A stretch of 64,000 bases of DNA from Bacteriovoracaceae bacterium (GTDB lineage: Bacteria; Bdellovibrionota; Bacteriovoracia; Bacteriovoracales; Bacteriovoracaceae), in contig JABGXW010000099.1 of NCBI GenBank assembly GCA_018675575.1, positions 1 to 64,000 of the forward strand. The letters run 5' to 3'. Below the pieces are notes generated by a model. The model saw nothing but the letters and a program-made list of their open reading frames with translations, had not been told where the DNA came from and ran no database searches. Shown piece after piece: positions 1 to 64,000 of the stretch (positions within the stretch are counted from its first letter, which is position 1; the number at the start of each line of letters is the position of its first letter). A program made the position numbers and the translations under genes.

Positions 1-895
1 ATTTTTGTGTATTTTTAACTTCAGATAGAACTGCTGTATTTTCACCATCATATCTAGTTTCAGTAGACATAGATTCTGTGAAGTCCATATTCACTGTTAC
101 CTTAGCAATAACTTTACCTTCTCCAACAACTTTTGATAAAATTTCTTCAATTTGTTTTTCAAACTTTTGATTGAGTTTCCCAGTAAGCGCCATTCTATTT
201 GCCGTGGCTGCTGTTAATGCATCACCAACATTATCTGATAGTTTTTTTCCTCTATGATCTAAGATCACAACGTTTTCTTCTCTCATGCTTTCTACAGACG
301 ATGATACGAGAGCTGCGATACCTTTAATTTCACTCTCTGTTAAATTTACCCCTCTTTGAAGCTCTAGAACAACTGATGCCGATGGTGGTTTTTTCTCTGA
401 AACAAAAGGACTGTTTTCGGGAAGAGACAAATGAACTCTCGCTCTCTTGACTCCATTGATAAATATTATAGTCTTTATCAATTCGCCTTCAAGTGCTCTT
501 TGTTTATTAATTCTTTGTACAAAACTTGTTGTTCCAAATGATTGCTTATCAAAAACTTCATAGCCGACAACTCCTGAAAAATTAACTCCCATAACAGCAA
601 GTTCAAGTCTCCATTTATTAATAAGGTCTTCTGGAATTGAAATTGTTTTTCCGTCATTAGATAAAGAATAAGCTATTTTCTTTTCTTCTAATATAACTGC
701 TATTTTCTTAGAATCTTCTCTATTTAGATCAGTGTAAAGTACTTCAAACCTGGTTTTGGAGGTCCAAACTACTATACCTAGCAAAGCGGAAAAGATCAGT
801 GCGGTGACAACAAAAAGACTTACTTTTCTACTTGCATCTAGAGTCGAGTAAAACTCCATGAAATTTCTATAAATTTTCTCTAAAAAATCTTGCAC
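1..895 (-). CDS. fliF: Flagellar MS-ring protein FliF (N-terminal part)
   Basis: FliF forms the membrane (MS) ring on which the flagellar rod, C-ring and export gate assemble. The reading frame is open from a GTG at 893-895 to the left edge, giving about 298 N-terminal residues; the C-terminal half lies outside the window. A strong AGGAGG (901-906) sits five bases before the GTG, which decides the start. Residues 24-44 form the first membrane helix (ending GIVVW). The following region reads as the secretin-like YscJ/FliF ring domain, with the characteristic stretch ARVHLSLPENSPF. It is last in a minus-strand operon after fliE, 43 bases away. Identification is firm; completeness cannot be judged. 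Confidence 0.93.
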   Translation of the reverse strand, partial: MQDFLEKIYRNFMEFYSTLDASRKVSLFVVTALIFSALLGIVVWTSKTRFEVLYTDLNREDSKKIAVILEEKKIAYSLSNDGKTISIPEDLINKWRLELAVMGVNFSGVVGYEVFDKQSFGTTSFVQRINKQRALEGELIKTIIFINGVKRARVHLSLPENSPFVSEKKPPSASVVLELQRGVNLTESEIKGIAALVSSSVESMREENVVILDHRGKKLSDNVGDALTAATANRMALTGKLNQKFEKQIEEILSKVVGEGKVIAKVTVNMDFTESMSTETRYDGENTAVLSEVKNTQK

Positions 896-920
896 AGAAT
901 CCTCCTGATCCTAATACTAA

Positions 921-938
921 CTTTAACTTTAACTTTAA
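921..938. repeat. Three tandem 6-bp repeats after fliE
   Basis: Three exact copies of CTTTAA (TTAAAG on the coding strand) lie directly after the fliE stop codon and before the fliF ribosome binding site. The repeat is non-coding in both genes. A change in copy number would alter only the fliE-fliF spacing. Confidence 0.8.
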
Positions 939-1307
939 CTATATCTGCATTCTCATTATTTCTTTGTATGCATCAATGACTTTCAAACGAACTTGGTTCA
1001 TAGTTCGAAAAGCAATATCTGCTTTCTCAACAGCAAGCATCGTTTCATGAATATTTCCAGATTGACCGCTTGCTAATTTCTGTATGGCAACATCCGCTTC
1101 TGTTTGCAATGAGTTTACCTCTGTAATAGAACTTGCAAGCATATCACTGAATGATTGCTTACTTGAACCTTCGAGCTCTGAAACCGATAGCGAGCCCACA
1201 TCCGAAAGTTTAAATTCATCCGTTCCAATACTTGCTGATTTTGACCAATCTTTTGCATTATAATTTTTTAATACATTTAAAACTGATCCTGCTGTTTCTA
1301 TTGGCAT
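939..1307 (-). CDS. fliE: Flagellar hook-basal body protein FliE
   Basis: FliE is the small adaptor that joins the MS ring to the proximal rod and is the first rod protein exported. The 122-residue product has the usual FliE layout: a variable N-terminus and a conserved helical C-terminal half, with the typical motif around residues 88-105 (LAVEKADIAFRTMNQVR), close to the Gly/Ser-rich stretch. Length is close to the family norm of about 100-120. The ATG at 1305-1307 follows AGGAG with good spacing. It lies nine bases after flgC and is followed by a short hexamer repeat, then fliF. Confidence 0.93.
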   Translation of the reverse strand: MPIETAGSVLNVLKNYNAKDWSKSASIGTDEFKLSDVGSLSVSELEGSSKQSFSDMLASSITEVNSLQTEADVAIQKLASGQSGNIHETMLAVEKADIAFRTMNQVRLKVIDAYKEIMRMQI

Positions 1308-1316
1308 TACTTACTC

Positions 1317-1754
1317 CTATCTACCTATTTCTAAGGCCTTTAAGGCCATCCCTTTAGTAGTATTCATTGCATTTACATTTGCTTCATATGAACGTGATGT
1401 TGAAATCATATTTGCCATTTCTTCCATTACATTAATATTTGGATAAGCTACATATCCTTGTTCATTTGCATCCGGGTGATTAGGTTCGTACTTCAAAACT
1501 GGAGGTCTATTAGTAGAAATTACTTCCGTTGCGTGAACAGATTTGGCCATTGCATCCAACTCTCCTTCAAGTACTTCTGAAAAAGATTCTCTTACAGGCT
1601 CTGCTCCATAAACGACTTCTTTTCGTCTATAGGGGCCCCCCTCTGCTGTTCTGGTAGTTTGTGCATTAGCTATATTTGAAGAAATAGCTCCCATTCTCTT
1701 TCTATTTGCTGAAAGACCTGAGGAACTTATTCTTAAACTAGATAATAAATCCAT
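1317..1754 (-). CDS. flgC: Flagellar proximal rod protein FlgC
   Basis: FlgC is a proximal rod subunit of the flagellar basal body. The 145-residue protein has the N-terminal rod/hook motif (ISSNIANAQTTR, residues 24-35), in which the usual ANxxT sequence is recognisable, and the C-terminal rod signature around residues 117-145 (SRSYEANVNAMNTTKGMALK) that forms the paired helices of the axial proteins. Length matches the family. The ATG follows AGGAG. It is placed between flgB (ten-base gap) and fliE (nine-base gap), the standard flgB-flgC-fliE order, so co-transcription is expected. Confidence 0.95.
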   Translation of the reverse strand: MDLLSSLRISSSGLSANRKRMGAISSNIANAQTTRTAEGGPYRRKEVVYGAEPVRESFSEVLEGELDAMAKSVHATEVISTNRPPVLKYEPNHPDANEQGYVAYPNINVMEEMANMISTSRSYEANVNAMNTTKGMALKALEIGR

Positions 1755-1764
1755 AACTTAACTC

Positions 1765-2172
1765 CTACCTTTCCGATCCTATCGCGTACTTTAATAAACC
1801 AAGTTTTTTGTTTAATAATTGTACTGATGCATCGTAAAGAATTTTGTTTTTCGCCATTAAGGACATTTCTGCATCTCTATCTACAGTATTACCATCTTCA
1901 CTAACTACGCCATTTGGATCTTCAAAAACTTCAGGTTGCAGATTATTAAATCCTCCACTTCCAACATCAAAATGTCTTCCATCCTCGACATTTAATGATT
2001 CATTACCATCAACATCTAATGCTCTTGATAATGCTTCTTCAAATCCAATTCGTTTTGCTTTATAACCTGGTGTCTCAGCGTTAGCTATATTTGAGGTAAT
2101 AAGCTCTTGTCTCATCTGTCTGAAATTGATAGATGCTGCCAATGCTTGCATAGTTTTATCTTCTATCTTCAT
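1765..2172 (-). CDS. flgB: Flagellar proximal rod protein FlgB
   Basis: FlgB is the innermost FlgB/FlgC rod subunit. The 135-residue protein carries the flagellar rod motif SNIANAETPGYKAKR near residues 27-41 and a helical C-terminus (residues 105-135) for axial packing. It has no cleavable signal, as expected for a substrate of the flagellar type III exporter. The ATG follows GAGGATCT. It starts 25 bases after the regulator gene upstream, so it appears to be part of the same minus-strand transcript that starts before the 3170-5860 gene. Confidence 0.94.
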   Translation of the reverse strand: MKIEDKTMQALAASINFRQMRQELITSNIANAETPGYKAKRIGFEEALSRALDVDGNESLNVEDGRHFDVGSGGFNNLQPEVFEDPNGVVSEDGNTVDRDAEMSLMAKNKILYDASVQLLNKKLGLLKYAIGSER

Positions 2173-2197
2173 AGATCCTCACTTACACTACAACCAA

Positions 2198-3130
2198 TTA
2201 TCTTAAGTTAACGAAATAGGCTGATCCTACGCCTCTATATTCATTGATTTTATTTCTTAAAGTTCTTATAGATACTCCCAAAATCTTTGCTGCTTGAGTT
2301 CTATTTTCACTAGTATGTACAAGAGCTTTTTTGATTAAAAGTTTTTCAGCTTCTTTTAGTGACATTAATCTGATTCCTTCGTTAACATCATCATTGATTA
2401 GAGATACTGATCTCTTCTCTCCAATTTCTAAATCTGCTTCGGTTAAAATTCCTGTATCTGAATTACAAATGGAGTTCTCAATTACTGTTTTCAACTCATG
2501 AACATTATGTGTCCAATAATGAGAGATTATTTTATTCATAGCCGAATCTTCAATTCTTACTTCTGAGTTTTTAGAGCAATTGGAAGCAAAAAAGTTTGCT
2601 AACATTTGAAGGTCGGTTTCTCTTTCTCTTAATGGAGTGATTGTGATCGCATTTTGAGAAATCATTGTATAAAGTCCTCTATAGAACCTTCCTGATCCAA
2701 CTAGTTTTGACAGGTTTTTTGTTGTAGTTGCAACAAATCTAATATCTATGTCATAATCTTGGAGTTCCATTAAGATTTTATGTAATCTTTTTTGGAAGCT
2801 ATCCTCTAGACCGTCAACATTAGCAAATACTACCGTTCCGCCATTTGTTGCCTCTAGAATTCCTTTATTAAATCTTCCTGTCTCTTCATCTCTATGCCCT
2901 AAGATCTCATTTTCAACTTGTTGAGCATCATTAGAACAATCAACAATTGCAAATTGAGCATCTGATCTTGCTGAATTTTGATGAACAAATTGACTCAGTG
3001 ACCTTTTTCCAACACCAGCTTCTCCCACTACAAGCACTGGAGCTTTAGTAACTGAAACATTTCTAGCGATAGAAATTGCTTTTTGAATTTTAGGATCTTG
3101 TCCGAAAAGTTCGACTCTTACAGTATCCAT
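2198..3130 (-). CDS. Degenerate sigma-54-activator-like AAA+ regulator in the flagellar operon
   Basis: The 310-residue protein is related to NtrC-family sigma-54 activators but has no receiver domain. Its AAA+ module (about residues 8-235) keeps Walker A (GEAGVGKR, 36-43) and the PLRERETD motif (about 156-163). It lacks the GAFTGA loop that contacts sigma-54: GH at 78-79 runs through DEET straight to GRF. Its Walker B reads VVFANVDG (100-107) instead of the usual acidic FLDEIG. A Fis-type helix-turn-helix lies at about 275-297. ATP-driven opening of sigma-54 promoters is therefore unlikely; DNA binding is likely. The upstream GTG frame extends to 3151, but AGGAGG at 3135-3140 marks the ATG at 3130. 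FlbD/FleQ-like flagellar control is inferred from context. Confidence 0.85.
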   Translation of the reverse strand: MDTVRVELFGQDPKIQKAISIARNVSVTKAPVLVVGEAGVGKRSLSQFVHQNSARSDAQFAIVDCSNDAQQVENEILGHRDEETGRFNKGILEATNGGTVVFANVDGLEDSFQKRLHKILMELQDYDIDIRFVATTTKNLSKLVGSGRFYRGLYTMISQNAITITPLRERETDLQMLANFFASNCSKNSEVRIEDSAMNKIISHYWTHNVHELKTVIENSICNSDTGILTEADLEIGEKRSVSLINDDVNEGIRLMSLKEAEKLLIKKALVHTSENRTQAAKILGVSIRTLRNKINEYRGVGSAYFVNLR

Positions 3131-3169
3131 TTGACCTCCTGTCATTAACACCCCTTCCTAGGGTGGGAA

Positions 3170-5860
3170 CTATATTGTTTTGTTTTTAATATTAATTAAC
3201 GATAATTCAGACTTTACCATTTCTTTGATATAATCTGAAACATCCTTGTCTTTTAAAATTTCGTTAAATACTTTAACTCCTTCTTTTTCATTATTTCCAT
3301 CTACAAAACCAAGGCCTAAAAGGTATCTTAAACGCCCCGCATATGTAGTCTTTGTATATTTTTTAAAGAATTTTTTTATTTCTGAAATGATTTCAACTCG
3401 AGAAGAAATACTATTTTCGGCAGCCAGTATTTCAATTAGAAGATAAGATATTCTTTCTTTAACTTCTTGAATAAAGATATTCTTCGATCCAAATCCCTTG
3501 GTATCATTTAATATGGCCTTCGCGGCTTTTTTATATTTCTTAGTATTTCCTACTTGATATATCGAATCGGTATAGGCTAATAACATCTCCGCGATTTCAG
3601 AAGGATCGTAAATCCTTTTTACCTTTTGATATGATATATAATTCTCTAAATCTCTCTCAGCACCTTGATATTTCTTTGTTTTATAATTAACAATTCCTCT
3701 ATAATAATGAGTCTTTCTATATGCAGGATAGATTGTGGAAATTACTTTTATACTTTTATAAGCCAATTCCCAATTTTTTAATTTAATATTTTTAATCAGC
3801 ATTAATTCATTAAGCATTATGTTCGAGGCAGTTAATCCATCTCGTTTAACCCAGATAGGAAAAGTCCTCTGTGGTGATTTCTCTAATTGTTGAAAAGACT
3901 TATAAACTTCATCAAATCCATTATAAAGCCCTGTTCTTATATATGATTTTCCTACAATGAAGTTAAGATATGCGTCGGTAGCAACTTTTCTTACATATTT
4001 TTCTTTATAGACATCCCAGACTCTAATAACTCTACTATATTCCCCCTTTTTAAAATCATCTAGCATAATCCCATAAATAGCTTCAGCGCCATCACCTTCT
4101 AGAACTCTTCTCTCTGTTTTAGATAATATGTTTAGAGGTATGGCGTTCAAATAAGTCAAAGCTTTCTTATATTCTTTGTCTGCTAATAATGTTCTTATTC
4201 TCACTAACCATAAAAGTTTTTTAAGATTTTTATTTCTTTTAAGCTTTAAATCATCCGTTTCTAATAGAATTCTTATTTCGCGATCATCTTTTGTGAGTTT
4301 CTTTTTTCGAACTGACCTTAAAGCAACATATCTAAGTCTCGCTTCATAACTAATTTTTTCATCTTGTGACTTATTTATTGCATTTTTATAAAGGTCACTT
4401 GTTTGTTTAATATCTTTGTCCAAAATCTCATAACATAGAGCAATTCTGAGTCTGGCTGCAGATGACTTTGTTATGTAGCTATAATTTGATAAGAATTGAT
4501 CAAATAACCTTATGGCCTCCTTATATCTTGCTTCTCTGAATAAGGCCTCAGCAACATTGAATAATATGGTTGGATTCGCGGGTTGAATAATTGATTTTAA
4601 GTTCTTCTCATATAGTTTTATTGCATTGGATATTTTTCCAATTTTTATAAGTGTATAAATTTCATAAGCTAACATTGTTTGAGCAGACACTAATTTCTTT
4701 AAAGTTTTATCTTTTATAACTTCTCGTAGTTTTTCAACTTGTCTCAGCTGAGTTAACGAAAAGAGGATCGTTTCAGCTGCGAAGCCTGATTCTTCGTAGT
4801 CGAAATTTTCTTTTGATGAAACGTAAAACATCTTTGCATAATCTAGGGACTTAACATAATCATTAGCTGATAGTTTAAATGTAATAAGGTATTTTAAAAT
4901 ACCTTTTTTCATTTCATAGTTTTTTGTTCTTTTAGCAATAGTTGTCAGCATTGCGATTGCTGTTTTCACCGGTTTTCTATTACCTTTATCAATATTTTCT
5001 CTTAATATTGAATTTGCCTTCAAATACTCTAGCAACTCAATATGATCATCATCTCCATACTTCTCATAAAAAAGAGTAATGGATTTATACATCAATCCCC
5101 ACTTTTTCTTCCTGTATAGATTGATTGCCAATTGCAAATGAGCCTCTTTGTCATTTTTGCTATATTTTCTATCTCTAATTGGGAAAAAGTGTTCAGGTGT
5201 TTTTCTTTCTAGGTTAAGAATATTTTTTACTTTTGGACTTAATGGTTCATAGTCCCAAATAGAACTTGCTCCATATCTAAAATCTCGATATGCCTTATTA
5301 ATTTTTTTAACCACAACTTTCTTTTTCTTATTCTTGATAACCTTTTTTACTAAAGAAGGTCTTTTTAATAGTATTGGGGCCTTAGCATTAGGTTTATCTA
5401 CCGTAGGAGCCTCAACATCCTTTTGTTTTAATATTTTTGCAATCTCTTTTTTCTCGGCACTTAGTAAGCTATCTGAATCTGACCAAAAATCTAAAACATA
5501 GTTTTTGTCTCTATCCTTATAGAAAGTAAATAGTTCTATATCTTCTCTTGTTAGTTCTAAAGTTAAACTCTTTACAGCTGTTTCTTTAGAGTTAGGATCA
5601 ATGATCATTTTTTTAATATAATTTCCGACTGTCGAAAGTTCTGCCAAGTCGTCTGCAACTTTTTTAAAGACATCTGCATTTAATGATTTTATAGTGATTG
5701 ATTTTCCATTTTTATTTATTGTTAAGAGGTCTTTTGGTACTGATATTTTTAATCTTAAATGCGACTTTGCACTTTCAATTGTAATGACTCCAGCAAAAAT
5801 TGCAGGCGACATCATAATGAATAGAAGATATGTCAAAAATTTGATCTTAATCTGTTTCAT
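3170..5860 (-). CDS. Large secreted TPR-rich protein at the head of the flagellar operon
   Basis: This 896-residue protein has a signal peptide (residues 1-23, cut after IFA). It then has a beta-rich N-terminal domain to about residue 135, a Lys/Pro-rich linker (about 150-190), and a long all-helical region (about 225-890) with tetratricopeptide-like units such as LFNVAEALFREARYKEAIRL and YKTKKYQGAERDLENY. It should act in the periplasm as a scaffold. The gene precedes the degenerate regulator by 39 bases and flgB-flgC-fliE-fliF, so a role in flagellar assembly or motility is suggested by position only. I cannot name the family. The 244 bases upstream hold an inverted repeat and repeated TAGGCAA words. 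Confidence 0.8.
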   Translation of the reverse strand: MKQIKIKFLTYLLFIMMSPAIFAGVITIESAKSHLRLKISVPKDLLTINKNGKSITIKSLNADVFKKVADDLAELSTVGNYIKKMIIDPNSKETAVKSLTLELTREDIELFTFYKDRDKNYVLDFWSDSDSLLSAEKKEIAKILKQKDVEAPTVDKPNAKAPILLKRPSLVKKVIKNKKKKVVVKKINKAYRDFRYGASSIWDYEPLSPKVKNILNLERKTPEHFFPIRDRKYSKNDKEAHLQLAINLYRKKKWGLMYKSITLFYEKYGDDDHIELLEYLKANSILRENIDKGNRKPVKTAIAMLTTIAKRTKNYEMKKGILKYLITFKLSANDYVKSLDYAKMFYVSSKENFDYEESGFAAETILFSLTQLRQVEKLREVIKDKTLKKLVSAQTMLAYEIYTLIKIGKISNAIKLYEKNLKSIIQPANPTILFNVAEALFREARYKEAIRLFDQFLSNYSYITKSSAARLRIALCYEILDKDIKQTSDLYKNAINKSQDEKISYEARLRYVALRSVRKKKLTKDDREIRILLETDDLKLKRNKNLKKLLWLVRIRTLLADKEYKKALTYLNAIPLNILSKTERRVLEGDGAEAIYGIMLDDFKKGEYSRVIRVWDVYKEKYVRKVATDAYLNFIVGKSYIRTGLYNGFDEVYKSFQQLEKSPQRTFPIWVKRDGLTASNIMLNELMLIKNIKLKNWELAYKSIKVISTIYPAYRKTHYYRGIVNYKTKKYQGAERDLENYISYQKVKRIYDPSEIAEMLLAYTDSIYQVGNTKKYKKAAKAILNDTKGFGSKNIFIQEVKERISYLLIEILAAENSISSRVEIISEIKKFFKKYTKTTYAGRLRYLLGLGFVDGNNEKEGVKVFNEILKDKDVSDYIKEMVKSELSLINIKNKTI

Positions 5861-6022
5861 GTGAGTCGAACTTCCTGTTCTTTTTTTGCTTTAGACAAGG
5901 CCCAATCATTCTTCCTAAACAATTGCCTTACAATAATTCTATCATTTTCGTGGGAATAATAAAGGAAAATTTTTCTCTTAGGACTTTTTTGCCTATCTAC
6001 TTTTTGACAGAGGTTAAAATTG

Positions 6023-6046
6023 CCTATTTACAAAGGTTTAAATAGG
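6023..6046. repeat. Inverted repeat between the response regulator and the TPR gene
   Basis: CCTATTTA (6023-6030) and TAAATAGG (6039-6046) are exact inverted 8-mers separated by eight bases. The arrangement could be a weak terminator for the response-regulator gene or an operator for the flagellar transcript; there is no clear U-run on the minus strand. TAGGCAA occurs twice on the minus strand here, about 31 bases apart. Confidence 0.55.
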
Positions 6047-6104
6047 GAAATATTTTTGTCGGGGATTGTAATTTTATTGGAAGGGCCATTTTGCACTCTT
6101 AAGA

Positions 6105-7643
6105 TTATAAATTAAGAGTATTCATACCTTTCTTTTTCATCTTTTCAATCAAAGTAGTTCTATTAAGATGAAGTAATTTAGAAGCTTGGTTTTTATTTCC
6201 GCCAGTCTTGTCTAAGGCCTGCATTATTAGACTTTCTTCAATATTTGATAAAACTGATTTCAAATTCATTCCGTCTTCTGGCAATTGAAGAAGGTCAGCA
6301 GTATTATTCTCGAATGAAGTATTTTGTAAAAACTTCTTAGGAAGATCTTCAACTTCAATTGTTGCCCCACCTTTTAGAATAACTAATCTTTCCATTAAGT
6401 TTTCAAGCTCTCTAACATTTCCAGGCCAATCATACCCAACAAGCATATCGAGGGCATCTGAACTAAACTCAACATTATTTCTTAAGTCGGCACTAACAAA
6501 TCGGGATAAAAAATATGAAATTAGTAATGGTATGTCTTCTCGCCTCGCACATAGAGGTGGGATTTTTATAGGAATAACATTTAATCTATAATAAAGGTCT
6601 TCTCTAAAGTCACCTGCAGTGACTGCTTCTTCTAAATCTCTATGTGTTGCTGTGATAATTCGAACATCAATGGGTGTAGTCTCACTACTTCCAACTCTTT
6701 CGATAACTCTGTTTTGTAATACTCTTAAAAGCTTTACTTGTAGTAAGAGTGGCATATCTCCAATTTCATCTAAAAATATAGATCCCTTGTTTGCCAACTC
6801 AAATCTGCCTTTTCTACTTGATATAGCTCCAGTAAATGCACCTTTTTCGTGGCCAAATAATTCACTTTCTAAAAGCTCAGCAGGTATAGCTCCACAATTT
6901 ACGGAAATCATTGATTGAGACATTCTATTGGAAAGTTTATGAATTGCATTGGCAATCAATTCTTTCCCTGTTCCCGAAGGGCCTCCAATTAAGACTGTTG
7001 AATCAGATGCTGCAACTCGCTGAACACGATCAAATACTACTTTCATTTTATTAGATCTTCCTATCATTCCGCAGAAAACATCTTCTTCAGTAGGTAGCTC
7101 TAATCGATACTTAAGGTTTTTTCGAGAGTTTTTGTTAATAATAGAATCTTCAGTCTTTGGTTGAGCTATCTCTTTAAATGAATAATTTAATTGTGTTTGG
7201 AAAGCATTTTTAATGAGATCTACTAGTTTATCAAGTTCAAATGGCTTTGTGAGATAGTGAAAAACATCTTTTTTTGTTGCTTGAATTGCTGTTTCAATTG
7301 ACGCAAATCCAGTCATAACTAAAGGAACAAATTCAAATCCCTTATCTCGTAATATATCTATCAATAGAAGTCCATCTGTGGCGCATTCCATTTTAAAGCT
7401 TATGTCTGTGACTAAGCAAAATTTATCTAGTGTATTTAAGTCTTTGAGATTAGTTAAAAATTCCACGCATGAGTCAGGATCTTCAAAATAATCTACTTCT
7501 AGACCAAGTTTTTTTTCAATATATTTTTTAAGAGGTTTTCCAAATGAAAAATCATCTTCTACAAGAATTAATCTAGGTTTTAAACTATCAGATACTGAAC
7601 CATCGTGGTCAAATGATAGGTGTAAATGTTTCAAATCATCCAT
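6105..7643 (-). CDS. NtrC-family sigma-54-dependent response regulator
   Basis: This complete 512-residue enhancer-binding regulator has a receiver domain (about 23-145) with the acidic pair E29/D30 plus D31, the phosphorylatable D80 (LVTDIS), T111 and K133. Its AAA+ domain (about 190-430) has Walker A GGPSGTGKE at 220-228, an intact GAFTGA at 268-273 and Walker B FLDEIGD with D292/E293. A Fis-type helix-turn-helix ends the protein (NQASKLLHLNRTTLIEKMKK). No partner histidine kinase is adjacent. It lies directly upstream of the flagellar operon and could drive its sigma-54 promoters, as FlgR or FleR do elsewhere; that is inference. AGAGG precedes the ATG. Confidence 0.93.
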   Translation of the reverse strand: MDDLKHLHLSFDHDGSVSDSLKPRLILVEDDFSFGKPLKKYIEKKLGLEVDYFEDPDSCVEFLTNLKDLNTLDKFCLVTDISFKMECATDGLLLIDILRDKGFEFVPLVMTGFASIETAIQATKKDVFHYLTKPFELDKLVDLIKNAFQTQLNYSFKEIAQPKTEDSIINKNSRKNLKYRLELPTEEDVFCGMIGRSNKMKVVFDRVQRVAASDSTVLIGGPSGTGKELIANAIHKLSNRMSQSMISVNCGAIPAELLESELFGHEKGAFTGAISSRKGRFELANKGSIFLDEIGDMPLLLQVKLLRVLQNRVIERVGSSETTPIDVRIITATHRDLEEAVTAGDFREDLYYRLNVIPIKIPPLCARREDIPLLISYFLSRFVSADLRNNVEFSSDALDMLVGYDWPGNVRELENLMERLVILKGGATIEVEDLPKKFLQNTSFENNTADLLQLPEDGMNLKSVLSNIEESLIMQALDKTGGNKNQASKLLHLNRTTLIEKMKKKGMNTLNL

Positions 7644-7727
7644 TTAGCCTCTTTTCATTTATGAACAAAATTCTTTGTCCGTGTCTTTTTAAAATCCTAT
7701 CCTAACTCCAATTGAAGTGTCAATTTA

Positions 7728-7760
7728 CTGGCACCAGGCATTCCGTGCCGTGTCACACGC
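7728..7760. repeat. REP-like double hairpin
   Basis: Two back-to-back palindromes lie in the 172-base gap. GGCAC (7730-7734) pairs with GTGCC (7745-7749), with an inner GG/CC pairing. CGTGT (7749-7753) pairs with ACACG (7755-7759) around a single C. The sequence is far more GC-rich than its surroundings. It contains CTGGCACC, which also occurs in the repeats bounding the transposase unit at 41280-42058. No T-run follows on either strand, so it is not a simple terminator. Confidence 0.6.
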
Positions 7761-7815
7761 TGAATAAATATAATTTTAATAACTTAGAAGAAATTAGGGG
7801 GATAGACGACCCAAA

Positions 7816-8043
7816 CTAAAATCCTTTGATTATTATCTGAATTTCCAAGACAGATCTATCTGGACCACCTGCCCAAATCCAAAATACTAGAAATACAAAA
7901 GAAACAACAGAAATTATAATAAATAAAGGTATTAACTTTCGTACATCTTTAATCCACAGCAGGTAACAGGTAGAAACCGAGGTGATAATAATTGGGATAC
8001 TCCAAAATGGAGTATATTTAACTATAAAGAAGAACAAATCCAT
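7816..8043 (-). CDS. Small two-helix membrane protein, function unknown
   Basis: A 75-residue reading frame predicts two or three hydrophobic segments (about 4-28 and 36-58, the latter rich in Ile/Val/Phe), a short charged loop (KDVRK) between them, and a short polar tail. No convincing ribosome binding site precedes the ATG. The composition is that of a real membrane protein rather than random translation. No family is recognised and the neighbours give no hint of role. It could be a spurious frame. Confidence 0.45.
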   Translation of the reverse strand: MDLFFFIVKYTPFWSIPIIITSVSTCYLLWIKDVRKLIPLFIIISVVSFVFLVFWIWAGGPDRSVLEIQIIIKGF

Positions 8044-8083
8044 ATATTGATATTAACACAAATAAAAGGGGGACACATAAACC

Positions 8084-8113
8084 AAAAAACTCTTTGATTT
8101 AAGAGGTTTTTTT
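8084..8113 (-). terminator. Intrinsic terminator downstream of metK
   Basis: CTCTT and AAGAG form a short stem around a six-base loop. It is flanked by an A-run on one side and a T-run on the other, so it can act on both strands. It lies about 20 bases after the metK stop and probably ends the metK transcript. Confidence 0.65.
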
Positions 8114-8134
8114 ATTTATTAATGTAAATAGAAT

Positions 8135-9295
8135 TTAGAACTTTGCTTTCAAAGTATCTAATAAGTTCAATCTTTCCCATGGAAGATCAATGTCTCTTCT
8201 TCCAAAATGCCCGTAAGCTGCTGTTTGAGCAAAGATAGGTGTTAACAGATCAAGCCTTGCGATAATTGCCTGTGGTCTCATATCAAAAACTTCATTAACT
8301 GCAGTATTAATTTTACCTAGATCGACAGTTTCTGTTCCATAGGTATCAACTAGGAATGACATTGGTTTTGCGACACCAATAGCGTAAGCAACTTGAACTA
8401 AGGCCTTCTCAGCTAGGCCAGCAGCAACAATATGCTTGGCAACTTGTCTTGTCGCATATGCACCAGATCTATCCACTTTAGACGCGTCTTTTCCTGAAAA
8501 TGCACCTCCGCCATGAGCGCCATGACCACCGTACGTATCAACAATTATTTTTCTTCCTGTGAGACCACAATCTCCCATAGGTCCACCAATAACAAATTTG
8601 CCTGTTGGGTTTACGTAGATGTTAGTTTTGTCGTCGATAAGATGTTCTGGAACTACTTTTCCTATAACTTCTGTTCTTATTACTTCTTCAATTGAAGGTA
8701 AAGAAAGGCCTTCCGCATGCTGAGTAGATACGACAATTGCGTCCAATCGACTAACTTTACCATTAATGTATTCTGCTGAAACTTGAGTTTTACCATCAGC
8801 TCTAAGTTCTGGGCAGACTCCATTTTTTCTTATCTCTGTAAGTTTTAAAGCTAGTTGATGTGATAGATCAGTAGTTAATGGCATAAATGTGTCTGTTTCA
8901 TTTACAGCATAACCAAACATTAATCCTTGATCACCAGCACCTTGCTCCTTATGTGTCCCCTGCCCAACGTTCACACCCTGCGCAATATGAGGAGATTGTT
9001 TATCAAGTGTAACCATAACAGCACAAGTATTTGCATCAAATCCTTTATCGGAATGGTCGTAACCAATATCTCTTATTTTTTGACGTACAACATCTTGAAA
9101 ATCAATTTGTGCTTTTGATGTGATTTCCCCACCTAAAACGACAAGTCCTGTAGTAATCATTGTCTCACAGGCAACTCGAGAGTTTGGATCTTGAGATAAA
9201 ATAGCATCTAAAATACTATCAGAAATTTGATCTGCCATTTTATCAGGGTGACCTTCAGTAACAGACTCTGATGTAAAAATATAATCTTTAAGCAT
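8135..9295 (-). CDS. metK: S-adenosylmethionine synthase MetK
   Basis: MetK makes S-adenosylmethionine from methionine and ATP in the cytoplasm. The 386-residue protein matches the normal length and shows the family signatures: [20 protein letters not shown] (residues 7-26), the ATP-binding [12 protein letters not shown] (about 118-129), and the phosphate-binding loop [19 protein letters not shown] (about 262-280). A GGAG lies six bases before the ATG. A TATAAT-like -10 (9326-9331, minus strand) lies about 30 bases upstream of the start. I see no SAM riboswitch fold in the 108-base leader. The gene is probably monocistronic, ended by the hairpin at 8084-8113. Confidence 0.97.
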
Positions 9296-9403
9296 TGCTA
9301 TACTCCATTTTTGAGATGATAATTCATTATAAATGCTTGCGTATACTACTTCAGGAAATTGTTTATAACAAGCGACAGAGACCTTTTAAGGTAATTAAAT
9401 ATG

Positions 9404-11125
9404 TTAACGCTTTCTAAAATAGCGAAAGAAATGGGGATTTCTATATTTAAAAAATTCTAATTTATGATCGGCTTTGACATAGACCTTTCCGTCGAAGGTC
9501 AATACTTTAAATTTGTGTCCCTTGTTATCAGTAAAATGGTAAAGATATTCGTAATTACCAGACTTATATAGTTTTTTTAAAGAATTATTATTGCGTGCCC
9601 TAAGACCTGGCCTCTCTGCTAAAGGTTCGAACCGACTCCATATTTTCGCCATATCGATCCTTCCAAGCATCGAATGTCTTGAAAAGTAACGAACTGCCTT
9701 AAAGTTATAATTTGGTTTTCTGAGTAAATCATAAGCCATTTTTAAGTTATTAGCTCTAATAAATATTCCATGCTTTGTCATTACAGGACAAAAAATCCGA
9801 ACATTGCCTCCTATAAAATAATAAGTAAAAGAAAATTCCCCCTCTTTAAAAAGTACGTTTAACCAGGGATTAGTTTTTATGGTCTGGTTTTTTTTAGACA
9901 AATAAGGAAAAAGAGAATCGGTTATGGGAATTGAATTGTATGCTTCAAGATTTAGTCTATTGATAACAACTTGTGCAACATCTCTTCGCTCCAAAGCGTC
10001 TCTACCATCTAGGCCACCCACTTCATTATAAAGAATTGTATCTAGTACAAATAAAGCTCTTAGTTCCTCGGGTTGATGTTTCCAAAAATTATAAGTTTCA
10101 GCTTGTTTTTTTAGTGAGTATTTTTTTAGATTTAGTCTGGCCTCGTCTTTCTTTTTCAGTAATTCTACTGCGTTGACAATAGTACCTCCAATTTTTATTT
10201 TATCTTGTTTTAAGGACTTGTAATATTCAATCATTCGGCTAGTTCTACCTGCCCACTCGTCGATTCGTCGCTCGAGAGCTTGACCTCCCTTTTCAAGATG
10301 AAAGAGTAATGCCTCTAATACAAAATTTAAGTCATAACGAAGATTTTCAGAGAGTAGATCCCTTTCTTTATTCATTTCTAAAGCAGTTGTATCAATTGCT
10401 GCCCTTAGAAAGGTATCCGAGCCTGAGAGATTTGGATTATGAGCGCCATCTTGAACTATCTTTCTATAAAAGTAGACCTCGTTTGCTTTTATATTTTTAG
10501 CAATTGTATCTCTTTTTTTATTTTTGTCATATGTTAGTCTAAGATCAAAATGATCAATTGGGTGACGATAAGAAAGCAAAAAAGGTATCTTCTTCAACAA
10601 TAATTTAAAGTTGTTTCTAAAGTTTATAAATAAATATTTAGATCTCATTCTCGCTCTCTCTTTGCCTACTGAAGAGTCAGATTCAAAAAACTGTCGTTTA
10701 TATTCTAATAATTGTTTTATTACATCTTGAAAGTCTTTTACTTCTTTAATTTCTTTTTCAAATTTTTTATTTTTGGAAATTTCTATTTTTAGGTGTTGTA
10801 TCCATTTTCTTTTGCGTTCAAGTTCAGGAATAAATCTATTCACAGTTACGAGATCTAATTTTTTATTGATTTTAGACGGTACATAGAAGCCATTGCCACT
10901 AAATTGTCCCATATACTTCCAAAATAGAGACTCTGTATCAGGAGTACAAAGAACTTTAGAATACTTTTTTAACACTTTATTATATTGAGCGAGTGTAGAT
11001 CTTTTATTTTTTTTAAATTTAACAATTGAGTTTAACCCTTGAGAAGTATGACTATTAGAGGAAGCAGGCTGTGAAATGCCAAGCATACATATAATAATGA
11101 CCAATTGAAATATTAATCGTTTCAT
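9404..11125 (-). CDS. Secreted protein with possible SleB-like cell-wall hydrolase domain
   Basis: This 573-residue protein starts with a signal peptide (1-23, ending PASS). A long, charged, mostly helical region (about 35-340) follows, rich in Lys/Arg/Glu. The C-terminal part (about 350-520) resembles the SleB/Hydrolase_2 fold in order of motifs: LDTILYNEVGG with the candidate catalytic Glu, then VAQVVINRLN, EFSFTYYF and an aromatic VRYFSRHS segment. The match is by eye and weak. Its ATG overlaps the mpl stop by four bases (ATGA), indicating translational coupling to a peptidoglycan-recycling enzyme, which supports a murein role. The exact activity is unproven. Confidence 0.7.
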   Translation of the reverse strand: MKRLIFQLVIIICMLGISQPASSNSHTSQGLNSIVKFKKNKRSTLAQYNKVLKKYSKVLCTPDTESLFWKYMGQFSGNGFYVPSKINKKLDLVTVNRFIPELERKRKWIQHLKIEISKNKKFEKEIKEVKDFQDVIKQLLEYKRQFFESDSSVGKERARMRSKYLFINFRNNFKLLLKKIPFLLSYRHPIDHFDLRLTYDKNKKRDTIAKNIKANEVYFYRKIVQDGAHNPNLSGSDTFLRAAIDTTALEMNKERDLLSENLRYDLNFVLEALLFHLEKGGQALERRIDEWAGRTSRMIEYYKSLKQDKIKIGGTIVNAVELLKKKDEARLNLKKYSLKKQAETYNFWKHQPEELRALFVLDTILYNEVGGLDGRDALERRDVAQVVINRLNLEAYNSIPITDSLFPYLSKKNQTIKTNPWLNVLFKEGEFSFTYYFIGGNVRIFCPVMTKHGIFIRANNLKMAYDLLRKPNYNFKAVRYFSRHSMLGRIDMAKIWSRFEPLAERPGLRARNNNSLKKLYKSGNYEYLYHFTDNKGHKFKVLTFDGKVYVKADHKLEFFKYRNPHFFRYFRKR

Positions 11126-12570
11126 CGAGAAGGCTTCTCTAATTCATCTACAAATGAAGATTGCCAAAGACCTAGGCATGTTCCGTTACTAAGGATCAGA
11201 ATTACATTTTCACTTCCTTTATATTTACTTAATTCCGCTAATAATTCAACGAGATTATTTATTATTTTTGCGGGAGTATTACATCTCTCTAAATCTAAAA
11301 CCATTTTTGTTAAATCTAGATTTTCTGCACCCTTTGCTGTTGTTGCACGTGGAAGCTTTGTGACAAAAACCTCATCCGCAATGTTTAAAGAAGTTGTAAA
11401 TTCTGCTTGGAAAATTGAAGATCTCGCTGTAGCTGAATTTGGCTCCATTACAACGATTAGTTTTTTGTTTGGATAGTTATCTTTAATGGCCAAAATTGTT
11501 ACCTCTACAGCTTTTGGATGATGAGCAAAATCATCTATAACAACAGATTTTCCAAACTGTCCTCTAAATTCCTGTCTACGTTTAACCAATGACAAAAAGT
11601 TTACAGAGCTTTTTATTTTTTCTTGTGGAATACCTTCAGAGAGAGCAAAGATAATTCCGGAGGTAATATTCAAAATATTATGATTTCCGATGATATTTGT
11701 TTTAAACGGGATGATTTCGCCCTTGTATCTAACATCAAATAGAGTTTTATTATTTTCAATCCTTATATTTGTTGGACCCATCTCAGTTTTGTTGCCATAA
11801 AAAATCAGTTCATTCACTGATATCTCGGAAGCAAGATTCTCATTTTCAATATAATCTTGGCAAAAAATATATCTCCCCTTAACCTGAACAAACAACTCTC
11901 TAAACTCATCTTTTATTTGCTCTATGTTTTCAAATATATCAGCGTGGTCATATTCTAGACTTGTTAAAATCAGATGATCCATACTATACAATCTGAACTT
12001 TGAGATCTTTTCGAAATAAGCAGAGTCATATTCATCGCTTTCAATAAAAAAGTAACTTCCATCCCCAAGTCTCGATGGAGCTCTTCCCTCCATGACTCCT
12101 CCTATGAAGTAACCAGGAGTCATTCCCATATTTTCAAACATTTGAGTTAAGAAATAAGTTGTTGTCGTTTTACCGTGAGTTCCAGTAATTCCTACGACAT
12201 TCTGATCACATAATACCAACGCACCTAACGCTCCAGGGAAGGAGATATATTTGGTCCCACAGGATTCTATTATTTTTGCATCATCACTATCTCTTGGTAC
12301 AACATTGCCCACAACAATAAGATCAAATTCTTTAAGATAATTAGAATCCATCTCAGTTAAGTTTAATGTTTTTATCCCTGTCGTTTCTAAGTACTGACTC
12401 ATAGGTGGATAAAACTTATTGTCCCCCCCTTCAATGTCAAACCCTTGCCCTTTGAGAAGACAAGCACAAGCGCCCATTCCTGTTCCACAAATTCTATAAA
12501 AAAAGATTCTCTTTATATCTGATTTATTTTCTTTTAATTCTTCAAAACTCATCTTATTTTCTAGATTCAT
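11122..12570 (-). CDS. mpl: UDP-N-acetylmuramate:tripeptide ligase Mpl
   Basis: Mpl joins recycled L-Ala-gamma-D-Glu-meso-Dap tripeptide to UDP-MurNAc, returning turnover products to peptidoglycan synthesis in the cytoplasm. The 482-residue protein has the Mur-ligase layout: an N-terminal UDP-binding domain starting with FFYRICGTGMGACACLL, an ATP-binding loop GITGTHGKTTTTYF (about 129-142), a central ligase domain with IESDEYDSAYF and the YDHADIF element, and a C-terminal domain with DDFAHHPKAVEVT. These motifs favour Mpl over MurC. AAGGTAG precedes the ATG. It overlaps the downstream putative wall-hydrolase gene by four bases. Confidence 0.92.
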   Translation of the reverse strand: MNLENKMSFEELKENKSDIKRIFFYRICGTGMGACACLLKGQGFDIEGGDNKFYPPMSQYLETTGIKTLNLTEMDSNYLKEFDLIVVGNVVPRDSDDAKIIESCGTKYISFPGALGALVLCDQNVVGITGTHGKTTTTYFLTQMFENMGMTPGYFIGGVMEGRAPSRLGDGSYFFIESDEYDSAYFEKISKFRLYSMDHLILTSLEYDHADIFENIEQIKDEFRELFVQVKGRYIFCQDYIENENLASEISVNELIFYGNKTEMGPTNIRIENNKTLFDVRYKGEIIPFKTNIIGNHNILNITSGIIFALSEGIPQEKIKSSVNFLSLVKRRQEFRGQFGKSVVIDDFAHHPKAVEVTILAIKDNYPNKKLIVVMEPNSATARSSIFQAEFTTSLNIADEVFVTKLPRATTAKGAENLDLTKMVLDLERCNTPAKIINNLVELLAELSKYKGSENVILILSNGTCLGLWQSSFVDELEKPSR

Positions 12571-12667
12571 ATAACTACCTTAAAGCTAACCTTAGATATT
12601 TTTACTACATAAATATTCTAACAATTCATTAGATTTAGAACAATGGGAGTAATCTCTAATTAGAATA

Positions 12668-13564
12668 TTATAGTATGAGGGCGCCAACTTCTTTTCTAAT
12701 TTCATCTAAGCCTTTTTTGTCATACCAATAGTTTTTGGTTGCATTTGAGAGAACTACAGACCCTTTCTTCTTTTCAAGGTCTATCCACATTGAAGTTCCT
12801 GTAAATCCCAGGTGACCAAAAGTTCTAAGCGATGCACTTGGTCCGGCGAGACTACTAGTCTGATCAGTTACACGATCCCAACCGGCAATAAACCTTCTGT
12901 TTTGATCAAGGTTATCAAACTCTTCATTCATTTTATCAATGAGATGATTATTCTTATTCAAAGTCAGTAGACATCTCGACACACCTTTAATGGTCCCAAA
13001 AAGCCCTGCATGAGATACCTTTTCCCCAATAACAAATGCATTATCATCATGAACCTGACCGGATATTGGATTTCCATTTCGCGTGCCTGTTTCAGGACAA
13101 AAAAGGCCTTCCTTTAATTCCAGCCAATTTAATACTTCGTCATCAAAATATTCTGAGCAATACTCGTAAAATGGCATTTTAGTCTTGGCCTCAATTTCAA
13201 GCATCAGTCTTAACGCTGAAAAATCAGAGTAGATATCCTTATCCGATTCTTTAATTTTGTAATTTAGTAATTGTTCTGCCCAATTCTGATCTAAACGTCC
13301 CCATGAAGGCAGCCCAGCTCTATGATTCAATAATAATTTCATCTTTTCATCGAAGATTTCTGGTTTTAACAAATATGTTGCAGCAAGGGTCAATGGCTTG
13401 GTTAGACTGGCAAGATCAAAATATATTTTTTTTTTTGTTAATTTATTTTCTTGAATACATACAGTGTCAAATGTTCCATCTTGGAAATCAATCTCACTAA
13501 TGGCCAAACAATCAAAGTGTTGCTTTTTTAAAAGTTCTTCAACTTTTTCTATGATTTTTTTCAT
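12668..13564 (-). CDS. Serine beta-lactamase-like hydrolase
   Basis: The 298-residue protein belongs to the penicillin-binding/class C beta-lactamase-like serine hydrolases. The SxxK nucleophile motif is in FDLASLTKPLT (about 50-60), the YxN-like element is YSDFSALR (about 121-128), and HLGFTGTSMWID (about 255-266) fits the third active-site motif. No signal peptide is visible, so it may be cytoplasmic, unlike most penicillin-binding proteins; substrate is unknown. The frame extends to 13609, but the ATG at 13564 with AGGCAG upstream is preferred, which still overlaps the ppdK stop region only by nine bases or fewer of leader. It is probably co-transcribed with ppdK. Confidence 0.78.
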   Translation of the reverse strand: MKKIIEKVEELLKKQHFDCLAISEIDFQDGTFDTVCIQENKLTKKKIYFDLASLTKPLTLAATYLLKPEIFDEKMKLLLNHRAGLPSWGRLDQNWAEQLLNYKIKESDKDIYSDFSALRLMLEIEAKTKMPFYEYCSEYFDDEVLNWLELKEGLFCPETGTRNGNPISGQVHDDNAFVIGEKVSHAGLFGTIKGVSRCLLTLNKNNHLIDKMNEEFDNLDQNRRFIAGWDRVTDQTSSLAGPSASLRTFGHLGFTGTSMWIDLEKKKGSVVLSNATKNYWYDKKGLDEIRKEVGALIL

Positions 13565-13571
13565 CTGCCTA

Positions 13572-16229
13572 TTATGACAGAGCTGATTGGGCTGCGGCAA
13601 GTCGGGCAACGGGTACCCTAAACGGAGAGCAACTCACATAATCAAGACCAATTTTATGGAAAAAATGGATCGATCGAGGGTCGCCTCCATGCTCTCCACA
13701 TATACCTATATGCATCGAAGGATTCACCTTTTTGCCCTCTTTTTTTGCATGCTCTACTAAAAATCCAACCCCAGATTGATCTAGAGAAACGAATGGATCT
13801 TCCACAAGAACTCCTTTACCTATATATTCTGGTAAGAACTTTGACGCATCGTCACGCGATAATCCATAGGTTGTTTGAGTCAGATCATTTGTTCCAAATG
13901 AAAAAAAGTCTGCATAAGCGGCAAACTCACTGGCCATGATGGCAGCTCGAGGAAGCTCTATCATTGTTCCCACTTTATATTTTATTTTATCCTGAGCTTC
14001 TTCAAGAACCCGATCTATCTCCTCTACTACGAGTTTCCGTAAATAACTTAATTCATAATCAACAGAAACGAGTGGAATCATAATTTCAGGATTTACTGAA
14101 ACACCATTTTTCTTGCACTCAATAGCAGCTTCCATAATAGATCTCGCTTGCATGAGATATATTTCGGGATAAGTAATACCAAGTCGACAACCTCGATGAC
14201 CCAGCATGGGATTAAATTCATGTAGCGAATCACATCTCTCCTTAACTTGCTTTAATTCAAGTCCAAGGTAGCTTGCTAACTCCTGCAAATCTTCTTCAGT
14301 ATGAGGTAAGAATTCATGAAGAGGTGGATCCAATAACCTAATATTAATAGGCTTGCCTGCCATTTCGGTAAAAATCCCCTTAAAGTCTTCTTTTTGAAAA
14401 GGTTTAAGTTTTTCTAGAGCTTTCTCTCTGTCTACTCGAGTTGCAGCAAAAATCATCTCACGAACGGCCAATATTCTCTCCGCTTCAAAAAACATATGCT
14501 CTGTTCTACATAATCCAATTCCCTCTGCTCCAAACTCCAGAGCGATCCTTGTATCTTCAGCATTATCCGCATTGGTTCTTACCTTGAGAATTCTAAACTC
14601 ATCTGCCCAGCCCATAAATTTTGAAAAGTTTTGAGAAAAGTCTGCTGCAATAGTAGCCACCTCTCCCTCCATTACTTCTCCTGTTGCGCCATCAATAGTT
14701 AACAAGTCTTCCTCTTGATATTGTTTTCTATTAACCGTTAAGATATTGTTTTTACTGTCAATTAAAAGGATACTGCAGCCAGCAACACAAGGTTTTCCCA
14801 TTCCTCTAGCAACGACTGCTGCGTGAGAAGTCATTCCCCCTCTTGCAGTCAGAATTCCCTGAGAAGCTACCATTCCAGCAATATCTTCAGGAGATGTCTC
14901 TTGCCGAACAAGTATGACTTTTTGCCCCTCCAAGTTCAGTTCATGCGCTCTTTCTGACGTAAAAACAATCTTTCCGCATGCCGCTCCAGGACTCGCAGGA
15001 AGTCCTATCGCTATAACATTCTTGGTGGCCTTAGGGTCTAACCGAGGATGTAATAATTGGTTTAAGTCTTCTGGCTCAACCTTCATAATAGCTTCTTCTT
15101 TTTTCAAAATATCTTCGTCAACTAAGTCAACGGCAATATTTATTGCCGCAGCAGCAGTACGTTTACCATTTCTAGTTTGCAAAATATAAAGTTTACCTTT
15201 TTCAATTGTAAATTCTATATCTTGCATGTCTTTATAATGCTCTTCGAGTTTCTTATAGACTGTTGTGAGTTCAAAAAAAGAATCAGGCATTAATTCCTCT
15301 AAGGTCTTAAATGTTTTATTAGAAACATTTTTTGATTCATTATTGATAGGTCCTGGAGTTCTTATTCCAGCAACAACATCTTCCCCCTGAGCATTTACAA
15401 GATATTCTCCAAAAAATCTCTTAGCTCCAGTACTCGGATCCCTGGTAAAACAAACACCTGTAGCAGAGTCATCACCCATATTGCCAAATACCATCGCTTG
15501 AACATTAACCGCCGTTCCCCAGTCATGCGAGAAATGGTTTAAATCCCTGTACTTTGTGGCCCTAGGATTATCCCAGCTATCAAATACTGCAGAGACTGCA
15601 AGCCATAATTGCTCCATAGGATCTTCAGGAAAGGATAATCCGCTTTCTTCGAGTATTATTTTTTTAAATACACTAACTAACTCTTCTAAATCTTCAGCAG
15701 TTAATTCAGTATCTTCACTTACCCCTCTAGCTTCCTTCAGGTCTTCCAAAGTTGATTCAAGCATGGAGACGTTGAAACCCATGATAACATTGGCGTACAT
15801 TTGAATAAATCTTCTATATGAGTCCCAAGCAAATCTATGATTATTTGATAGTTTTCCAATGGCCTTAACTGTCTTATCGTTCATACCAAGATTTAGCACA
15901 GTATCCATCATGCCTGGCATGGAAACTCTGGCCCCTGAACGGACAGAGAATAGCAAAGGGTTTTGATCATCTCCAAACTTTTTATTAGTTATTTCTTCAA
16001 CTTGTTTTAAAGCAGCGACTATTTGCTCTTTTATTTTATCTGATATCTGATTATTAACGACATAATCTAAACAGGCTTCTGTGGTTACAGTGAATCCTGG
16101 GGGAACTGCAAGACCTAAGACTGACATCTCGGCGAGGTTTGCACCCTTACCACCCAATAGATTCTTCATCGATCTATCACCTTCAGTCTTTTTATTACTA
16201 AAACTATATACCCACTTAGTTGAACTCAT
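13572..16229 (-). CDS. ppdK: Pyruvate, phosphate dikinase
   Basis: PpdK reversibly converts pyruvate, ATP and phosphate to phosphoenolpyruvate, AMP and pyrophosphate, linking glycolysis and gluconeogenesis. The 885-residue length is typical. The N-terminal ATP-grasp domain begins LLGGKGANLAEMS. The swivelling phospho-His domain carries GGMTSHAAVVARGMGKPC with the catalytic His (about residue 470). The C-terminal PEP/pyruvate barrel has GTNDLTQTTYG and the catalytic Cys in HIGICGEHGGDP. All key motifs are intact. GAGAGGAAAAC precedes the ATG. It lies 33 bases after the glycyl-tRNA synthetase gene and just before a serine hydrolase gene. Confidence 0.97.
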   Translation of the reverse strand: MSSTKWVYSFSNKKTEGDRSMKNLLGGKGANLAEMSVLGLAVPPGFTVTTEACLDYVVNNQISDKIKEQIVAALKQVEEITNKKFGDDQNPLLFSVRSGARVSMPGMMDTVLNLGMNDKTVKAIGKLSNNHRFAWDSYRRFIQMYANVIMGFNVSMLESTLEDLKEARGVSEDTELTAEDLEELVSVFKKIILEESGLSFPEDPMEQLWLAVSAVFDSWDNPRATKYRDLNHFSHDWGTAVNVQAMVFGNMGDDSATGVCFTRDPSTGAKRFFGEYLVNAQGEDVVAGIRTPGPINNESKNVSNKTFKTLEELMPDSFFELTTVYKKLEEHYKDMQDIEFTIEKGKLYILQTRNGKRTAAAAINIAVDLVDEDILKKEEAIMKVEPEDLNQLLHPRLDPKATKNVIAIGLPASPGAACGKIVFTSERAHELNLEGQKVILVRQETSPEDIAGMVASQGILTARGGMTSHAAVVARGMGKPCVAGCSILLIDSKNNILTVNRKQYQEEDLLTIDGATGEVMEGEVATIAADFSQNFSKFMGWADEFRILKVRTNADNAEDTRIALEFGAEGIGLCRTEHMFFEAERILAVREMIFAATRVDREKALEKLKPFQKEDFKGIFTEMAGKPINIRLLDPPLHEFLPHTEEDLQELASYLGLELKQVKERCDSLHEFNPMLGHRGCRLGITYPEIYLMQARSIMEAAIECKKNGVSVNPEIMIPLVSVDYELSYLRKLVVEEIDRVLEEAQDKIKYKVGTMIELPRAAIMASEFAAYADFFSFGTNDLTQTTYGLSRDDASKFLPEYIGKGVLVEDPFVSLDQSGVGFLVEHAKKEGKKVNPSMHIGICGEHGGDPRSIHFFHKIGLDYVSCSPFRVPVARLAAAQSALS

Positions 16230-16262
16230 GTTTTCCTCTCTTTAGGTTTTTGTTTGAGTCTT

Positions 16263-17588
16263 TTAGAATTTCAATTTGTTTAATAAATAATTTTTTACTT
16301 GATCGATAGCGATTCGCTCTTGCGCCATTGTATCTCTACTTCTTATAGTAACTGAATCATCTTCTAATGAATCAAAATCATAGGTAATACAAAAAGGTGT
16401 TCCTATTTCGTCTTGACGACGATATCGTTTTCCAATGGAGCCTGAAACATCATACTCCGCCTTATAGTCTTGCTGTAAATCAGAGAATAGCTTTCTAGCA
16501 GGAGCATCAAGCACTTCTTTTTTAACCAAGGGTAAAACAGCTACTTTGATTGGGGCCAATTTTGGATGAAACTTTAAGACTACTCTTTCTTTCTCTTTAT
16601 CACCCTCATTTTCAATCCTGTAGGCATCACAAAGAATTGCAAGCAAGGATCTATCACAACCAACAGAAGTTTCTACAACGTAAGGAATGTATCTTTTGTT
16701 ATTATCAGCTTGATCAACATATTCTAATTTTTTACCAGAGAACTGTTGATGTTGAGTTAAATCAAAATCTGTTCTTGAATGAATTCCTTCTATCTCTCCC
16801 CAGCCATGAGGAAATTTGTATTCTATATCAATTGCTGCATCTGCATAATGAGCTAAATCATCAGGTCCATGTGGTTCCCAGCGAAGCATATCAGATCTAA
16901 GACCATTATCGAGATGCCACTTCCATCTTATTTCTTTCCATTCTTCCATTGCTTCTTTTTGAGTTCCTGGTTTTACAAAGTATTGCATTTCCATTTGTTC
17001 AAATTCTCTCGTTCTAAAAATAAAGTTTCCGGGGGTAATTTCATTTCTAAAAGCTTTTCCGATTTGAGAAATTCCAAATGGTAATTTCTTTCGCATTGTA
17101 GATTGAACATTTAAAAAGTTAACAAAAATTCCTTGTGCGGTTTCTGGTCTCAGATATACATCAGATGATGAATCTTCAACAGGTCCCATTCTTGTTTTAA
17201 ACATGAGATTAAAATCTCTTGCCTCAGTAAAAGAATCCTTTTCTCCACATTTTTGACAAGGCTTTGCAGTATCTATTTGGTCTTCACGGTAACGTTCCTT
17301 GCAATTCTTACAATCAATCATAGGATCATTGAATCCATCAACATGACCTGATGCTTTCCAAACAGTTGGATGCATAAAGATGGAAGCGTCAATTCCTACA
17401 ACATCTTCACGGTAAGTCATTGCTTTCCACCAAGAGTTTTTCACATTATTTTTAAGCTCTATTCCAAGAGGCCCATAATCCCAGCAAGATTGTAATCCGC
17501 CATATACTTCAGAACTTTGAAATATAAATCCTCTTCGTTTGCATAAACTGACAAGCTCGCTCATGTCTTTTAGGTTTGATTCAGACAT
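16263..17588 (-). CDS. glyQS: Glycyl-tRNA synthetase (single-chain, dimeric type)
   Basis: This class II aminoacyl-tRNA synthetase charges tRNA-Gly. It is the single-chain homodimeric type rather than the two-subunit glyQ/glyS type. Visible signatures are [18 protein letters not shown] near the N-terminus, a Cys-rich zinc-like insert (CKNCKERY and CQKCGEK), [12 protein letters not shown], motif 2 ([14 protein letters not shown]), [14 protein letters not shown] as motif 3, and a C-terminal anticodon-binding domain from about residue 345. The frame opens at 17600, but only the ATG at 17588 has a ribosome binding site (GGAG, six bases away), giving 441 residues. Confidence 0.95.
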
Positions 17589-17671
17589 ACTGTGCTCCAT
17601 GTAATGACTGTAATTATGTGGGGAGATTGTATCCTAGGGGGCCTCGTCTGTAAGTTATATTTAAAAGAAGC

Positions 17672-19387
17672 TTAGACCTTTACGGACAATTCATACAATT
17701 TCTTGTATTCACCATTTAGTTGCAGTAATTCGATATGCGTACCTTGTTCTATCAATTCACCATCATTCATGACAAAAATCCGATCAAACTCTTGAATTGT
17801 CGAAAGTCTATGGGCCACAGCAATAACCGTTTTGTCTTTAGCCAGCTCTTCAAGTGCTTTTTGTACAACTTTTTCTGACTCGTTGTCCAAAGCAGAAGTG
17901 GCTTCATCAAAGAGAAAAATATCGGTATTTTGTAAGAAGGCCCTAGCAATAGTCATTCTTTGCTGCTGTCCTCCTGACAGCCTAGTTCCCCTATCTCCGA
18001 TGATAGTGTTGACACCTTCTGGCAATTTATCAATAAATTCTCTTGCATAAGCAACTGAAAGTGATTCTTCTATTTCTTCTACAGATATATTTTCACCAAG
18101 AATTAGGTTTTCTATTATTGTGTCATTGAATAAAAAGATGTCCTGACTAACAAGTCCAAATAAATCTCTTAGAGTAGTAAGTGAGATTTTTTCTATTGAG
18201 TGGCCATCAATTAATATTTCCCCTTGGCTTATGGGGTAGAGACCCAATAGTAAATTAATCAAAGTTGATTTTCCAGACCCAGACAAACCAACTAGAGCAA
18301 TTTTTTCACCTCGATTGATAGTCAGATTTAAATCTCGAATAACGTTTCCTTCTCCATAACTAAAAGTTAAATTGTTAATTTCTATTTTTTGTTCAAATTT
18401 TTCTAGTTTTATTTCACCATTATCAAGTTCTTCTTCAAGATTTAATATATGAAAAATTCTGTCAGCGGCTGCACCAGCTTGATTAATTTTAATATTTGCT
18501 TGAGAAAACTTTCTTATGGGATCCATCAAAAGCGCTAGAGCTGTAATAAAAGAGACAAAATCCCCTGTCGTAATATGATTTGAAGCAATTCGCTGATGAG
18601 CAAATAAAATAACCCCACTGAAAGCAATCGCACCTACAAGTTCCACAAAAGGATGTGCCATTTCTTCAACAAAGGTTGTTTTCATTAAGGCTTTAAAATA
18701 TCTATTTTGAGCATTATTAAATCTTGTAATGACATATTTTTCTAAGTTGAATGCCTTGGTGATTTTATGACCCTGCACTCCTTCACCAATTAAATGGGTC
18801 ATACTTGATATTTCTTCTTGAACATCTGACTGGTTCGAACGAATCTTTTTACCCGATTTTCCAAATATAATAATAAATAAAGGTGTTACCACAACAATAA
18901 TCAAAGTTAATTGCCAGTCTCTGTAGGCGGCTAATCCAAACATAAATATTGCAGTTAATGGTTCTCGAATGAGGTCTATTGATCCACGAAACCCTTGAGA
19001 AAAGATTTGAGTATCATTTAAAATATTTGAGACAAGACTTCCTTGTTTATTTTTTGCATAAAAACTCATGGGAAGTTTTTGAAGCTTTTCATAAATACCA
19101 GTTCTTACTGAGCACGTTGCTCTATCTACAACATATCTAATCCAATAAAAATGAAAAAAGCGACAAGGAAAATTCAGCAACCCTAGACCCAGTAAAATAC
19201 CTGCTAATATTGTAGCGTCTTCAAATGTACCGGTACTTGAGAGTCCATTATCAAAGATTGGTTTGACCAAATAGGCCTGAGCAAACTTTATCAATGCGAG
19301 AGCAAATGAAAGAACAATTGAACCAATCACTTTTAATTTATGGGGTTTGATATAGGGTAAAAGCTGATTGATGATCTTTTTAAGCAT
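17672..19387 (-). CDS. MsbA-like ABC exporter (fused membrane and ATPase domains)
   Basis: This 571-residue half-transporter has six membrane helices (about 18-305) followed by a nucleotide-binding domain with Walker A GLSGSGKSTL (about 363-372), the ABC signature LSGGQQQRMTIARA (about 470-483), Walker B FLFDEATSALD and the H-loop AHRLST. It would work as a homodimer in the inner membrane. Length and layout match MsbA-type lipid A-core flippases, but related drug and peptide exporters look the same, so the substrate is uncertain. No strong ribosome binding site precedes the ATG. It lies 36 bases after recO. Confidence 0.88.
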   Translation of the reverse strand: MLKKIINQLLPYIKPHKLKVIGSIVLSFALALIKFAQAYLVKPIFDNGLSSTGTFEDATILAGILLGLGLLNFPCRFFHFYWIRYVVDRATCSVRTGIYEKLQKLPMSFYAKNKQGSLVSNILNDTQIFSQGFRGSIDLIREPLTAIFMFGLAAYRDWQLTLIIVVVTPLFIIIFGKSGKKIRSNQSDVQEEISSMTHLIGEGVQGHKITKAFNLEKYVITRFNNAQNRYFKALMKTTFVEEMAHPFVELVGAIAFSGVILFAHQRIASNHITTGDFVSFITALALLMDPIRKFSQANIKINQAGAAADRIFHILNLEEELDNGEIKLEKFEQKIEINNLTFSYGEGNVIRDLNLTINRGEKIALVGLSGSGKSTLINLLLGLYPISQGEILIDGHSIEKISLTTLRDLFGLVSQDIFLFNDTIIENLILGENISVEEIEESLSVAYAREFIDKLPEGVNTIIGDRGTRLSGGQQQRMTIARAFLQNTDIFLFDEATSALDNESEKVVQKALEELAKDKTVIAVAHRLSTIQEFDRIFVMNDGELIEQGTHIELLQLNGEYKKLYELSVKV

Positions 19388-19423
19388 GGTGGTATTTTAT
19401 ATCATAGATAAGGATATGTAAGG

Positions 19424-20239
19424 CTAAAATATCATATTCAAAGTTTTAAAGTCCGATTCTTGCAATTGAAATTGAAAGCCTAGGTAATGGAATAGAAATT
19501 TTGAGGCATTTAGGTCAATTCGAGGCATTATCTCTAATTCTTGATACTTTTTAGAACAAGCCTCACCCAAAACTTGCCAGAGTAACCTTCCTGTTTCGCC
19601 ATTATATTCTTTTGCCTCATCAATATTCATTTGAGAGATTAAAGCAAATCCTCCGTGATTAGGAATTAATGCAAGGCCTTCAAATCCGTTCAATTCTTCT
19701 CCGGAAAGAATACATTTTATCCTGTCTGGGAAGATTCCAAGTTCAGCAATTAATTTTGAAATAAAAATAATCAAGTTCCAATTAAAATGAAAATTATTCG
19801 ATTCCAAAACCTGATCTAAGTAAAATACGGAGCTACTTATGGCGCGAAATAATCCTATGGATTGATCATCATAGGCCTGTGACTCTTCATGTAAATTTGT
19901 TTCCTGACCAAACTTCGATGCACATTCAAGATAGAAGCAAAGCAGGGAAAAACCTCGATGATTCAATCTAATATGTTTATGATTCCAGATAGGAATCCAT
20001 TCTTTGGCGTTATATAACTCTGATGTTTTTTTTGAATAAGCTAATTCAATTTTCATCATATAACCAAACTCAAGAGTTGAACCTTTATTTTTTTTTCCTC
20101 CGCCACTTCCCCCATAGAAAACAACGGGGACAATCTTTCCTGATCTGAGCAGAATTTTACAAATGAGATGCCTTTCTTGAAATGGTGCTTTAGAAATAAC
20201 CATCCCCTCTATTTTTGATTGCATAGTAAAGTTATACAT
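19424..20239 (-). CDS. recO: Probable DNA repair protein RecO
   Basis: RecO anneals SSB-coated DNA and, with RecR, loads RecA at gaps. The 271-residue protein has the expected OB-fold start (KIEGMVISKAPFQERHLICKIL, quoted in part, about 9-28), followed by GKIVPVVFYGGSGGGKK, and a helical C-terminal half ending SKFLFHYLGFQFQL, which resembles the family. The zinc-binding Cys cluster of many RecO proteins is missing. GGGAG eight bases upstream supports the ATG at 20239. It overlaps the stop of the upstream gene by eight bases. Identity is likely but rests on weak overall similarity. Confidence 0.65.
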   Translation of the reverse strand: MYNFTMQSKIEGMVISKAPFQERHLICKILLRSGKIVPVVFYGGSGGGKKNKGSTLEFGYMMKIELAYSKKTSELYNAKEWIPIWNHKHIRLNHRGFSLLCFYLECASKFGQETNLHEESQAYDDQSIGLFRAISSSVFYLDQVLESNNFHFNWNLIIFISKLIAELGIFPDRIKCILSGEELNGFEGLALIPNHGGFALISQMNIDEAKEYNGETGRLLWQVLGEACSKKYQELEIMPRIDLNASKFLFHYLGFQFQLQESDFKTLNMIF

Positions 20240-21029
20240 AAAAAAACTCCCAAAGACGATGAATAAAGGCCTTTAAGTAAAGCTCCAATCGATAAAGAGC
20301 AATAAGAGTTTTCCAAACTATTGTTTTTTCTAAACTATAAAATGGAAGAGATAAATTGGGATGATAAATTCTAAACATTTTCAACCATGTTGAAGAATCA
20401 ATATAATAAGTAAATATAGTAGGCTTATTAATCACTTCATTATTAATTAAAAGATGAGAGTCCTCTTGAATTAAACAACAAAGGTTTTCTTCAAACTCAT
20501 TCACATTCAAATGGACAGTATGTGAGAGATACATTTTAGCTCTAATATTAAGTTGTTGAAATACTTTAATCCACGATTCCATCTGAAATTGGTTCTTACA
20601 TATTAAAATTATATTTTTTCTACGAAGAAGACTTTCAAACAATAAATGATGCACGAAAATATTTTCTGAGTAGAAGTTAATATTAGAAATAGTCTCTAAT
20701 GAGTTCCTAGAATTAAATGAAAATACATTGTTAAAACTTTCAGAGATTAAAATGACTTTATTCCATAGCTCTTCTTCTTTAAATAATTCATATTCATCGA
20801 TCATGAGTAGACTGTCATCATTATTATCTAATCTTGGATTAAAATCGTGCCGCAAGTCCTGAGGTTTAATAAAGATAATACATCTTAATAGCTCCTGATC
20901 TTCTATATGATCAATGATTAACTTCATTCTTATTTCATTAAAAACTAAGACATAAGTCGGGCCATGAAGAGTTTCTAATGTTTTAAAAATTGATCCTTCA
21001 ATAAGATAGAACTGAGTGTGTCGTTGCAT
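20232..21029 (-). CDS. Protein of unknown function overlapping recO
   Basis: This 265-residue protein has no signal peptide and no family I recognise. It is mixed alpha/beta with hydrophobic strands (for example IILICKNQF and LLMIDEYELF) and an aromatic C-terminus. A TTG at 21050 extends the frame by seven residues, but the ATG at 21029 with AAGG nine bases upstream is the better start. Between the two starts lies TTGCC/GGCAA inverted repeat (21035-21050) that would sit in the leader. It overlaps recO by eight bases, so the two are translationally coupled, suggesting a possible link with DNA repair. It is divergent from rsmE. Confidence 0.65.
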   Translation of the reverse strand: MQRHTQFYLIEGSIFKTLETLHGPTYVLVFNEIRMKLIIDHIEDQELLRCIIFIKPQDLRHDFNPRLDNNDDSLLMIDEYELFKEEELWNKVILISESFNNVFSFNSRNSLETISNINFYSENIFVHHLLFESLLRRKNIILICKNQFQMESWIKVFQQLNIRAKMYLSHTVHLNVNEFEENLCCLIQEDSHLLINNEVINKPTIFTYYIDSSTWLKMFRIYHPNLSLPFYSLEKTIVWKTLIALYRLELYLKAFIHRLWEFFYV

Positions 21030-21093
21030 ACAACTTGCCTTGCAGGGCAATTCTAAGGTAAGACATGTAAATACTTAAATTAGCGAACAACCT

Positions 21094-21852
21094 ATGAATC
21101 ATCTCATTTTTTTTGAACAAGACATTAAAAATGAGCAGATGAGTGAATCAGTTTATTGTATCTCAGATCCTATGAGACTTAAGCACCTGCAAACAATTAT
21201 TGATATTAAAAAAAATCAAGATTATAAAGCAATTCTTATTGGACAAGGTTTATGTATTGCCAGTTGCATGGAAGTTCAATCAGATAAAGTTACTTTTCAG
21301 GTTAAGAGCTTTACAGCAGGAGAGAGGCGTTCACTAGACCTCCTAATCGGATTATCAAGGCCTCAGGCTATTAAAAAAGTTCTTGAATATTGCTCCGGTC
21401 AACCCATTAACAGAATAATCTTTTACAAAGCGGAATTATCAGAAAAGTCTTATTCTTCATCGAAAGTATTTGAGAAAAATAAAATTTCAGAACTACTAGT
21501 TCAAGGCCTCTCCCAATGTGGAAGATTTCACACAATTCCAGAAGTAGAAGTGCTAAACGACTTCCCACAAAAATTAGTTGAACAATACCAAGATAAGTTT
21601 ATCTTATCACTTGAAAGCAGCAATAACATTTCTTGCTATCCTAAAATTCTTAATAGTAACGCATTGGTGGCAATTGGCCCAGAAAGAGGCTTCACAGATT
21701 CAGAACTCCAAAAATTTTCTGCTTTAGGGTTTCAAGACATACTTCTATCAACGTCTATCTTAAGAGTAGAAACTGCTATAATAGCCTTTTGTTCACAATT
21801 AGAATTATTGAACTTCCAAAAGAGGCCAAACTTTACTACAATGAAAAAATGA
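21094..21852 (+). CDS. rsmE: 16S rRNA m3U1498 methyltransferase RsmE
   Basis: RsmE methylates U1498 (E. coli numbering) of 16S rRNA using SAM and belongs to the knotted SPOUT family. The 252-residue protein is of normal length. The C-terminal half has the SAM-binding knot motifs ALVAIGPERGFTDSEL (about 191-206) and LSTSILRVETAI (about 219-230), the counterpart of the usual LGxRILRTETA. The N-terminal PUA-like domain is divergent. Its TGA overlaps the ATG of the following glycosyltransferase gene. The gene is first in a plus-strand rsmE-glycosyltransferase-Nfu set. Confidence 0.88.
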   Translation: MNHLIFFEQDIKNEQMSESVYCISDPMRLKHLQTIIDIKKNQDYKAILIGQGLCIASCMEVQSDKVTFQVKSFTAGERRSLDLLIGLSRPQAIKKVLEYCSGQPINRIIFYKAELSEKSYSSSKVFEKNKISELLVQGLSQCGRFHTIPEVEVLNDFPQKLVEQYQDKFILSLESSNNISCYPKILNSNALVAIGPERGFTDSELQKFSALGFQDILLSTSILRVETAIIAFCSQLELLNFQKRPNFTTMKK

Positions 21853-22742
21853 CTCAAAAGTTAAATAATATTTCCGGATTTACCTTTATAAAAAATGGAC
21901 TCAGTCTCGGCTATCCTATTAAAGAATCTATTGAATCAATTGAACAATTATGTGATCAGATAGTCATCAACGTTGGTTTTGATAATCCAGATTTAAAAGA
22001 TGATGATGGAACCTATGAATACCTAAGAGATCATTTCTCAGGTGAAAAATATATCTTCTTAAAATCTTGGTGGGATCCTAAAATTTCAAGTGAAGGATTA
22101 ATTCTCTCAGAACAAACTAATATCGCTTTAGAAAAATGTTCTGGGAAATACTGTCAATACATCCAAGGAGATGAAGCTATTCACGAGGATGACATTGAAG
22201 AAATAGAAAATGGAATTAAGAAAATGGAACTCAATAGAGAAATTGATGGGCTCATATTTAATTATCTTCATTTTTATGGAAATGTGAATATTCTAAAATA
22301 TACTCGAAATGTTTATAGAAGAGAAATCAGACTGATTAGAAATAATCGTGGAATAAAATCGTGGAAAGACGCTCAAGGCTTTAGAAATTCTTTAAATAGT
22401 AAAATCAAAGCCTCTCTCATTTCTGCAAGAGTTTTTCATTATGGCTGGGCCAGACAAGAACAAGTGATGAATGAGAAAGTTAAAAGATTTGAAAAACTTT
22501 ACCATGGTGAAGATTTTGAAAATCAAAAGTTTAACTATGAGAGAATTTGGGGGCTCAAAAAATTTACAAATGGCCATCCCAAAATGATGAACTCTTGGAT
22601 AAATAAGAACAAGAATGATTTAGATATTATGGCGTTACCTATGCGAAATGATTGGAAAAACATAGGGCTCTACCTCTCGGATAGTCTTGAGAACTTGACG
22701 GGATACCGTATTGGGGAATATAAGAACTACATAGAAATTTAA
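21849..22742 (+). CDS. Family 2-like glycosyltransferase
   Basis: This 297-residue protein resembles the GT-A fold: an opening strand and loop (GFTFIKNGLSLGYPIKES), IVINVGFDNP with acidic residues, and QYIQGDEAIHEDD as the metal-binding acidic motif (about 98-110). It is a clear relative of the 27354-28391 product: both have LILSxQTNIALE, xEIRxxxxNxxxxSWxDAQGFRN, and an ARVxHYGxxR element. The acceptor and sugar are unknown. The frame opens at 21789, but the ATG at 21849 overlapping the rsmE stop (ATGA) makes best sense. It is followed ten bases later by the Nfu gene. Confidence 0.75.
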   Translation: MTQKLNNISGFTFIKNGLSLGYPIKESIESIEQLCDQIVINVGFDNPDLKDDDGTYEYLRDHFSGEKYIFLKSWWDPKISSEGLILSEQTNIALEKCSGKYCQYIQGDEAIHEDDIEEIENGIKKMELNREIDGLIFNYLHFYGNVNILKYTRNVYRREIRLIRNNRGIKSWKDAQGFRNSLNSKIKASLISARVFHYGWARQEQVMNEKVKRFEKLYHGEDFENQKFNYERIWGLKKFTNGHPKMMNSWINKNKNDLDIMALPMRNDWKNIGLYLSDSLENLTGYRIGEYKNYIEI

Positions 22743-22752
22743 AAGGCTAATT

Positions 22753-23010
22753 ATGCTACTAGAAATGGAAAAATTATTTGACGAACAAGTTCGACCAGCG
22801 CTTGGAGCACATGGTGGAAATGTCGATATTGTAGACATAGATAACGATAAATTATTTTTAAAGTTAACTGGTGGCTGTCAGGGTTGTAGTTCGTCAACAG
22901 CGACTTTAAAAGACGGTATTGAAAGACTAGTAAAAGAGCAATTTCCGAGCATAAAAGAAGTTATTGACTTAACCGACCATAATTCTGGTGACGATCCTTA
23001 CTTTAAATAA
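22753..23010 (+). CDS. NifU C-terminal-like (Nfu) iron-sulfur scaffold protein
   Basis: This 85-residue protein is a single Nfu domain, which carries an Fe-S cluster and passes it to target proteins. It shows the conserved VRPALGAHGGNVDIVDI (about 13-29) and the cluster-binding CxxC in GGCQGCSSST (about 41-50). No A-type domain is fused, so it is the short form. AAGG lies seven bases before the ATG. It is the last gene of the rsmE set and ends four bases before the convergent nitrilase gene. Confidence 0.92.
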   Translation: MLLEMEKLFDEQVRPALGAHGGNVDIVDIDNDKLFLKLTGGCQGCSSSTATLKDGIERLVKEQFPSIKEVIDLTDHNSGDDPYFK

Positions 23011-23014
23011 TCTT

Positions 23015-23803
23015 TTAAAAGACGTGAACTTTTTGACGTATTATTTTAGGAAGTTCAAGATCAAGATCAGCAGTAACTAATTTTTCCCCTTCTCCAGCAT
23101 CAACAATTACTTTTCCCCAAGGGTCGACAATTAATGAATGCCCATAAGTAGAAATTTTCTCATTATTTTTTCCCCATTGAGCAGCTGCAATTGCATAGCA
23201 TTGATTTTCGATTGCACGTGCTCTTATTAACACATGCCAATGTGCCTTTCCTGTCGGAATTGTAAAAGCTGAAGAGATTGTAATGACGTTCACTTCTTTC
23301 TTTCCATATTCTCTGTACATTTCGGGATAGCGCAAATCAAAGCAAATACCTAACCCAATTTTTAAAGGCCCAGCTTCGATGATCTTAGTTTCATCACCAG
23401 GGTTGTAAATATCTGCTTCATTAATAACTTTTTTTTCACCCTGTGAATTTGTGATATCACAAGAAAATAAATGAATCTTGTCATAGCTTCCTAGATCTCT
23501 TCCATTAGGATCAAAGTTATAACACCTATTTCTTACCCCTCCGATACCATAGGCTGCGGATGTTCCACCTAAAATATAAAGTCCAAAGTCAGTTGCAAGG
23601 GCTTCAATATTTTTAAAATGCTCATCCTTTCCATTGATTATGTAGGGGGATGGTTCAATTCCATTGCTTAAAGAATAAAAGCATTCTGGCAGAAATATAG
23701 CTTCTACATTTTGCTCTTTTGCTTGAGCTAAATACATCCTCACTTTGTCTAGATTTAATTTATAATCGACGTCAGAGGTTAGCTGAATAATCCCTACTTT
23801 CAT
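23015..23803 (-). CDS. Carbon-nitrogen hydrolase (nitrilase/omega-amidase type)
   Basis: This 262-residue member of the nitrilase superfamily cleaves a non-peptide C-N bond; the amide or nitrile substrate is unknown. The Glu-Lys-Cys triad is visible: E in EAIFLPECFY (E40 region), K in LGSYDKIHLF (about 113), and C in IGLGICFDLRYPEMYRE (about 153). Length and motifs match small amidases such as the deaminated-glutathione or omega-amidase group. It follows the UDP-glucose dehydrogenase gene by one base, so the two share a transcript. It converges on the Nfu gene with only four bases between stops. Confidence 0.9.
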   Translation of the reverse strand: MKVGIIQLTSDVDYKLNLDKVRMYLAQAKEQNVEAIFLPECFYSLSNGIEPSPYIINGKDEHFKNIEALATDFGLYILGGTSAAYGIGGVRNRCYNFDPNGRDLGSYDKIHLFSCDITNSQGEKKVINEADIYNPGDETKIIEAGPLKIGLGICFDLRYPEMYREYGKKEVNVITISSAFTIPTGKAHWHVLIRARAIENQCYAIAAAQWGKNNEKISTYGHSLIVDPWGKVIVDAGEGEKLVTADLDLELPKIIRQKVHVF

Positions 23804-23804
23804 A

Positions 23805-25121
23805 TTAAGTTCTTTTTCCTATTGCGAAATAGGTGAAACCTAAATCTTGCACCTTTTTAGTGTCGTATAAGTTTCGTCCATCAAATATTACATGCAGCTT
23901 TAAGCGCTGTTTAATCTCATCAAAATCGGGGAAACTAAACTCTCTCCACTCTGTCATGGTGATTAATCCTGCCGATTCATTGAGACAATCATATTTATTG
24001 TTAAATGCAATGACATTTCCTTTAGTATCAATATCTGTATCCATAATTGATTGAAAGTTTTCACTAGCGACAGGATCAAAATAATGAATTTTTGCACCTT
24101 CACGACATAGGGCACGGGCCATATAAATAGAAGCAGACTCCCTTACATCATCTGTATTAGCTTTAAAGGCAGTTCCCCAAAATGTGAATACTTTTCCACT
24201 CAACTCTCCATAATGAGCTTTCATTTTTTTAAGTATATAAGTTTTTTGCTCATCATTTACTTCTTCACAAGCTTCAATGATCCTAAGCCTCATATCATGT
24301 TCACTGGCGGTGTACATAAGAGCTTTCACGTCTTTTGGAAAACATGAACCTCCATATCCAGGACCAGGGTAAAGAAAATGTTTTCCTATTCTTCTGTCAC
24401 TTGAAATTCCCTGTCTCACCTCATTGATGTCAGCTCCAGTCTTGTCGCACAGCCTAGCAATTTCATTTATAAAAGAAATCTTGGTGGCCAAAAAGCAATT
24501 CGCTGCATACTTGGACATTTCAGCTGAAATATTAGACATCATATAAATTGGATTTCCTTGTCTAACCAAAGGAGCATAGAGATCACTCATGACCTCGGCG
24601 GCTTCATCAGATTGGTGACCAATAATAACTCTATCTGGTCTCATGAAATCTTCAACCGCAGATCCCTCTTTTAGAAATTCGGGATTATTAACTAAATGAA
24701 ACTTCTTTTTTGTTTTTGATTGAATAATTGCTCTAACTTTTACAGAGGTTCCAACTGGCACAGTAGACTTAATAACCACGATAGTATTATCTTCCAAGTT
24801 TTCAGCGATTACTTCTGCTGCATTAAAAAGATAAGTTAAATCCGCCTGACCATTATCCTTAGAAGGAGTCCCTACTGCCAAAAAAATTGCTTTAGCCTCT
24901 TTTAATGAATCATACTTTGTAGAAAAATGAATACGTTCTGCTTTAATATTTCTTTTTAAAAGCTCATTTAGACCAGGTTCATAAATGGGAGACTCTCCAT
25001 TTTTTAAGATATCCACTTTATTCTGATCGATATCAATACAGGTTACTTCATGTCCAATTTCAGCAAAGCAAGTTCCACCCACTAATCCCACATATCCAGT
25101 GCCTATAACGCTTACTTTCAT
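23805..25121 (-). CDS. ugd: UDP-glucose 6-dehydrogenase
   Basis: This enzyme oxidises UDP-glucose to UDP-glucuronate with two NAD, supplying precursors for surface polysaccharides or lipid A modification. The 438-residue protein has the Rossmann start VIGTGYVGLVGGTCFAEIGH, the KSTVPVGT and NPEFLKEGSAV motifs, and the catalytic Cys in GPGYGGSCFPKDVKAL (about 251-266). AAGGA precedes the ATG. Glycosyltransferases at 21849-22742 and 27354-28391 and a flippase-like protein next door suggest a shared role in surface glycan production, by context only. Confidence 0.95.
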   Translation of the reverse strand: MKVSVIGTGYVGLVGGTCFAEIGHEVTCIDIDQNKVDILKNGESPIYEPGLNELLKRNIKAERIHFSTKYDSLKEAKAIFLAVGTPSKDNGQADLTYLFNAAEVIAENLEDNTIVVIKSTVPVGTSVKVRAIIQSKTKKKFHLVNNPEFLKEGSAVEDFMRPDRVIIGHQSDEAAEVMSDLYAPLVRQGNPIYMMSNISAEMSKYAANCFLATKISFINEIARLCDKTGADINEVRQGISSDRRIGKHFLYPGPGYGGSCFPKDVKALMYTASEHDMRLRIIEACEEVNDEQKTYILKKMKAHYGELSGKVFTFWGTAFKANTDDVRESASIYMARALCREGAKIHYFDPVASENFQSIMDTDIDTKGNVIAFNNKYDCLNESAGLITMTEWREFSFPDFDEIKQRLKLHVIFDGRNLYDTKKVQDLGFTYFAIGKRT

Positions 25122-25233
25122 AAACTTTCCTTTTGATAATTATTTTCACACGATTAAGTAAGTGGTAAGATACAGCAAACTGAAGTAATCTTAAAGTTTA
25201 TCAAAACAAATAAAGTGAAATAATGGCGAGAAA

Positions 25234-26217
25234 ATGCTCAAAACAATATTAAAATTAGTTTTTGCAGGCGGAATCATTGTCTGGCTACTACGATCTGGAA
25301 AACTAGACTTTAATCTTGTCTCTCAATCACTTGAATTAGGCTATTATTGGCTTGCTGCGCTATTTATAATTATTTGTAATGCCTGCCTCTCAGCGTCACG
25401 CTGGAAAGTTCTTCTCGAAATTAAAACGGGAGTTAAACTATCATACGTTAGATTCGTGAAAATGACTTGGATCGGACTCTTTTTTAATTCATTCTTACCT
25501 GGAGCTGTCACTGGAGACTTTATCAAACTTCTCTACGCAAAAGACCTCGATAACAGGCTAACAAAAACATATCTGGTAACTTCCGTTCTCATGGATAGAA
25601 TTCTTGGACTAATAGGATTATTATTTTTAGTAGGTTCTTTTAGCCTTTCTTATTACTCAGAAATCATAACAAAATCTCCTCAGATCTCTAAACTAATGAA
25701 TATTAATCTTCTGCTCTTCCTCGGTGCCATTATTTTTTTAATAACGTTATTTCTTCCACAAAAAACTCAAGACTTGTTTTTAAATTTATCTCTTAAAGTA
25801 CCATTTATTGGTTCAAAGATTGAAATGACCTTAAAACAAGTTTGGCTCATAGGTAAAAATAAATTAGCCGTTTTAAAATGCTTAGGAATCAGCCTCACTT
25901 GCCAATTTTTAAATGTTATTTGTTTCTATCTCTTAATTTATCAGTTCATTGGAAATGCTGTTCCTCTTGGACATGCTTTTACATTTATTCCTCTTGGATT
26001 TGTGGTGGTCGCCATACCTATCTCTCCAGCAGGTCTTGGAGTAGGCCATGTGGCCTTTCAAACATTGTTTAGCTACTTTAGCGTTGAAGGCGGTGCCTCT
26101 TATTTTAATCTCTATTTCTTACTGATGATTTTTAATAACCTTTTTGGCGTTATCCCCTATCTTCTAAGCTCAAAAAAGCACTCCTTAACCGAAGCTAGTC
26201 AATTCGGACAATCTTAA
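25234..26217 (+). CDS. Flippase-like integral membrane protein (UPF0104/AglD family)
   Basis: This 327-residue protein has about eight hydrophobic segments and matches the lysylphosphatidylglycerol synthase membrane-domain/AglD-like family, whose members move or modify lipids. Typical features are SASRWKVLLEIKTG with the conserved RW in the second segment, FFNSFLPGAVTGDFIKL (about 87-103) and the C-terminal ISPAGLGVGHVAFQTLF (about 263-279). It has no catalytic MprF domain. The gene is divergent from ugd with 112 bases between, so coordinated control with UDP-glucuronate supply is plausible but not shown. Confidence 0.82.
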   Translation: MLKTILKLVFAGGIIVWLLRSGKLDFNLVSQSLELGYYWLAALFIIICNACLSASRWKVLLEIKTGVKLSYVRFVKMTWIGLFFNSFLPGAVTGDFIKLLYAKDLDNRLTKTYLVTSVLMDRILGLIGLLFLVGSFSLSYYSEIITKSPQISKLMNINLLLFLGAIIFLITLFLPQKTQDLFLNLSLKVPFIGSKIEMTLKQVWLIGKNKLAVLKCLGISLTCQFLNVICFYLLIYQFIGNAVPLGHAFTFIPLGFVVVAIPISPAGLGVGHVAFQTLFSYFSVEGGASYFNLYFLLMIFNNLFGVIPYLLSSKKHSLTEASQFGQS

Positions 26218-26349
26218 TGATCAAAACTTAGTCAATTCAATTCATTATACATAATCACTATTATAACCTACTGATAGTTCTAGTCATATTTGGCCTCGAT
26301 ATTGTATATATCAAAGGTAAGATTACTAGATGTTAAATAGGTGCTAACT

Positions 26350-27348
26350 GTGCCCATGTTGCTTGAAATACTTTGTTTTGGATTATTCAGTTTACTCTTT
26401 AGTTTTCAGGTCTCTGCCAATCAACTTACATCAGATCAATTGCGCACAATTCAATATGTTGTGGGAGATTTAATAGAAACAACCCACCCAAGTCTAAATG
26501 TAAAAGATCTCCAAATAGAATATTATACAATTAAAAAAGATGATTATTATTTCGTCTCTAATTTTGGAGCGGGAAGAGTTTTATTGGGAAATAATCATTA
26601 TAAGCTTGGAGTAAATCCTCTCGTTTTTAAAAATAATATTACAGCCGATGCATTAAAAGGAGTTTTAGCTCACGAGCTTAGACATACAGAAGATTATATT
26701 TCGGGTTCAACTTTGGGAACCTTACTTCCGATTGGTTTGCAGATAATGGTCAAAGAATCTAGAATTCAATATGAGAGAAAAACCGATCTTAAAGTCGTTT
26801 TAAAAGGACTATCAAAGGAACTCATTGCTTATAAAAAGTGGCAATATCCTTTGCTTGCCAAAAAGACTCTTGATATAAAAAAGCAGGAATACCTCACTCC
26901 AAAAGAAATCAACATGATCGTTGAAAATAAAGATGAATACCCTGAGATGATACAATCATGGTTTGATTATCAGATTCCTTTAAATTCAATAGATCTTTTA
27001 TTCGATTTGAAAAAATATCGTAAGCAACTTAATCTATCCTACATAACAGCAAAAGTATCTCGAAGAACAAGGCATTCAATCTCTCGTGGATTAAAAAATA
27101 GAGAGTTGTCTATAAAAATCACAAGCCGCGATTTCAGCTATAAAAAATGCTTACTCGATGTTTATTTAAAAGGAAGAAAGAATCAGTATTATTTTAATAA
27201 TAAAAGAACGTATAAAATTAAATCTTTTAAGAACAACGAATCCATCAAAATCAATCTTAATGTTTTATCTAAGGTAGTCTCTGCTGATTTTCGATTATAT
27301 AATTGTAAAGATATGGAAGGCGATGGGATCTTCTTTGCAGCGGAATAA
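26350..27348 (+). CDS. Secreted zinc-metalloprotease-like protein with HELRH motif
   Basis: About 332 residues with an N-terminal signal peptide ending near VSAN. The segment GVLAHELRHTEDY contains HExxH, the zinc-binding signature of many metallopeptidases, and YERKTDLKVV about 35 residues later could supply the third ligand (ExxxD). The C-terminal third is beta-rich and basic. The start is ambiguous: GTG at 26341, GTG at 26350 (six bases after AGGTG) and ATG at 26356 are all in frame; 26350 is preferred for spacing. The target is unknown. It converges on the second glycosyltransferase gene. Confidence 0.68.
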   Translation: MPMLLEILCFGLFSLLFSFQVSANQLTSDQLRTIQYVVGDLIETTHPSLNVKDLQIEYYTIKKDDYYFVSNFGAGRVLLGNNHYKLGVNPLVFKNNITADALKGVLAHELRHTEDYISGSTLGTLLPIGLQIMVKESRIQYERKTDLKVVLKGLSKELIAYKKWQYPLLAKKTLDIKKQEYLTPKEINMIVENKDEYPEMIQSWFDYQIPLNSIDLLFDLKKYRKQLNLSYITAKVSRRTRHSISRGLKNRELSIKITSRDFSYKKCLLDVYLKGRKNQYYFNNKRTYKIKSFKNNESIKINLNVLSKVVSADFRLYNCKDMEGDGIFFAAE

Positions 27349-27353
27349 TGTAT

Positions 27354-28391
27354 TTACCCCTTTAAACCAATCAATCTCTCTGATAACTTCATCGTTAACA
27401 AAAATTCAGGAGACCAGTCCCTCGCTATTTTTGATTTCATTCTTACAGGTACATCTGAACGATGAATAAGTTTATCCATGAGTTTAGGCTCAAGTATGAC
27501 AGTTTTTTGCCTTTCACTTTTTGGTACTTCTTTGATGGAGCGACACCAAACAATTTCGTCGGAATTTATTCGATTAATAAATTCCGGATCAAAGTTTTTT
27601 TCTTCACCAACAATATGAACCTTAGCAACAGCAGATAATGTCCAAGGATCTTGAAATCTCATGATTCTTTCTTTCATTATTTCAGGATGTTTTCCAAAGT
27701 AGAGAAGTGTCTCTGTAGCATTATCATATCTTTTCTCACGTCTTTTATATTTCGCAAGTTTATCATCTTGATGATAAAGCAGCATTATATCTGCCTTTTT
27801 CTTTTTATATTTATTCTCTTCTCTGACATGCCCATAATGATATACGCGTGCTTCGGAATGATAGACTTTTTCACCATTTCTAAATCCTTGAGCATCTCCC
27901 CAGGATTCATTTCGAGAATTTAACTTTACTGCTCGAATCTCTTGTGGATACCACTTTTTATTAATAGCAACATGATGATGATCCATCCAAAAGTGAAGAT
28001 ATCTAAAGGTCATTGAGTCACAACCTGAATCTTCTGCTTTTCTTAAATCTTCCAAAATCAAATCATAGTCTTCTTCGTGTAAAACTTCATCACATTGTAA
28101 ATAGATTCCCCAAGATTCTGGCTCGTCTTTATAATCGGCCCTTAACGCTTCTAATGCAATATTTGTTTGTTGAGAGAGAATCAGCGCTCCCTCTCGAAGT
28201 TCTTCATTCCAAACAGTATCGATGATGACTATTTTTTCTAATTCTTTTACTGCCTCTTCGGTGCCATCTTCAGATTTTCCGACGGCCACATAGATTGATT
28301 TACAGATAGGCTTAAGAGATCCCAAACATTCTCGAAAAGAATAATCGTATTTAATACCATTTCTAAGTAATGTAAAACCAAATACATTCAT
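27354..28391 (-). CDS. Family 2-like glycosyltransferase (relative of the 21849 gene)
   Basis: This 345-residue protein shares a motif series with the 21849-22742 product: GFTLLRNGIKYDYSFRE at the start, LILSQQTNIALEAL, the acidic YLQCDEVLHEED (about 118-129), RYLHFW, SWGDAQGFRN and ARVYHYGHVREE. The N-terminal AVGKSEDGTEEAVKEL looks like the usual nucleotide-sugar binding loop of GT2 enzymes. It is longer than its relative by about 48 C-terminal residues. It lies two bases after the 28394-29047 gene, so they are co-transcribed. Substrates are unknown. Confidence 0.75.
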   Translation of the reverse strand: MNVFGFTLLRNGIKYDYSFRECLGSLKPICKSIYVAVGKSEDGTEEAVKELEKIVIIDTVWNEELREGALILSQQTNIALEALRADYKDEPESWGIYLQCDEVLHEEDYDLILEDLRKAEDSGCDSMTFRYLHFWMDHHHVAINKKWYPQEIRAVKLNSRNESWGDAQGFRNGEKVYHSEARVYHYGHVREENKYKKKKADIMLLYHQDDKLAKYKRREKRYDNATETLLYFGKHPEIMKERIMRFQDPWTLSAVAKVHIVGEEKNFDPEFINRINSDEIVWCRSIKEVPKSERQKTVILEPKLMDKLIHRSDVPVRMKSKIARDWSPEFLLTMKLSERLIGLKG

Positions 28392-28393
28392 GA

Positions 28394-29047
28394 CTAAAAC
28401 TGGAAGATATTGTTAATATCAATATGACTATATCGAAGCCATTTATTTTTACAGGCCTCAATATTTAACAGGAATTTATTGTCTTCAAAATGGTCTTCCA
28501 TCCGACGAACTTTTTTAGATTCTTTTCTGAGAATTGATTTAATATCTTTTGGAAGGACACAGATTCCATCGAGCAAGTAATGAGTGTCATCCACCGTAAG
28601 TATTCTTCCTAAGAAAAGATCGTCTTTAATAAGTGGTAACTTATTTTTTTCTTCTATGTTCTTGGGTAAAATATATTTACGATTGAAGTGAATATCTTTT
28701 AATACATCTCGTCCACTAAAGTTTAGTCCTGTATATTCGAAAAGAGAAAACTTTACATTTAGTAAAGACTCCCTAAAATTATCAGGGATATCATATTTCT
28801 TGATAAAATCTTTTATGATTGTTCGTGTACCGGATTTAGAGACAAATTGTAAAAGATACCAGTCATTAAAAGAAGTCATTCGAGATTCAAAATCATCATC
28901 GTCTTCATTGGCCTGACCTGTGATTGAAAAATATTCTTTCTTAGCTTCAAGCAAAGTTATAACGTGATCTCCACTTGAGTACTCTACCAATGCATGATCA
29001 AGATATTGGTTTAAGTTTTTATAAATTTCAATTGCATCATCTGTCAT
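28394..29047 (-). CDS. Protein of unknown function between lepA and a glycosyltransferase
   Basis: This 217-residue protein has no signal peptide or membrane segment and is rich in Asp, Lys and aromatic residues. It has an acidic patch (NEDDDDFES, about 47-55) and, following it, NDWYLLQFVSKSGTRT, which resembles motifs of small uncharacterised UPF proteins but no family can be named. It lies three bases after lepA and two bases before the glycosyltransferase gene, so translation is likely coupled to both. A cytoplasmic role is expected. Confidence 0.65.
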   Translation of the reverse strand: MTDDAIEIYKNLNQYLDHALVEYSSGDHVITLLEAKKEYFSITGQANEDDDDFESRMTSFNDWYLLQFVSKSGTRTIIKDFIKKYDIPDNFRESLLNVKFSLFEYTGLNFSGRDVLKDIHFNRKYILPKNIEEKNKLPLIKDDLFLGRILTVDDTHYLLDGICVLPKDIKSILRKESKKVRRMEDHFEDNKFLLNIEACKNKWLRYSHIDINNIFQF

Positions 29048-29050
29048 TTT

Positions 29051-30853
29051 TCAATCATCAACTTTGAGCACTGCTAAAAATGCCTCTTGTGGGACCTCTA
29101 CTGATCCTACCATTTTCATTCGTTTTTTTCCTGCTTTTTGTTTTTCTAATAATTTTCTTTTCCTTGAAATATCACCACCATAACACTTCGCAAGAACATT
29201 TTTCCTAAGCGCCTTTATAGTTTCTCTAGATAAAATTTTAGCACCAATTGCTGCCTGAATTGCAATATCAAATTGCTGCCTATCGATAATTTTTCTCAAT
29301 TTTTCTGTTAATCCACGTCCTTTGTAGAAAGAGTTCGATCTGTGACAAATGATTGACAGCGCGTCAACAGCGTCACCATTTAAAAGAATGTCGACCTTTA
29401 CGAGATCAGATACTTTATAGCCTTTAAATTCATAATCCATGGATGCATAGCCACGGCTCATTCCTTTTAATTTGTCATAAAAATCAAAAACCATTTCACT
29501 CAAGGGTAATGTGTATTTTACCTGAACTCTATCCTCAGTTATATAATGGATTTCATCTTGGATTCCACGTCGCTCCTCGCAAAGCGTAATAATTTTTCCT
29601 ACATGGCCATTCGGTGTATGGATTGAAACAGAGACCATGGGTTCCAGTATACTTTCAAAGTTCCCGGCCTCTGGCATTTCAGAAGGATTTTCTACTTCAA
29701 TTTCTATCCCATCTAAAAGTATCACTTTATATTTAACAGAAGGAGCTGTTGAAATGAGGTTTAGTTGAAATTCTCTTTCAAGCCTTTCTTGGAGAATGTC
29801 CATATGAAGTAAACCTAAAAATCCACAACGATATCCAAAGCCCAGGGCTTGCGATGTTTCAGCTTCGTATGTAAATGAAGAATCATTTAATGCTAATTTT
29901 TCTAAACTGTCTTTGAGTGTTTCATAGTCATTTGATTCCACAGGAAATATTCCACAGAAAACCATTGGTTTTACTTCTTCATATCCTTCAAGAGCAGGAG
30001 TATCTCTTGCTTTATCAGCTACAAGAGTATCTCCTACACTTACATCCCTAATGGTTTTAATTCCAGAGATAATCATTCCAACATCACCAGCAGTAAGTTC
30101 ATTTTGGTCAGTAAAAAAAGGTGAATTCACTCCCATTTTTAATACTTCATAACTTCCACCAGACTCTTTCAAATAAAACTTTTCTCGCTTTTTTAAAGTT
30201 CCTTCCATCACTCTTACTAGAATAACAACTCCCTGATAGGGATCAAACCAAGAATCAAAAATTAAGGCCTGAAGAGGATTGTCTGACTTTCCCGTTGGCA
30301 TCGGAACTCTTTCAATAATAGTTTCTAATAAGTTCTCGATGCCAATTCCTGATTTCGCAGAAACCTCATCTGCCATAGTAGCGTCTATCCCAATGACATC
30401 TTCAATCTCTTGTTTAACTTTATCAACATCAGCGTGGGGAAGGTCAATTTTATTTAAGACAGGAATAATTTCTAAATCATTTGCCAATGCCATATAAACA
30501 TTGGCCAATGTTTGAGCCTCTACTCCCTGCGAAGCATCAACCACCAAAAGAGCAGCGTCGCACGATGCTAAAGACCGGCTTACCTCATAAGAGAAGTCTA
30601 CATGTCCAGGAGTATCAATTAAATTTAATTGATACGTATTTCCGTCTTTGGCCAAATAAGTAAGACGGACGGTTTGGGCCTTAATGGTAATCCCACGTTC
30701 TTTCTCAATATCCATATTATCTAAGAGACGATCTCTCATTTCTCTATTAGTAACCGTTTTTGTTTCTTCTATGAGACGATCTGCAAGTGTCGACTTACCA
30801 TGATCAATATGAGCTATAATAGAAAAATTTCGTATAAATCTTTGATCTCTCAT
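29051..30853 (-). CDS. lepA: Elongation factor 4 (LepA)
   Basis: LepA is a ribosome-bound GTPase that affects initiation and translocation. The 600-residue protein shows the G1 loop [15 protein letters not shown]2 region [12 protein letters not shown]3 DTPGH, G4 NKIDLP and the LepA-specific C-terminal domain with [17 protein letters not shown] and [14 protein letters not shown] at 30862 is in frame, but the ATG at 30853 gives the family-standard N-terminus ([20 protein letters not shown]) and length. It follows the HAMP-PAS gene by 39 bases. Confidence 0.97.
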
Positions 30854-30892
30854 TAGAACCAATTTCTAAGATTATGGACTCAGGGAGTCAGT

Positions 30893-32140
30893 TTATGTAA
30901 AAACTTGTTCTGACAATACCATAAGGTAGTAATCAAGTGAACTGTCTTTTCCCCTGATAGGAATGATTGTGGCATAGCCCTTAAAAGCAACCTCGTCCGC
31001 CTCACCGAAGACTTCAGGCCCATTGGTTTCGGTAGTTTTTATATGTTCTGACAATTCAACTTTTTTCTCTTTCTTTTCTTCAGTTTCATCAACAGATTCT
31101 GTTTTTTTAAGTGGAATCAAGACTTCTGCATTATCAATCTTTGATCTTCTTTTAATCGCAAGTTCATAATTTTCAATAATACTTTTTGGAATAACGGTCT
31201 CGTTCATGTCTTTTCCTAGAATTTCTTCAGATTGAACCTGTAGAATATCGTAGAGCCTATTATTAATGTAAATTAGTTTACTTTCTGCATTCGCTACTAA
31301 AATGGGCTTTTTAATAAGATTAGCTAATGCATCGAATTTCCGAATTTCTACATGAATTCTGTCGGCCCTTTTTTCTTCAAAAACTTTAAAACTATGAATC
31401 ATTTTATTCATCTCATGGGCAATCTCACCAATTTCATCGTCTTGGGAATAATAAATAGATACGTCAAAATTGCAATCTTGCAATTCACGAATGGCATCTT
31501 TAATTTTTTTAAATGGCAGAGCTATTTTTCCTGGAATTACTAACCCCAATATTATTGTTCCGAGGAATCCAATAATGAGAGTGATCATCATATTTCGTTT
31601 GGTTTCTTTTATGAGAGATTTAATTTTCTTATCACGCTCTTCAGTTTGAAAATAGTGTAAATCTTGAAATTCTGTAAAAGAGTCTAGGATTTTATCTGCT
31701 AATTCTTCAATTGATTGAACACCCACTGAGTCCCTTCTAAACAAAGAAGCTTTCGAGAGAATAACTTTCAAGGAATCCACATATGATAACATTTGCGCAA
31801 TTATCTTTTTAACATCTACTTCTGTATAAAGAGAATCGAGACTTTGTAGTTCCGAAGTAAATGAGTCACATAAGTTAGTAATCTTTTCAACTCGCTGCTT
31901 ATATATTTTATCTCCACGAGATTTATCCGTTAAAATCTTTCTTTGATGTTTAAGTAAAGACACTGCAGTAATTCGAATCGAATCTGTCAGGAGTGAAACT
32001 TTATTCGATTTCACTGTTATTTTTTCAATTTCTTTATTCAGTGAATTTAAATGATGAAAAACAGTGAAGGAAAGCACTAACACCACAAAATTTGCGATAA
32101 TAAAACTCGATGCTACTCTATTTCTAAGAGATAAATTCAA
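30893..32140 (-). CDS. HAMP-PAS sensor-like membrane protein lacking an output domain
   Basis: This 415-residue protein has two membrane helices (about 9-29 and 186-206) around a helical extracytoplasmic region, then a HAMP domain (about 206-258) and a PAS domain (about 268-350, with ANAESKLIYINNRLYDIL). It ends in a charged tail. There is no histidine kinase, GGDEF, EAL or methyl-accepting signalling module. The start is a TTG with AAGG eight bases upstream; no better ATG is near. It lies 21 bases after the trkA-like gene, which suggests it might sense or modulate potassium uptake; this is inference only. Confidence 0.8.
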   Translation of the reverse strand: MNLSLRNRVASSFIIANFVVLVLSFTVFHHLNSLNKEIEKITVKSNKVSLLTDSIRITAVSLLKHQRKILTDKSRGDKIYKQRVEKITNLCDSFTSELQSLDSLYTEVDVKKIIAQMLSYVDSLKVILSKASLFRRDSVGVQSIEELADKILDSFTEFQDLHYFQTEERDKKIKSLIKETKRNMMITLIIGFLGTIILGLVIPGKIALPFKKIKDAIRELQDCNFDVSIYYSQDDEIGEIAHEMNKMIHSFKVFEEKRADRIHVEIRKFDALANLIKKPILVANAESKLIYINNRLYDILQVQSEEILGKDMNETVIPKSIIENYELAIKRRSKIDNAEVLIPLKKTESVDETEEKKEKKVELSEHIKTTETNGPEVFGEADEVAFKGYATIIPIRGKDSSLDYYLMVLSEQVFT

Positions 32141-32161
32141 TACTTAAACCTTATTGTCTCG

Positions 32162-32857
32162 TTATTTTTCAGTTAATTCTGAAAACAATCGATTAAAATT
32201 CTTTTCACTTCCTACAAGAACCACAATATCATCGGATTCAATAATATCCATTGGCATAGGGCAGTCATTTATTTCTACCTTAAATGCCGATTTCCCTTCT
32301 TCGGTAATGTAAGCGATTCTTTTTTGAAGGGCCACAATGTTTAATGAATAATTTTGCCTAATTTTACTTTCGACCAAGGTTTTACCTTCAAATCTTTTCC
32401 CGAGCTTTAGTTCTACAATAGAATAGCCTGCTGCAAAATTATATCTTTGCAGAACATGTGGTGCGATAATTTTCGATGCAATTATTTCACCCATCTCTTC
32501 TTCAACTTTAATAATTTCAGAGGCACCTATTTCATGTAATACATGTTCATGGAGCGCCGAGGTTGCTCTTGCAATCACACGTCCCACACCAAGCTTTCGG
32601 AGCATGGCAACTGCCATAACTGACATTTCAATATGGTCTCCGATAGCAACAATGGCAGTATCTACATCAGAGATATTTTGAGAGCGCAAAGATCTTTCAT
32701 CAGTTACATCTAAAACAACGGCATGAGTGACACGTTCTTTTATTTTATTAACTAAGTCTTGGTCTTTATCTATGGCAATAACTTCTGCGCCTTTGTCAAA
32801 AAGTCGCATCGCCGTTTTTGCTCCAAATGTTCCAAGCCCGATAACGGCCACAATCAT
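32162..32857 (-). CDS. TrkA/KtrA-type potassium channel regulatory subunit
   Basis: This 231-residue cytoplasmic protein is a single RCK unit: a Rossmann NAD/ATP-binding N-domain starting AVIGLGTFGAKTAM with the acidic end of strand 2 (VIAIDKDQD), and a C-terminal TrkA_C domain (about 140-220). KtrA-type proteins form an octameric ring gating a KtrB/TrkH channel. The length fits KtrA rather than the double TrkA. GGGG precedes the ATG. It lies 49 bases after the transporter gene on the same strand, as expected for a two-component K+ uptake system. Confidence 0.92.
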   Translation of the reverse strand: MIVAVIGLGTFGAKTAMRLFDKGAEVIAIDKDQDLVNKIKERVTHAVVLDVTDERSLRSQNISDVDTAIVAIGDHIEMSVMAVAMLRKLGVGRVIARATSALHEHVLHEIGASEIIKVEEEMGEIIASKIIAPHVLQRYNFAAGYSIVELKLGKRFEGKTLVESKIRQNYSLNIVALQKRIAYITEEGKSAFKVEINDCPMPMDIIESDDIVVLVGSEKNFNRLFSELTEK

Positions 32858-32906
32858 AGATTACCCCAGGTTAAAATCACTTTAAGTAATTGGTATTATT
32901 ATCATA

Positions 32907-34640
32907 TCACCCAATCATAATCCGACCTTCAGGGTAGTCAAATTTTCCTCTTTCTCTACCTCTTTGGCCGATTGCTAGAATTAAAGTAAGTGGTCCTATA
33001 CGACCTATTAGCATCATCAGTGATATAAAGAATTTTCCCGCTATAGTTAAGTACGGAGTAATACCCAGAGAGAGACCCACAGTCCCACCGGCACTTATAA
33101 CCTCAAAAAAGATATTAAGAAATGATTGTTCAGACTCTACCTTTATAAGAATCAGTATAAAGATGCTTGTCACAATGATCGAGAAGAATGTTAATGCTGT
33201 AGCTCTCACTACTAATGAATTTGGAATTGTTCTATCGAAGATTGTTACTTTATTTTCAGCTTTCAAAGTCGATCGTATTGACTGAAATAAAATAGCTAAT
33301 GTCGTTGTTTTAATTCCGCCGCCTGTTGATCCTGGACTCCCTCCAATAAACATCAGTAATGTCATTCCATATATAGTATAGGTATTTAGGTTATTTAAAG
33401 AAATAGTATTGAAGCCAGCGGTTCTCAAGGTGACCGATTGAAAAAATGATATTTGTATTTTCTCCCATAGAGAATAAGAATCCAATGCTCCTAAGAATTC
33501 TCCAAAAAAGAAAAAGAGGGTACCGCCTACAGTTAAAAAAGTCGAGGTAATGATCACGATTTTAGAGTGGAGTCCAAGTCTAATTAACGATTTCCCCTTC
33601 ATAAATACTTCAGTCAATTCCTTAAGAACAATAAATCCAATTCCACCACTTATGATGAGAACACATATTGTTCCATGAATAAGAGGATTTGTAGCATATG
33701 ACTCCAAAGAGGTATCAAACAAAGAAAAACCTGCGTTACAAAAAGCTGAAATAGAGTGGAAGAATCCATAGTAGAGAGCTTTAGAGAATTCAAACCCTTC
33801 AAAAGTAAATGCTATGGTCAGAACGATTCCGCCCCAAAGCTCAATATAAAAAGTATATTTAATAATATTTAAAATCATTGAAAATAAATCTTCTAGATTG
33901 GAGACATCTAATAGATCTTGCAGGATCATTCTATCCTTCATTCCCAAAGACTTTCCAAGAAGAATGGTCATAGAAGAATATAAAGTCATGATAGACAATC
34001 CACCAATTTGAATGAGAGCCAAAATGATAATCTGACCAAATAAAGAAAAGTTTTCCTGAAGAGAGAGGGTTGTAAGTCCTGTCACACAGGTTGCTGAAGT
34101 GGCCATAAAGATGCCATCGATAAAAGAAATCGAACTCCCTTCAACAGAGGAAACAGGCAGCATTAATAAAAATGTACCAAGAAGAATAACGCCAATGAAT
34201 GAGAAGAGTACCATCTGAGCAGGTTTTAATTTCATCCCTTTAAAGACATTCCCCGGTCCAGAAAACTTATACAAGCTATCCTCTTCAGTTTGATTCTCAT
34301 CATAGAGTGTTAAAATAGAAGACAACAAATGCGCCGAGGAGAGCATAAAAGCAAATTCCTGATCTCCCCAAGTTAAGACTAGAGGAATGAAAACCACCAA
34401 ACTAAAAATATACTTCCGGAGAAATTCAACATGATCTCTTGAATTAAGATAGTTAGATACTACGACTAATGATAAAATAATCGGAACGATCCAAACACTG
34501 TAGTTTAAAATAGATGAAATAAGATCCGAATCCCAGCCTATTGGGATTCGATCTGAGGATTTGAGTGAAAATAAAAATATATAGGACCCATTTATAAAAA
34601 GTTCTGCTAAAAAGGGTATTTTCTTTATAAAATTGGACAT
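32907..34640 (-). CDS. TrkH/KtrB-type potassium uptake channel
   Basis: This 577-residue integral membrane protein carries four pore loops with the conserved Gly of the selectivity filter: TCVTGLTT, AFCNAGFSL, TLRTAGFNT and GGTVGLSLG. The gating loop GSPGSTGGGIKTTT is also present. It is about 100 residues longer than typical KtrB because of an N-terminal extension (about 1-150) with roughly three additional membrane segments. Its partner RCK gene lies 49 bases downstream. No strong ribosome binding site precedes the ATG. Confidence 0.93.
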   Translation of the reverse strand: MSNFIKKIPFLAELFINGSYIFLFSLKSSDRIPIGWDSDLISSILNYSVWIVPIILSLVVVSNYLNSRDHVEFLRKYIFSLVVFIPLVLTWGDQEFAFMLSSAHLLSSILTLYDENQTEEDSLYKFSGPGNVFKGMKLKPAQMVLFSFIGVILLGTFLLMLPVSSVEGSSISFIDGIFMATSATCVTGLTTLSLQENFSLFGQIIILALIQIGGLSIMTLYSSMTILLGKSLGMKDRMILQDLLDVSNLEDLFSMILNIIKYTFYIELWGGIVLTIAFTFEGFEFSKALYYGFFHSISAFCNAGFSLFDTSLESYATNPLIHGTICVLIISGGIGFIVLKELTEVFMKGKSLIRLGLHSKIVIITSTFLTVGGTLFFFFGEFLGALDSYSLWEKIQISFFQSVTLRTAGFNTISLNNLNTYTIYGMTLLMFIGGSPGSTGGGIKTTTLAILFQSIRSTLKAENKVTIFDRTIPNSLVVRATALTFFSIIVTSIFILILIKVESEQSFLNIFFEVISAGGTVGLSLGITPYLTIAGKFFISLMMLIGRIGPLTLILAIGQRGRERGKFDYPEGRIMIG

Positions 34641-34700
34641 AAGTTAATGATAATACTATTTCAATTAATTGATGGCATAGGTATCATTTTTCCGGGGTAA

Positions 34701-35825
34701 GTGATTTTGAACCATAACGATAGGACCAAAAACTTCAAAATTGAACATATTGACCCCATGGGACAAGGTGTATCTAAAATAGGTGACAAAATCATTTTTA
34801 TTCCCAAAACTCTCCCAGGCGAAGAAGGTCTTTGTGAAGTATTACAGAGTAAAAAAGGTGTCGAGTTTGCAAAATTATCATCTATTGAATTACCTTCTCC
34901 AGACAGAGTAAGAGCTGAATGTCCACATTTTGAAGATTGCCCTTCTTGCCATTATTTACATACTTCTTATGCTAATGAGTTACTCCATAAGAAAAATGCC
35001 ATCCAAAAAGAACTTCGACCCATTACCATTCAAGGTGAAATAGAAGTTATTCCAGCAGACACGCGATTTGATTATCGAAATAGAATTCAACTGCATTATG
35101 ATTTAAATGAAGAAAAAATTGGTTATATAGATGTTAAAAATAAGCGGATCAACGAAGTCCCTCATTGCCTATTGCCACAAAAAATAATTCAAGAAAAAGT
35201 TAAGTCCTTGTATCAAAATAAATTTAAAGGTTTTCCACAAAAAAGAGAAACAGGTCATATAGAAATCTATGTCAATTCAAAAACAAATCGAGTCGAAACA
35301 GCTTTTAACAAGGCCTATGCCCATGCTGGCTTTACACAAGTTAATTTCGAAATGAATGAGAAAGCATTAAGCCTGATCCATTCTTATGTTGCTCCAAAAA
35401 TAAACAAGACCTCATTAGTTATTGATTTATTTGGAGGAAAAGGAAATCTCTCACGGGCCTTTTCCACAAGCAATACATACGTAGTCGATAAGTACCATCC
35501 AAAATATATACCCAAAAATGACATTCAAAAATTTATAAATCTTGATATTTTTAAGAAAAAGTCTCACAAAAATCTAGCGAAACAGGTGGGAGGTGAATGT
35601 GATGTGCTGCTCATAGATCCACCAAGGTCTGGATTTAAAAATATTAAATTATTCACAGATGTTCTAAAACCTAAAGTTATTGTCTATATGAGCTGTAAGA
35701 CCTCGACTATGGTAAGGGATCTCCTCTCGATAGATAATGAATATCATTTTCACAAAGCTCATTTACTCGATTTTTTTCCCGCTACCTACCATTATGAAAG
35801 TTTAATTTTTGCAAACTTCAAATAG
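34701..35825 (+). CDS. TrmA/RlmD-family uracil-C5 RNA methyltransferase
   Basis: This 374-residue SAM-dependent methyltransferase makes 5-methyluridine in rRNA or tRNA. It begins with a TRAM-like RNA-binding domain (about 11-60, FKIEHIDPMGQGVSKIG), then Cys residues for a 4Fe-4S cluster (ECPHFEDCPSCHYL), and the catalytic domain with QVNFEMNEKAL, LFGGKGNLSRAF, DPPRSGF and the nucleophile Cys in VYMSCKTSTMVRDL. The cluster points to RlmD/RlmC-type enzymes. The start is a GTG with CGGGG three or four bases upstream. It is divergent from the potassium channel gene. Confidence 0.87.
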   Translation: MILNHNDRTKNFKIEHIDPMGQGVSKIGDKIIFIPKTLPGEEGLCEVLQSKKGVEFAKLSSIELPSPDRVRAECPHFEDCPSCHYLHTSYANELLHKKNAIQKELRPITIQGEIEVIPADTRFDYRNRIQLHYDLNEEKIGYIDVKNKRINEVPHCLLPQKIIQEKVKSLYQNKFKGFPQKRETGHIEIYVNSKTNRVETAFNKAYAHAGFTQVNFEMNEKALSLIHSYVAPKINKTSLVIDLFGGKGNLSRAFSTSNTYVVDKYHPKYIPKNDIQKFINLDIFKKKSHKNLAKQVGGECDVLLIDPPRSGFKNIKLFTDVLKPKVIVYMSCKTSTMVRDLLSIDNEYHFHKAHLLDFFPATYHYESLIFANFK

Positions 35826-35923
35826 ATACTCTTTTACTATGCAGAACGCCATCAGCACCGTAGAATATTAACTATAGGTTGGAAACAGCGTAACGCATTA
35901 ATCCGACTCTAGAGGTCCTTTAA

Positions 35924-36793
35924 ATGAAACTTTTTATCATAATTTCTATGCTCTTTTTTGTAATCAACTGCTCCTCAAATAAAACCGTTCATAAATCACC
36001 TTCAGATAAAAAAGCTGAACTTTATTATGAACATGGAACTGCAAAACTCATTAACAAAAAATATACTCAAGCATTACATTTCTTCTTAAAAGCGCTAGAG
36101 CTTAAACCGAAAAATACAAAAATTAGAAATAATTTAGCCATGTCTTACTGGTTCAAAAATAAAGTTGAGCTGGCTATTAGCCACCTAAAGGAAGCAATTG
36201 AAATTGATGAGAATAACTCTGATGCCAGAAATAATCTTGCATCCATTTATTATCAACAAAGAAAATTTGACCTTGCTCTTATTGAATACAAAAAAGTTGC
36301 AGCTAATCTTACCTATAATCGTCAGTATAGGACCTATTACAATATGGCCCTTATTTTTAATAAAAAAGGTGAAGATGAGCTCGTAGCAAAATATTTAGAA
36401 AAATCAATTAAAGAAAGAACTGACTACTGTCCTGCACATTATCTACGAGGAAAACTTCTCTATAAAAATAGAAGATTTAATTTAGCACTAGAGGAATTTC
36501 ATCAATCATCTCTTGGTACTTGCATTAAGGATGCTGGACCGGTTTTTTGGAAGGCCAAAACACTCGCTTCACAAAAAAGATATTTCAGAGCAAAGCAGAT
36601 GTTTAAAGATGCAATAAAAAAGTTCCCTAAAAGTGGATATGCTAAAAGGGCTTATCAAGAGATTTCAAAAATTACTCAGTCTGAACTTCTATCTGAAAAG
36701 GTGAGGGAAGAAAATTACCGCTATAAAAATAACCGAAAATCTTTACAATCTAAGCAAGAACAACCACTAGACTTAGAAACACCTGAGTTTTAA
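35924..36793 (+). CDS. TPR lipoprotein (PilF-like arrangement)
   Basis: This 289-residue protein has a lipoprotein signal with lipobox VINC (Cys17 after MKLFIIISMLFFVIN), so it should be lipidated and sit in a membrane. It contains about five tetratricopeptide units from residue 30, for example YEHGTAKLINKKYTQALHFF and ARNNLASIYYQQRKFDLALI. This resembles PilF/PilW pilotins or generic scaffolds. It lies 21 bases before rodZ with a strong GAGG site, so the two probably share a transcript. No pilus gene is present in the window. Confidence 0.8.
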   Translation: MKLFIIISMLFFVINCSSNKTVHKSPSDKKAELYYEHGTAKLINKKYTQALHFFLKALELKPKNTKIRNNLAMSYWFKNKVELAISHLKEAIEIDENNSDARNNLASIYYQQRKFDLALIEYKKVAANLTYNRQYRTYYNMALIFNKKGEDELVAKYLEKSIKERTDYCPAHYLRGKLLYKNRRFNLALEEFHQSSLGTCIKDAGPVFWKAKTLASQKRYFRAKQMFKDAIKKFPKSGYAKRAYQEISKITQSELLSEKVREENYRYKNNRKSLQSKQEQPLDLETPEF

Positions 36794-36814
36794 ATTTTCA
36801 GGAAGGCTAATTAA

Positions 36815-38008
36815 ATGTCCGACGATTATTCCGACAATTTTGATCAAGAAGAAGATCTTTCTGAATCAAAGATGGAATCCTTTGATGAGGATGTGACCAT
36901 CGGCAAATATTTAAAGTTTGAAAGAGAACTTAGAGATGTCTCTCTAAAAGTTGTTAGCCAGCATACAAAGATTTCACTCACAATGCTTACATACCTTGAA
37001 AGTGAAGAATATGAAAGACTTCCTGATCTCGCTTATGTCAGAGGATTTGTGAAAAATTATTCTAAAGAACTTGGTATCAGTACTATTGCCGCCCTAGAAG
37101 TTCTTGAGTCAACATATAAAATGTTAAACAAAGAGACAGTAGATATTAATACTCATGCTAAATCATTACAAAACCCTGAGCCGATGGAATCAGATAGTAG
37201 TTTGAAATTAATTGGGATCATTGCTATTGTGATTGCCTTCGTTGCTATTATTTTCACAATGACAAGAGGAGAGAAGGAAGCCGAAGATCAATCACTGGCC
37301 AAAGTTGAAATAACGGCGTCGCCAACTTCAACTCCCGTAAAAAATCGAAATGCTATCAAGCCAACAACCCTATCTGTCAACACTCCCCTAAGAAAGGAAA
37401 TTGTAACACCAGGGCCAACTGCCATTCCTGATGCAACCCAAATTATCGTCGAAAATGATACATCTAATACCACTGCAATACCAGAGTCCATCAAGGTTGC
37501 TGAAACTAATGACACAGAAGAAAAACTAATAAAAGATGAAACCGAGGAAAAAGAAAAAGAAAAAGAAATTAAGTTCCAAATATTATCGAGAAATCTTTAT
37601 AGCTATTCTGATGAAAGTGAGAAAGCACTTGAAGAATTTGTACCCCTTACATATAGAAAATCAATCATCTCAGGAAAACAAAACCTTTACATTGCTGCTG
37701 AAAATGGCGAAACCTGGATTACATACAAAGTTGATCAAGAGCCAGTTAAAAAAATCATTCTTAGAGAAGGGAGTAATTTACAGGTCACAGGAGATGAGAT
37801 TACAGCTTTCTTAGGAAATGTTCATGTCACTAAAATCTTTCTTAATAACAAACTTCTTAATATTGTTTCTAGATCAGGAGTTAAAAGTCTCATTTTTCCT
37901 CAAGAGATTAGAGCAAAGCACAAGTATCCACTCTTCATTTATCACGAGGATGGATCAGTAACTTCGAGCTATGAATATATTAAAGGTAGAGATGCAAAAA
38001 AGAATTAA
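36815..38008 (+). CDS. RodZ-type cytoskeletal/cell-shape protein
   Basis: RodZ links the MreB cytoskeleton to the wall-building machinery. The 397-residue protein has an acidic N-terminus, a helix-turn-helix_25 domain (about 26-95, TIGKYLKFERELRDVSLKVV to LAYVRGFVKNYSKELGI), one membrane helix (about 131-150, LIGIIAIVIAFVAIIFT), a Thr/Pro/Glu-rich linker (about 165-250) and a beta-rich DUF4115-like domain (about 285-360). AGGAAGG precedes the ATG. It follows the TPR lipoprotein gene and converges on the LptF/G-type permease gene with three bases between stops. Confidence 0.9.
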   Translation: MSDDYSDNFDQEEDLSESKMESFDEDVTIGKYLKFERELRDVSLKVVSQHTKISLTMLTYLESEEYERLPDLAYVRGFVKNYSKELGISTIAALEVLESTYKMLNKETVDINTHAKSLQNPEPMESDSSLKLIGIIAIVIAFVAIIFTMTRGEKEAEDQSLAKVEITASPTSTPVKNRNAIKPTTLSVNTPLRKEIVTPGPTAIPDATQIIVENDTSNTTAIPESIKVAETNDTEEKLIKDETEEKEKEKEIKFQILSRNLYSYSDESEKALEEFVPLTYRKSIISGKQNLYIAAENGETWITYKVDQEPVKKIILREGSNLQVTGDEITAFLGNVHVTKIFLNNKLLNIVSRSGVKSLIFPQEIRAKHKYPLFIYHEDGSVTSSYEYIKGRDAKKN

Positions 38009-38011
38009 GCT

Positions 38012-39184
38012 TTAGTTCTCCCAATCCAACTTCCGATAGAAAAATCCAGAAATAAGAGTGGCTAATAAAGTGGGAATGAAAACCACAAGCCAAGTATGAA
38101 TTTTTCCTTTTTGTGCCAATGAAACTCCAGCAAAGAACACAACATAATAAGCAATCAAAATTCCAAAAGATATCATACCTGTATTTTTAGTACGGCCTCG
38201 CCCTTTTTTTATCCCCATAGTGAAACCAATCAAAATAAAAACAATAACCTGAAAAGGAGTATTAATTCGAGTCCAATATTCAAGTTCCGTCTTGGACTTA
38301 ACTCTTAAAATCTCTCTTCTCTCCGCCTGCTCTTCACCCGTTAGAGATTTTTTATTTGAAAATTCTTTTAATCGTTTTTTTCTATTCGTGACAAGATTAG
38401 ATAATTCACGTGAAGATCTCATAGAATCCCTCGCCACAAATCCGGGTTGAAAATTATCGCCCATTAATGGAAAGTCGTATTCCTCAAAATGGATATTTTC
38501 AATGGTTCCCTTCTTAATTCCTTTTGTTTTAGTGATGATTCCATTTTTCAAATGAAGCCTAATAGAGGGGACATTAAATTCACCGCTATATTGCTTAATT
38601 AATGCTCCTCTTTTTGCGGTAATAATTTGTTGCCCCTTGTCCCCTTGGGTATGAATAAAGACTCCATACAATTGATTTCCTCCGCGTTTTACTTTATCAG
38701 CAAATAAAGTAACACCTGGAATCTCCGTAAAAAAATCTTCAGAGCTTATGTCGGCCAGCATTCCTCTGCTTGTAAGCCTTACAATAGTATTTTTAAATTT
38801 AGTCTGTGAAACGGGAATCAAAGATCGATTTAGAGAAAAGATACCTGCAGCAATGGTGATTCCCAAAACCAAATAAGGATAAAAAATCTTTCCTTTAGTC
38901 ATACCAAACGAACGCATTGCAACAATCTCTGAGTCCTCACATAGTTTATTCAATGTATAAATGGTAGCAATCAGTACTGAAAGAGGTATCGCTGTCGGTA
39001 AAAAAGAAACTGCAATATGTCCCGTAAGTGCCGCAACAGTCCAGAAGTCGACTCCTTTATTGATCACCATTTCAAGAATTCTGAATAATTGAAAAGTAAG
39101 CAAAAAACCTACAAAAAACATGCAGCTCACAATAAAAGGCGGTATAAATTGAAAAGCTAAATAGCGCTGAGCAATACTTAACAC
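38012..39184 (-). CDS. LptF/LptG-family permease
   Basis: This 390-residue protein is a YjgP/YjgQ-family permease; two such subunits with LptB2 form the ABC transporter that extracts lipopolysaccharide from the inner membrane. It has three N-terminal helices (about 14-125), a periplasmic beta-jellyroll-like domain (about 135-255) and three C-terminal helices (about 300-380). A typical motif, LCEDSEIVAMRSFGMTKGKI, follows the second helix. The start is GTG with AAGGAA upstream. Only one such gene is in the window, so the partner must lie elsewhere. Whether it is LptF or LptG cannot be decided here. Confidence 0.88.
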   Translation of the reverse strand: MLSIAQRYLAFQFIPPFIVSCMFFVGFLLTFQLFRILEMVINKGVDFWTVAALTGHIAVSFLPTAIPLSVLIATIYTLNKLCEDSEIVAMRSFGMTKGKIFYPYLVLGITIAAGIFSLNRSLIPVSQTKFKNTIVRLTSRGMLADISSEDFFTEIPGVTLFADKVKRGGNQLYGVFIHTQGDKGQQIITAKRGALIKQYSGEFNVPSIRLHLKNGIITKTKGIKKGTIENIHFEEYDFPLMGDNFQPGFVARDSMRSSRELSNLVTNRKKRLKEFSNKKSLTGEEQAERREILRVKSKTELEYWTRINTPFQVIVFILIGFTMGIKKGRGRTKNTGMISFGILIAYYVVFFAGVSLAQKGKIHTWLVVFIPTLLATLISGFFYRKLDWEN

Positions 39185-39288
39185 TGAATTCCTTAGGTTC
39201 TTAGACAGATTGAAACTGCTTATGCTAGTTTAACCCGCAGTTATATAAAGAACAACCTGCATAAATAACAATACCATAAGGAAGAATC

Positions 39289-40806
39289 ATGGAATTAAAA
39301 CTTGCGTTTAATCAAACCACTCCCGTATCTACGGACCTTCATGTTGTTGCTGCTTTTAGCAAATCAACTGAAGCGAAAGGAAAAAAATCTACACAATCAT
39401 TGGTTAATGGCCATTGGTCTAAAGAACTTAAAGAAGCTTTTTTGAAAGTTAATTCAAATTCCTCCTTCACAGGAAGTCAGGGGCAATCTGTTTTATTTCC
39501 ACTTGAAAATGGAACTATGGTGTACGCATTAGGCTGTGGTGAAAAAAATAAAATTAAAAGAGAAAGTTTAAGAAAGATTATGGCGAATCTCTTTAAAAAA
39601 ATTAAAGACAGTCATTCAAATGTTTCTTTTGATATTGATGCTCTTATTATTAAAAAAGATGTAACTGGAACGATAGACGCTTTAGCAGAATCACTATACA
39701 TGACAAATTATGCCTTTGATAAATATCTTACAAAGAAGGCCACTTGCAAACTTGAATCTATAACTTTTCAAACTACAGAAAAGAAAACGAAACAAAAGTC
39801 TGCTGAAAAGTCTCTTGAAAATGCCAAAATCATTGGTGATGCTGTTGCCTTTGGTAGAGACCTCGTTAATGAACCACCAAATGTTCTTTTCTCGACTTCT
39901 TATTCAAAAATAATTGAAAAAGATGTTAAGAATATCAAAAGAGTAAAATTTAAAGCTCTTGGAAAAGCTGATCTAAAAAAAGAGAAGATGGGAATGTTTC
40001 TTTCCGTTAATGCTGGGTCTGCTCATGAGCCAAGACTAGTCCATCTAACTTATGCTCCTGCTAAACTGACAAAAAAGACCAAGCATATTGCACTTGTTGG
40101 AAAAGGACTAACTTTTGATACTGGAGGATATTCATTAAAGCCTGGTGGCTCAATGATGAATATGAAATATGATATGGCCGGCTCGGCCACTATGTATGCC
40201 GCTTTTAGAGCAGCTGCTATGCTTCAACCTAATGTAAAAATAACTTGTATTCTAGGTATGACTGATAATGCTGTTAATGAACATGCCACTATGCCAGATT
40301 CAATCGTCACTGCCAGAAATGGAAAGACAGTTGAAATTTTAAACACTGACGCTGAGGGAAGACTAGTTCTTGGAGATTGTTTAGATTATGCCTGTGACCA
40401 AAAACCTAATGTTGTGATCGACGCTGCGACTTTAACCGGTGCTTGTTTAGTGGCGCTTGGGACTGAAGTTTGTGCTCTTATGAGTAATTCAAAAAAGCTT
40501 TCCGCTGATTTATTAAAATCATCTGATTCTGTTGATGAAAAACTTTGGGAACTTCCTATCATTGATGAATGGAGAGATGATATGAAATCTAATATCGCTG
40601 ATCTTAAAAATATCGGCAGTACCAGATTTGCAGGAACTCCAAAAGCAGCTGCCTTCTTACAAGAATTTGTTCAAGAAGGAGTTGATTGGGCCCATCTTGA
40701 TATTGCAGGGGTTGGTGATTCAGCAAAGCATCTTCCCTACTGTCCTTCAAAAGGGGCCAGTGGAATTATGGTGAGGTCTTTAGTTCATTACATGACAAAT
40801 GCCTAA
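39289..40806 (+). CDS. pepA: Leucyl aminopeptidase (M17)
   Basis: This 505-residue cytosolic aminopeptidase releases N-terminal residues using two metal ions in a hexamer. Motifs are intact: GKGLTFDTGGYSLKPGGSMM with the metal-binding Lys/Asp, the NTDAEGRLVLGDCLDYA signature with Asp/Glu ligands and the catalytic Arg, and DAATLTGACLVALG. The N-terminal macro-like domain (about 1-170) is divergent, as is usual. AAGGAAG precedes the ATG. It overlaps trmL by eight bases. Confidence 0.95.
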   Translation: MELKLAFNQTTPVSTDLHVVAAFSKSTEAKGKKSTQSLVNGHWSKELKEAFLKVNSNSSFTGSQGQSVLFPLENGTMVYALGCGEKNKIKRESLRKIMANLFKKIKDSHSNVSFDIDALIIKKDVTGTIDALAESLYMTNYAFDKYLTKKATCKLESITFQTTEKKTKQKSAEKSLENAKIIGDAVAFGRDLVNEPPNVLFSTSYSKIIEKDVKNIKRVKFKALGKADLKKEKMGMFLSVNAGSAHEPRLVHLTYAPAKLTKKTKHIALVGKGLTFDTGGYSLKPGGSMMNMKYDMAGSATMYAAFRAAAMLQPNVKITCILGMTDNAVNEHATMPDSIVTARNGKTVEILNTDAEGRLVLGDCLDYACDQKPNVVIDAATLTGACLVALGTEVCALMSNSKKLSADLLKSSDSVDEKLWELPIIDEWRDDMKSNIADLKNIGSTRFAGTPKAAAFLQEFVQEGVDWAHLDIAGVGDSAKHLPYCPSKGASGIMVRSLVHYMTNA

Positions 40807-41272
40807 GGATATAAAAGAAAATAGTTTTAAAATTGTTCTCTACGCGCCCGAGATCCCTGGTAACACAGGGTCCATCGGGCGTACTTGTTTAGCTCTTGAT
40901 ATACGTTTGATCCTGATCAAACCCTATGGTTTTGACTTAGATGAAAAAGCTGTTCGAAGAGCGGGACTTGATTATTGGAAGCATGTTGATTTAGTTGAAT
41001 ACGAATCTTTTGATGACTTCTTTGAAAAAGAACAACCAGAGCATCTTTATTTCATGACAAAGTTCGCTGAGAAATCTTATTTCGATGCAGACTTTAGAGA
41101 AAATTCCTATCTAATATTTGGAAGAGAAACCAAAGGCCTGCCCGATTTCGTTCCGGAAAAATACCCTGATGATAGCTATAAGCTTCCTATGTTTTCTGAG
41201 CATGTGAGGAGCTTAAATCTTTCAAATGCAGCAACCGCCGTGGCCTACGAGGCCCTCAGACAACTTTCCTAA
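40799..41272 (+). CDS. trmL: tRNA (cytidine/uridine-34-2'-O)-methyltransferase TrmL
   Basis: TrmL methylates the ribose at the wobble base of certain leucine tRNAs, using SAM. The 157-residue protein is a minimal SPOUT knot enzyme with YAPEIPGNTGSIGRTCLAL at the start, LIKPYGFDLDEKAVRRAGLDYW (quoted in part, about 36-55), YLIFGRETKGLPD and the C-terminal knot SLNLSNAATAVAYE. Its ATG overlaps the pepA stop by eight bases. The transposase unit begins eight bases after its stop, at a site where insertion does not harm the gene. Confidence 0.94.
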   Translation: MPKDIKENSFKIVLYAPEIPGNTGSIGRTCLALDIRLILIKPYGFDLDEKAVRRAGLDYWKHVDLVEYESFDDFFEKEQPEHLYFMTKFAEKSYFDADFRENSYLIFGRETKGLPDFVPEKYPDDSYKLPMFSEHVRSLNLSNAATAVAYEALRQLS

Positions 41273-41279
41273 AATTCCT

Positions 41280-41303
41280 AAAAGGTGCCAGCAGACTTTT
41301 CAT
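41280..41303 (+). repeat. Left 24-bp inverted repeat of the transposase unit
   Basis: The repeat starts AAAAGGTGCCAGCAG and ends ACTTTTCAT, and matches the complement of 42035-42058 at all 24 positions; the next bases on both sides differ. Within the repeat AAAAG and CTTTT can pair over an 11-base loop carrying GTGCCAG, so each copy may fold as a small hairpin. Confidence 0.9.
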
Positions 41304-41387
41304 CTATTTTCTTTTTGCGAAAGTCTATGATGGATCTAGAGAAATTTATTTTGTATTTACAGAAAATGAAATATTAAAAGAATAAAC

Positions 41388-41954
41388 TTAAGATTTTACT
41401 AATTTATAAATAGATTTTTTTAAGCTTCTAGAGATTTTCACAACTTCTTTATCATGCAAATTTTCTTTTTTTGAATTTAATTTATAAAGTTTTTCAATTG
41501 GAAATTCTAGTTCATCATTATTTCTCTTTGCAGTAGAATAAGGATAATAATGGGCTTCAGCAACAACTTTTGCTCTAATTGGGTTTTGATAAATATAATC
41601 AAAAATCTTTTCCAAGTGATTATTGTCTTTAATTAATGACCATTTATATCTACCAGAAAACATTCTATTTATAAGCTTAGTTTCTATTCTTAATTTCAAA
41701 CTGAAATTTTTACCAAACTCATACATAAATTTATCTAGGTTTTTATCAGGTGTTCTAATTAGCATATGATAATGATTACTCATCAAAACAAATTGAGCTA
41801 TCACTGCAGGATGTTTTTTATATGCATGATTTAAGGAATTAACAGCAATTTCCCATACCTTATCCATGGAACAGGAAAACCATAATTTATGATTGGATCT
41901 ATTATAAACGTGATAAAAATGTTCATTTGATCTTATTAATGGACGTCTAGGCAT
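41388..41954 (-). CDS. REP-associated tyrosine transposase (RAYT, Y1 family)
   Basis: This 188-residue protein is a single-stranded-DNA transposase of the Y1/HUH family. The HUH motif is NHYHMLIRT (HYH, about residues 75-77), and the YIYQNPIRAKVV element (about 135-146) contains the candidate nucleophilic Tyr and the NPxRA signature typical of RAYTs. The N-terminal PRRPLIRSNEHFYHVYNRS is also characteristic. The frame opens at a TTG at 41966, but GGAG six bases before the ATG at 41954 marks the start. The gene appears intact. It is bounded by 24-bp inverted repeats. RAYTs mobilise or maintain REP palindromes. Confidence 0.92.
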   Translation of the reverse strand: MPRRPLIRSNEHFYHVYNRSNHKLWFSCSMDKVWEIAVNSLNHAYKKHPAVIAQFVLMSNHYHMLIRTPDKNLDKFMYEFGKNFSLKLRIETKLINRMFSGRYKWSLIKDNNHLEKIFDYIYQNPIRAKVVAEAHYYPYSTAKRNNDELEFPIEKLYKLNSKKENLHDKEVVKISRSLKKSIYKLVKS

Positions 41955-42034
41955 AATGTTCTCCAAAAGAGAACTAACTACATATAAAATAATTTCTCAA
42001 TAGTTCTTTTTACTTATAAATATAAACTTCAGTT

Positions 42035-42058
42035 ATGAAAAGTCTGCTGGCACCTTTT
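42035..42058 (-). repeat. Right 24-bp inverted repeat of the transposase unit
   Basis: This is the exact complement of 41280-41303, read as ATGAAAAGTCTGCTGG then CACCTTTT on the plus strand. It lies 80 bases upstream of the transposase start and runs into a pyrimidine tract (T and C only, with long T-runs) that continues to about 42087. Confidence 0.9.
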
Positions 42059-42089
42059 TTTCCCCTTTTTTTCCTTTTTTTCCTCTCGC

Positions 42090-42111
42090 GTACGTACCGT
42101 ACATCCTGTAC
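42090..42111. repeat. GTAC-rich palindromic cluster
   Basis: Four GTAC words occur within 22 bases: a self-complementary GTACGTAC (42090-42097), GTAC at 42099-42102 and GTAC at 42108-42111. It lies between the pyrimidine tract next to the transposase unit and the porin terminator. Function is unknown; it could be part of the repeat unit or a separate small hairpin. Confidence 0.5.
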
Positions 42112-42113
42112 AT

Positions 42114-42138
42114 AAAAAGGCCCAGATTTCTCCGGGCC
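42114..42138 (-). terminator. Intrinsic terminator of the porin transcript
   Basis: On the minus strand GGCCC (complement of 42134-42138) pairs with GGGCC (complement of 42119-42123) around a ten-base loop. A run of five T follows (42114-42118, plus-strand A). It lies 75 bases after the stop of the second porin gene and is the clear end of that transcript. Confidence 0.85.
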
Positions 42139-42212
42139 CTCTTATAATCATTTTTAAATATTTTTGTTTCAGGCCAAATCGTCTTTCATAACTGAACTAC
42201 TTCTAACTAAAA

Positions 42213-43451
42213 TTAGAACCAGTAAGTCATAGCAACCCGGGTAAGAAGATTACTTAAAGTTAAAACTCCGACCTTTGTTCCTGTTACTGTACTTCCCACC
42301 ATTCCGTCAACAGTAAGCTTTCCAAACATTAAGCTAGCTCCAGCTGCAACCGCTGTGTTATTAGCAATTGTCGCTGTCTTTTCAACATCTGCTGTTACAA
42401 CAGTTGTGTCCGTATTAAAGGCGGCTGCTAAAGCTCCAGCAAACTGGGCGGTGACATTCTGTGAACCACCTCCACCCATAATATTTTTTTGCTTAACGCT
42501 ACCTGTAAGGTTATGGGAAACAGAACCTCTCCATGTTAACCAGTCATTGGCCTTCGCCTCAAATCCTACAGCTAAAGGTAAGACAGTATGAGTCATCGAA
42601 GCAGCGTTAGTTGTAGCGACATCAACTTTTGTGATTTGGTATCTAGCATTAGTAAATAATGTAGCACCATTTCCTAAGTCTTTTGTATTTCCATAACCAA
42701 CAACAATTTCACTATACTTTCCTGCTACAGCTAGATTAGAAGTAAAAGCATTACTTTTTTGATCCCATTTAAGTGATTTATAAGAGGCAACTAATTTGTT
42801 AGCTCCCATATTATAAGCACCACCTAAATGAAGCCCTAAGCTACCATCAAATTCTGTAGGATTTGTAGCTTTCGTTTTAGATTCACCACCAAGAGAAACA
42901 TTTGCAAAAGCTTCAGTATCACCCATGATCATACCTAAGCGTGTTGCCATATTTTTCTCTTCTTTATCATTGGTGGGAGTTCCTGAATTTTCTAACTTGC
43001 TATTAGTATATAGCAAATTCCAACCCCACTTCATACTTCCTGTATCGCTTCCAATAAAAACATCAACAACATTATCTGCTTGAAGTAATTCTCCGGCAGT
43101 TCCCTCTGCAGCCATTCTCAGTAGAACGCCTGTATTAGACTCATTTCCCAAGTTTACACCATAGACATATTTTCCGCTTTTTCTAAGAAAACCTGCTTGA
43201 GCCTTAGGTGCTGCAGATACTGTCAATCGAGTATTAGCGGTACCAGCGACTAATGTACCCGCTGTACCCCATTCCATATTCATACTATCTGCATAATCAT
43301 TTACATAAGCAGCATTTAAAAAGATTGATCTATTATCATTGATAAAATAATTATCTGTTACACTGGAACCAAGTGCTTCAAGTCGTGCACTTGTGGCATA
43401 GGCCCCACCAGATAATCCTAATAAAGATGCTGCAATTATTATTTTTTTCAT
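42213..43451 (-). CDS. Outer-membrane porin-like beta-barrel protein (second of a tandem pair)
   Basis: This 412-residue protein has a signal peptide (1-19, cut after AYA) and a C-terminal TYWF ending in Phe, the classic outer-membrane barrel insertion signal. Between them are alternating beta strands with Gly/Ala/Thr/Asn-rich turns. It is a relative of the 43512-44654 product: both begin mature with xxARLEALG, then NxSIFxNAAxVN, and both share MEWGTAG/TEWGTAA and end with LTxxLxRVxxxYWF. AAGGAG precedes the ATG. The 60-base gap from the first porin contains a strong hairpin. The porin function is inferred from architecture. Confidence 0.82.
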   Translation of the reverse strand: MKKIIIAASLLGLSGGAYATSARLEALGSSVTDNYFINDNRSIFLNAAYVNDYADSMNMEWGTAGTLVAGTANTRLTVSAAPKAQAGFLRKSGKYVYGVNLGNESNTGVLLRMAAEGTAGELLQADNVVDVFIGSDTGSMKWGWNLLYTNSKLENSGTPTNDKEEKNMATRLGMIMGDTEAFANVSLGGESKTKATNPTEFDGSLGLHLGGAYNMGANKLVASYKSLKWDQKSNAFTSNLAVAGKYSEIVVGYGNTKDLGNGATLFTNARYQITKVDVATTNAASMTHTVLPLAVGFEAKANDWLTWRGSVSHNLTGSVKQKNIMGGGGSQNVTAQFAGALAAAFNTDTTVVTADVEKTATIANNTAVAAGASLMFGKLTVDGMVGSTVTGTKVGVLTLSNLLTRVAMTYWF

Positions 43452-43472
43452 GCGTTTCTCCTTAATGAGAAA

Positions 43473-43495
43473 GTGGCAAGGCTTTGCCTTACCAC
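43473..43495 (-). other. Intercistronic RNA hairpin between the porin genes
   Basis: On the transcribed (minus) strand GTGGTAAGGC and GCCTTGCCAC form a ten-pair stem (one G-U wobble) around an AAA loop. It ends 18 bases before the ribosome binding site of the second porin gene. A short TTTCTCATT follows, so it may act as a weak attenuator, or it may stabilise the processed 3' end of the first porin message. Confidence 0.7.
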
Positions 43496-43511
43496 ATCTT
43501 TATTTAAATAA

Positions 43512-44654
43512 TTAGAACCAATAATGAACACCAACTCGGGCCATTGCAGTATTAAGTGTTAGTACACCTGCTTTTGCAGCACCAGTCCCTGCGCCAATAG
43601 ATCCATCAACTTTTAATTTACCAAAGCTTAAAGTTGCTCCAGCATTTACAGCAGTAGTATCAGCATTTGTTAATTTAGTAGTTGTCGCAGTAACAGTTTC
43701 TGTAGAATTTATAAGAACAGATTGTGATGCTGAACCTCTAAGTGTTAGCCAAGAATTAGCTTCTGTTTCAAAAGTTAATGTAACAGGAAGGTTGGTGTTC
43801 TTTACCTCTGTTGCAGTACCCGTTGCAGGAGTATCTTTTCCATTCACGGAAGAATAAGCCACGGCTGCTGTAATTCTAGCAGTTGAAGAAACTTCGTGAG
43901 TTTTAGCAAGACCTACAACTAGCTCCGTTCTTTCTGTTTTAATTTCCGCAACGCCCGTTCCGTTAGTAAATTTAACTGTATCTTTGTCGTATTCAGCAAA
44001 CAATTGAAGATCACCTAAACCGTAACCAAAGTTTACTTCCATACCTGTATTATCAAACTTAGTACCTGCTGTTGCGCCATCTTCTTTAGACTCATCAGAA
44101 AGTCCAAGATTAACAGATGCTGTAAGATCTCCCATAATCATACCAAGACCAAGTCCTAAAGCAGATTGCTCTCTTTTAAGGGCAGCACCACCGGGCTCAT
44201 TTGAGTTAGATGCATAATGAACATTAGCTCCCCATTGAACTCCCATATCTCCACCAAAAAATAGATCTAAAGCATTATCATGAGCAACTAAGGCTGCAGC
44301 ACCATAAGCTCCTGTTCCACCAAAGCCAGCACCACCAGCTCTCATTGTATTTTGAGCATTAGCCTCGTTCCCCATATAAAGACCATAAGCAAATGATCCC
44401 ATTTCTCTGAAGAATCCACCTTCAGCATGTGGAGCAGTTAATGTTTCTGCTGTAGCAGCTGCAGTACCCCATTCAGTTACCACATAATTTTTGAAATTGT
44501 TGACATGAGCAGCATTCCTAAAAATGCTTCTTGTGTCCTGAATGTAGTGTGATCCACCATTGTCTTGACCAAGAGCCTCTAATCTAGCTTTTGTAGCGAA
44601 AGCGCTTGTTGATAATACCGCTAAACCAGCAGCAATGACGATTTGTTTTTTCAT
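43512..44654 (-). CDS. Outer-membrane porin-like beta-barrel protein (first of a tandem pair)
   Basis: This 380-residue protein has a signal peptide (1-20, cut after AFA), a Gly/Ala/Thr-rich body with alternating beta-strand pattern and a C-terminal VHYWF ending in Phe, expected of an outer-membrane barrel. It is related to the downstream gene along most of its length. The frame begins at a TTG one codon upstream, but AAGGAG eight bases before the ATG at 44654 marks the start. A good promoter lies about 80 bases upstream. High expression is suggested by the strong promoter and ribosome binding site. Transported solute is unknown. Confidence 0.82.
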   Translation of the reverse strand: MKKQIVIAAGLAVLSTSAFATKARLEALGQDNGGSHYIQDTRSIFRNAAHVNNFKNYVVTEWGTAAATAETLTAPHAEGGFFREMGSFAYGLYMGNEANAQNTMRAGGAGFGGTGAYGAAALVAHDNALDLFFGGDMGVQWGANVHYASNSNEPGGAALKREQSALGLGLGMIMGDLTASVNLGLSDESKEDGATAGTKFDNTGMEVNFGYGLGDLQLFAEYDKDTVKFTNGTGVAEIKTERTELVVGLAKTHEVSSTARITAAVAYSSVNGKDTPATGTATEVKNTNLPVTLTFETEANSWLTLRGSASQSVLINSTETVTATTTKLTNADTTAVNAGATLSFGKLKVDGSIGAGTGAAKAGVLTLNTAMARVGVHYWF

Positions 44655-44732
44655 CAATCTTCTCCTTGAAGTTTTTATTAAACGATTACGTTCACTTTTT
44701 GTAATCTAAGTTAACAATTATAAAACTTTTTT

Positions 44733-44760
44733 ATTATAGTATCTTAATTCTCAGTGTCAG
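44733..44760 (-). promoter_or_regulatory. Sigma-70-type promoter of the porin genes
   Basis: On the minus strand CTGACA (complement of 44755-44760) lies 16 bases before a perfect TATAAT (complement of 44733-44738). The transcription start would lie about 70 bases before the first porin ATG. CACTGA occurs twice around the -35 on the same strand, which may hint at an operator, though this is weak. Confidence 0.6.
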
Positions 44761-44812
44761 TGACTACTTTTGTCAACACTTTAAAAGAGAAGATACATCG
44801 CCTAATAAAAAT

Positions 44813-45982
44813 CTAAGATAGAAAATTTTTTATTTGAACTAAAGATGCGACACCACGAGCGAGATAAAAAAGATCTTTCGACGAATATTCGAAACTATCA
44901 GAAGGAAGGTCAAAAGACTCTAAAGGTGCACTAGCACCCACGAAGATTAAGTTTCCAAATTCTTTTTTTATCTTAGCAAAGTCTTTATCGTCAAAATTTA
45001 GACACATGCTCGACTCTGTAAGTGTGATTGATTCTGTGTAAGAAATTGTTTTAAAGTTTTTAAATATTTTTTCTAATTGCCGTTTTAAAAGACGAATCTT
45101 TTTAGAAATCCCCTCTTCATTAGTGTGATCTATGTCTAAAAAACTTAAAAATCGTGCCACTTGAGTCATTCTTCCATTTATTTCTCTCATAGGGGCAAAC
45201 TCCCCCATAAAATGTCCCCATTCATGGGTATAACTTAAAGGTAGAAACATAGTTTCTTTATTTTTTGTAAGCTCTTTTTCAAATTCAAAAGTGATATATA
45301 AGGATGCAGGGGTTTTAGACTGCTCACATAGCTCAATAAACTCATCAGATAACTCTTTTTTATCAGTGTAGAGATTTAAAAAAGATTGAGTTGAGGTGCC
45401 CATATAAAGCTTCTCACATGATAAATGTACACCACTAGTTGATTTGATTTCAAAGTTTTTAGGATCAATTAAATCTTCGGGTGATAATGTTACTATTTCT
45501 TTTGGAATATAATTAAATTGATTTTCATGAAGTTTTTTATCTAAATCCTGATCTTTTAAAAAAGGAAAAATATCTTCTTCATTAAAGTCAGCTTTCTCTT
45601 CAATAAAGGATTCTTCGCCCCATAAGAGCTTTTCAGGTTTAGCTCTTCCACCAAACTCTTTAAAAATTCCTTCTTTAAAAAATACAGGATTTTTAGTTTC
45701 CTCTTTAAACTCTACGTCTGGGTATATTTTTTGGATATACTGCTTGCATGCCTTGGCCCTTAAAAGACTTGGTCCTTCAAATTTTAACGATTCTCTAGTG
45801 ACTTTTTGTCGTGAAAAAAGTGCAACTTGATCTGAACCAAACTTTTCTAAAAGATAAAGATAGAGGTCAACTGAGTAAAGGTCGTTACCAAAAACGATAT
45901 GCCTTTTATAAATTTTTTGAATATTTTCTTTTGTTTCTTTTTTTAATGAAAAAAATCTTCCTAAACCCTGATTAGAAGTCAT
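44813..45982 (-). CDS. Protein of unknown function upstream of the porin genes
   Basis: This 389-residue protein has no signal peptide or membrane segment. The N-terminal segment RHIVFGNDLYSVDLYLYLLE followed by VALFSRQKV has the feel of a nucleotide-binding start, as in FAD-dependent oxidoreductases, but lacks the GxGxxG loop; a degenerate amine-oxidase-like fold is one possibility. GPSLLRAKACKQYIQKIYP (about 74-92) is the most unusual conserved-looking stretch. The C-terminus is hydrophobic (DLFYLARGVASLVQIKNFL). GGGG lies six bases before the ATG. The porin promoter lies just downstream, so it is not co-transcribed with the porins. Confidence 0.65.
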   Translation of the reverse strand: MTSNQGLGRFFSLKKETKENIQKIYKRHIVFGNDLYSVDLYLYLLEKFGSDQVALFSRQKVTRESLKFEGPSLLRAKACKQYIQKIYPDVEFKEETKNPVFFKEGIFKEFGGRAKPEKLLWGEESFIEEKADFNEEDIFPFLKDQDLDKKLHENQFNYIPKEIVTLSPEDLIDPKNFEIKSTSGVHLSCEKLYMGTSTQSFLNLYTDKKELSDEFIELCEQSKTPASLYITFEFEKELTKNKETMFLPLSYTHEWGHFMGEFAPMREINGRMTQVARFLSFLDIDHTNEEGISKKIRLLKRQLEKIFKNFKTISYTESITLTESSMCLNFDDKDFAKIKKEFGNLIFVGASAPLESFDLPSDSFEYSSKDLFYLARGVASLVQIKNFLS

Positions 45983-46105
45983 TTGTGCCCCGAGTAATTA
46001 TTGACGAATTTCGTCGCTATATGTGTTAGTCTACAAGGCCTTGTGTGGTTTGTTAAGAAAGAAATTTTGAAAAATAAGGTGTTAAGTGATTGTAACGACT
46101 AATAG

Positions 46106-47659
46106 CTATTTAACTACTAGTCGATCACCAGCGCGGATTTGTCTTCTTTTAATAATTCTCATATTAGAAGCAATAATCGTGTAAAGGGATGTTCCAGACT
46201 TTCTCGACACAGACCATAAAGAATCACCTTTTTTAACTGTGTAATAAATAGATGGAGTAGTTATACGTCTCCCTTTTCTTTTGGCCGTTCGAATAAGTCT
46301 TTTGTATTTTCTTCGTCTAATAACTGATCTTCGTGGCTTTTCGTATAGGTCTGCATACATATATGCTTTTTTACTTTGACCCACTTTAAAAGGTAAATAA
46401 ATCGTAGAGTTCTTTCTAAGTCTCGAAGATTTACCCATACGGTTTAAACCTGCTAAAACATTTTTATCTTTGATTTTAAATTTTCTAGAAACATCGGCCA
46501 GTGAAGTCCTTGAACCGCGAACACGGTACTCTTGAAAATCTTTTGCTAGATAATTACGATCGAAACAACATTTTCTCCAAGCCTTTGCTTTGCCAACGGG
46601 AATACGAAGCTTGTATGTTTCAATGTTTGGAGGTGTGAACCATCGTAAGATTTCTGGATTTAGTCTTTGAATTTCCATGAAATCAACATTTAAAACTTCA
46701 GCAACTTTAAAAAGGTCAGTCATTGGATTGAGATCAATTTCTTCAAAATCTAAAGGCTCATGAAAATCAATGTCTTCAAATCCAAATGATTTTAAATTTT
46801 TTCCAATAATGGCGAGGGCCATAATTTTAGGAACATAGTTCTTAGTTTCAGACTTAAGATATCTTCCCTTTCGTAGGTCCCAAAAGTTCTCTGTTCTATA
46901 TCTTCTGATGGCCCGTCCAACTTTTCCCTCTCCAGCATTATAAGCAGCTGCTGCGAGTTCCCATGATCCAAAATCACCGTAAAGTTTTCTTAGGTATTTT
47001 GCTGCAGCAATAGTTGCTTTAATGGGATCCCGTCTTTCATCACGATACCAATCAATGTTAAGTCCATACCTCTTACCTGTATAAGGCATAAACTGCCATG
47101 GACCAACTGCTTTCGCCCAAGACTTAGCTCCAGTTTGAAACCCACTTTCGGCCATTGCCAAAAAGATAAGATCTCTTGGCATGTCATAGTTAGATAAAAT
47201 CTTTCCTAAAATAGGAGCGTACACTCCCGCTCTAGCTGAGTATCTTTCAAAGAATCCTCTACCTCTTTTAAGAAAGTAATTAATCCACTTCTTTACAGCT
47301 TTATTGTAAACAACAGGAATATCAAAATAATAATTTTCTAATTTTAAATGTTCGGCACCGTAGAGAAAAAATGTCTTTGTCCCATGTCCAGCAGGAGTTT
47401 CAATTTTTGCAGAACCCATGATTCGATGATCATCTTTTAATTCTGTAGCTAATTTTGCAGCCTGCTTAGATAAGACAATATTATCAGACTTAAGTGTTTC
47501 TTCAGAAGTCTTTTCAACCGACTTAGAAGCGGTATTAGATGCCATTTTGGGGGATTCAATTTGTTTCACGAGACGTGCACATGAAGCTATTCCCAAAAGG
47601 GATGAGATACAAACAATATTAAGTATCTGTCTGCTTGCTATGTTAAATATTCTTGTCAT
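46106..47659 (-). CDS. MltD-like membrane-bound lytic murein transglycosylase with LysM
   Basis: This 517-residue enzyme cleaves peptidoglycan glycan strands. The N-terminus is a lipoprotein signal (LGIASC, Cys about 27). The SLT catalytic domain (about 150-290) has the catalytic Glu in LAMAESGFQTGAKS, then AVGPWQFMPYTGKRYGL, and AAAAYNAGEGKVGRAI. The C-terminal end carries a LysM domain (about 470-516, YTVKKGDSLWSVSRKSG) for murein binding; residues 400-445 are another possible, weaker repeat, and a basic stretch (RRRKYKRLIRTAKRKGRR) lies between them. The layout matches MltD. AAGGG precedes the ATG. Confidence 0.92.
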   Translation of the reverse strand: MTRIFNIASRQILNIVCISSLLGIASCARLVKQIESPKMASNTASKSVEKTSEETLKSDNIVLSKQAAKLATELKDDHRIMGSAKIETPAGHGTKTFFLYGAEHLKLENYYFDIPVVYNKAVKKWINYFLKRGRGFFERYSARAGVYAPILGKILSNYDMPRDLIFLAMAESGFQTGAKSWAKAVGPWQFMPYTGKRYGLNIDWYRDERRDPIKATIAAAKYLRKLYGDFGSWELAAAAYNAGEGKVGRAIRRYRTENFWDLRKGRYLKSETKNYVPKIMALAIIGKNLKSFGFEDIDFHEPLDFEEIDLNPMTDLFKVAEVLNVDFMEIQRLNPEILRWFTPPNIETYKLRIPVGKAKAWRKCCFDRNYLAKDFQEYRVRGSRTSLADVSRKFKIKDKNVLAGLNRMGKSSRLRKNSTIYLPFKVGQSKKAYMYADLYEKPRRSVIRRRKYKRLIRTAKRKGRRITTPSIYYTVKKGDSLWSVSRKSGTSLYTIIASNMRIIKRRQIRAGDRLVVK

Positions 47660-47782
47660 TCTGGCCCTTACGTAATTTATATTATCCTTATATTACATTA
47701 TACAGGATCTTTATTCTATTTTCTCAAATCGGACACTTAAGTCAAACCCTAAACTCAATTTTCGTCATATTAATGACTTATA

Positions 47783-49030
47783 CTATACCTTTTCTTTGTT
47801 TAAAAAGGAGTCCACAAAAATAGTGCCCACACAATCTCCAAAGACGTTTACAGTGGTTCTAAACATGTCAAGAATACGATCAACTGCTAGAATCAGTCCG
47901 ATTCCGTCAAGAGGTAGGCCCACAGCATTTAAGACAATACTCATGGTAATCAGTCCTGCACCAGGTATGGCAGCAGCTCCAATTGCCGCTAATGAAGCGG
48001 TCATGAAGATGATAATTTGTTGAGTAAGTGTCAAATGAATATTATAGGCCTGTGCAATAAAGATCGCGGCAACAGATTCATAAAGAGCTGTACCATCCAT
48101 ATTGATTGTAGCACCTAGTGGCAAAACAAATTTGGCCGTTTCTTTTTTTACTCCCAGTTCTTCTTCCACACAGGTCATTGTTATTGGTAATGTTGCTGCT
48201 GATGAGGAAGTTGAAAAGGCGGTTAACAAAGGCGCTGCCAACCCTTTCAATATAAAGATTGGAGATTTTTTGAGTCTCGTTGTCCCAACAAATAATAAGA
48301 AAACAGCGTGACAGGTCAATCCTAGAATAACAGTCAACATGTACTTTGCTAATACAAGAATTGCAGAAAAACCAGATTGGGCCAGAACACCAACCATCAG
48401 TACGAAAATACCAATAGGTGCAAATTTCATGATGGCATGAGTAAGAGCTAACATCATTTCTTCAAGAGCGCCCATAACCTTAATAACTGGTTCAGACTTT
48501 TTTGGATTATAGAGAGCAACTATGCCCATCATAATTGCAAAAACAATAATCTGAAGTACTTTCGAGTTGGCCATGGCCCCTGCTGGGTTTGAAGGAACAG
48601 CATCAACTAAAACACCAACAACAGTTTGAAAAAGTCCGCCTTGATCAGAGACTCTTTGGGCCATATTTCCTGATAAATTATTCAGGCCCTCTGCACCCAA
48701 ATCAGCTCCCACTCCAGGATTAATTAAATTAACAAAGATTAAACCGAAGAACACAGCAATAGCTGTGGTTACAAAATAATAGCCAACTGCTTTACGGCCC
48801 ATCGAGCCCAAGGCCTCAGGAGTTCCGAGGTTGATCATCGACATAAAAATAGAAGCAAAAACGAGAGGAACAATTATCATCTTTAATAATTTAATAAAAA
48901 CAGTTCCTAATGGTTTGATATACCCGACTAAATCACCATTATTAGTATAGAACAGAATAAGGCCAATAATTAAGCCTAAAACCATTGAAATCAGGATGCG
49001 TTGAGCATCTTTTTTATTCGAGTCATGCAT
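47783..49030 (-). CDS. Dicarboxylate/amino acid:cation symporter (DAACS family)
   Basis: This 415-residue inner-membrane transporter belongs to the GltP/DctA family that takes up glutamate, aspartate or C4-dicarboxylates with protons or sodium. It shows the family helices and the signatures AFSTSSSAATLPIT (re-entrant loop 1, about 275-288), GATINMDGTALYE (about 303-315) and IPGAGLITMSI in the second hairpin, with DRILDMFRTTVNVFGD near the C-terminus. The NMDGT motif supports sodium-coupled glutamate/aspartate-like binding. AAGGGG lies eight bases before the ATG. Confidence 0.95.
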   Translation of the reverse strand: MHDSNKKDAQRILISMVLGLIIGLILFYTNNGDLVGYIKPLGTVFIKLLKMIIVPLVFASIFMSMINLGTPEALGSMGRKAVGYYFVTTAIAVFFGLIFVNLINPGVGADLGAEGLNNLSGNMAQRVSDQGGLFQTVVGVLVDAVPSNPAGAMANSKVLQIIVFAIMMGIVALYNPKKSEPVIKVMGALEEMMLALTHAIMKFAPIGIFVLMVGVLAQSGFSAILVLAKYMLTVILGLTCHAVFLLFVGTTRLKKSPIFILKGLAAPLLTAFSTSSSAATLPITMTCVEEELGVKKETAKFVLPLGATINMDGTALYESVAAIFIAQAYNIHLTLTQQIIIFMTASLAAIGAAAIPGAGLITMSIVLNAVGLPLDGIGLILAVDRILDMFRTTVNVFGDCVGTIFVDSFLNKEKV

Positions 49031-49196
49031 ATATTTCCCCTTTGGAAATGAAGATTTAAAAATTTACTAAAATATATTGATGGATCATGCTGTTAATTTT
49101 TTGCAACAGTATTAATCATCACGCTTATCATCGCAGAGTTTTAAAACTGGATGATTGAACCTATTGGTTATTACTAAAAACCCTACTGAGCTTATA

Positions 49197-49763
49197 GTGA
49201 ATAAAACAAGGCTTCATAAAATAATAATTCATAGTATCGTAGCAATCCTCTTTCTTGTAAACAACTCACATGGGAAAGTTGAAGCTCCAAATTATAATTT
49301 TAGTTTAGACGCACTACAATTTTTTGCCCCAAAAGCATCTCTCAAAGCTTTACAGGCAAAATATGGGAAAGGTGAAGTGATTGAAGAAAACTCCGGTATA
49401 AAAATGATCAAGTATTATGTAGCTCATATCAGATACAAATTTCCAGTTTATGTTCAAGTTAAAGATGATCAATTATTAGATTTTTTTGCAAAACTTCCGT
49501 CCTATTTTTTACATGATATTTTTCATCAAAGTCTTATCAATAGATTCGGAAAGCAAGATGGATATTTCAAAAAAGAAGCGAACGCGATTTACCAATGGAA
49601 TAATGAGAAAGGTGTTAAATATATTTATAGTGGAGGCTGTTCTATTACTTGCTTTCCAATCTACTACACAGGAATCATAGCTGTACCTGACTCTGGGCTT
49701 TTAGGTTACAAACCTTTGATAGAAAAATTTATTACAAAAGGAAGTGATGAATTAAGCCTCTGA
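49197..49763 (+). CDS. Small secreted protein of unknown function
   Basis: About 188 residues. The most likely start is GTG at 49197, which gives a signal peptide (positively charged N-terminus, then HSIVAILFLVNNSHG); an in-frame TTG at 49155 would place 14 extra residues before it. Two Cys occur in YSGGCSITCFPIYY (about 148-161), suggesting a disulfide. The mature protein is mixed alpha/beta. No family is recognised. Its end overlaps the convergent lgt gene by 12 bases. Confidence 0.6.
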   Translation: MNKTRLHKIIIHSIVAILFLVNNSHGKVEAPNYNFSLDALQFFAPKASLKALQAKYGKGEVIEENSGIKMIKYYVAHIRYKFPVYVQVKDDQLLDFFAKLPSYFLHDIFHQSLINRFGKQDGYFKKEANAIYQWNNEKGVKYIYSGGCSITCFPIYYTGIIAVPDSGLLGYKPLIEKFITKGSDELSL

Positions 49764-50564
49764 GGTAATATTGACAGGCCATAGTTTTTTATTAGAAATG
49801 TACAATCCAAATAATCCAACCAAAACCATAATAAAGCATAAGATTTGTCCCATTGTAGTTGTACCGCCAAAATAATAACCAAGCTGGGCATCTGCTTCTC
49901 GAAAAAATTCTATAATAAATCTAAAAATTCCATAACCGATTAGGAAAAAGGAAGAGATAAATCCATAGTTCTTAACTCGTGGGTAAATAACCCATAAAAT
50001 GATGGCAAGAATTAATCCCTCACTGATACCCTCATATAATTGAGATGGGTGACGAGGATAAGGACCTCCGCCTTTAAAAATCATTCCTATGGCAGAATCA
50101 GTTGTTCTTCCATAGAGCTCACCATTAATAAAATTCCCCATTCTTCCAAAAAAAAGTGCCCAAGTTCCAGCCAGACAAGAGTTATCTAAAACTTCTGCCC
50201 ATGAGACTTTATTTTTGCGAGCAAATAAGTAACCGCCAACCAAAAGCCCAATTATAGCTCCATGAAAAGAAAGTCCGCCTTTCCAAACAGCAAACAAATC
50301 AGTTAAATGCTGGCCATAATAATCCCAATTATAAATGAAAACATAAAAGATTCTGGCACCGACAAACATACCAATTAGCATATGAGTAATAAGTGAATCT
50401 ATTTTCTCAACACCAGGAGTAAAAAATTTCTTTTTTGATAAGATCTTTAGAATAAATCCTGCAAGTACAAATCCTATTACATACATGAGCCCATACCATC
50501 TGACTTGAAGCGGACCAGCAGAAAAAATAATAGGATCAAAATTTACAATGTAGTGACTAGACAT
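49752..50564 (-). CDS. lgt: Prolipoprotein diacylglyceryl transferase Lgt
   Basis: Lgt attaches diacylglycerol from phosphatidylglycerol to the lipobox Cys of prolipoproteins in the inner membrane, the first step in lipoprotein maturation. The 270-residue protein has seven membrane helices and the signature RMGNFINGELYGRTTD (about 140-155), plus RWYGLMYVIGF with the conserved Arg and Tyr, SFHGAIIGLLVGGY with the key His, and HPSQLYEG. Length is normal. Its substrates in the window include the MltD-like protein and the TPR lipoprotein. No strong ribosome binding site is visible. Confidence 0.96.
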   Translation of the reverse strand: MSSHYIVNFDPIIFSAGPLQVRWYGLMYVIGFVLAGFILKILSKKKFFTPGVEKIDSLITHMLIGMFVGARIFYVFIYNWDYYGQHLTDLFAVWKGGLSFHGAIIGLLVGGYLFARKNKVSWAEVLDNSCLAGTWALFFGRMGNFINGELYGRTTDSAIGMIFKGGGPYPRHPSQLYEGISEGLILAIILWVIYPRVKNYGFISSFFLIGYGIFRFIIEFFREADAQLGYYFGGTTTMGQILCFIMVLVGLFGLYISNKKLWPVNITSEA

Positions 50565-50588
50565 AAGAAAAATAGTGGCATGACAGGA

Positions 50589-51404
50589 TTATAAAGACAA
50601 GTCTGTGCGTGGCTTAAAACTTTCAGAAGGATGGATTAAACCAAATCCTTTTTTAGCGACAAGCTGGATCATTTGTCTCACGCGAATAGGCAGTCCTTGA
50701 TAGTCAAGGTAACTACAATACTGATAGAGAAAGCTTACTAACTCTTCTTTCTTCATTTCAATATTTTTCCCTCTTAAAGTTTCTGAGAGTCGCATAATAC
50801 AAAATTTGTTACTTATTTTCTTGACGCCATCTACTGTTAAAATTTTATCCTTGACGGCATCAATGAAAACGACTTCACCACAAGACTTAGCTTGAGAAAG
50901 TACAACCATGCCTTCATCAACAGGGGCAGCCCAAAAGCCCACAATCCCTAATGTCGAAAGAGACCATGATAAAAATCTATTCATCATTGATCGATAAGCA
51001 ATGAGATTATCTTGTTCACCAAAATTTTCATAGCATCCTAAATTCCATTCATTCACGGTAAAAGAAGTCACCATCATCCCAACACCAAAGTAGCGGTAAA
51101 CTTTATAACCTGTTTTGGGAATGAGACTCTCTAACCCATATTTGTCTGTAGGCCTCATCATTTCTATATGTTTTGAAACTCCGTGGCTTGCAATGGTCAA
51201 ATTGAGTACTCTAACCCCTTCAGGCACCACATCATCTTTAAAGGCCTCTTTTTTTTCTATCTCTGTCAATTCCGTGAATTTCTGTTCCATCATTAATGGA
51301 AGAAGTTGAGGGCCAAACTCGGAAAGGTCCACTCTTATGTAAACTGGAATCTCTAACTCTTTAAAGTATTGGAAATATGTGAATTTTTGATTCTCTTCGG
51401 CCAT
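50589..51404 (-). CDS. Cytoplasmic protein of unknown function divergent from rplU
   Basis: This 271-residue protein has no signal peptide or membrane helix and no family I recognise. It is mixed alpha/beta with a Met-rich middle (KYGLESLIPKTGYKVYR, then VGMMVTSFTVNEWNLGCYEN) and a single conserved-looking GIVGFWAAPVDEGMVV. The open frame reaches 51500, but the ATG at 51404 with GGGA upstream is the best start; residues further upstream are not protein-like. It is transcribed away from the ribosomal-protein genes with a 196-base gap that holds the rplU promoter. Confidence 0.68.
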   Translation of the reverse strand: MAEENQKFTYFQYFKELEIPVYIRVDLSEFGPQLLPLMMEQKFTELTEIEKKEAFKDDVVPEGVRVLNLTIASHGVSKHIEMMRPTDKYGLESLIPKTGYKVYRYFGVGMMVTSFTVNEWNLGCYENFGEQDNLIAYRSMMNRFLSWSLSTLGIVGFWAAPVDEGMVVLSQAKSCGEVVFIDAVKDKILTVDGVKKISNKFCIMRLSETLRGKNIEMKKEELVSFLYQYCSYLDYQGLPIRVRQMIQLVAKKGFGLIHPSESFKPRTDLSL

Positions 51405-51483
51405 ATGTTTCCCATCCCTAGGTATATCTGCATTAATAGCTATTCGGCACGGCGCAAGAAAACCTTGAGATGGCCTTAAACGT

Positions 51484-51512
51484 TTGACATCAGGCCACAA
51501 AATGAATAAAAC
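51484..51512 (+). promoter_or_regulatory. Sigma-70-type promoter of rplU-rpmA
   Basis: TTGACA (51484-51489) is a perfect -35; the -10 candidate TAAAAC (51507-51512) is 17 bases downstream and matches TATAAT at four of six positions. The leader to the rplU ATG would be about 80 bases long, leaving room for regulation. Confidence 0.55.
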
Positions 51513-51600
51513 TCACAGTTCAATAACAAGACGAAAGACAGGGTTTCAAGTCGAAAGCTATTGCTAAGCCCCTGGATTTGTCGAAAAAGCGGAGTTTAAA

Positions 51601-51969
51601 ATGTACGGAATTGTTGAAATCGGTGGACACCAGTACAAAGTTCAACCAGGTGATCTTCTTGATGTCCAGAAACTAAGTGACGAAGCAGGGACAGTATTAA
51701 ACCTTGATAAGGTTTTATTTGTCGGTGGTGGAGATAAGCCTTTATTAGGTGCTCCAACTGTAGCAGGCGCTTCTGTTAAGGCCCATGTCATTAAGCACGA
51801 CAGAAGTAGAAAAGTGATCGTTTATAAAAGAAAACCTGGTGGCTATCAAAGAAAGAAAGGTCATAGACAAAATTATACAGCTTTACTCATTACTGAGTTA
51901 AATGATGGTAGCGGTAAAACTGAAAAGATCGATGCGAAATCAAACGTAGCGAAAAAGTACTTAAAATAA
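51601..51969 (+). CDS. rplU: 50S ribosomal protein L21
   Basis: L21 binds 23S rRNA in the large subunit. The 122-residue protein starts MYGIVEIGGHQYKVQPGD, the universal L21 start, and ends with the KRKPGGYQRKKGHRQNYT basic segment (about 80-97) that contacts rRNA. It is slightly longer than the usual 103 residues because of an Asp/Gly/Lys-rich tail. GGAG precedes the ATG. It is followed by rpmA, 25 bases away, the near-universal bacterial order. Confidence 0.97.
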   Translation: MYGIVEIGGHQYKVQPGDLLDVQKLSDEAGTVLNLDKVLFVGGGDKPLLGAPTVAGASVKAHVIKHDRSRKVIVYKRKPGGYQRKKGHRQNYTALLITELNDGSGKTEKIDAKSNVAKKYLK

Positions 51970-51994
51970 TTGATTAATATTTAGGAGAATAGTC

Positions 51995-52249
51995 ATGGCA
52001 CATAAGAAAGCTGGTGGTTCAACAAATAACGGTAGAGATTCCAACCCAAATATGTATGGAGTTAAAAAATATGGCGGAGAAGCTGTCATCTCAGGAAACA
52101 TTATTGTTCGGCAATGTGGTTCAAAATTTCACCCAGGAAAAGGTGTTAAACAAGGAAAAGATTTTACTCTGTTTGCAACAACTACAGGACATGTCCAATT
52201 TTCTTACTATAACAAAACTAAGAAATTAGTTTCTGTCGTTAACGCTTAA
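51995..52249 (+). CDS. rpmA: 50S ribosomal protein L27
   Basis: L27 reaches the peptidyl-transferase centre through its N-terminal arm. The 84-residue product has [20 protein letters not shown], the typical start with no cleavable extension, and the [15 protein letters not shown] core. AGGAG lies seven bases before the ATG. A strong terminator 40 bases downstream ends the rplU-rpmA transcript, separating it from obg. Confidence 0.97.
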
Positions 52250-52287
52250 TAAGTAAATAAACGAAAGTTTAGAAACATAGATATATC

Positions 52288-52319
52288 AAAGGGGGAATTT
52301 AATAATCCCCCTTTTTTTA
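52288..52319 (+). terminator. Intrinsic terminator after rpmA
   Basis: GGGGGA and TCCCCC form a perfect six-pair GC-rich stem around a nine-base AT loop, followed by a run of seven T. This is the strongest terminator in the window and lies 38 bases after the rpmA stop. Confidence 0.93.
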
Positions 52320-52351
52320 TCCAGACAAGTAACTAATATTTTGGAAATAGA

Positions 52352-53359
52352 ATGCGGTTTATAGACGAAGTTAAAATTATTGTTTCATCGGGCCGTGGTG
52401 GTAACGGGTGTGCAAGCTTTCGAAGAGAGAAGTTTCTTGAGTTTGGTGGACCTGACGGCGGTGATGGTGGTGATGGTGGCTCTGTATTTTTTGAAGCTAC
52501 CAAAGATTTTAATACTCTTGTAAAATTCAGAGGAAAGAAAGTCTTTAACGCCCAGCACGGAACTGGTGGTTCAGGAAGACAGATGCATGGAAAGTATGGG
52601 GAAGACCTTATTATTCCTGTTCCTGTTGGAACAATAATTAGAAATCATGAAACTAGTGATATCTTAGCTGATCTCACTCATGACGGTCATAAATTAAAAC
52701 TGGCCTCAGGTGGAAGAGGAGGATTAGGAAATCTTAATTTCAAGTCTTCCACAAACCAAGCCCCTAGATATGCCCAAGAAGGTGGAGAAGGTATCACCCT
52801 TGAGATTGAGTTAGAATTAAAATTATTAGCTGATATTGCGTTAGTTGGGCTTCCAAATGCCGGAAAATCAACCCTCATTTCAGTTGTTTCAGCTGCAAAA
52901 CCTAAAATTGCTGATTATCCATTTACTACTTTAGAACCAAATTTAGGCGTCGTGGCATTAGGTGATGAGTCCTATGTACTAGCAGATATTCCAGGATTAA
53001 TTGAAAATGCAGCGGAAGGCAAGGGACTAGGGATTAAGTTCCTTAAGCATATAGAGAGGACTAAGGCCTTTGTCCATTTAGTCGACTGTTCGTGGTGTTT
53101 AGAAGGTGAAGAATTCGATGCTTTCACCCAATACATAACCATCAGAGATGAATTAGGTAAATTCAATGAAGATATGCTAAATAAAAAAGAAATTATCTGT
53201 CTTACTAAGATAGATGCAATGAGCGAAGAAGAAATCAAAAAAGTTCAAGATATCTTCCAAGTGCAACTGAATAAAAAAGTACTCCCTATTTCTTCTGTTT
53301 CAGGAAGAAATATCGAAGAATTAAAAAGTTTAATGTTAAGAGTAATTAAGGAAAGTTAG
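52352..53359 (+). CDS. obg: Obg-family GTPase (ObgE/CgtA)
   Basis: Obg binds the 50S subunit and takes part in ribosome assembly and growth control. The 335-residue protein has the Gly-rich Obg fold (about 1-158; FGGPDGGDGGDGGSVFF and GSGRQMHGKYGEDL), then the G domain with the P-loop GLPNAGKSTL (about 167-176), DIPGLIENA and the CLTKIDAMS G4 loop. It lacks a long C-terminal tail, as in the short form. GGAAATAGA precedes the ATG. It is first in the plus-strand obg-rsfS-rlmH set. Confidence 0.96.
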   Translation: MRFIDEVKIIVSSGRGGNGCASFRREKFLEFGGPDGGDGGDGGSVFFEATKDFNTLVKFRGKKVFNAQHGTGGSGRQMHGKYGEDLIIPVPVGTIIRNHETSDILADLTHDGHKLKLASGGRGGLGNLNFKSSTNQAPRYAQEGGEGITLEIELELKLLADIALVGLPNAGKSTLISVVSAAKPKIADYPFTTLEPNLGVVALGDESYVLADIPGLIENAAEGKGLGIKFLKHIERTKAFVHLVDCSWCLEGEEFDAFTQYITIRDELGKFNEDMLNKKEIICLTKIDAMSEEEIKKVQDIFQVQLNKKVLPISSVSGRNIEELKSLMLRVIKES

Positions 53360-53827
53360 ATGAGTGTAGAATTTGTAGAGAAAAATGTGAATGAAATCAT
53401 GGATGACAAATCTTTAGATTTCCCAAGAAATATGGCCTTAGCTTCTGCTTGGGTACTAGGAAACCTCAAGGGAGTTAATCTTAAAATACTTGATGTCACA
53501 AAAACAAGCTCACTTTCAGACTATTATGTTTTGGCCTCCGCCACAAATATCAACCAAGCCTCTTCAATGGCCGACACTCTTACAAAAGAGTTAATAAGAA
53601 GAGGACATAAAGTATTTTCGAAAGAAGGATTTTACGCTGACTCTGATTGGTTTTTAATTGATATGGGTGATGTGATTGTTCATATTTTTATGGATTATTC
53701 ACGATCAGTTTATGACCTTGATAATCTCTGGGACGAAGCCCAAGGTGTAGAAATTCCAACTTCTTATTATTTTGAAGAGGGAGATGCTCTATCAACTGTA
53801 ACTACAGAATCAAAAGATTACTTCTAA
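53360..53827 (+). CDS. rsfS: Ribosome silencing factor RsfS
   Basis: RsfS binds L14 and blocks subunit joining to save energy in starvation. The 155-residue protein shows the family core LKILDVTKTSSLSDYYVLASATN and SKEGFYADSDWFLIDMGDVIVH, plus FMDYSRSVYDLDNLW near residue 117. About 25 extra residues precede the core and the tail is acidic. Its ATG directly follows the obg TAG, so the genes are translationally coupled. Typical neighbours (nadD) are missing, but rlmH follows as usual. Confidence 0.93.
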   Translation: MSVEFVEKNVNEIMDDKSLDFPRNMALASAWVLGNLKGVNLKILDVTKTSSLSDYYVLASATNINQASSMADTLTKELIRRGHKVFSKEGFYADSDWFLIDMGDVIVHIFMDYSRSVYDLDNLWDEAQGVEIPTSYYFEEGDALSTVTTESKDYF

Positions 53828-53830
53828 TCA

Positions 53831-54286
53831 ATGAAAGAAGTTCACCTTATTGTAGTTGGAAAACTCAAAGAAAAAAACATTCTTGAACTCGAAAATGATT
53901 ATCTTAAACGAGTCAAAAATTTCTCTGTCTATATTCATGAGGTAAAAAGTGGTAACGATGATGTTAACCAAGAAGGTTTATTAGTTGAAAAGAAAATCTA
54001 TTCCCTAAAGAAATCTGATCCCAAAGTCTATCTGCTCTCAGAATGGGGAGAGATCCAGACCAGCCAAGAGTTTTCAAATAGGCTTTACCTTTGTTTTGAA
54101 AACTCTGATCAAGTTTTCTTTTTGATTGGGGGTGCTGCTGGACATGCTCAGAATATCCTTTCACTTAATCATGAGAAAATTTCTATGGGTAAGATGACTT
54201 ACCCGCATAAGTTAGCGAGGCTTTTATTTGTTGAGCAGCTTTACCGTGCGGAGACAATACGTTTGGGGCATCCTTATCATAAGTAG
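53831..54286 (+). CDS. rlmH: 23S rRNA (pseudouridine-1915-N3)-methyltransferase RlmH
   Basis: RlmH is a small SPOUT enzyme that methylates pseudouridine 1915 in helix 69 on assembled ribosomes. The 151-residue protein fits the family length. The SAM-binding loop FLIGGAAGHAQNIL (about 97-110) and the C-terminal MTYPHKLARLLFVEQLYRAE (about 121-140) with its ending RLGHPYHK are all intact. It begins three bases after the rsfS stop and is the last gene of the ribosome-biogenesis run. Confidence 0.95.
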   Translation: MKEVHLIVVGKLKEKNILELENDYLKRVKNFSVYIHEVKSGNDDVNQEGLLVEKKIYSLKKSDPKVYLLSEWGEIQTSQEFSNRLYLCFENSDQVFFLIGGAAGHAQNILSLNHEKISMGKMTYPHKLARLLFVEQLYRAETIRLGHPYHK

Positions 54287-54310
54287 TTTGGAAAGAAAAT
54301 ATTTATAAGC

Positions 54311-55156
54311 TTACGTCAGAAGATAAGTCTCAGGTTCTGAAAAACACTTTTTAAAATCTTTTGCCATTGATGCCGCATGAACACCATCAATCATACGGTG
54401 ATCAAATGTAACCCCAATAGGCATAACTGGACGGACAACAACCTCACCATTTTCTACAATAGCAGTATCTTTAATTGCACCAACTGCAAGAAGTAGAGGT
54501 ACTCTCGAATAGGGGCAAAGAGGGGCCAAAGCTATATCGATTCCCATAGAGCCCACATTTGTAATCATTACTGATCCAAAAGGATCTTTTGGAATACCTA
54601 GCCAGGAGAAATTCATGTTCAAACCGTAGATAAGAAAGCTTGCGAAATCGAGATAAAGACCGGACATCCACCAAGGGAGAAGCTTGAATGTGTCCATGTT
54701 TTTTTTCATTTCGAGATCTTTACCTGTACGGACTTTATTTGCTCTTTCTGATAAGTCCTTTGCAATTTCAGATGAAGAAAGTTTGTCAGCATGATGAACC
54801 GTGGCCCCTGCTAAAGTCGCCTTTCCTACTTTATCCCCACCTTCATTCGTTTTAGCTGGAATGTTTACTTGATAAAAAAGACTAATTTCTTCTCTCAAAT
54901 AAATTCTTGAACCTCTAATAAGTCCATTAATTTCAGGTCGTCTCGTCATGCAATAGGCAATTGCTTTCCCGACAAGGTGAGCAGGTGTGACTTTCACACC
55001 TGTTTTTTCAATATAGGCAGGAAGCTTTTCCATCACAGGCGCCATATCAATATTTATAATTCCATAAACTGACGGATCTTTAGCGACCTTCCAAGTACCC
55101 ATGGCTATTTTTCTAAACGGGCTAGTATCTGTAACTTTCTTAAGCGGTATGGCCAT
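54311..55156 (-). CDS. Free-standing 2-oxoacid dehydrogenase acyltransferase (E2) catalytic domain
   Basis: This 281-residue protein contains only the E2 catalytic domain of 2-oxoacid dehydrogenase complexes: the start has ITAAHLVGKA-like VTPAHLVGKAIAYCMTRRPE, and the active-site GVTFDHRMIDGVHAA (about 250-264) has the catalytic His and Asp. It lacks the lipoyl and E1/E3-binding domains, so it would need another carrier or may transfer acyl groups from CoA in a different pathway. It lies 12 bases after an Lrp-family regulator gene and downstream of trpS on the same strand. Substrate unknown. Confidence 0.85.
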   Translation of the reverse strand: MAIPLKKVTDTSPFRKIAMGTWKVAKDPSVYGIINIDMAPVMEKLPAYIEKTGVKVTPAHLVGKAIAYCMTRRPEINGLIRGSRIYLREEISLFYQVNIPAKTNEGGDKVGKATLAGATVHHADKLSSSEIAKDLSERANKVRTGKDLEMKKNMDTFKLLPWWMSGLYLDFASFLIYGLNMNFSWLGIPKDPFGSVMITNVGSMGIDIALAPLCPYSRVPLLLAVGAIKDTAIVENGEVVVRPVMPIGVTFDHRMIDGVHAASMAKDFKKCFSEPETYLLT

Positions 55157-55168
55157 AATAAGCTCTTG

Positions 55169-55654
55169 TTAAGTGGGAATCTTTGCATCCCGATTAATTG
55201 GATTATCTAGAGATATAAATGTCTCAGTTGATCTAATTTGTGAAACAGTTTGTAATTTTTCTATTAGAAATAAATGGAGATCATTAGTTGTTTTTGCCAT
55301 TACTTTGGCAAACATAGAATATTGGCCGGTGGTGTAATGAACATCAACCACCTCTGGGAAGCTAGTTAGCTGGTCTAGGACAATTTGATAATCTCTTGCT
55401 GATACTAGATTAATTCCAATAAAAGAGCAGACTTCGTATCCAAGCTTTCTAAAATCAACTAGAATTTTAGATCCTCTTATAATTCCAGCATCACGCATTT
55501 TATTGAGACGAACATGAACTGTTCCTCCTGAAATAATGAGATTCTTAGCAATATCTTGATAAGACTTTCTGGCATCTTTTAAGAGTTCTATCAGGATGGC
55601 ACGATCGACTTCGTCTATTTGGTAGTCTAAAAAAGTATCCTCATCTCCTATCAT
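55169..55654 (-). CDS. Lrp/AsnC-family transcriptional regulator
   Basis: This 161-residue protein has the AsnC-type helix-turn-helix (about 14-60, IDEVDRAILIELLKDARKSY followed by YQDIAKNLIISGGTVHVRLN) and the C-terminal ligand-binding RAM domain (about 75-150). The family senses amino acids or small acids and regulates metabolism; the ligand here is unknown. It starts two bases after the trpS stop and lies 12 bases before the E2-like gene, so it likely controls or is coupled to both. No other regulators are near. Confidence 0.92.
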   Translation of the reverse strand: MIGDEDTFLDYQIDEVDRAILIELLKDARKSYQDIAKNLIISGGTVHVRLNKMRDAGIIRGSKILVDFRKLGYEVCSFIGINLVSARDYQIVLDQLTSFPEVVDVHYTTGQYSMFAKVMAKTTNDLHLFLIEKLQTVSQIRSTETFISLDNPINRDAKIPT

Positions 55655-55656
55655 CT

Positions 55657-56661
55657 TTATTTAACTCCGACCTTTAATTTAACTTCATTAAGAAATTTCT
55701 GAGCTTTAGGACGAACCTTGTCTCTTCCCTGCACAAGAACTTCATCAATCTGGTGACGATTTTTCATGAGGTCATTATAGATTTCCCGAGGTCCTTCAAG
55801 CTCTCTATTAATCACTTTAAAAAGTTCGGCCTTCGCTTCTCCCCAACCTATTCCTTTCTTATACCACTCATCAAAATCCGTTATTTCTTGTTTTTTTGCA
55901 AAAAGTTTAAAGAGATCAAAGATAAGAGAATCATTTGGATTTTTTGGAGTTTCAGGAGGTTGAGAATCTGTTGTGATTTTATTAATTAATTTTTTTAATT
56001 TTTTCTCTGGTAAAAATAATGGAATGGTATTGTCATAAGATTTACTCATCTTTCTTCCATCTAGACCAGGGATGACAGCAAAGTCTTTTCTAACCAGGGC
56101 CTCAGGCACAGTGAAGACCTCTCCATAATGGTGATTAAAAGCATTTGCAATATCTCTGGCGATTTCAATATGCTGAAGTTGATCAGCACCAACTGGAACG
56201 ACTTCAGTTTCTAAAAATAAAATATCAGCGGACATTAAAACAGGATATGAATAAATACCCATATTAATATTTTGGTCCGCATCTCTTTTATTTTCTAAAT
56301 TGTCTTGAGTTATGGCCTTGTAAGCATGGGCCCTATTCATCAGACCTTTCGAAGTAAAACAAGATAAAATCCAATTCATTTCCATCACTTCAGGAATATC
56401 ACTTTGTTTGTAGAGAGTAGATTTATTGGGATCAAGCCCCATGGCAAGCCATACCGCTGCTACTTCATAAATATATTCGTTAAGTTTTGTTGGATCATAA
56501 ATTGTTGTAAGGGAATGATAATCGGCGATAAAATATGATGATTCAAAATCTTCAGAGTTGGCCATTTCAATTGCGGGTTTAATGGCCCCAAGATAATTGC
56601 CAAGATGGGGCATACCAGTGGGTTTGATTCCTGTTAAACATGTTTTGCTTTTATCTTTCAT
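55657..56661 (-). CDS. trpS: Tryptophanyl-tRNA synthetase
   Basis: TrpS charges tRNA-Trp. The 334-residue protein has the class I signatures: the HIGH-like GMPHLGNYLGA (about 17-27), with the GxPHLGN form typical of this enzyme, and the KMSKS loop GRKMSKSYDN (about 205-214). Length is standard. No strong ribosome binding site is seen. It is the first gene of the tight trpS-lrp-E2 set on the minus strand. The 388 bases upstream hold only the initiator tRNA (56799-56875) and no further gene that I can see. Confidence 0.96.
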   Translation of the reverse strand: MKDKSKTCLTGIKPTGMPHLGNYLGAIKPAIEMANSEDFESSYFIADYHSLTTIYDPTKLNEYIYEVAAVWLAMGLDPNKSTLYKQSDIPEVMEMNWILSCFTSKGLMNRAHAYKAITQDNLENKRDADQNINMGIYSYPVLMSADILFLETEVVPVGADQLQHIEIARDIANAFNHHYGEVFTVPEALVRKDFAVIPGLDGRKMSKSYDNTIPLFLPEKKLKKLINKITTDSQPPETPKNPNDSLIFDLFKLFAKKQEITDFDEWYKKGIGWGEAKAELFKVINRELEGPREIYNDLMKNRHQIDEVLVQGRDKVRPKAQKFLNEVKLKVGVK

Positions 56662-56798
56662 TGTATCATTCTAAATGCGCCAGTATAATTTGCCAATTGA
56701 GAACTAACTATCCTTGCTACTTCTGCAGCTTTTGATTTTGTTAATTTTTGGATTATAAGACATGGAGCTTATTCAAGCTTTAAGTAGTATAAAAAAAT

Positions 56799-56875
<77 letters not shown>

Positions 56876-57049
56876 ACTGATGATAAACTAAATATAGCCT
56901 AAGTTTTTGAATATTATTGTAATTCATTGTAATTGTAAACCTTTATAAACAAACAGTTTTACTCCATCTTAAATTACTAATATTATTAGCAAAGACAACG
57001 ATAAGTTTTTTGTAAGGGTTATCAAGATTTTATAATAAGGGAATGACAC

Positions 57050-57367
57050 ATGTGGAATTTAAAGAAAAGTGAACAGATCGTGACAATCGACGTGGACGCT
57101 GAAGGGTTATCTCCAGCGCAGCTTAGATTAGTCAAATCTCTTCACTCCGTATTGGTTCATGTCTTAAAAGCTGAAGATGAGGACGAGTTTTTTGACGGCT
57201 CCGCAGAGTTTATGAGATTATGTGCTTCAATTATTAAGCAGGCCAAGTTCCCAGAGCAGTTAGAAAACCAAGGTGATATTGCCTACGCAGATCAAGCATT
57301 AGAATTTTCAATGGGTATTCTTCAGGATTATATTGGTGAAGAAAATATTGTGACTTATGATAATTAA
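57050..57367 (+). CDS. Small acidic protein of unknown function
   Basis: This 105-residue protein is acidic and helical, with no signal peptide or membrane segment. Its middle (LRLVKSLHSVLVHVLKAEDEDEFFDG) and GSAEFMRLCASIIKQA look like conserved helices, and it ends in a further helix with the acidic GILQDYIGEEN. AAGGG lies nine bases before the ATG. It is followed by a strong bidirectional terminator and is probably monocistronic. It resembles no family I can name; a protein-binding adaptor is one possibility. Confidence 0.68.
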   Translation: MWNLKKSEQIVTIDVDAEGLSPAQLRLVKSLHSVLVHVLKAEDEDEFFDGSAEFMRLCASIIKQAKFPEQLENQGDIAYADQALEFSMGILQDYIGEENIVTYDN

Positions 57368-57392
57368 TATAAAAAAATAAAATTTATAGAGT

Positions 57393-57420
57393 AAAAAGGC
57401 TTCGGATTGAAGCCTTTTTT
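57393..57420. terminator. Bidirectional intrinsic terminator
   Basis: GGCTTC and GAAGCC form a six-pair stem around a five-base loop, with an A-run before and a T-run after, extending the stem. It serves the plus-strand 105-residue gene and the convergent minus-strand gene, whose stop codon lies at its edge. Confidence 0.9.
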
Positions 57421-57982
57421 ATTGTTCAGTCTCATTAGAAATAGTAATACTTAATAAATATTCACAGCTTAAATCCTTATCAATTTCCAAGCATTTTAGC
57501 TTGGAGAAATCAAAACTCTTTATAAGTGTTAAACTATCAAACTCTAAATTCATGGTTTCTAACAGGCTTAACCCCTGTTTTTCAAACGATTCTCTATAGA
57601 GCCTGAGCATGACCTTGTTTTTGATCACAACAGATTTGATTCTTCTCAGTATCGTTTTATTAATTTTCGCTGGTATAAGTTTATCTATCTCTTCTTTTGT
57701 ATCAATGTATCTAAGCTTTCGATTTCTTCTCTGAAGAGTCATCTGTATTTCATCAGAATTTGTAATTTCTAAAGGAATATCGTGATCAATTCTAAATTCC
57801 TCTCCATCAACTCTCAGTTTCAATGTATAATTGCCCTTTTTTTCAATATAGTATTGGGTAAATTCATCTTCTGCAGTTTCCTTAAGTAACATCTTTTGAT
57901 GGGACTCAAGCTTCATAGTAAATGATGAACTCATCGCATTTAATGAAAATATCATTGTTAATAGATATAAGTAGTTTTTCAC
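57419..57982 (-). CDS. Secreted protein of unknown function
   Basis: This 187-residue protein starts with a GTG and has GAGG nine bases upstream. A signal peptide is evident (1-18, ending LNAMSS). The mature part has short beta strands with many Glu/Lys/Leu, and two Cys near the C-terminus (SKLKCLEIDKDLSCEYLL) probably form a disulfide. The function is unknown. It ends at the bidirectional terminator and faces the convergent 105-residue gene. Confidence 0.6.
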   Translation of the reverse strand: MKNYLYLLTMIFSLNAMSSSFTMKLESHQKMLLKETAEDEFTQYYIEKKGNYTLKLRVDGEEFRIDHDIPLEITNSDEIQMTLQRRNRKLRYIDTKEEIDKLIPAKINKTILRRIKSVVIKNKVMLRLYRESFEKQGLSLLETMNLEFDSLTLIKSFDFSKLKCLEIDKDLSCEYLLSITISNETEQ

Positions 57983-58228
57983 TTAAAATTACCTCAAGTT
58001 ATTTGATGCCATCACAATAGCTCTTTTGGGGTTTTTACAGAAGCCACCTGATAATCTTTACAGCTTTTGCCAAGCCAAATCACTCATATTTTCAATTAGT
58101 TAGCATTGATTTACCTGACCGTGTAATTTATGCAATGAAATCGGTGACTTATTGCGCCAATCGTCTCAAACTGCTAAATAGAAACTAATTATTTATTATC
58201 ATAGTTAATATCAGTTCCAGGGGGAGCA

Positions 58229-58897
58229 ATGAAAAAATTAGTATTATTTGTCCTATTGGCCTTATCTTTTTCGGTCAGTGCATTTGCAAAAGACGGATAC
58301 GCTTCAAGATATACTGTTAGATACAGTACCTGGGATAGCGGATTCAATTCTTATTACTCTTATTCTGAAACTACTAGCTATTCTTCCTGTCGTTATCATA
58401 CTTGTTATGATTATAGATATGATGACAATATTTATATCGAAGAAACAATCATTACCCATGGCCAATATAATGGTTACACAAGAGTAACTGTATACGATAC
58501 AGCGGGATATCATGAATCTGGAAGATATGTAACTTATTACACCCATAGTGGACGTATTATAAGAAGAAGATACCATAGAAATCATAGACATATTCATTCA
58601 CATTATCACTACAATCATTATTACTCGAGAGTTAACTATGTCTACTTAGATCGTTTTACTTCTGAGTTAATTTTAGGAATGAACTTTGTATCATTAGGTG
58701 CTGACGTTCTTTCAACATGTGATGAGAATGATTCAGTCTGTATAGCTCTTGGACTTGCTTCTTCGATCTCAGGATCTGCGATTTCAATCTCAGCTTCAAT
58801 TAGAGAAAATAAAAGAACTGAACTTCAGAGATATATGGAAAAGAAAACGAAGTTAGGAAATGATCAAGACTTAGAAGATAGTTTGGATTTAGATTAA
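58229..58897 (+). CDS. Tyr/His-rich secreted protein with hydrophobic C-terminal segment
   Basis: This 222-residue protein has a signal peptide (1-20, cut after AFA). Residues 21-145 are strikingly rich in Tyr (I count about 26), Ser, Arg and His, including a His/Arg/Tyr cluster (RRYHRNHRHIHSHYHYNHYY, about 113-132) that could bind metal. A hydrophobic region (about 145-190) with two Cys (STCDENDSVCIAL) resembles a membrane-associated or coiled segment, followed by a charged, helical tail. No family is recognised. GGGGAG gives a strong ribosome binding site. It lies 35 bases before the DUF4105-like gene, suggesting a shared function at the cell surface. Confidence 0.75.
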   Translation: MKKLVLFVLLALSFSVSAFAKDGYASRYTVRYSTWDSGFNSYYSYSETTSYSSCRYHTCYDYRYDDNIYIEETIITHGQYNGYTRVTVYDTAGYHESGRYVTYYTHSGRIIRRRYHRNHRHIHSHYHYNHYYSRVNYVYLDRFTSELILGMNFVSLGADVLSTCDENDSVCIALGLASSISGSAISISASIRENKRTELQRYMEKKTKLGNDQDLEDSLDLD

Positions 58898-58932
58898 GAA
58901 GTAGATAAAAATTAACAGGTGGGTCCCAAGCG

Positions 58933-60747
58933 ATGAAAGGTACATTTAAGAAATATATTCTTCTTTGTACTATATTGTTTGGGACCAATTTGTTTGCAAA
59001 AACCTCCACAGACTTTGGCCTTTTCTTAGAACCTATAATAGCTCCACAACAAGAAGAATCACTCTACGAAACCCAATTGTACAAAACTTTGAACGCATAT
59101 TTTATAAAAATTGATAATAAGCTCAGTAATGGTGTCCGATTTGGCGTAGATAGGCTTATTCACATTAGATTTAATACTGAAAAGAACTTATTAGGCAGTC
59201 CAAAATGTGGCGAAGTTAAAGATTTTTCCTATCTCGATATCCTTGATGACAATACATTACTCATTCATCAAGATTTAAAATATAAAATTATCGATCATTC
59301 TATTAGAATAAAAAAAGGGAAATGCTCTCATCAAGATCAATTTATTAAAGAATTAGAAAAAGCTTTATTAATGCTACCAGACACTGAAGATTTACAGAGG
59401 AGGTTTTCAAGAGAAGAAAAAAGACTCATTAACTCATGTCACGAGGCCAGAAGAAGAGGATATATACGATCTTTACGATTTAAACCGAATATCAGGGCAA
59501 AATGTAAGGCCACCGATAAGCTTTTAAGAAAAAGAGTCGCGCTCAAAAGATACGAATCCGACGTAAGATCTCTACTCTATAATACCAAAGTAGAGTTTGA
59601 TGCGACTTCATTCACTGACACAAAACTTCAAAGATATAATATTTGTAAAACCAACTATAAACCAACAAAGGTTTTAAAGTCCGGAAAACGAATAAAAATG
59701 CTAGGCATGGGAATTGTCTATATGGCGCCTGGTTTTACTACTTCTGTCGCTGGTCACGTGGCGGAAAGATATATCTACTGCCTAGATAATAATTTGAAAG
59801 ACATCATGTTTGAATACACTCAGCTTACAGACTATGAATTAGACGACGTAAAATACGTTTATGAGAAACAAGTTGAAGGAGCCTCTGAGAAGTATCTTAA
59901 TGGCCTAGTCAACTCTATCTATATCAAAGTTAAACATGACGTTTCTAATAATGAACTTAACGGTTATGGGTTTGTTCAATTTCATACCAATAGAGATGTT
60001 CTAGAAGTATGGCCAAAATTTTCTCAAATCGACATGTACGATGGCCTTCAAACCTCACTTAAAGAATTCAAAAAACAAAAAGAAAATTTAATTAACCGAA
60101 TTGATTTTGAAGAATATAGCTTACTTAAAAATAATTGTACTCATCCAGTTCGAGAAAGAATGACTAAATATTCAGGTGGTGAATTAGAAATTGATCCAGT
60201 TAGAGGCTTAACCCCTATTTGGATTTTTAATTTTCTCAAGGAAAAAAATGTTCATAAAATCATTGTCTATCCTTCGCAGAGACTGCTTCGAAAGTATCAA
60301 ATGCTTGAAGCTGGGAAAAGCCTCTTTTGGGAGAATACGACCTTCTGGTCAAAGGCCTCAAAAGGTGCTCAAAATGGCTCAATGCTGGTGCTTTATCCCG
60401 ATTCACATGGATTCCTCAAAGGCCTTCTGACTAAACCTTTATACGGATTATTTAATCTTACAGCTGGAGCTTTGCAAGCAGCTATGGGTATTCTAAAAAC
60501 ACCATTAAAATGGCTTTCCAAGCTTCCTGGTTTTAAATGGATGAAACCCAACAAAGACCCTCTCAATTCAATGGTTCAAGGTTTTCAAGGAATTGGAATG
60601 AGTCTCACAGAAATGGTTGGTATTCGTTTGAGATACCCAAGCCCAACGGACTGGAGTGATGAAGAAAGAAATTATTTATTTAATGAGCTCCCTCATCAGG
60701 AGCCCAAAATTGTAGATTTTCTATTTGATGCAGTTCAAGCTAAATAA
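58933..60747 (+). CDS. Secreted Lnb/DUF4105-like protein
   Basis: This 604-residue protein has a signal peptide (1-22, ending LFA). The middle has KNNCTHPVRERM (about 398-409), matching the NNC motif of DUF4105/Lnb N-terminal-domain proteins, and before it the segment GYGFVQFHTNRD. The C-terminal third has a hydrophobic region (GLFNLTAGALQAAMGIL, about 499-515) that may contact membrane. Cys pairs occur in the N-terminal half. The family contains uncharacterised periplasmic proteins; enzymatic activity is uncertain. It follows the Tyr/His-rich gene by 35 bases and ends directly against rluB, which converges. Confidence 0.68.
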   Translation: MKGTFKKYILLCTILFGTNLFAKTSTDFGLFLEPIIAPQQEESLYETQLYKTLNAYFIKIDNKLSNGVRFGVDRLIHIRFNTEKNLLGSPKCGEVKDFSYLDILDDNTLLIHQDLKYKIIDHSIRIKKGKCSHQDQFIKELEKALLMLPDTEDLQRRFSREEKRLINSCHEARRRGYIRSLRFKPNIRAKCKATDKLLRKRVALKRYESDVRSLLYNTKVEFDATSFTDTKLQRYNICKTNYKPTKVLKSGKRIKMLGMGIVYMAPGFTTSVAGHVAERYIYCLDNNLKDIMFEYTQLTDYELDDVKYVYEKQVEGASEKYLNGLVNSIYIKVKHDVSNNELNGYGFVQFHTNRDVLEVWPKFSQIDMYDGLQTSLKEFKKQKENLINRIDFEEYSLLKNNCTHPVRERMTKYSGGELEIDPVRGLTPIWIFNFLKEKNVHKIIVYPSQRLLRKYQMLEAGKSLFWENTTFWSKASKGAQNGSMLVLYPDSHGFLKGLLTKPLYGLFNLTAGALQAAMGILKTPLKWLSKLPGFKWMKPNKDPLNSMVQGFQGIGMSLTEMVGIRLRYPSPTDWSDEERNYLFNELPHQEPKIVDFLFDAVQAK

Positions 60748-61791
60748 TTAAACATATTCAAAAGACATTTTCACTTTAGCATTTGCAGCAGCATGATTAT
60801 CTTTCTTAAGCTGACGTAAGTCCTTTTTATCTTTTCTCTTTTTATGAGCTGTTTCTTTCTTATCCATGCTCTCTTCCCAGACTTTTCGTCTTTCGTCTTT
60901 GGCCTTAATCTTAGCATTATTTAAGGTCTCAAAATAAGTTTCTCGACGATACATATGAAAGACTTCATCATCAGCTCTAGGCCCATCTGGGAGAGACTTT
61001 CTTCTCAGATTGACTGTTTTTTTCAGAGAAACGTAATTCACTTTCTCCTGATCAAGAATTCCATGCTTATCAAGTCCAATAGATTCCATAAGTTTGGATT
61101 TAGACATAATCATCCATCTACCTGGTGCAATTCCATTAATAGAAAGGCCACCGATGGCCACTCTTTTAAGTTTATCCACTGTAAGCCCCATGGCCTCACA
61201 GATACGTCTAATTTCTCTATTTCGACCCTGTTGTAGTCTAAACTCTATCCAGGTCTTGGCCTGCATTTGCTTGATCACTCTAACTGAAGTTGGTTTTAAA
61301 AATCCTTCTTCTGTTTGAACACCATTTCTTAATTTAGTGAGAATGGCCTCATTAATAACACCAAATATTTTTACTTCATAAACTTTTGTAATTCCAGCGG
61401 ATGGATGAATAATTTTATTGGCCAGCTCTCCATCATTAGTCATGATGAGAAGCCCTTCTGACAAATAATCTAACCTTCCAACAGGATAGATTCTCTCTGG
61501 TATTTCTTTAACTAATTCCATGATGGTTTTTCTACCCTCTGGATCATCGAGAGTAGTCATATATCCACGTGGCTTATTAAGAACAATATAGAGTTTTTCA
61601 ACTCGTCCAATATCAATGATATCTCCGTCGACTTGGACGACATCAGCATCACAATTCACCTTTGTACCAAGTTCTGTGATGACATTATTATTGATTGTTA
61701 CTCGACCTTGAAGAATAAGAGCTTCTGCTTTTCTTCGTGACGTGACTCCACAGTCTGCAATATATTTTTGTAATCGAATTTCTACTGCCAT
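60748..61791 (-). CDS. Ribosomal large subunit pseudouridine synthase B-type (RsuA/RluB family)
   Basis: This 347-residue enzyme converts uridine to pseudouridine in rRNA. It has an S4 RNA-binding domain (RLQKYIADCGVTSRRKAEAL, from about residue 6), then the catalytic domain with YPVGRLDYLSEGLLIMTNDG carrying the catalytic Asp, and GRNREIRRICEAMGL. The family members RluB, RluE, RluF and RsuA cannot be told apart here, but length and S4 suggest RluB. The tail from about 250 is basic and unusual. A TTG at 61803 overlaps the ribosome binding site; GGAGG before the ATG at 61791 decides the start. Confidence 0.93.
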   Translation of the reverse strand: MAVEIRLQKYIADCGVTSRRKAEALILQGRVTINNNVITELGTKVNCDADVVQVDGDIIDIGRVEKLYIVLNKPRGYMTTLDDPEGRKTIMELVKEIPERIYPVGRLDYLSEGLLIMTNDGELANKIIHPSAGITKVYEVKIFGVINEAILTKLRNGVQTEEGFLKPTSVRVIKQMQAKTWIEFRLQQGRNREIRRICEAMGLTVDKLKRVAIGGLSINGIAPGRWMIMSKSKLMESIGLDKHGILDQEKVNYVSLKKTVNLRRKSLPDGPRADDEVFHMYRRETYFETLNNAKIKAKDERRKVWEESMDKKETAHKKRKDKKDLRQLKKDNHAAANAKVKMSFEYV

Positions 61792-61917
61792 TTGATCCTC
61801 CAATCTACCTTCGCGGCCGTTTGTGGTTTATTTATGAATTGAGTGGAAAATAGCGAAGTGAATGCAATAAGTCAATTCTTACCATCCACCTTCAAGTCAC
61901 TCAACTATTTGAAGGAA

Positions 61918-63486
61918 CTAGTCGTTATCGAGAAAGCCGAGGTTTATATCTAACTCAGCGGCATCTTCAGAAATCTTTTTTGTAAGAAGTTCGATATCTT
62001 CGACCCTTTTTTCTATTTCATCATGTCCATGCTCAATCTCTTCTTCGTGAACAAAAGGTGCTAAATTTAAATCTTCACCAGTTAACTTAGAAAAAGCATC
62101 ATCAAGAGCTTTTGATAACTCCTCTCTTTCTTCGCTAAAGTTTGTTAATAATTCTTTGGCATCGATAATTTCCTCAACAGATTCTTCAGGCACTTCAATT
62201 GTCTTCATTTCTAATTCTGTTTCCTCTGTAGCAAGTTCAGCAAACTCATCTTCAATTGGTAGACCAGTATCGAGGTCGATCATTTGAAATTCTTCCTCCT
62301 CTTCTACTTCTTCTTCGTTAGGAAGATTAAAAGGTCCTTCGTTTAAATTTCTAATAACTTCTGGAGAAGTAACGGCAGTAAAAAGTTCTGACTCTCCGGC
62401 TTTTTGATTCTCATTGCAAACAATTTCATTTTGAACAAATTCTTCAAGAAGGTCAAATGCCGTTTTTACATCTTCGCCTTTAGAATCTTTTCTTTTCTTC
62501 TCTTCTACTTTAAGTGATTTAGTAAAATCAGTATCTGAGCTGATCTGTTTAATTGATTCTGAAAGAGCATCTAGCTCATCAATTTCATCAAATTGGAATG
62601 CTTGCTTATCGCCGGAACTTACTATTGTTTTAATTTCACCAATTTTTGATCCCATTCCCTCATTAACAAGAGATTGTAACTCATGCTCTGGTGGTAGATC
62701 TGAAAGTGTTGATAGATTAAAGACTTCCATAAATTCTTGAGTTGTTCCGTAAAGCACAGGTTTTCCAAGCTCCTCAGAACGTCCACAAACTTTAACTAGT
62801 CTCTTGTCCATTAAACCACGAACGATATGTGAGGAGTCGACTCCTCTTATTTTATCAACTTCTGTTTTTGCTAATGGTTGTTTATAAGCGATGATTGCTA
62901 ACACTTCTAAAGCGACAGGAGTTAGTACTAGCGCATTTACTTTAAATAAGTCTTGAACAAATTTTGAATAAGTTGCTTTTGTTCTAAATTGATAACCTTC
63001 TGCAACTTCTTGCAATCTGATTCCATGATGTTTTAACTCATATTCAGCTTGAAGCTTTTCCATAGACTCATGAATAACTCTCAATGGTAGATCTTCGTCA
63101 ATTAAAGATTTTATTTTTGATAAAGAAACGGGCTTATCACTCATGAAAATAATCGTTTCAATAGCTCCACACAAAGTATCTTTTGCTAATCCTGTACGAG
63201 CCTGCCATAATTTATCTTCTTGATCTTCATCATGAAAATGATCTAGTTTTAATTCCAATAATTCTGGTTCTAACAAATCTGTTTCAGATGGATAGCGAAG
63301 GTCTGCCAAAAGCACTTCCTCTTTGTCATCGTCACTTAATTCAAGTTCCGCATTTTTAGCTTCTAATACCGTAAGTTCTGTTAGATCAACATACTGAGCT
63401 TCATACTCAGAAGTTATTTCCTCTAAAATAGCTTCTGGCATAATTGGTGATGCAGTTTCTTCTGTTATATTTTCTGTAGTGTCCAA
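61918..63486 (-). CDS. scpB: Segregation and condensation protein B with acidic extensions
   Basis: ScpB with ScpA and SMC compacts and segregates chromosomes. The winged-helix core spans about residues 105-265 (ETIIFMSDKPVSLSKIKSLI, EGYQFRTKATYSKFVQDLF, VLAIIAYKQPLAKTEVDKIRG and LVKVCGRSEELGKPVLYGTT). The total of 522 residues is about twice the usual length: an acidic N-terminal extension (1-105) and a long, very acidic C-terminal region (about 310-522, Glu-rich runs) flank the core. The start is TTG with AGGAG six bases upstream. It follows scpA after 18 bases. Confidence 0.92.
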   Translation of the reverse strand: MDTTENITEETASPIMPEAILEEITSEYEAQYVDLTELTVLEAKNAELELSDDDKEEVLLADLRYPSETDLLEPELLELKLDHFHDEDQEDKLWQARTGLAKDTLCGAIETIIFMSDKPVSLSKIKSLIDEDLPLRVIHESMEKLQAEYELKHHGIRLQEVAEGYQFRTKATYSKFVQDLFKVNALVLTPVALEVLAIIAYKQPLAKTEVDKIRGVDSSHIVRGLMDKRLVKVCGRSEELGKPVLYGTTQEFMEVFNLSTLSDLPPEHELQSLVNEGMGSKIGEIKTIVSSGDKQAFQFDEIDELDALSESIKQISSDTDFTKSLKVEEKKRKDSKGEDVKTAFDLLEEFVQNEIVCNENQKAGESELFTAVTSPEVIRNLNEGPFNLPNEEEVEEEEEFQMIDLDTGLPIEDEFAELATEETELEMKTIEVPEESVEEIIDAKELLTNFSEEREELSKALDDAFSKLTGEDLNLAPFVHEEEIEHGHDEIEKRVEDIELLTKKISEDAAELDINLGFLDND

Positions 63487-63504
63487 GTCTCTCTCCTGAG
63501 TCTT

Positions 63505-64000
63505 TTATTGCATAAGTTTAGGCGTCTCAATATCGAGGTTTTTAAACTCTTGCGGTTGTGTATTTGTTGTCCCTAGTTCTTTACTTTCTTCCACTAATAC
63601 GGCGTCCATCAATTCTTGTGGAATCTCTGGTATAGTTTCTTCAATTACCGCTTCAATTAATTCTTCTGTCTCCTCCTCAAATCCATCTGCCTTACTGAGG
63701 TCAAAGTCATCTAAAGAATTAACAACATTAATATAAATACTTCCCATAGTTTCATTTTGAAAGATTTCAATTTTTTTAAGTCGAGCGAGTTCAAGCAAAG
63801 AAATAAAAGTGATCACTGTATTATCTTTTCCTGGCTCACCATGGGACTTAATTAAGTCAGTCAATGTACTTTCTGAACCTACTTCTAAATTTTCCTTTAG
63901 GTACGCAAGCTTTTCTTTAATAGATAATCGATCTCTTCTAATAATAGTATATTTTCTCTTCTCTTTGTGAAGAAAGTCCATCATCACTTCTGTTAATTTT
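63505..64000 (-). CDS. scpA: Segregation and condensation protein A (C-terminal part)
   Basis: The frame stays open to the right edge, so this is the C-terminal part of ScpA, the kleisin bridging SMC heads. The internal GTG at 63987 is not the start; in-frame codons continue upstream. The winged-helix with VITFISLLELARLKKIEIFQ (about 40-60 of the visible part) is the ScpA C-terminal signature that binds SMC. The last 70 residues are acidic, with Glu-rich segments like those in ScpB. It precedes scpB by 18 bases, the standard scpA-scpB order. Confidence 0.9.
   Translation of the reverse strand, partial: KLTEVMMDFLHKEKRKYTIIRRDRLSIKEKLAYLKENLEVGSESTLTDLIKSHGEPGKDNTVITFISLLELARLKKIEIFQNETMGSIYINVVNSLDDFDLSKADGFEEETEELIEAVIEETIPEIPQELMDAVLVEESKELGTTNTQPQEFKNLDIETPKLMQ

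Follow-up and report, generated by a model that had tools for sequence, protein, structure and literature searches.

A conserved pseudo-ATPase of sigma-54 activator ancestry as a probable regulator of the early flagellar operon that encodes it in the class Bacteriovoracia

TyrR is an enhancer-binding protein (EBP) that lacks the GAFTGA motif and acts at sigma-70 promoters. The same is described for the NtrC proteins of Caulobacter and Rhodobacter capsulatus and for VpsR (PMC10274813). As a rule, the passing of a regulator from one sigma factor to another has been argued from single examples. In the flagellar field a close known system is FlbD of Caulobacter. This sigma-54 activator is intact and has a receiver domain; it acts as a repressor of the early fliF operon and as an activator of later genes (excerpts of PMC3930126 and PMC3096577).

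The regulator described here, from the class Bacteriovoracia (f1 in our numbering of families), has the AAA+/HTH build of the sigma-70-acting EBPs and, like them, keeps Walker A, lacks GAFTGA and appears to have lost the sigma-54 task. Unlike them, it also lacks the Walker B acids, the R-fingers, the sensor II Arg, most of loop L2 and a receiver domain, and it is encoded in a flagellar operon. A further difference is that such losses probably occurred in three lineages, with the promoter switch visible by comparison. With FlbD it shares the flagellar setting and a related HTH. The flgB-linked EBPs of families f3, f8, f9, f11 and others occupy the same gene place, have a close HTH and in most cases a TPR neighbour, but their catalytic motifs are intact and a sigma-54 promoter precedes their operon. 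Among the articles listed by searches of the literature, which covered few subscription journals, we recognised no account of the Bacteriovoracia regulator, including in the portions seen of PMC11656739, PMC10274813 and PMC7175178. Intact, broken and nearly vanished versions at one gene place, with promoters readable alongside, make it testable whether protein or promoter changed first, and in predatory bacteria the operon is likely to be a point at which flagellar assembly is controlled.

The locus lies in a window of 64,000 nucleotides, the whole stretch of DNA that was analysed. The genes for the TPR protein, the pseudo-ATPase regulator, FlgB, FlgC and FliE form, in this order, an operon-like run (Table 1), which probably extends to fliF. 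All five were found together in 30/30 of the first loci compared; downstream of the regulator gene, flgB and flgC were present in all 80 named loci of the class and fliE in 79.

Table 1. Positions of the features discussed, numbered within the window
Feature	Position	Strand	Details
fliE	939..1307	-	TIGR00205 over cut-off
flgC, rod protein	1317..1754	-	TIGR01395 over cut-off
flgB, rod protein	1765..2172	-	TIGR01396 over cut-off
Pseudo-ATPase regulator	2198..3130	-	Walker A and a Fis-type HTH retained; GAFTGA, Walker B DE, R-fingers and sensor II Arg missing from the AAA+ module
TPR-repeat protein, leading gene of the operon	3170..5860	-	
TAGAAT, proposed -10 box	5936..5941	-	Second palindrome centred 29 bp away
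Tandem palindromes, proposed operator	5964..5993	-	GGCAAAAAAGTCC (5981-5993) and AGAAAAATTTTCC (5964-5976), centres 17 bp apart
Intact NtrC-type regulator	6105..7643	-	Receiver, AAA+ with GAFTGA and DE, HTH

The regulator ORF (2198..3151, minus strand) is real; the ATG at 3130, with an AGGAGGT ribosome site ahead of it, is the likely start and gives a product of 310 residues. Pfam recognises Sigma54_activat, AAA_lid_14 and HTH_8, that is, the AAA+ core, lid and HTH of sigma-54 activators. The second-best match is the NCBIfam FlbD model, at 149 bits far below its equivalog cut-off of 750. The predicted structure retains the AAA+ fold (pLDDT 81.6), with NtrC1 as top structural match. Alignment and Pfam bear out what the first-pass annotation had read at these coordinates: Walker A is kept (GEAGVGKR), while VVFANVDG stands where intact relatives have an LFLDEIG-like Walker B. 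The same annotation had held GAFTGA to be deleted rather than mutated; the motif is indeed lost, but in the alignment with intact relatives it is replaced by ILGHRDEETGRFNKG and shortened by a net 3 residues. It had not listed three further losses: (i) loop L2 is 8 residues shorter than in the intact relatives; (ii) both R-finger positions are gone (FREDLYYRL to FYRGLYTMI), an Arg one position beside a lost R-finger being invariant among the aligned orthologues; and (iii) the sensor II Arg is missing (WPGNVREL to WTHNVHEL). That GAFTGA and the Walker B acids are required for sigma-54 activation, as the annotation stated, is established (PMC7175178, in the part seen). The losses support the view that the product is a DNA-binding regulator predicted to be unable to do the ATPase job of a sigma-54 activator.

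In total, the gene was found in 108 of 116 class genomes and in 73/73 of the good ones (at least 90% complete, at most 5% contaminated). Most genomes compared, within the class and outside it, are metagenome assemblies. The carriers of the gene include Bacteriovorax, Halobacteriovorax and their relatives; most bacteria of the class are predators. The catalytic losses recur in every one of the 35 aligned orthologues, and GExGxGK is invariant in them. A pattern check of the 80 named loci, which partly overlap with the genomes of these orthologues, gave GAFTGA, the Walker B DE and the R-finger motif in 0/80 each, Walker A in 79/80 and one HTH pattern in 80/80. Losses common to all 35 aligned proteins can be ascribed neither to chance nor to pseudogene decay. 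Moreover, conserved substitutes have appeared, for example DEETGRF-like at loop L1 and DYDID-like together with KNLSK near sensor I, which points to a new constraint and not to decay. Mean pairwise identity among the class orthologues is 94% in the HTH and 54% in the AAA+ part; for the intact f8 relatives the values are 83% and 74%. Judged by these alignments, the product is a conserved pseudo-ATPase and its gene is not decaying.

We next turn to the promoter of the TPR operon, for which 70 class regions were available: one from the window and 69 from the named loci, the other 11 of the 80 having too little sequence. A sigma-54 site was taken as a weighted -24/-12 score of at least 13.5 out of 14.6 between -300 and +500 relative to the first base of the TPR ORF. 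By this score no class region has one ahead of the operon (0/70), and a sigma-54 promoter was therefore rejected. Sigma-54 itself is in use in the organism, whose genome has rpoN and 246 sites compared with 44 in the control. At the 14 perfect sites many of the products are exported or lipoprotein-like, and no flagellar gene was recognised there (translated ORFs inspected by eye).

What the class regions do contain is a tandem palindrome of consensus GGMA-N5-TKCC, at a set spacing ahead of a TAnAAT box, in 69 of 70 cases. The box, scored as TANNNT, keeps a constant distance from the palindromes in 67 of the 69 aligned regions; site 1 is the looser palindrome, its outer GG and CC being exact in 37/69. 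A good -35 box is absent from these promoters. The palindrome presumably resembles the FlbD ftr consensus. A matrix built from 22 of the 70 regions, the window included, detected the motif (score above 0) in 47 of the 48 regions outside training and in 0.14% of 1400 shuffles, the best of which reached 4.1. Scores above 15 were obtained for 59 matches in class promoters and for 2 elsewhere among 2.46 million strand positions. Five further class loci were scanned, of which L046 (16.5) and L044 (25.5) have the motif and L043 is cut off; it is missing in three class regions, L079, L042 and L045. A strict tandem pattern with at most one mismatch occurs twice in the organism's own genome, once at the proposed operator. 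Among five other class genomes it marks the TPR promoter in one (G059, H. marinus), occurs only at other places in two (G061, G062) and has no occurrence in two (G060, G063). The strict pattern is thus more restrictive than the matrix. Two other repeated patterns emerged from the initial search for palindromes, one being the RNA hairpin described below and the other lying where the TPR gene begins.

These observations can be joined in one scheme, to which we give a probability of roughly two in three. The ancestor of the phylum would have had a single-domain sigma-54 activator encoded directly upstream of flgB. In Bacteriovoracia this protein would have lost ATP hydrolysis and both loops contacting sigma-54 and become a conventional HTH transcription factor, in which the kept Walker A may still allow nucleotide binding to act as a switch. 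It would bind the two palindromes ahead of its own early flagellar operon, comprising the TPR gene, itself, flgB, flgC and fliE and probably reaching to fliF. With TAnAAT as the -10 box, the midpoints of the palindromes would fall at about -41 and -58, where a class II activator working with sigma-70-type RNA polymerase sits.

To see how the gene behaves elsewhere, the place upstream of flgB can be compared among families. The gene is intact in f3, f8, f9, f11 and most other families seen, and broken in f12 and f6. Cases in which the ORF was wrongly picked or missing (G042 and G056 of f7; G145, G158, G203 and G214) were left out of the intact/dead counts, and five loci without a recognised flgB were dropped. 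Of the 24 genomes searched for flgB in this comparison, 13 have it above the family cut-off; the 24 include the class genomes G032 and G033, which fall below it. A sigma-54 site near the TPR start was found in 30/32 genomes outside f1, f6 and f12 (among the 32, two have partly degenerate proteins and one has no called protein; G203 is included among the 16 f8 windows), in 18/18 of f6, in 0/11 of f12 and in 3/310 control windows. Homologues with full catalytic motifs, which together with sigma-54 activation by this protein the first-pass annotation named as what would refute its reading, do exist at this place outside the class and indicate the ancestral state; function in the class is not thereby restored.

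The f6 proteins (L233-L261), which we would only guess to be linked to Bdellovibrio, show graded erosion, from about 295 residues through 240-260 to 150-155, with the sigma-54 site kept; in one of the shortest that was scanned, HTH_8 is the sole domain left. A wrecked protein beside a preserved site means that loss of the promoter and loss of the ATPase are not strictly coupled. Two single proteins among the 32 windows above, both with a sigma-54 site, carry altered motifs: L244 (G169) has GAFVGA and a Walker B DD, and L303 (G207) has DAFAGA. They may possibly represent early stages of decay.

In a tree of FlgB, FlgC and FliE (395 columns, 26 rows, midpoint root drawn for display), f12 is sister to the intact f8 and f6 to the intact f11. 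A single loss for all broken lineages was rejected (AU test, p = 2.2e-5), and the fewest changes of state on the tree are three. Given an intact ancestor, the rejection of a common broken clade makes at least three ATPase losses likely. Just two promoter switches are seen, in the class and in f12, so the link between protein and promoter is not statistically secure. The wider picture has, in our estimate, an even chance of being right: in one phylum the flgB-linked EBP would have become a pseudo-ATPase on three or more occasions, two of them with a swap from a sigma-54 to a sigma-70-type promoter bearing the same type of palindrome, and in f6 stepwise down to a DNA-binder of about 150 residues with the sigma-54 site kept. 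If true, it offers a natural series from an ATP-driven activator to an ordinary transcription factor.

From sequence comparison, f12 seems to have made a similar change of protein and promoter independently. A GG(C/A)A-N5-T(G/T)CC palindrome is present in 8/11 of its regions, placed differently from the class palindromes, namely between a TTGC-like box and a CACAAT box, which looks more like the geometry of a repressor or a spacer. In the intact f3 relatives (G038, G046) similar palindromes lie upstream of the sigma-54 site before flgB. The f12 position, within a promoter-like spacer, and the dual role of FlbD cited above are what an autorepressor would lead one to expect: the repressing half of an FlbD-like regulator would survive and close the early operon when the basal body has been assembled, another factor activating it. 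We regard this as unlikely, though it is the strongest of the alternatives, since the class promoters have a layout suited to an activator, with the palindromes ahead of the -10 box at a constant class II spacing and no good -35 box. On the same grounds, and taking control of its own operon by the pseudo-ATPase as the preferred reading, we favour self-activation as the probable direction, self-repression keeping a considerable chance.

The palindromes might also belong to another, unlinked regulator, with the pseudo-ATPase controlling other genes. We infer the tie between palindrome and protein from linkage and parallel change, and two lineages lacking flgB keep the gene beside fliF, so that flgB is not a necessary partner. 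Against this, gene, operon and motif stay together even in the flgB-less L046, and f12 has the same type of palindrome with a linked protein devoid of ATPase motifs; we consider an unlinked regulator improbable. In the two lineages in question, L046 (G034) and L045 (G030), the pseudo-ATPase gene lies directly ahead of a fliF-like gene, the L046 match falling slightly below the Pfam cut-off. Beside the regulator flgB, flgC and fliE were not found, and flgF gave no match at 1e-30 in either genome. These lineages possibly retain a rod-less flagellar remnant or an export system.

The first-pass annotation had further proposed that the protein opposes or titrates the intact NtrC-type regulator, the two forming a paired active/inactive set. 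Its view of a DNA-binding regulator stands, whereas the pairing lacks support. Recognition helices of the pseudo-ATPase and the NtrC-type protein differ (SIRTLRNKINEY vs NRTTLIEKMKKK), which makes common sites unlikely. For 68 of the 80 loci enough sequence ahead of the TPR gene is available: the NtrC-type gene immediately precedes the TPR gene in 25, lies at a greater distance upstream in another 25 and does not occur within the available stretch in 18. An anti-activator working through mixed oligomers or common DNA sites, to which the 25 loci with both genes flanking the TPR gene and a possibly persisting AAA+ oligomer face might point, is thus very improbable in view of the different helices, the lost R-fingers and sensor II Arg, the 18 loci with no such neighbour in the available stretch and the lack of a sigma-54 site in 70/70 regions.

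A division of labour between the two regulators is possible. Upstream of flgF, sigma-54-like sites were found in class loci L335-L364, in 5/30 at a score of at least 13.5 and in 13/30 at 12.5 or more; where they persist, another activator must serve them. Their distribution within the class is patchy, as though drift affected this promoter too.

The leader of the TPR gene (5860-5935, minus strand) contains, as does the same place in other class loci, hairpins with an AGGA loop, the last of them near the ribosome site. At least one is present in 66 of 70 leaders and two in 50 (means for shuffled sequences 6.8 and 0.28, respectively). Their stems show paired changes, and the hairpins resemble CsrA-type sites.

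Follow-up and report, generated by a model that had tools for sequence, protein, structure and literature searches.

A TIRtron-like transposase unit in a Bacteriovoracaceae genome and dispersed repeats that match its inverted ends

The unit at positions 41280-42058 of the window, by which we mean the entire 64,000-nt stretch of Bacteriovoracaceae DNA that was analyzed, is best explained as a TIRtron (probability roughly 0.8), that is, a gene for a HUH single-strand DNA transposase related to RAYT/TnpAREP, flanked by its own recognition end, GGTGCCAGCAGACTTTT, in two inverted copies, and mobilizing short ends in trans. The evidence comes from the gene and its ends, dispersed copies of the end core in the same genome, enzyme-matched palindromes in relatives, and the concerted change of both ends. 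The small repeat population in the window's own genome, with one close pair and 15 rather than 24 nt in common, counts against this reading, as do the relatives with such repeats but no detected matching enzyme, the degenerate right end in G016, and the homologues lacking significant flanking repeats; insertion polymorphism between strains was likewise not observed. TnpAREP cleaves and rejoins REPs (PMC6006769); on this parallel, single-stranded ends are the most likely substrate of the window enzyme, which would move short ends, paired or single, in trans. In such ends, for instance those on the lagging-strand template, the enzyme would read a linear box, GGTrCs-N6-CTTTT; Tyr120 would nick and the ends would then be joined, both the cleavage and the choice of strand being presumed. 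Short non-autonomous elements with two inverted ends (REPIN-like) or single ends would be moved or copied in trans, the enzyme spreading these rather than its own gene, and the copy in the window may still work.

Layout of the unit and its transposase

The unit is compact (779 bp), with perfect ends and a single minus-strand gene between them (Table 1). The perfect 24-bp inverted repeats reported in an earlier note on this DNA were confirmed: the arms are complementary at 24 of 24 positions across a spacing of 731 nt, and this best flanking inverted repeat was unequalled across 200 shuffles, which preserved base composition alone. As the earlier note had it, the gene and ends look intact: the reading frame is unbroken, the catalytic residues are invariant, and the arms are identical over 24 nt. 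The outer AAAA of the repeat is probably flank rather than repeat, judging from the other units, because their repeats begin with (A)GGT and their flanks vary. Over 13 nt (TTTCATAACTGAA), the right end on its inner side (42028-42040) matches the region before the porin stop (42184-42196) in inverted orientation, possibly by chance in AT-rich DNA. The porin-like gene on the right (42213-43451) is adjacent to a related gene for a porin-like outer membrane protein (43512-44657), both on the minus strand.

Table 1. Positions of the features of the unit and its surroundings in the window
Feature	Position	Strand	Remarks
trmL-like tRNA methyltransferase gene, left neighbor	40799..41272	+	common to G035
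Tandem TTCCTAAAA x2	41266..41283	+	overlaps the trmL stop and the left repeat's outer edge
trmL-side terminal inverted repeat, AAAAGGTGCCAGCAGACTTTTCAT	41280..41303	+	3' side of the transposase gene
Conserved part of the trmL-side repeat, GGTGCC-N6-CTTTT	41284-41300		
TIRYT/RAYT-like HUH/Y1 transposase gene, 188 aa	41388..41954	-	ATG 41954, stop 41388-41390
Catalytic Y120 of YIYQNP	41595..41597	-	invariant; the aligned motif in E. coli TnpAREP (4er8) is YIYINP
HUH motif H61-Y62-H63 (metal-binding)	41766..41774	-	both histidines invariant among 20 aligned sequences
Probable ribosome binding site GGAG	41961..41964	-	6 nt before the ATG; read from sequence
Porin-side terminal inverted repeat, perfect inverted copy	42035..42058	-	5' side of the transposase gene
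Porin-like outer membrane protein gene, right neighbor	42213..43451	-	common to G035

The hairpin formed by AAAAG and CTTTT in each end, as proposed in the earlier note, was rejected: a single end as single-stranded DNA folds with -1.1 kcal/mol (z = +0.28), no better than shuffles. No covariation between flank and tail was detected across the ends (p = 0.61), in a test of low power because the tail is almost invariant. The GTAG/GTGG tetranucleotide is missing from the window end as well; given the fold and the lack of GTAG, this end is not a canonical REP. The proposal that the outer repeats are a REP mobilized by the enclosed RAYT was largely right in function, with a dispersed core here and enzyme-matched, REPIN-like sets in relatives, and wrong in the hairpin detail, the repeats not being hairpin REPs of the GTAG type.

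The start of the transposase gene is better read as the ATG (protein MPRRPLIRS...) than as the TTG at 41966, because this start is conserved and preceded by the GGAG. In an alignment of 20 homologues, H61 and H63 (NHYH), Y120 (YIYQNP), N124, and P125 are invariant. The protein matched Pfam Y1_Tnp slightly over the cut-off and NCBIfam REP_Tyr_transpos (REP-associated tyrosine transposase) at 64 bits, below the 80-bit cut-off. Structure comparison with its AlphaFold model (mean pLDDT 83) retrieved E. coli TnpAREP with a REP hairpin as the top PDB match (4er8, E 5e-8), followed by IS608 and ISDra2, and this fold, together with the invariant HUH motif and Y120, bears out the earlier assignment to RAYT-type HUH/Y1 transposases. 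The TnpAREP residues reported to read the GTAG guide, W94, Q95, E100, H101, and R104 (PMC6006769), correspond to F99, S100, W105, S106, and K109 of the window protein, a residue-by-residue match that is tentative because the pairwise alignment is weak (E 0.04); the changes at these positions agree with the missing GTAG in the window ends. In the tail of the protein, no Pfam match to an HTH was detected at E up to 1. The genome encodes a second RAYT-like protein (G000:C28:43909-44373, L004), 39% identical to the window transposase, for which no significant flanking inverted repeat was detectable.

Dispersed end repeats and homologues in the family

In the genome to which the window belongs (G000; 3.73 Mb, 92% complete), the exact 24-mer has no occurrence beyond the unit and was rejected as a genome-wide repeat. 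What recurs of the 24-bp repeat singled out in the earlier note is a 15-nt core, GGTGCCAGCAGACTT; relaxing the search to this core uncovered dispersed copies. There are six exact copies, compared with about 0.001 (0.0013) expected: the two unit ends and four dispersed, intergenic ones. With up to two mismatches, the core was found in 13 places (two being the unit ends), and the reversed core, as a control, in 2. All five dispersed loci that were checked fall outside ORFs of 80 aa or more. The dispersed copies match the unit ends over 15 nt, not the full 24 nt; those on contigs C35 and C76 have in common a longer hairpin-capable stretch, GGTGCCAGCAGACTTATGCCGTAGGCTCGGCRCC, and the only close pair, short and able to form a hairpin, consists of inverted cores with an 18-nt gap (C150:9213/9246). 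Palindromes of the form AAAAGGTACCA...CTTTT (G000:C17:38579/38617 and C158:5658) perhaps represent a second end-like repeat family in this genome.

Homologues of the transposase were identified in 28 of the 59 genomes searched, mostly draft assemblies, with few and divergent gene copies per genome. Significant flanking inverted repeats were present at 36 of the 49 homologue loci examined, delimiting units of about 0.7-1.06 kb, and were not detected at the other 13, the C28 paralogue included. The aligned ends have a common motif, (A)GGT[GA]C[CG]-N6-CTTTT, that is, GGTrCs-N6-CTTTT, fitted on the very sequences that it describes. The arms differ at 1.2 of 17 nt within a unit compared with 8.1 between units, and the six outer flanking bases differ at 3.6. 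A correspondence of one end type to one protein clade holds only partly on the tree: clusters are formed by GGTGCCAT ends and by most of the GGGGTC ends, which occur in the more distant homologues, and GGTGCCAG and GGTACG ends are scattered. A contig search with the window transposase protein alone yielded no matches; with the paired pattern, it retrieved five contigs, from metagenome assemblies named Bacteriovoracaceae or Oligoflexia.

Several relatives contain repeat populations matched to their own enzymes. The G016 enzyme is 49% identical to that of the window, and its unit has the upstream end GGTGCCAGCAGACTTGTGGTAGAGC and a degenerate right end; this genome contains 34 copies of the core at up to one mismatch, and nine palindromic pairs, each 54 bp long and always offset by 39 bp. 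In G035, whose enzyme is 51% identical to that of the window, the end core GGTACGTCCACACTTTT has 13 exact copies, and five pairs form 70-72-bp palindromes with 22-nt tips identical to the G035 unit ends, the bases after the tips resembling the inner continuation of one unit arm. The G035 core is missing from G000 and G016, as is the window core from G035. The ends of two enzymes in G014 are likewise dispersed (GGTACGTCGATACTTTT, 12 copies; GGTGCCATGCTCYTTT, 15 copies at up to one mismatch). Four more genomes (G009, G018, G021, and G033) contain GGTGCCAGCNGACTT-like repeats, either the window core or a one-base variant (GGTGCCAGCACACTT in G018), and no transposase with that end was detected in them, so the link between enzyme and repeat is not one to one.

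In G033 (L187, L188, L189, and L191) and G009 (L172), paired elements of greater length, about 110-220 bp, carry the same tips; they are related within each genome, and a cognate transposase was undetected in the respective assembly. G016 also encodes a different group of Y1 transposases (C2:539525, C1:688796, and C3:140118; L124, L125, and L218), the other copies showing 80% and 69% DNA identity to L124, and on these sequences the group resembles a lineage with a more recent spread; two adjacent, weak matches were found in G021 (C73:13216 and 14633).

The trmL-porin junction and alternative explanations

An aminopeptidase gene followed by trmL is found in 36 of 36 family genomes examined, and the next gene is variable. 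Empty sites at the trmL-porin junction, for which the earlier note had looked to relatives, exist in G024 and G025, from two other genera, where the porin-like stop lies 57-65 bases after trmL with a terminator-like hairpin only in between; G035, however, contains a unit at the same junction, with the gene in the opposite orientation. Taken with the recurrence of the core, these junctions gave a mixed outcome for the refuting condition set in the earlier note. Independent insertion of the G035 and window units at one hotspot, as opposed to one inherited insertion that was later flipped, comes near to an even bet without quite reaching it. This scenario is favored by the opposite orientations, by the trmL proteins of the two genomes, which are not sisters in a weak, poorly resolved tree, and by the A-rich outer flanks of the units (AAA in 17 of 59, about 2 expected), which may reflect a target preference; it is at odds with the placement of the two transposases in one supported clade (98) and with the identical trmL-side boundary, CCTAAAA/GGT, allowing for one tandem copy. 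Between G035 and the window, both unit ends changed together, each type with its own matching genome-wide repeats. Somewhat more tentatively, the two units could derive from one ancestral locus, the unit having flipped between its own ends, with a joint replacement of the sequence recognized, the two ends, and the mobile hairpins across the genome (GGTGCCAGCAGACTTTT versus GGTACGTCCACACTTTT). If so, nature would have run an experiment here in which transposase specificity and the dependent repeats change in concert.

Among the alternatives to a TIRtron, a dead or domesticated relic, in which the enzyme formerly mobilized repeats that now survive as a small, heterogeneous, decaying set, is unlikely but deserves the most weight. 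The single close pair and the 13 places in 3.73 Mb are what such decay could leave, but the reading frame is intact, the catalytic residues are invariant, and the arms are still identical over 24 nt while ends diverge strongly between units. An ordinary IS200/IS605-type insertion sequence that transposes whole, with the inverted repeats as its ends, appears improbable. The compact unit with perfect ends, the patchy distribution, and the empty junctions are compatible with it, but IS200 transposases (subclass 1.1) usually occur in several near-identical copies (PMC6006769), whereas here there is one copy plus the paralogue without such ends, homologues are few per genome and divergent, no stable subterminal hairpin was found, and what is multicopy in relatives is the short repeats, not the gene. 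Finally, we consider it highly improbable that the repeats are operators or mRNA processing or termination signals of the gene, with the dispersed copies regulatory rather than mobile: the intergenic location and the RNA-stability role proposed for REP-like hairpins (PMC3733652) fit this possibility, but the palindromic pairs in relatives have a fixed length, variable loops, and unrelated sites, the repeat set differs between genomes in step with the transposase-unit ends, and the palindromes are not regularly followed by a T-tract.

TIRtrons are catalogued, but functional data are absent from the cited literature. The homologues in the Bacteriovoracaceae family provide about 36 enzyme-end pairs with a common two-part end motif, and the window and G035 units occupy one locus with enzymes that are 51% identical, ends that differ, and repeat sets that exclude each other. 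This material allows direct tests of which residues recognize which bases and of whether repeat sets turn over when the enzyme changes, and the enzyme-specific repeat sets within one bacterial family make a good test case for target change.

Comparison with known systems

With IS200/IS605 elements (IS608 and ISDra2), the unit shares the HUH/Y1 catalytic core; unlike them, it is not multicopy, and no stable subterminal hairpin was found in it. REPtrons, RAYTs with GTAG REPs and REPINs (Nunvar 2010, PMC2817692; Bertels and Rainey 2011, PMC3116915), are closer in that they share the enzyme fold, a low-copy gene flanked by inverted repeats, and enzyme-specific dispersed repeats, many of them short inverted pairs. 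Unlike in REPtrons, the window end lacks GT[AG]G, a single repeat forms no stable hairpin, and copies number from a handful to tens, not hundreds. In the window's genome, dispersed, mostly extragenic copies, a REPtron trait, exist for the core only and are clearer in G016, G035, and G014; the REPIN layout is represented by one pair here and is clearly multicopy in G016 (54 bp) and G035 (70-72 bp).

Judged by its sequence, the unit agrees with the TIRtron/TIRYT class, described by Di Nocera et al. in 2013 (PMC3733652), which falls largely in TnpAY1 subclass 2.1 (20 of 26 TIRYTs; Quentin et al. 2018, PMC6006769; Bertels group 1). The window transposase resembles this subclass in the NH[YF]H and Y---NP signatures, the low copy number, and the delta/epsilon/beta bias, and differs from it in length (188 aa versus a median of 238 aa) and in the lack of a detected HTH in the tail. 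Quentin et al. found no REP-like sequences close to genes of subclass 2.1 (PMC6006769), whereas here matching dispersed repeats are present. In the library searched, we found no paper linking Bdellovibrio with RAYT/REP in a relevant way, and Bdellovibrio is not mentioned in the text of Di Nocera et al. 2013 (PMC3733652). The published TIRtron motif, GGGGWSAS, differs from the GGTrCs-N6-CTTTT that predominates here (window core GGTGCCAG); this motif is present in only some TIRs (PMC3733652) and is therefore not strictly defining. The layout, which the earlier note had taken for a new REP/RAYT pair, was already described in 2013: a RAYT-like gene enclosed by long TIRs, together with TIR families of moderate size and dimers (PMC3733652). 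As in that description, the HUH tyrosine transposase gene here has on either side a long inverted repeat that bears no relation to GTAG REPs, and such ends can be members of repeat families of moderate abundance, frequently as dimers.
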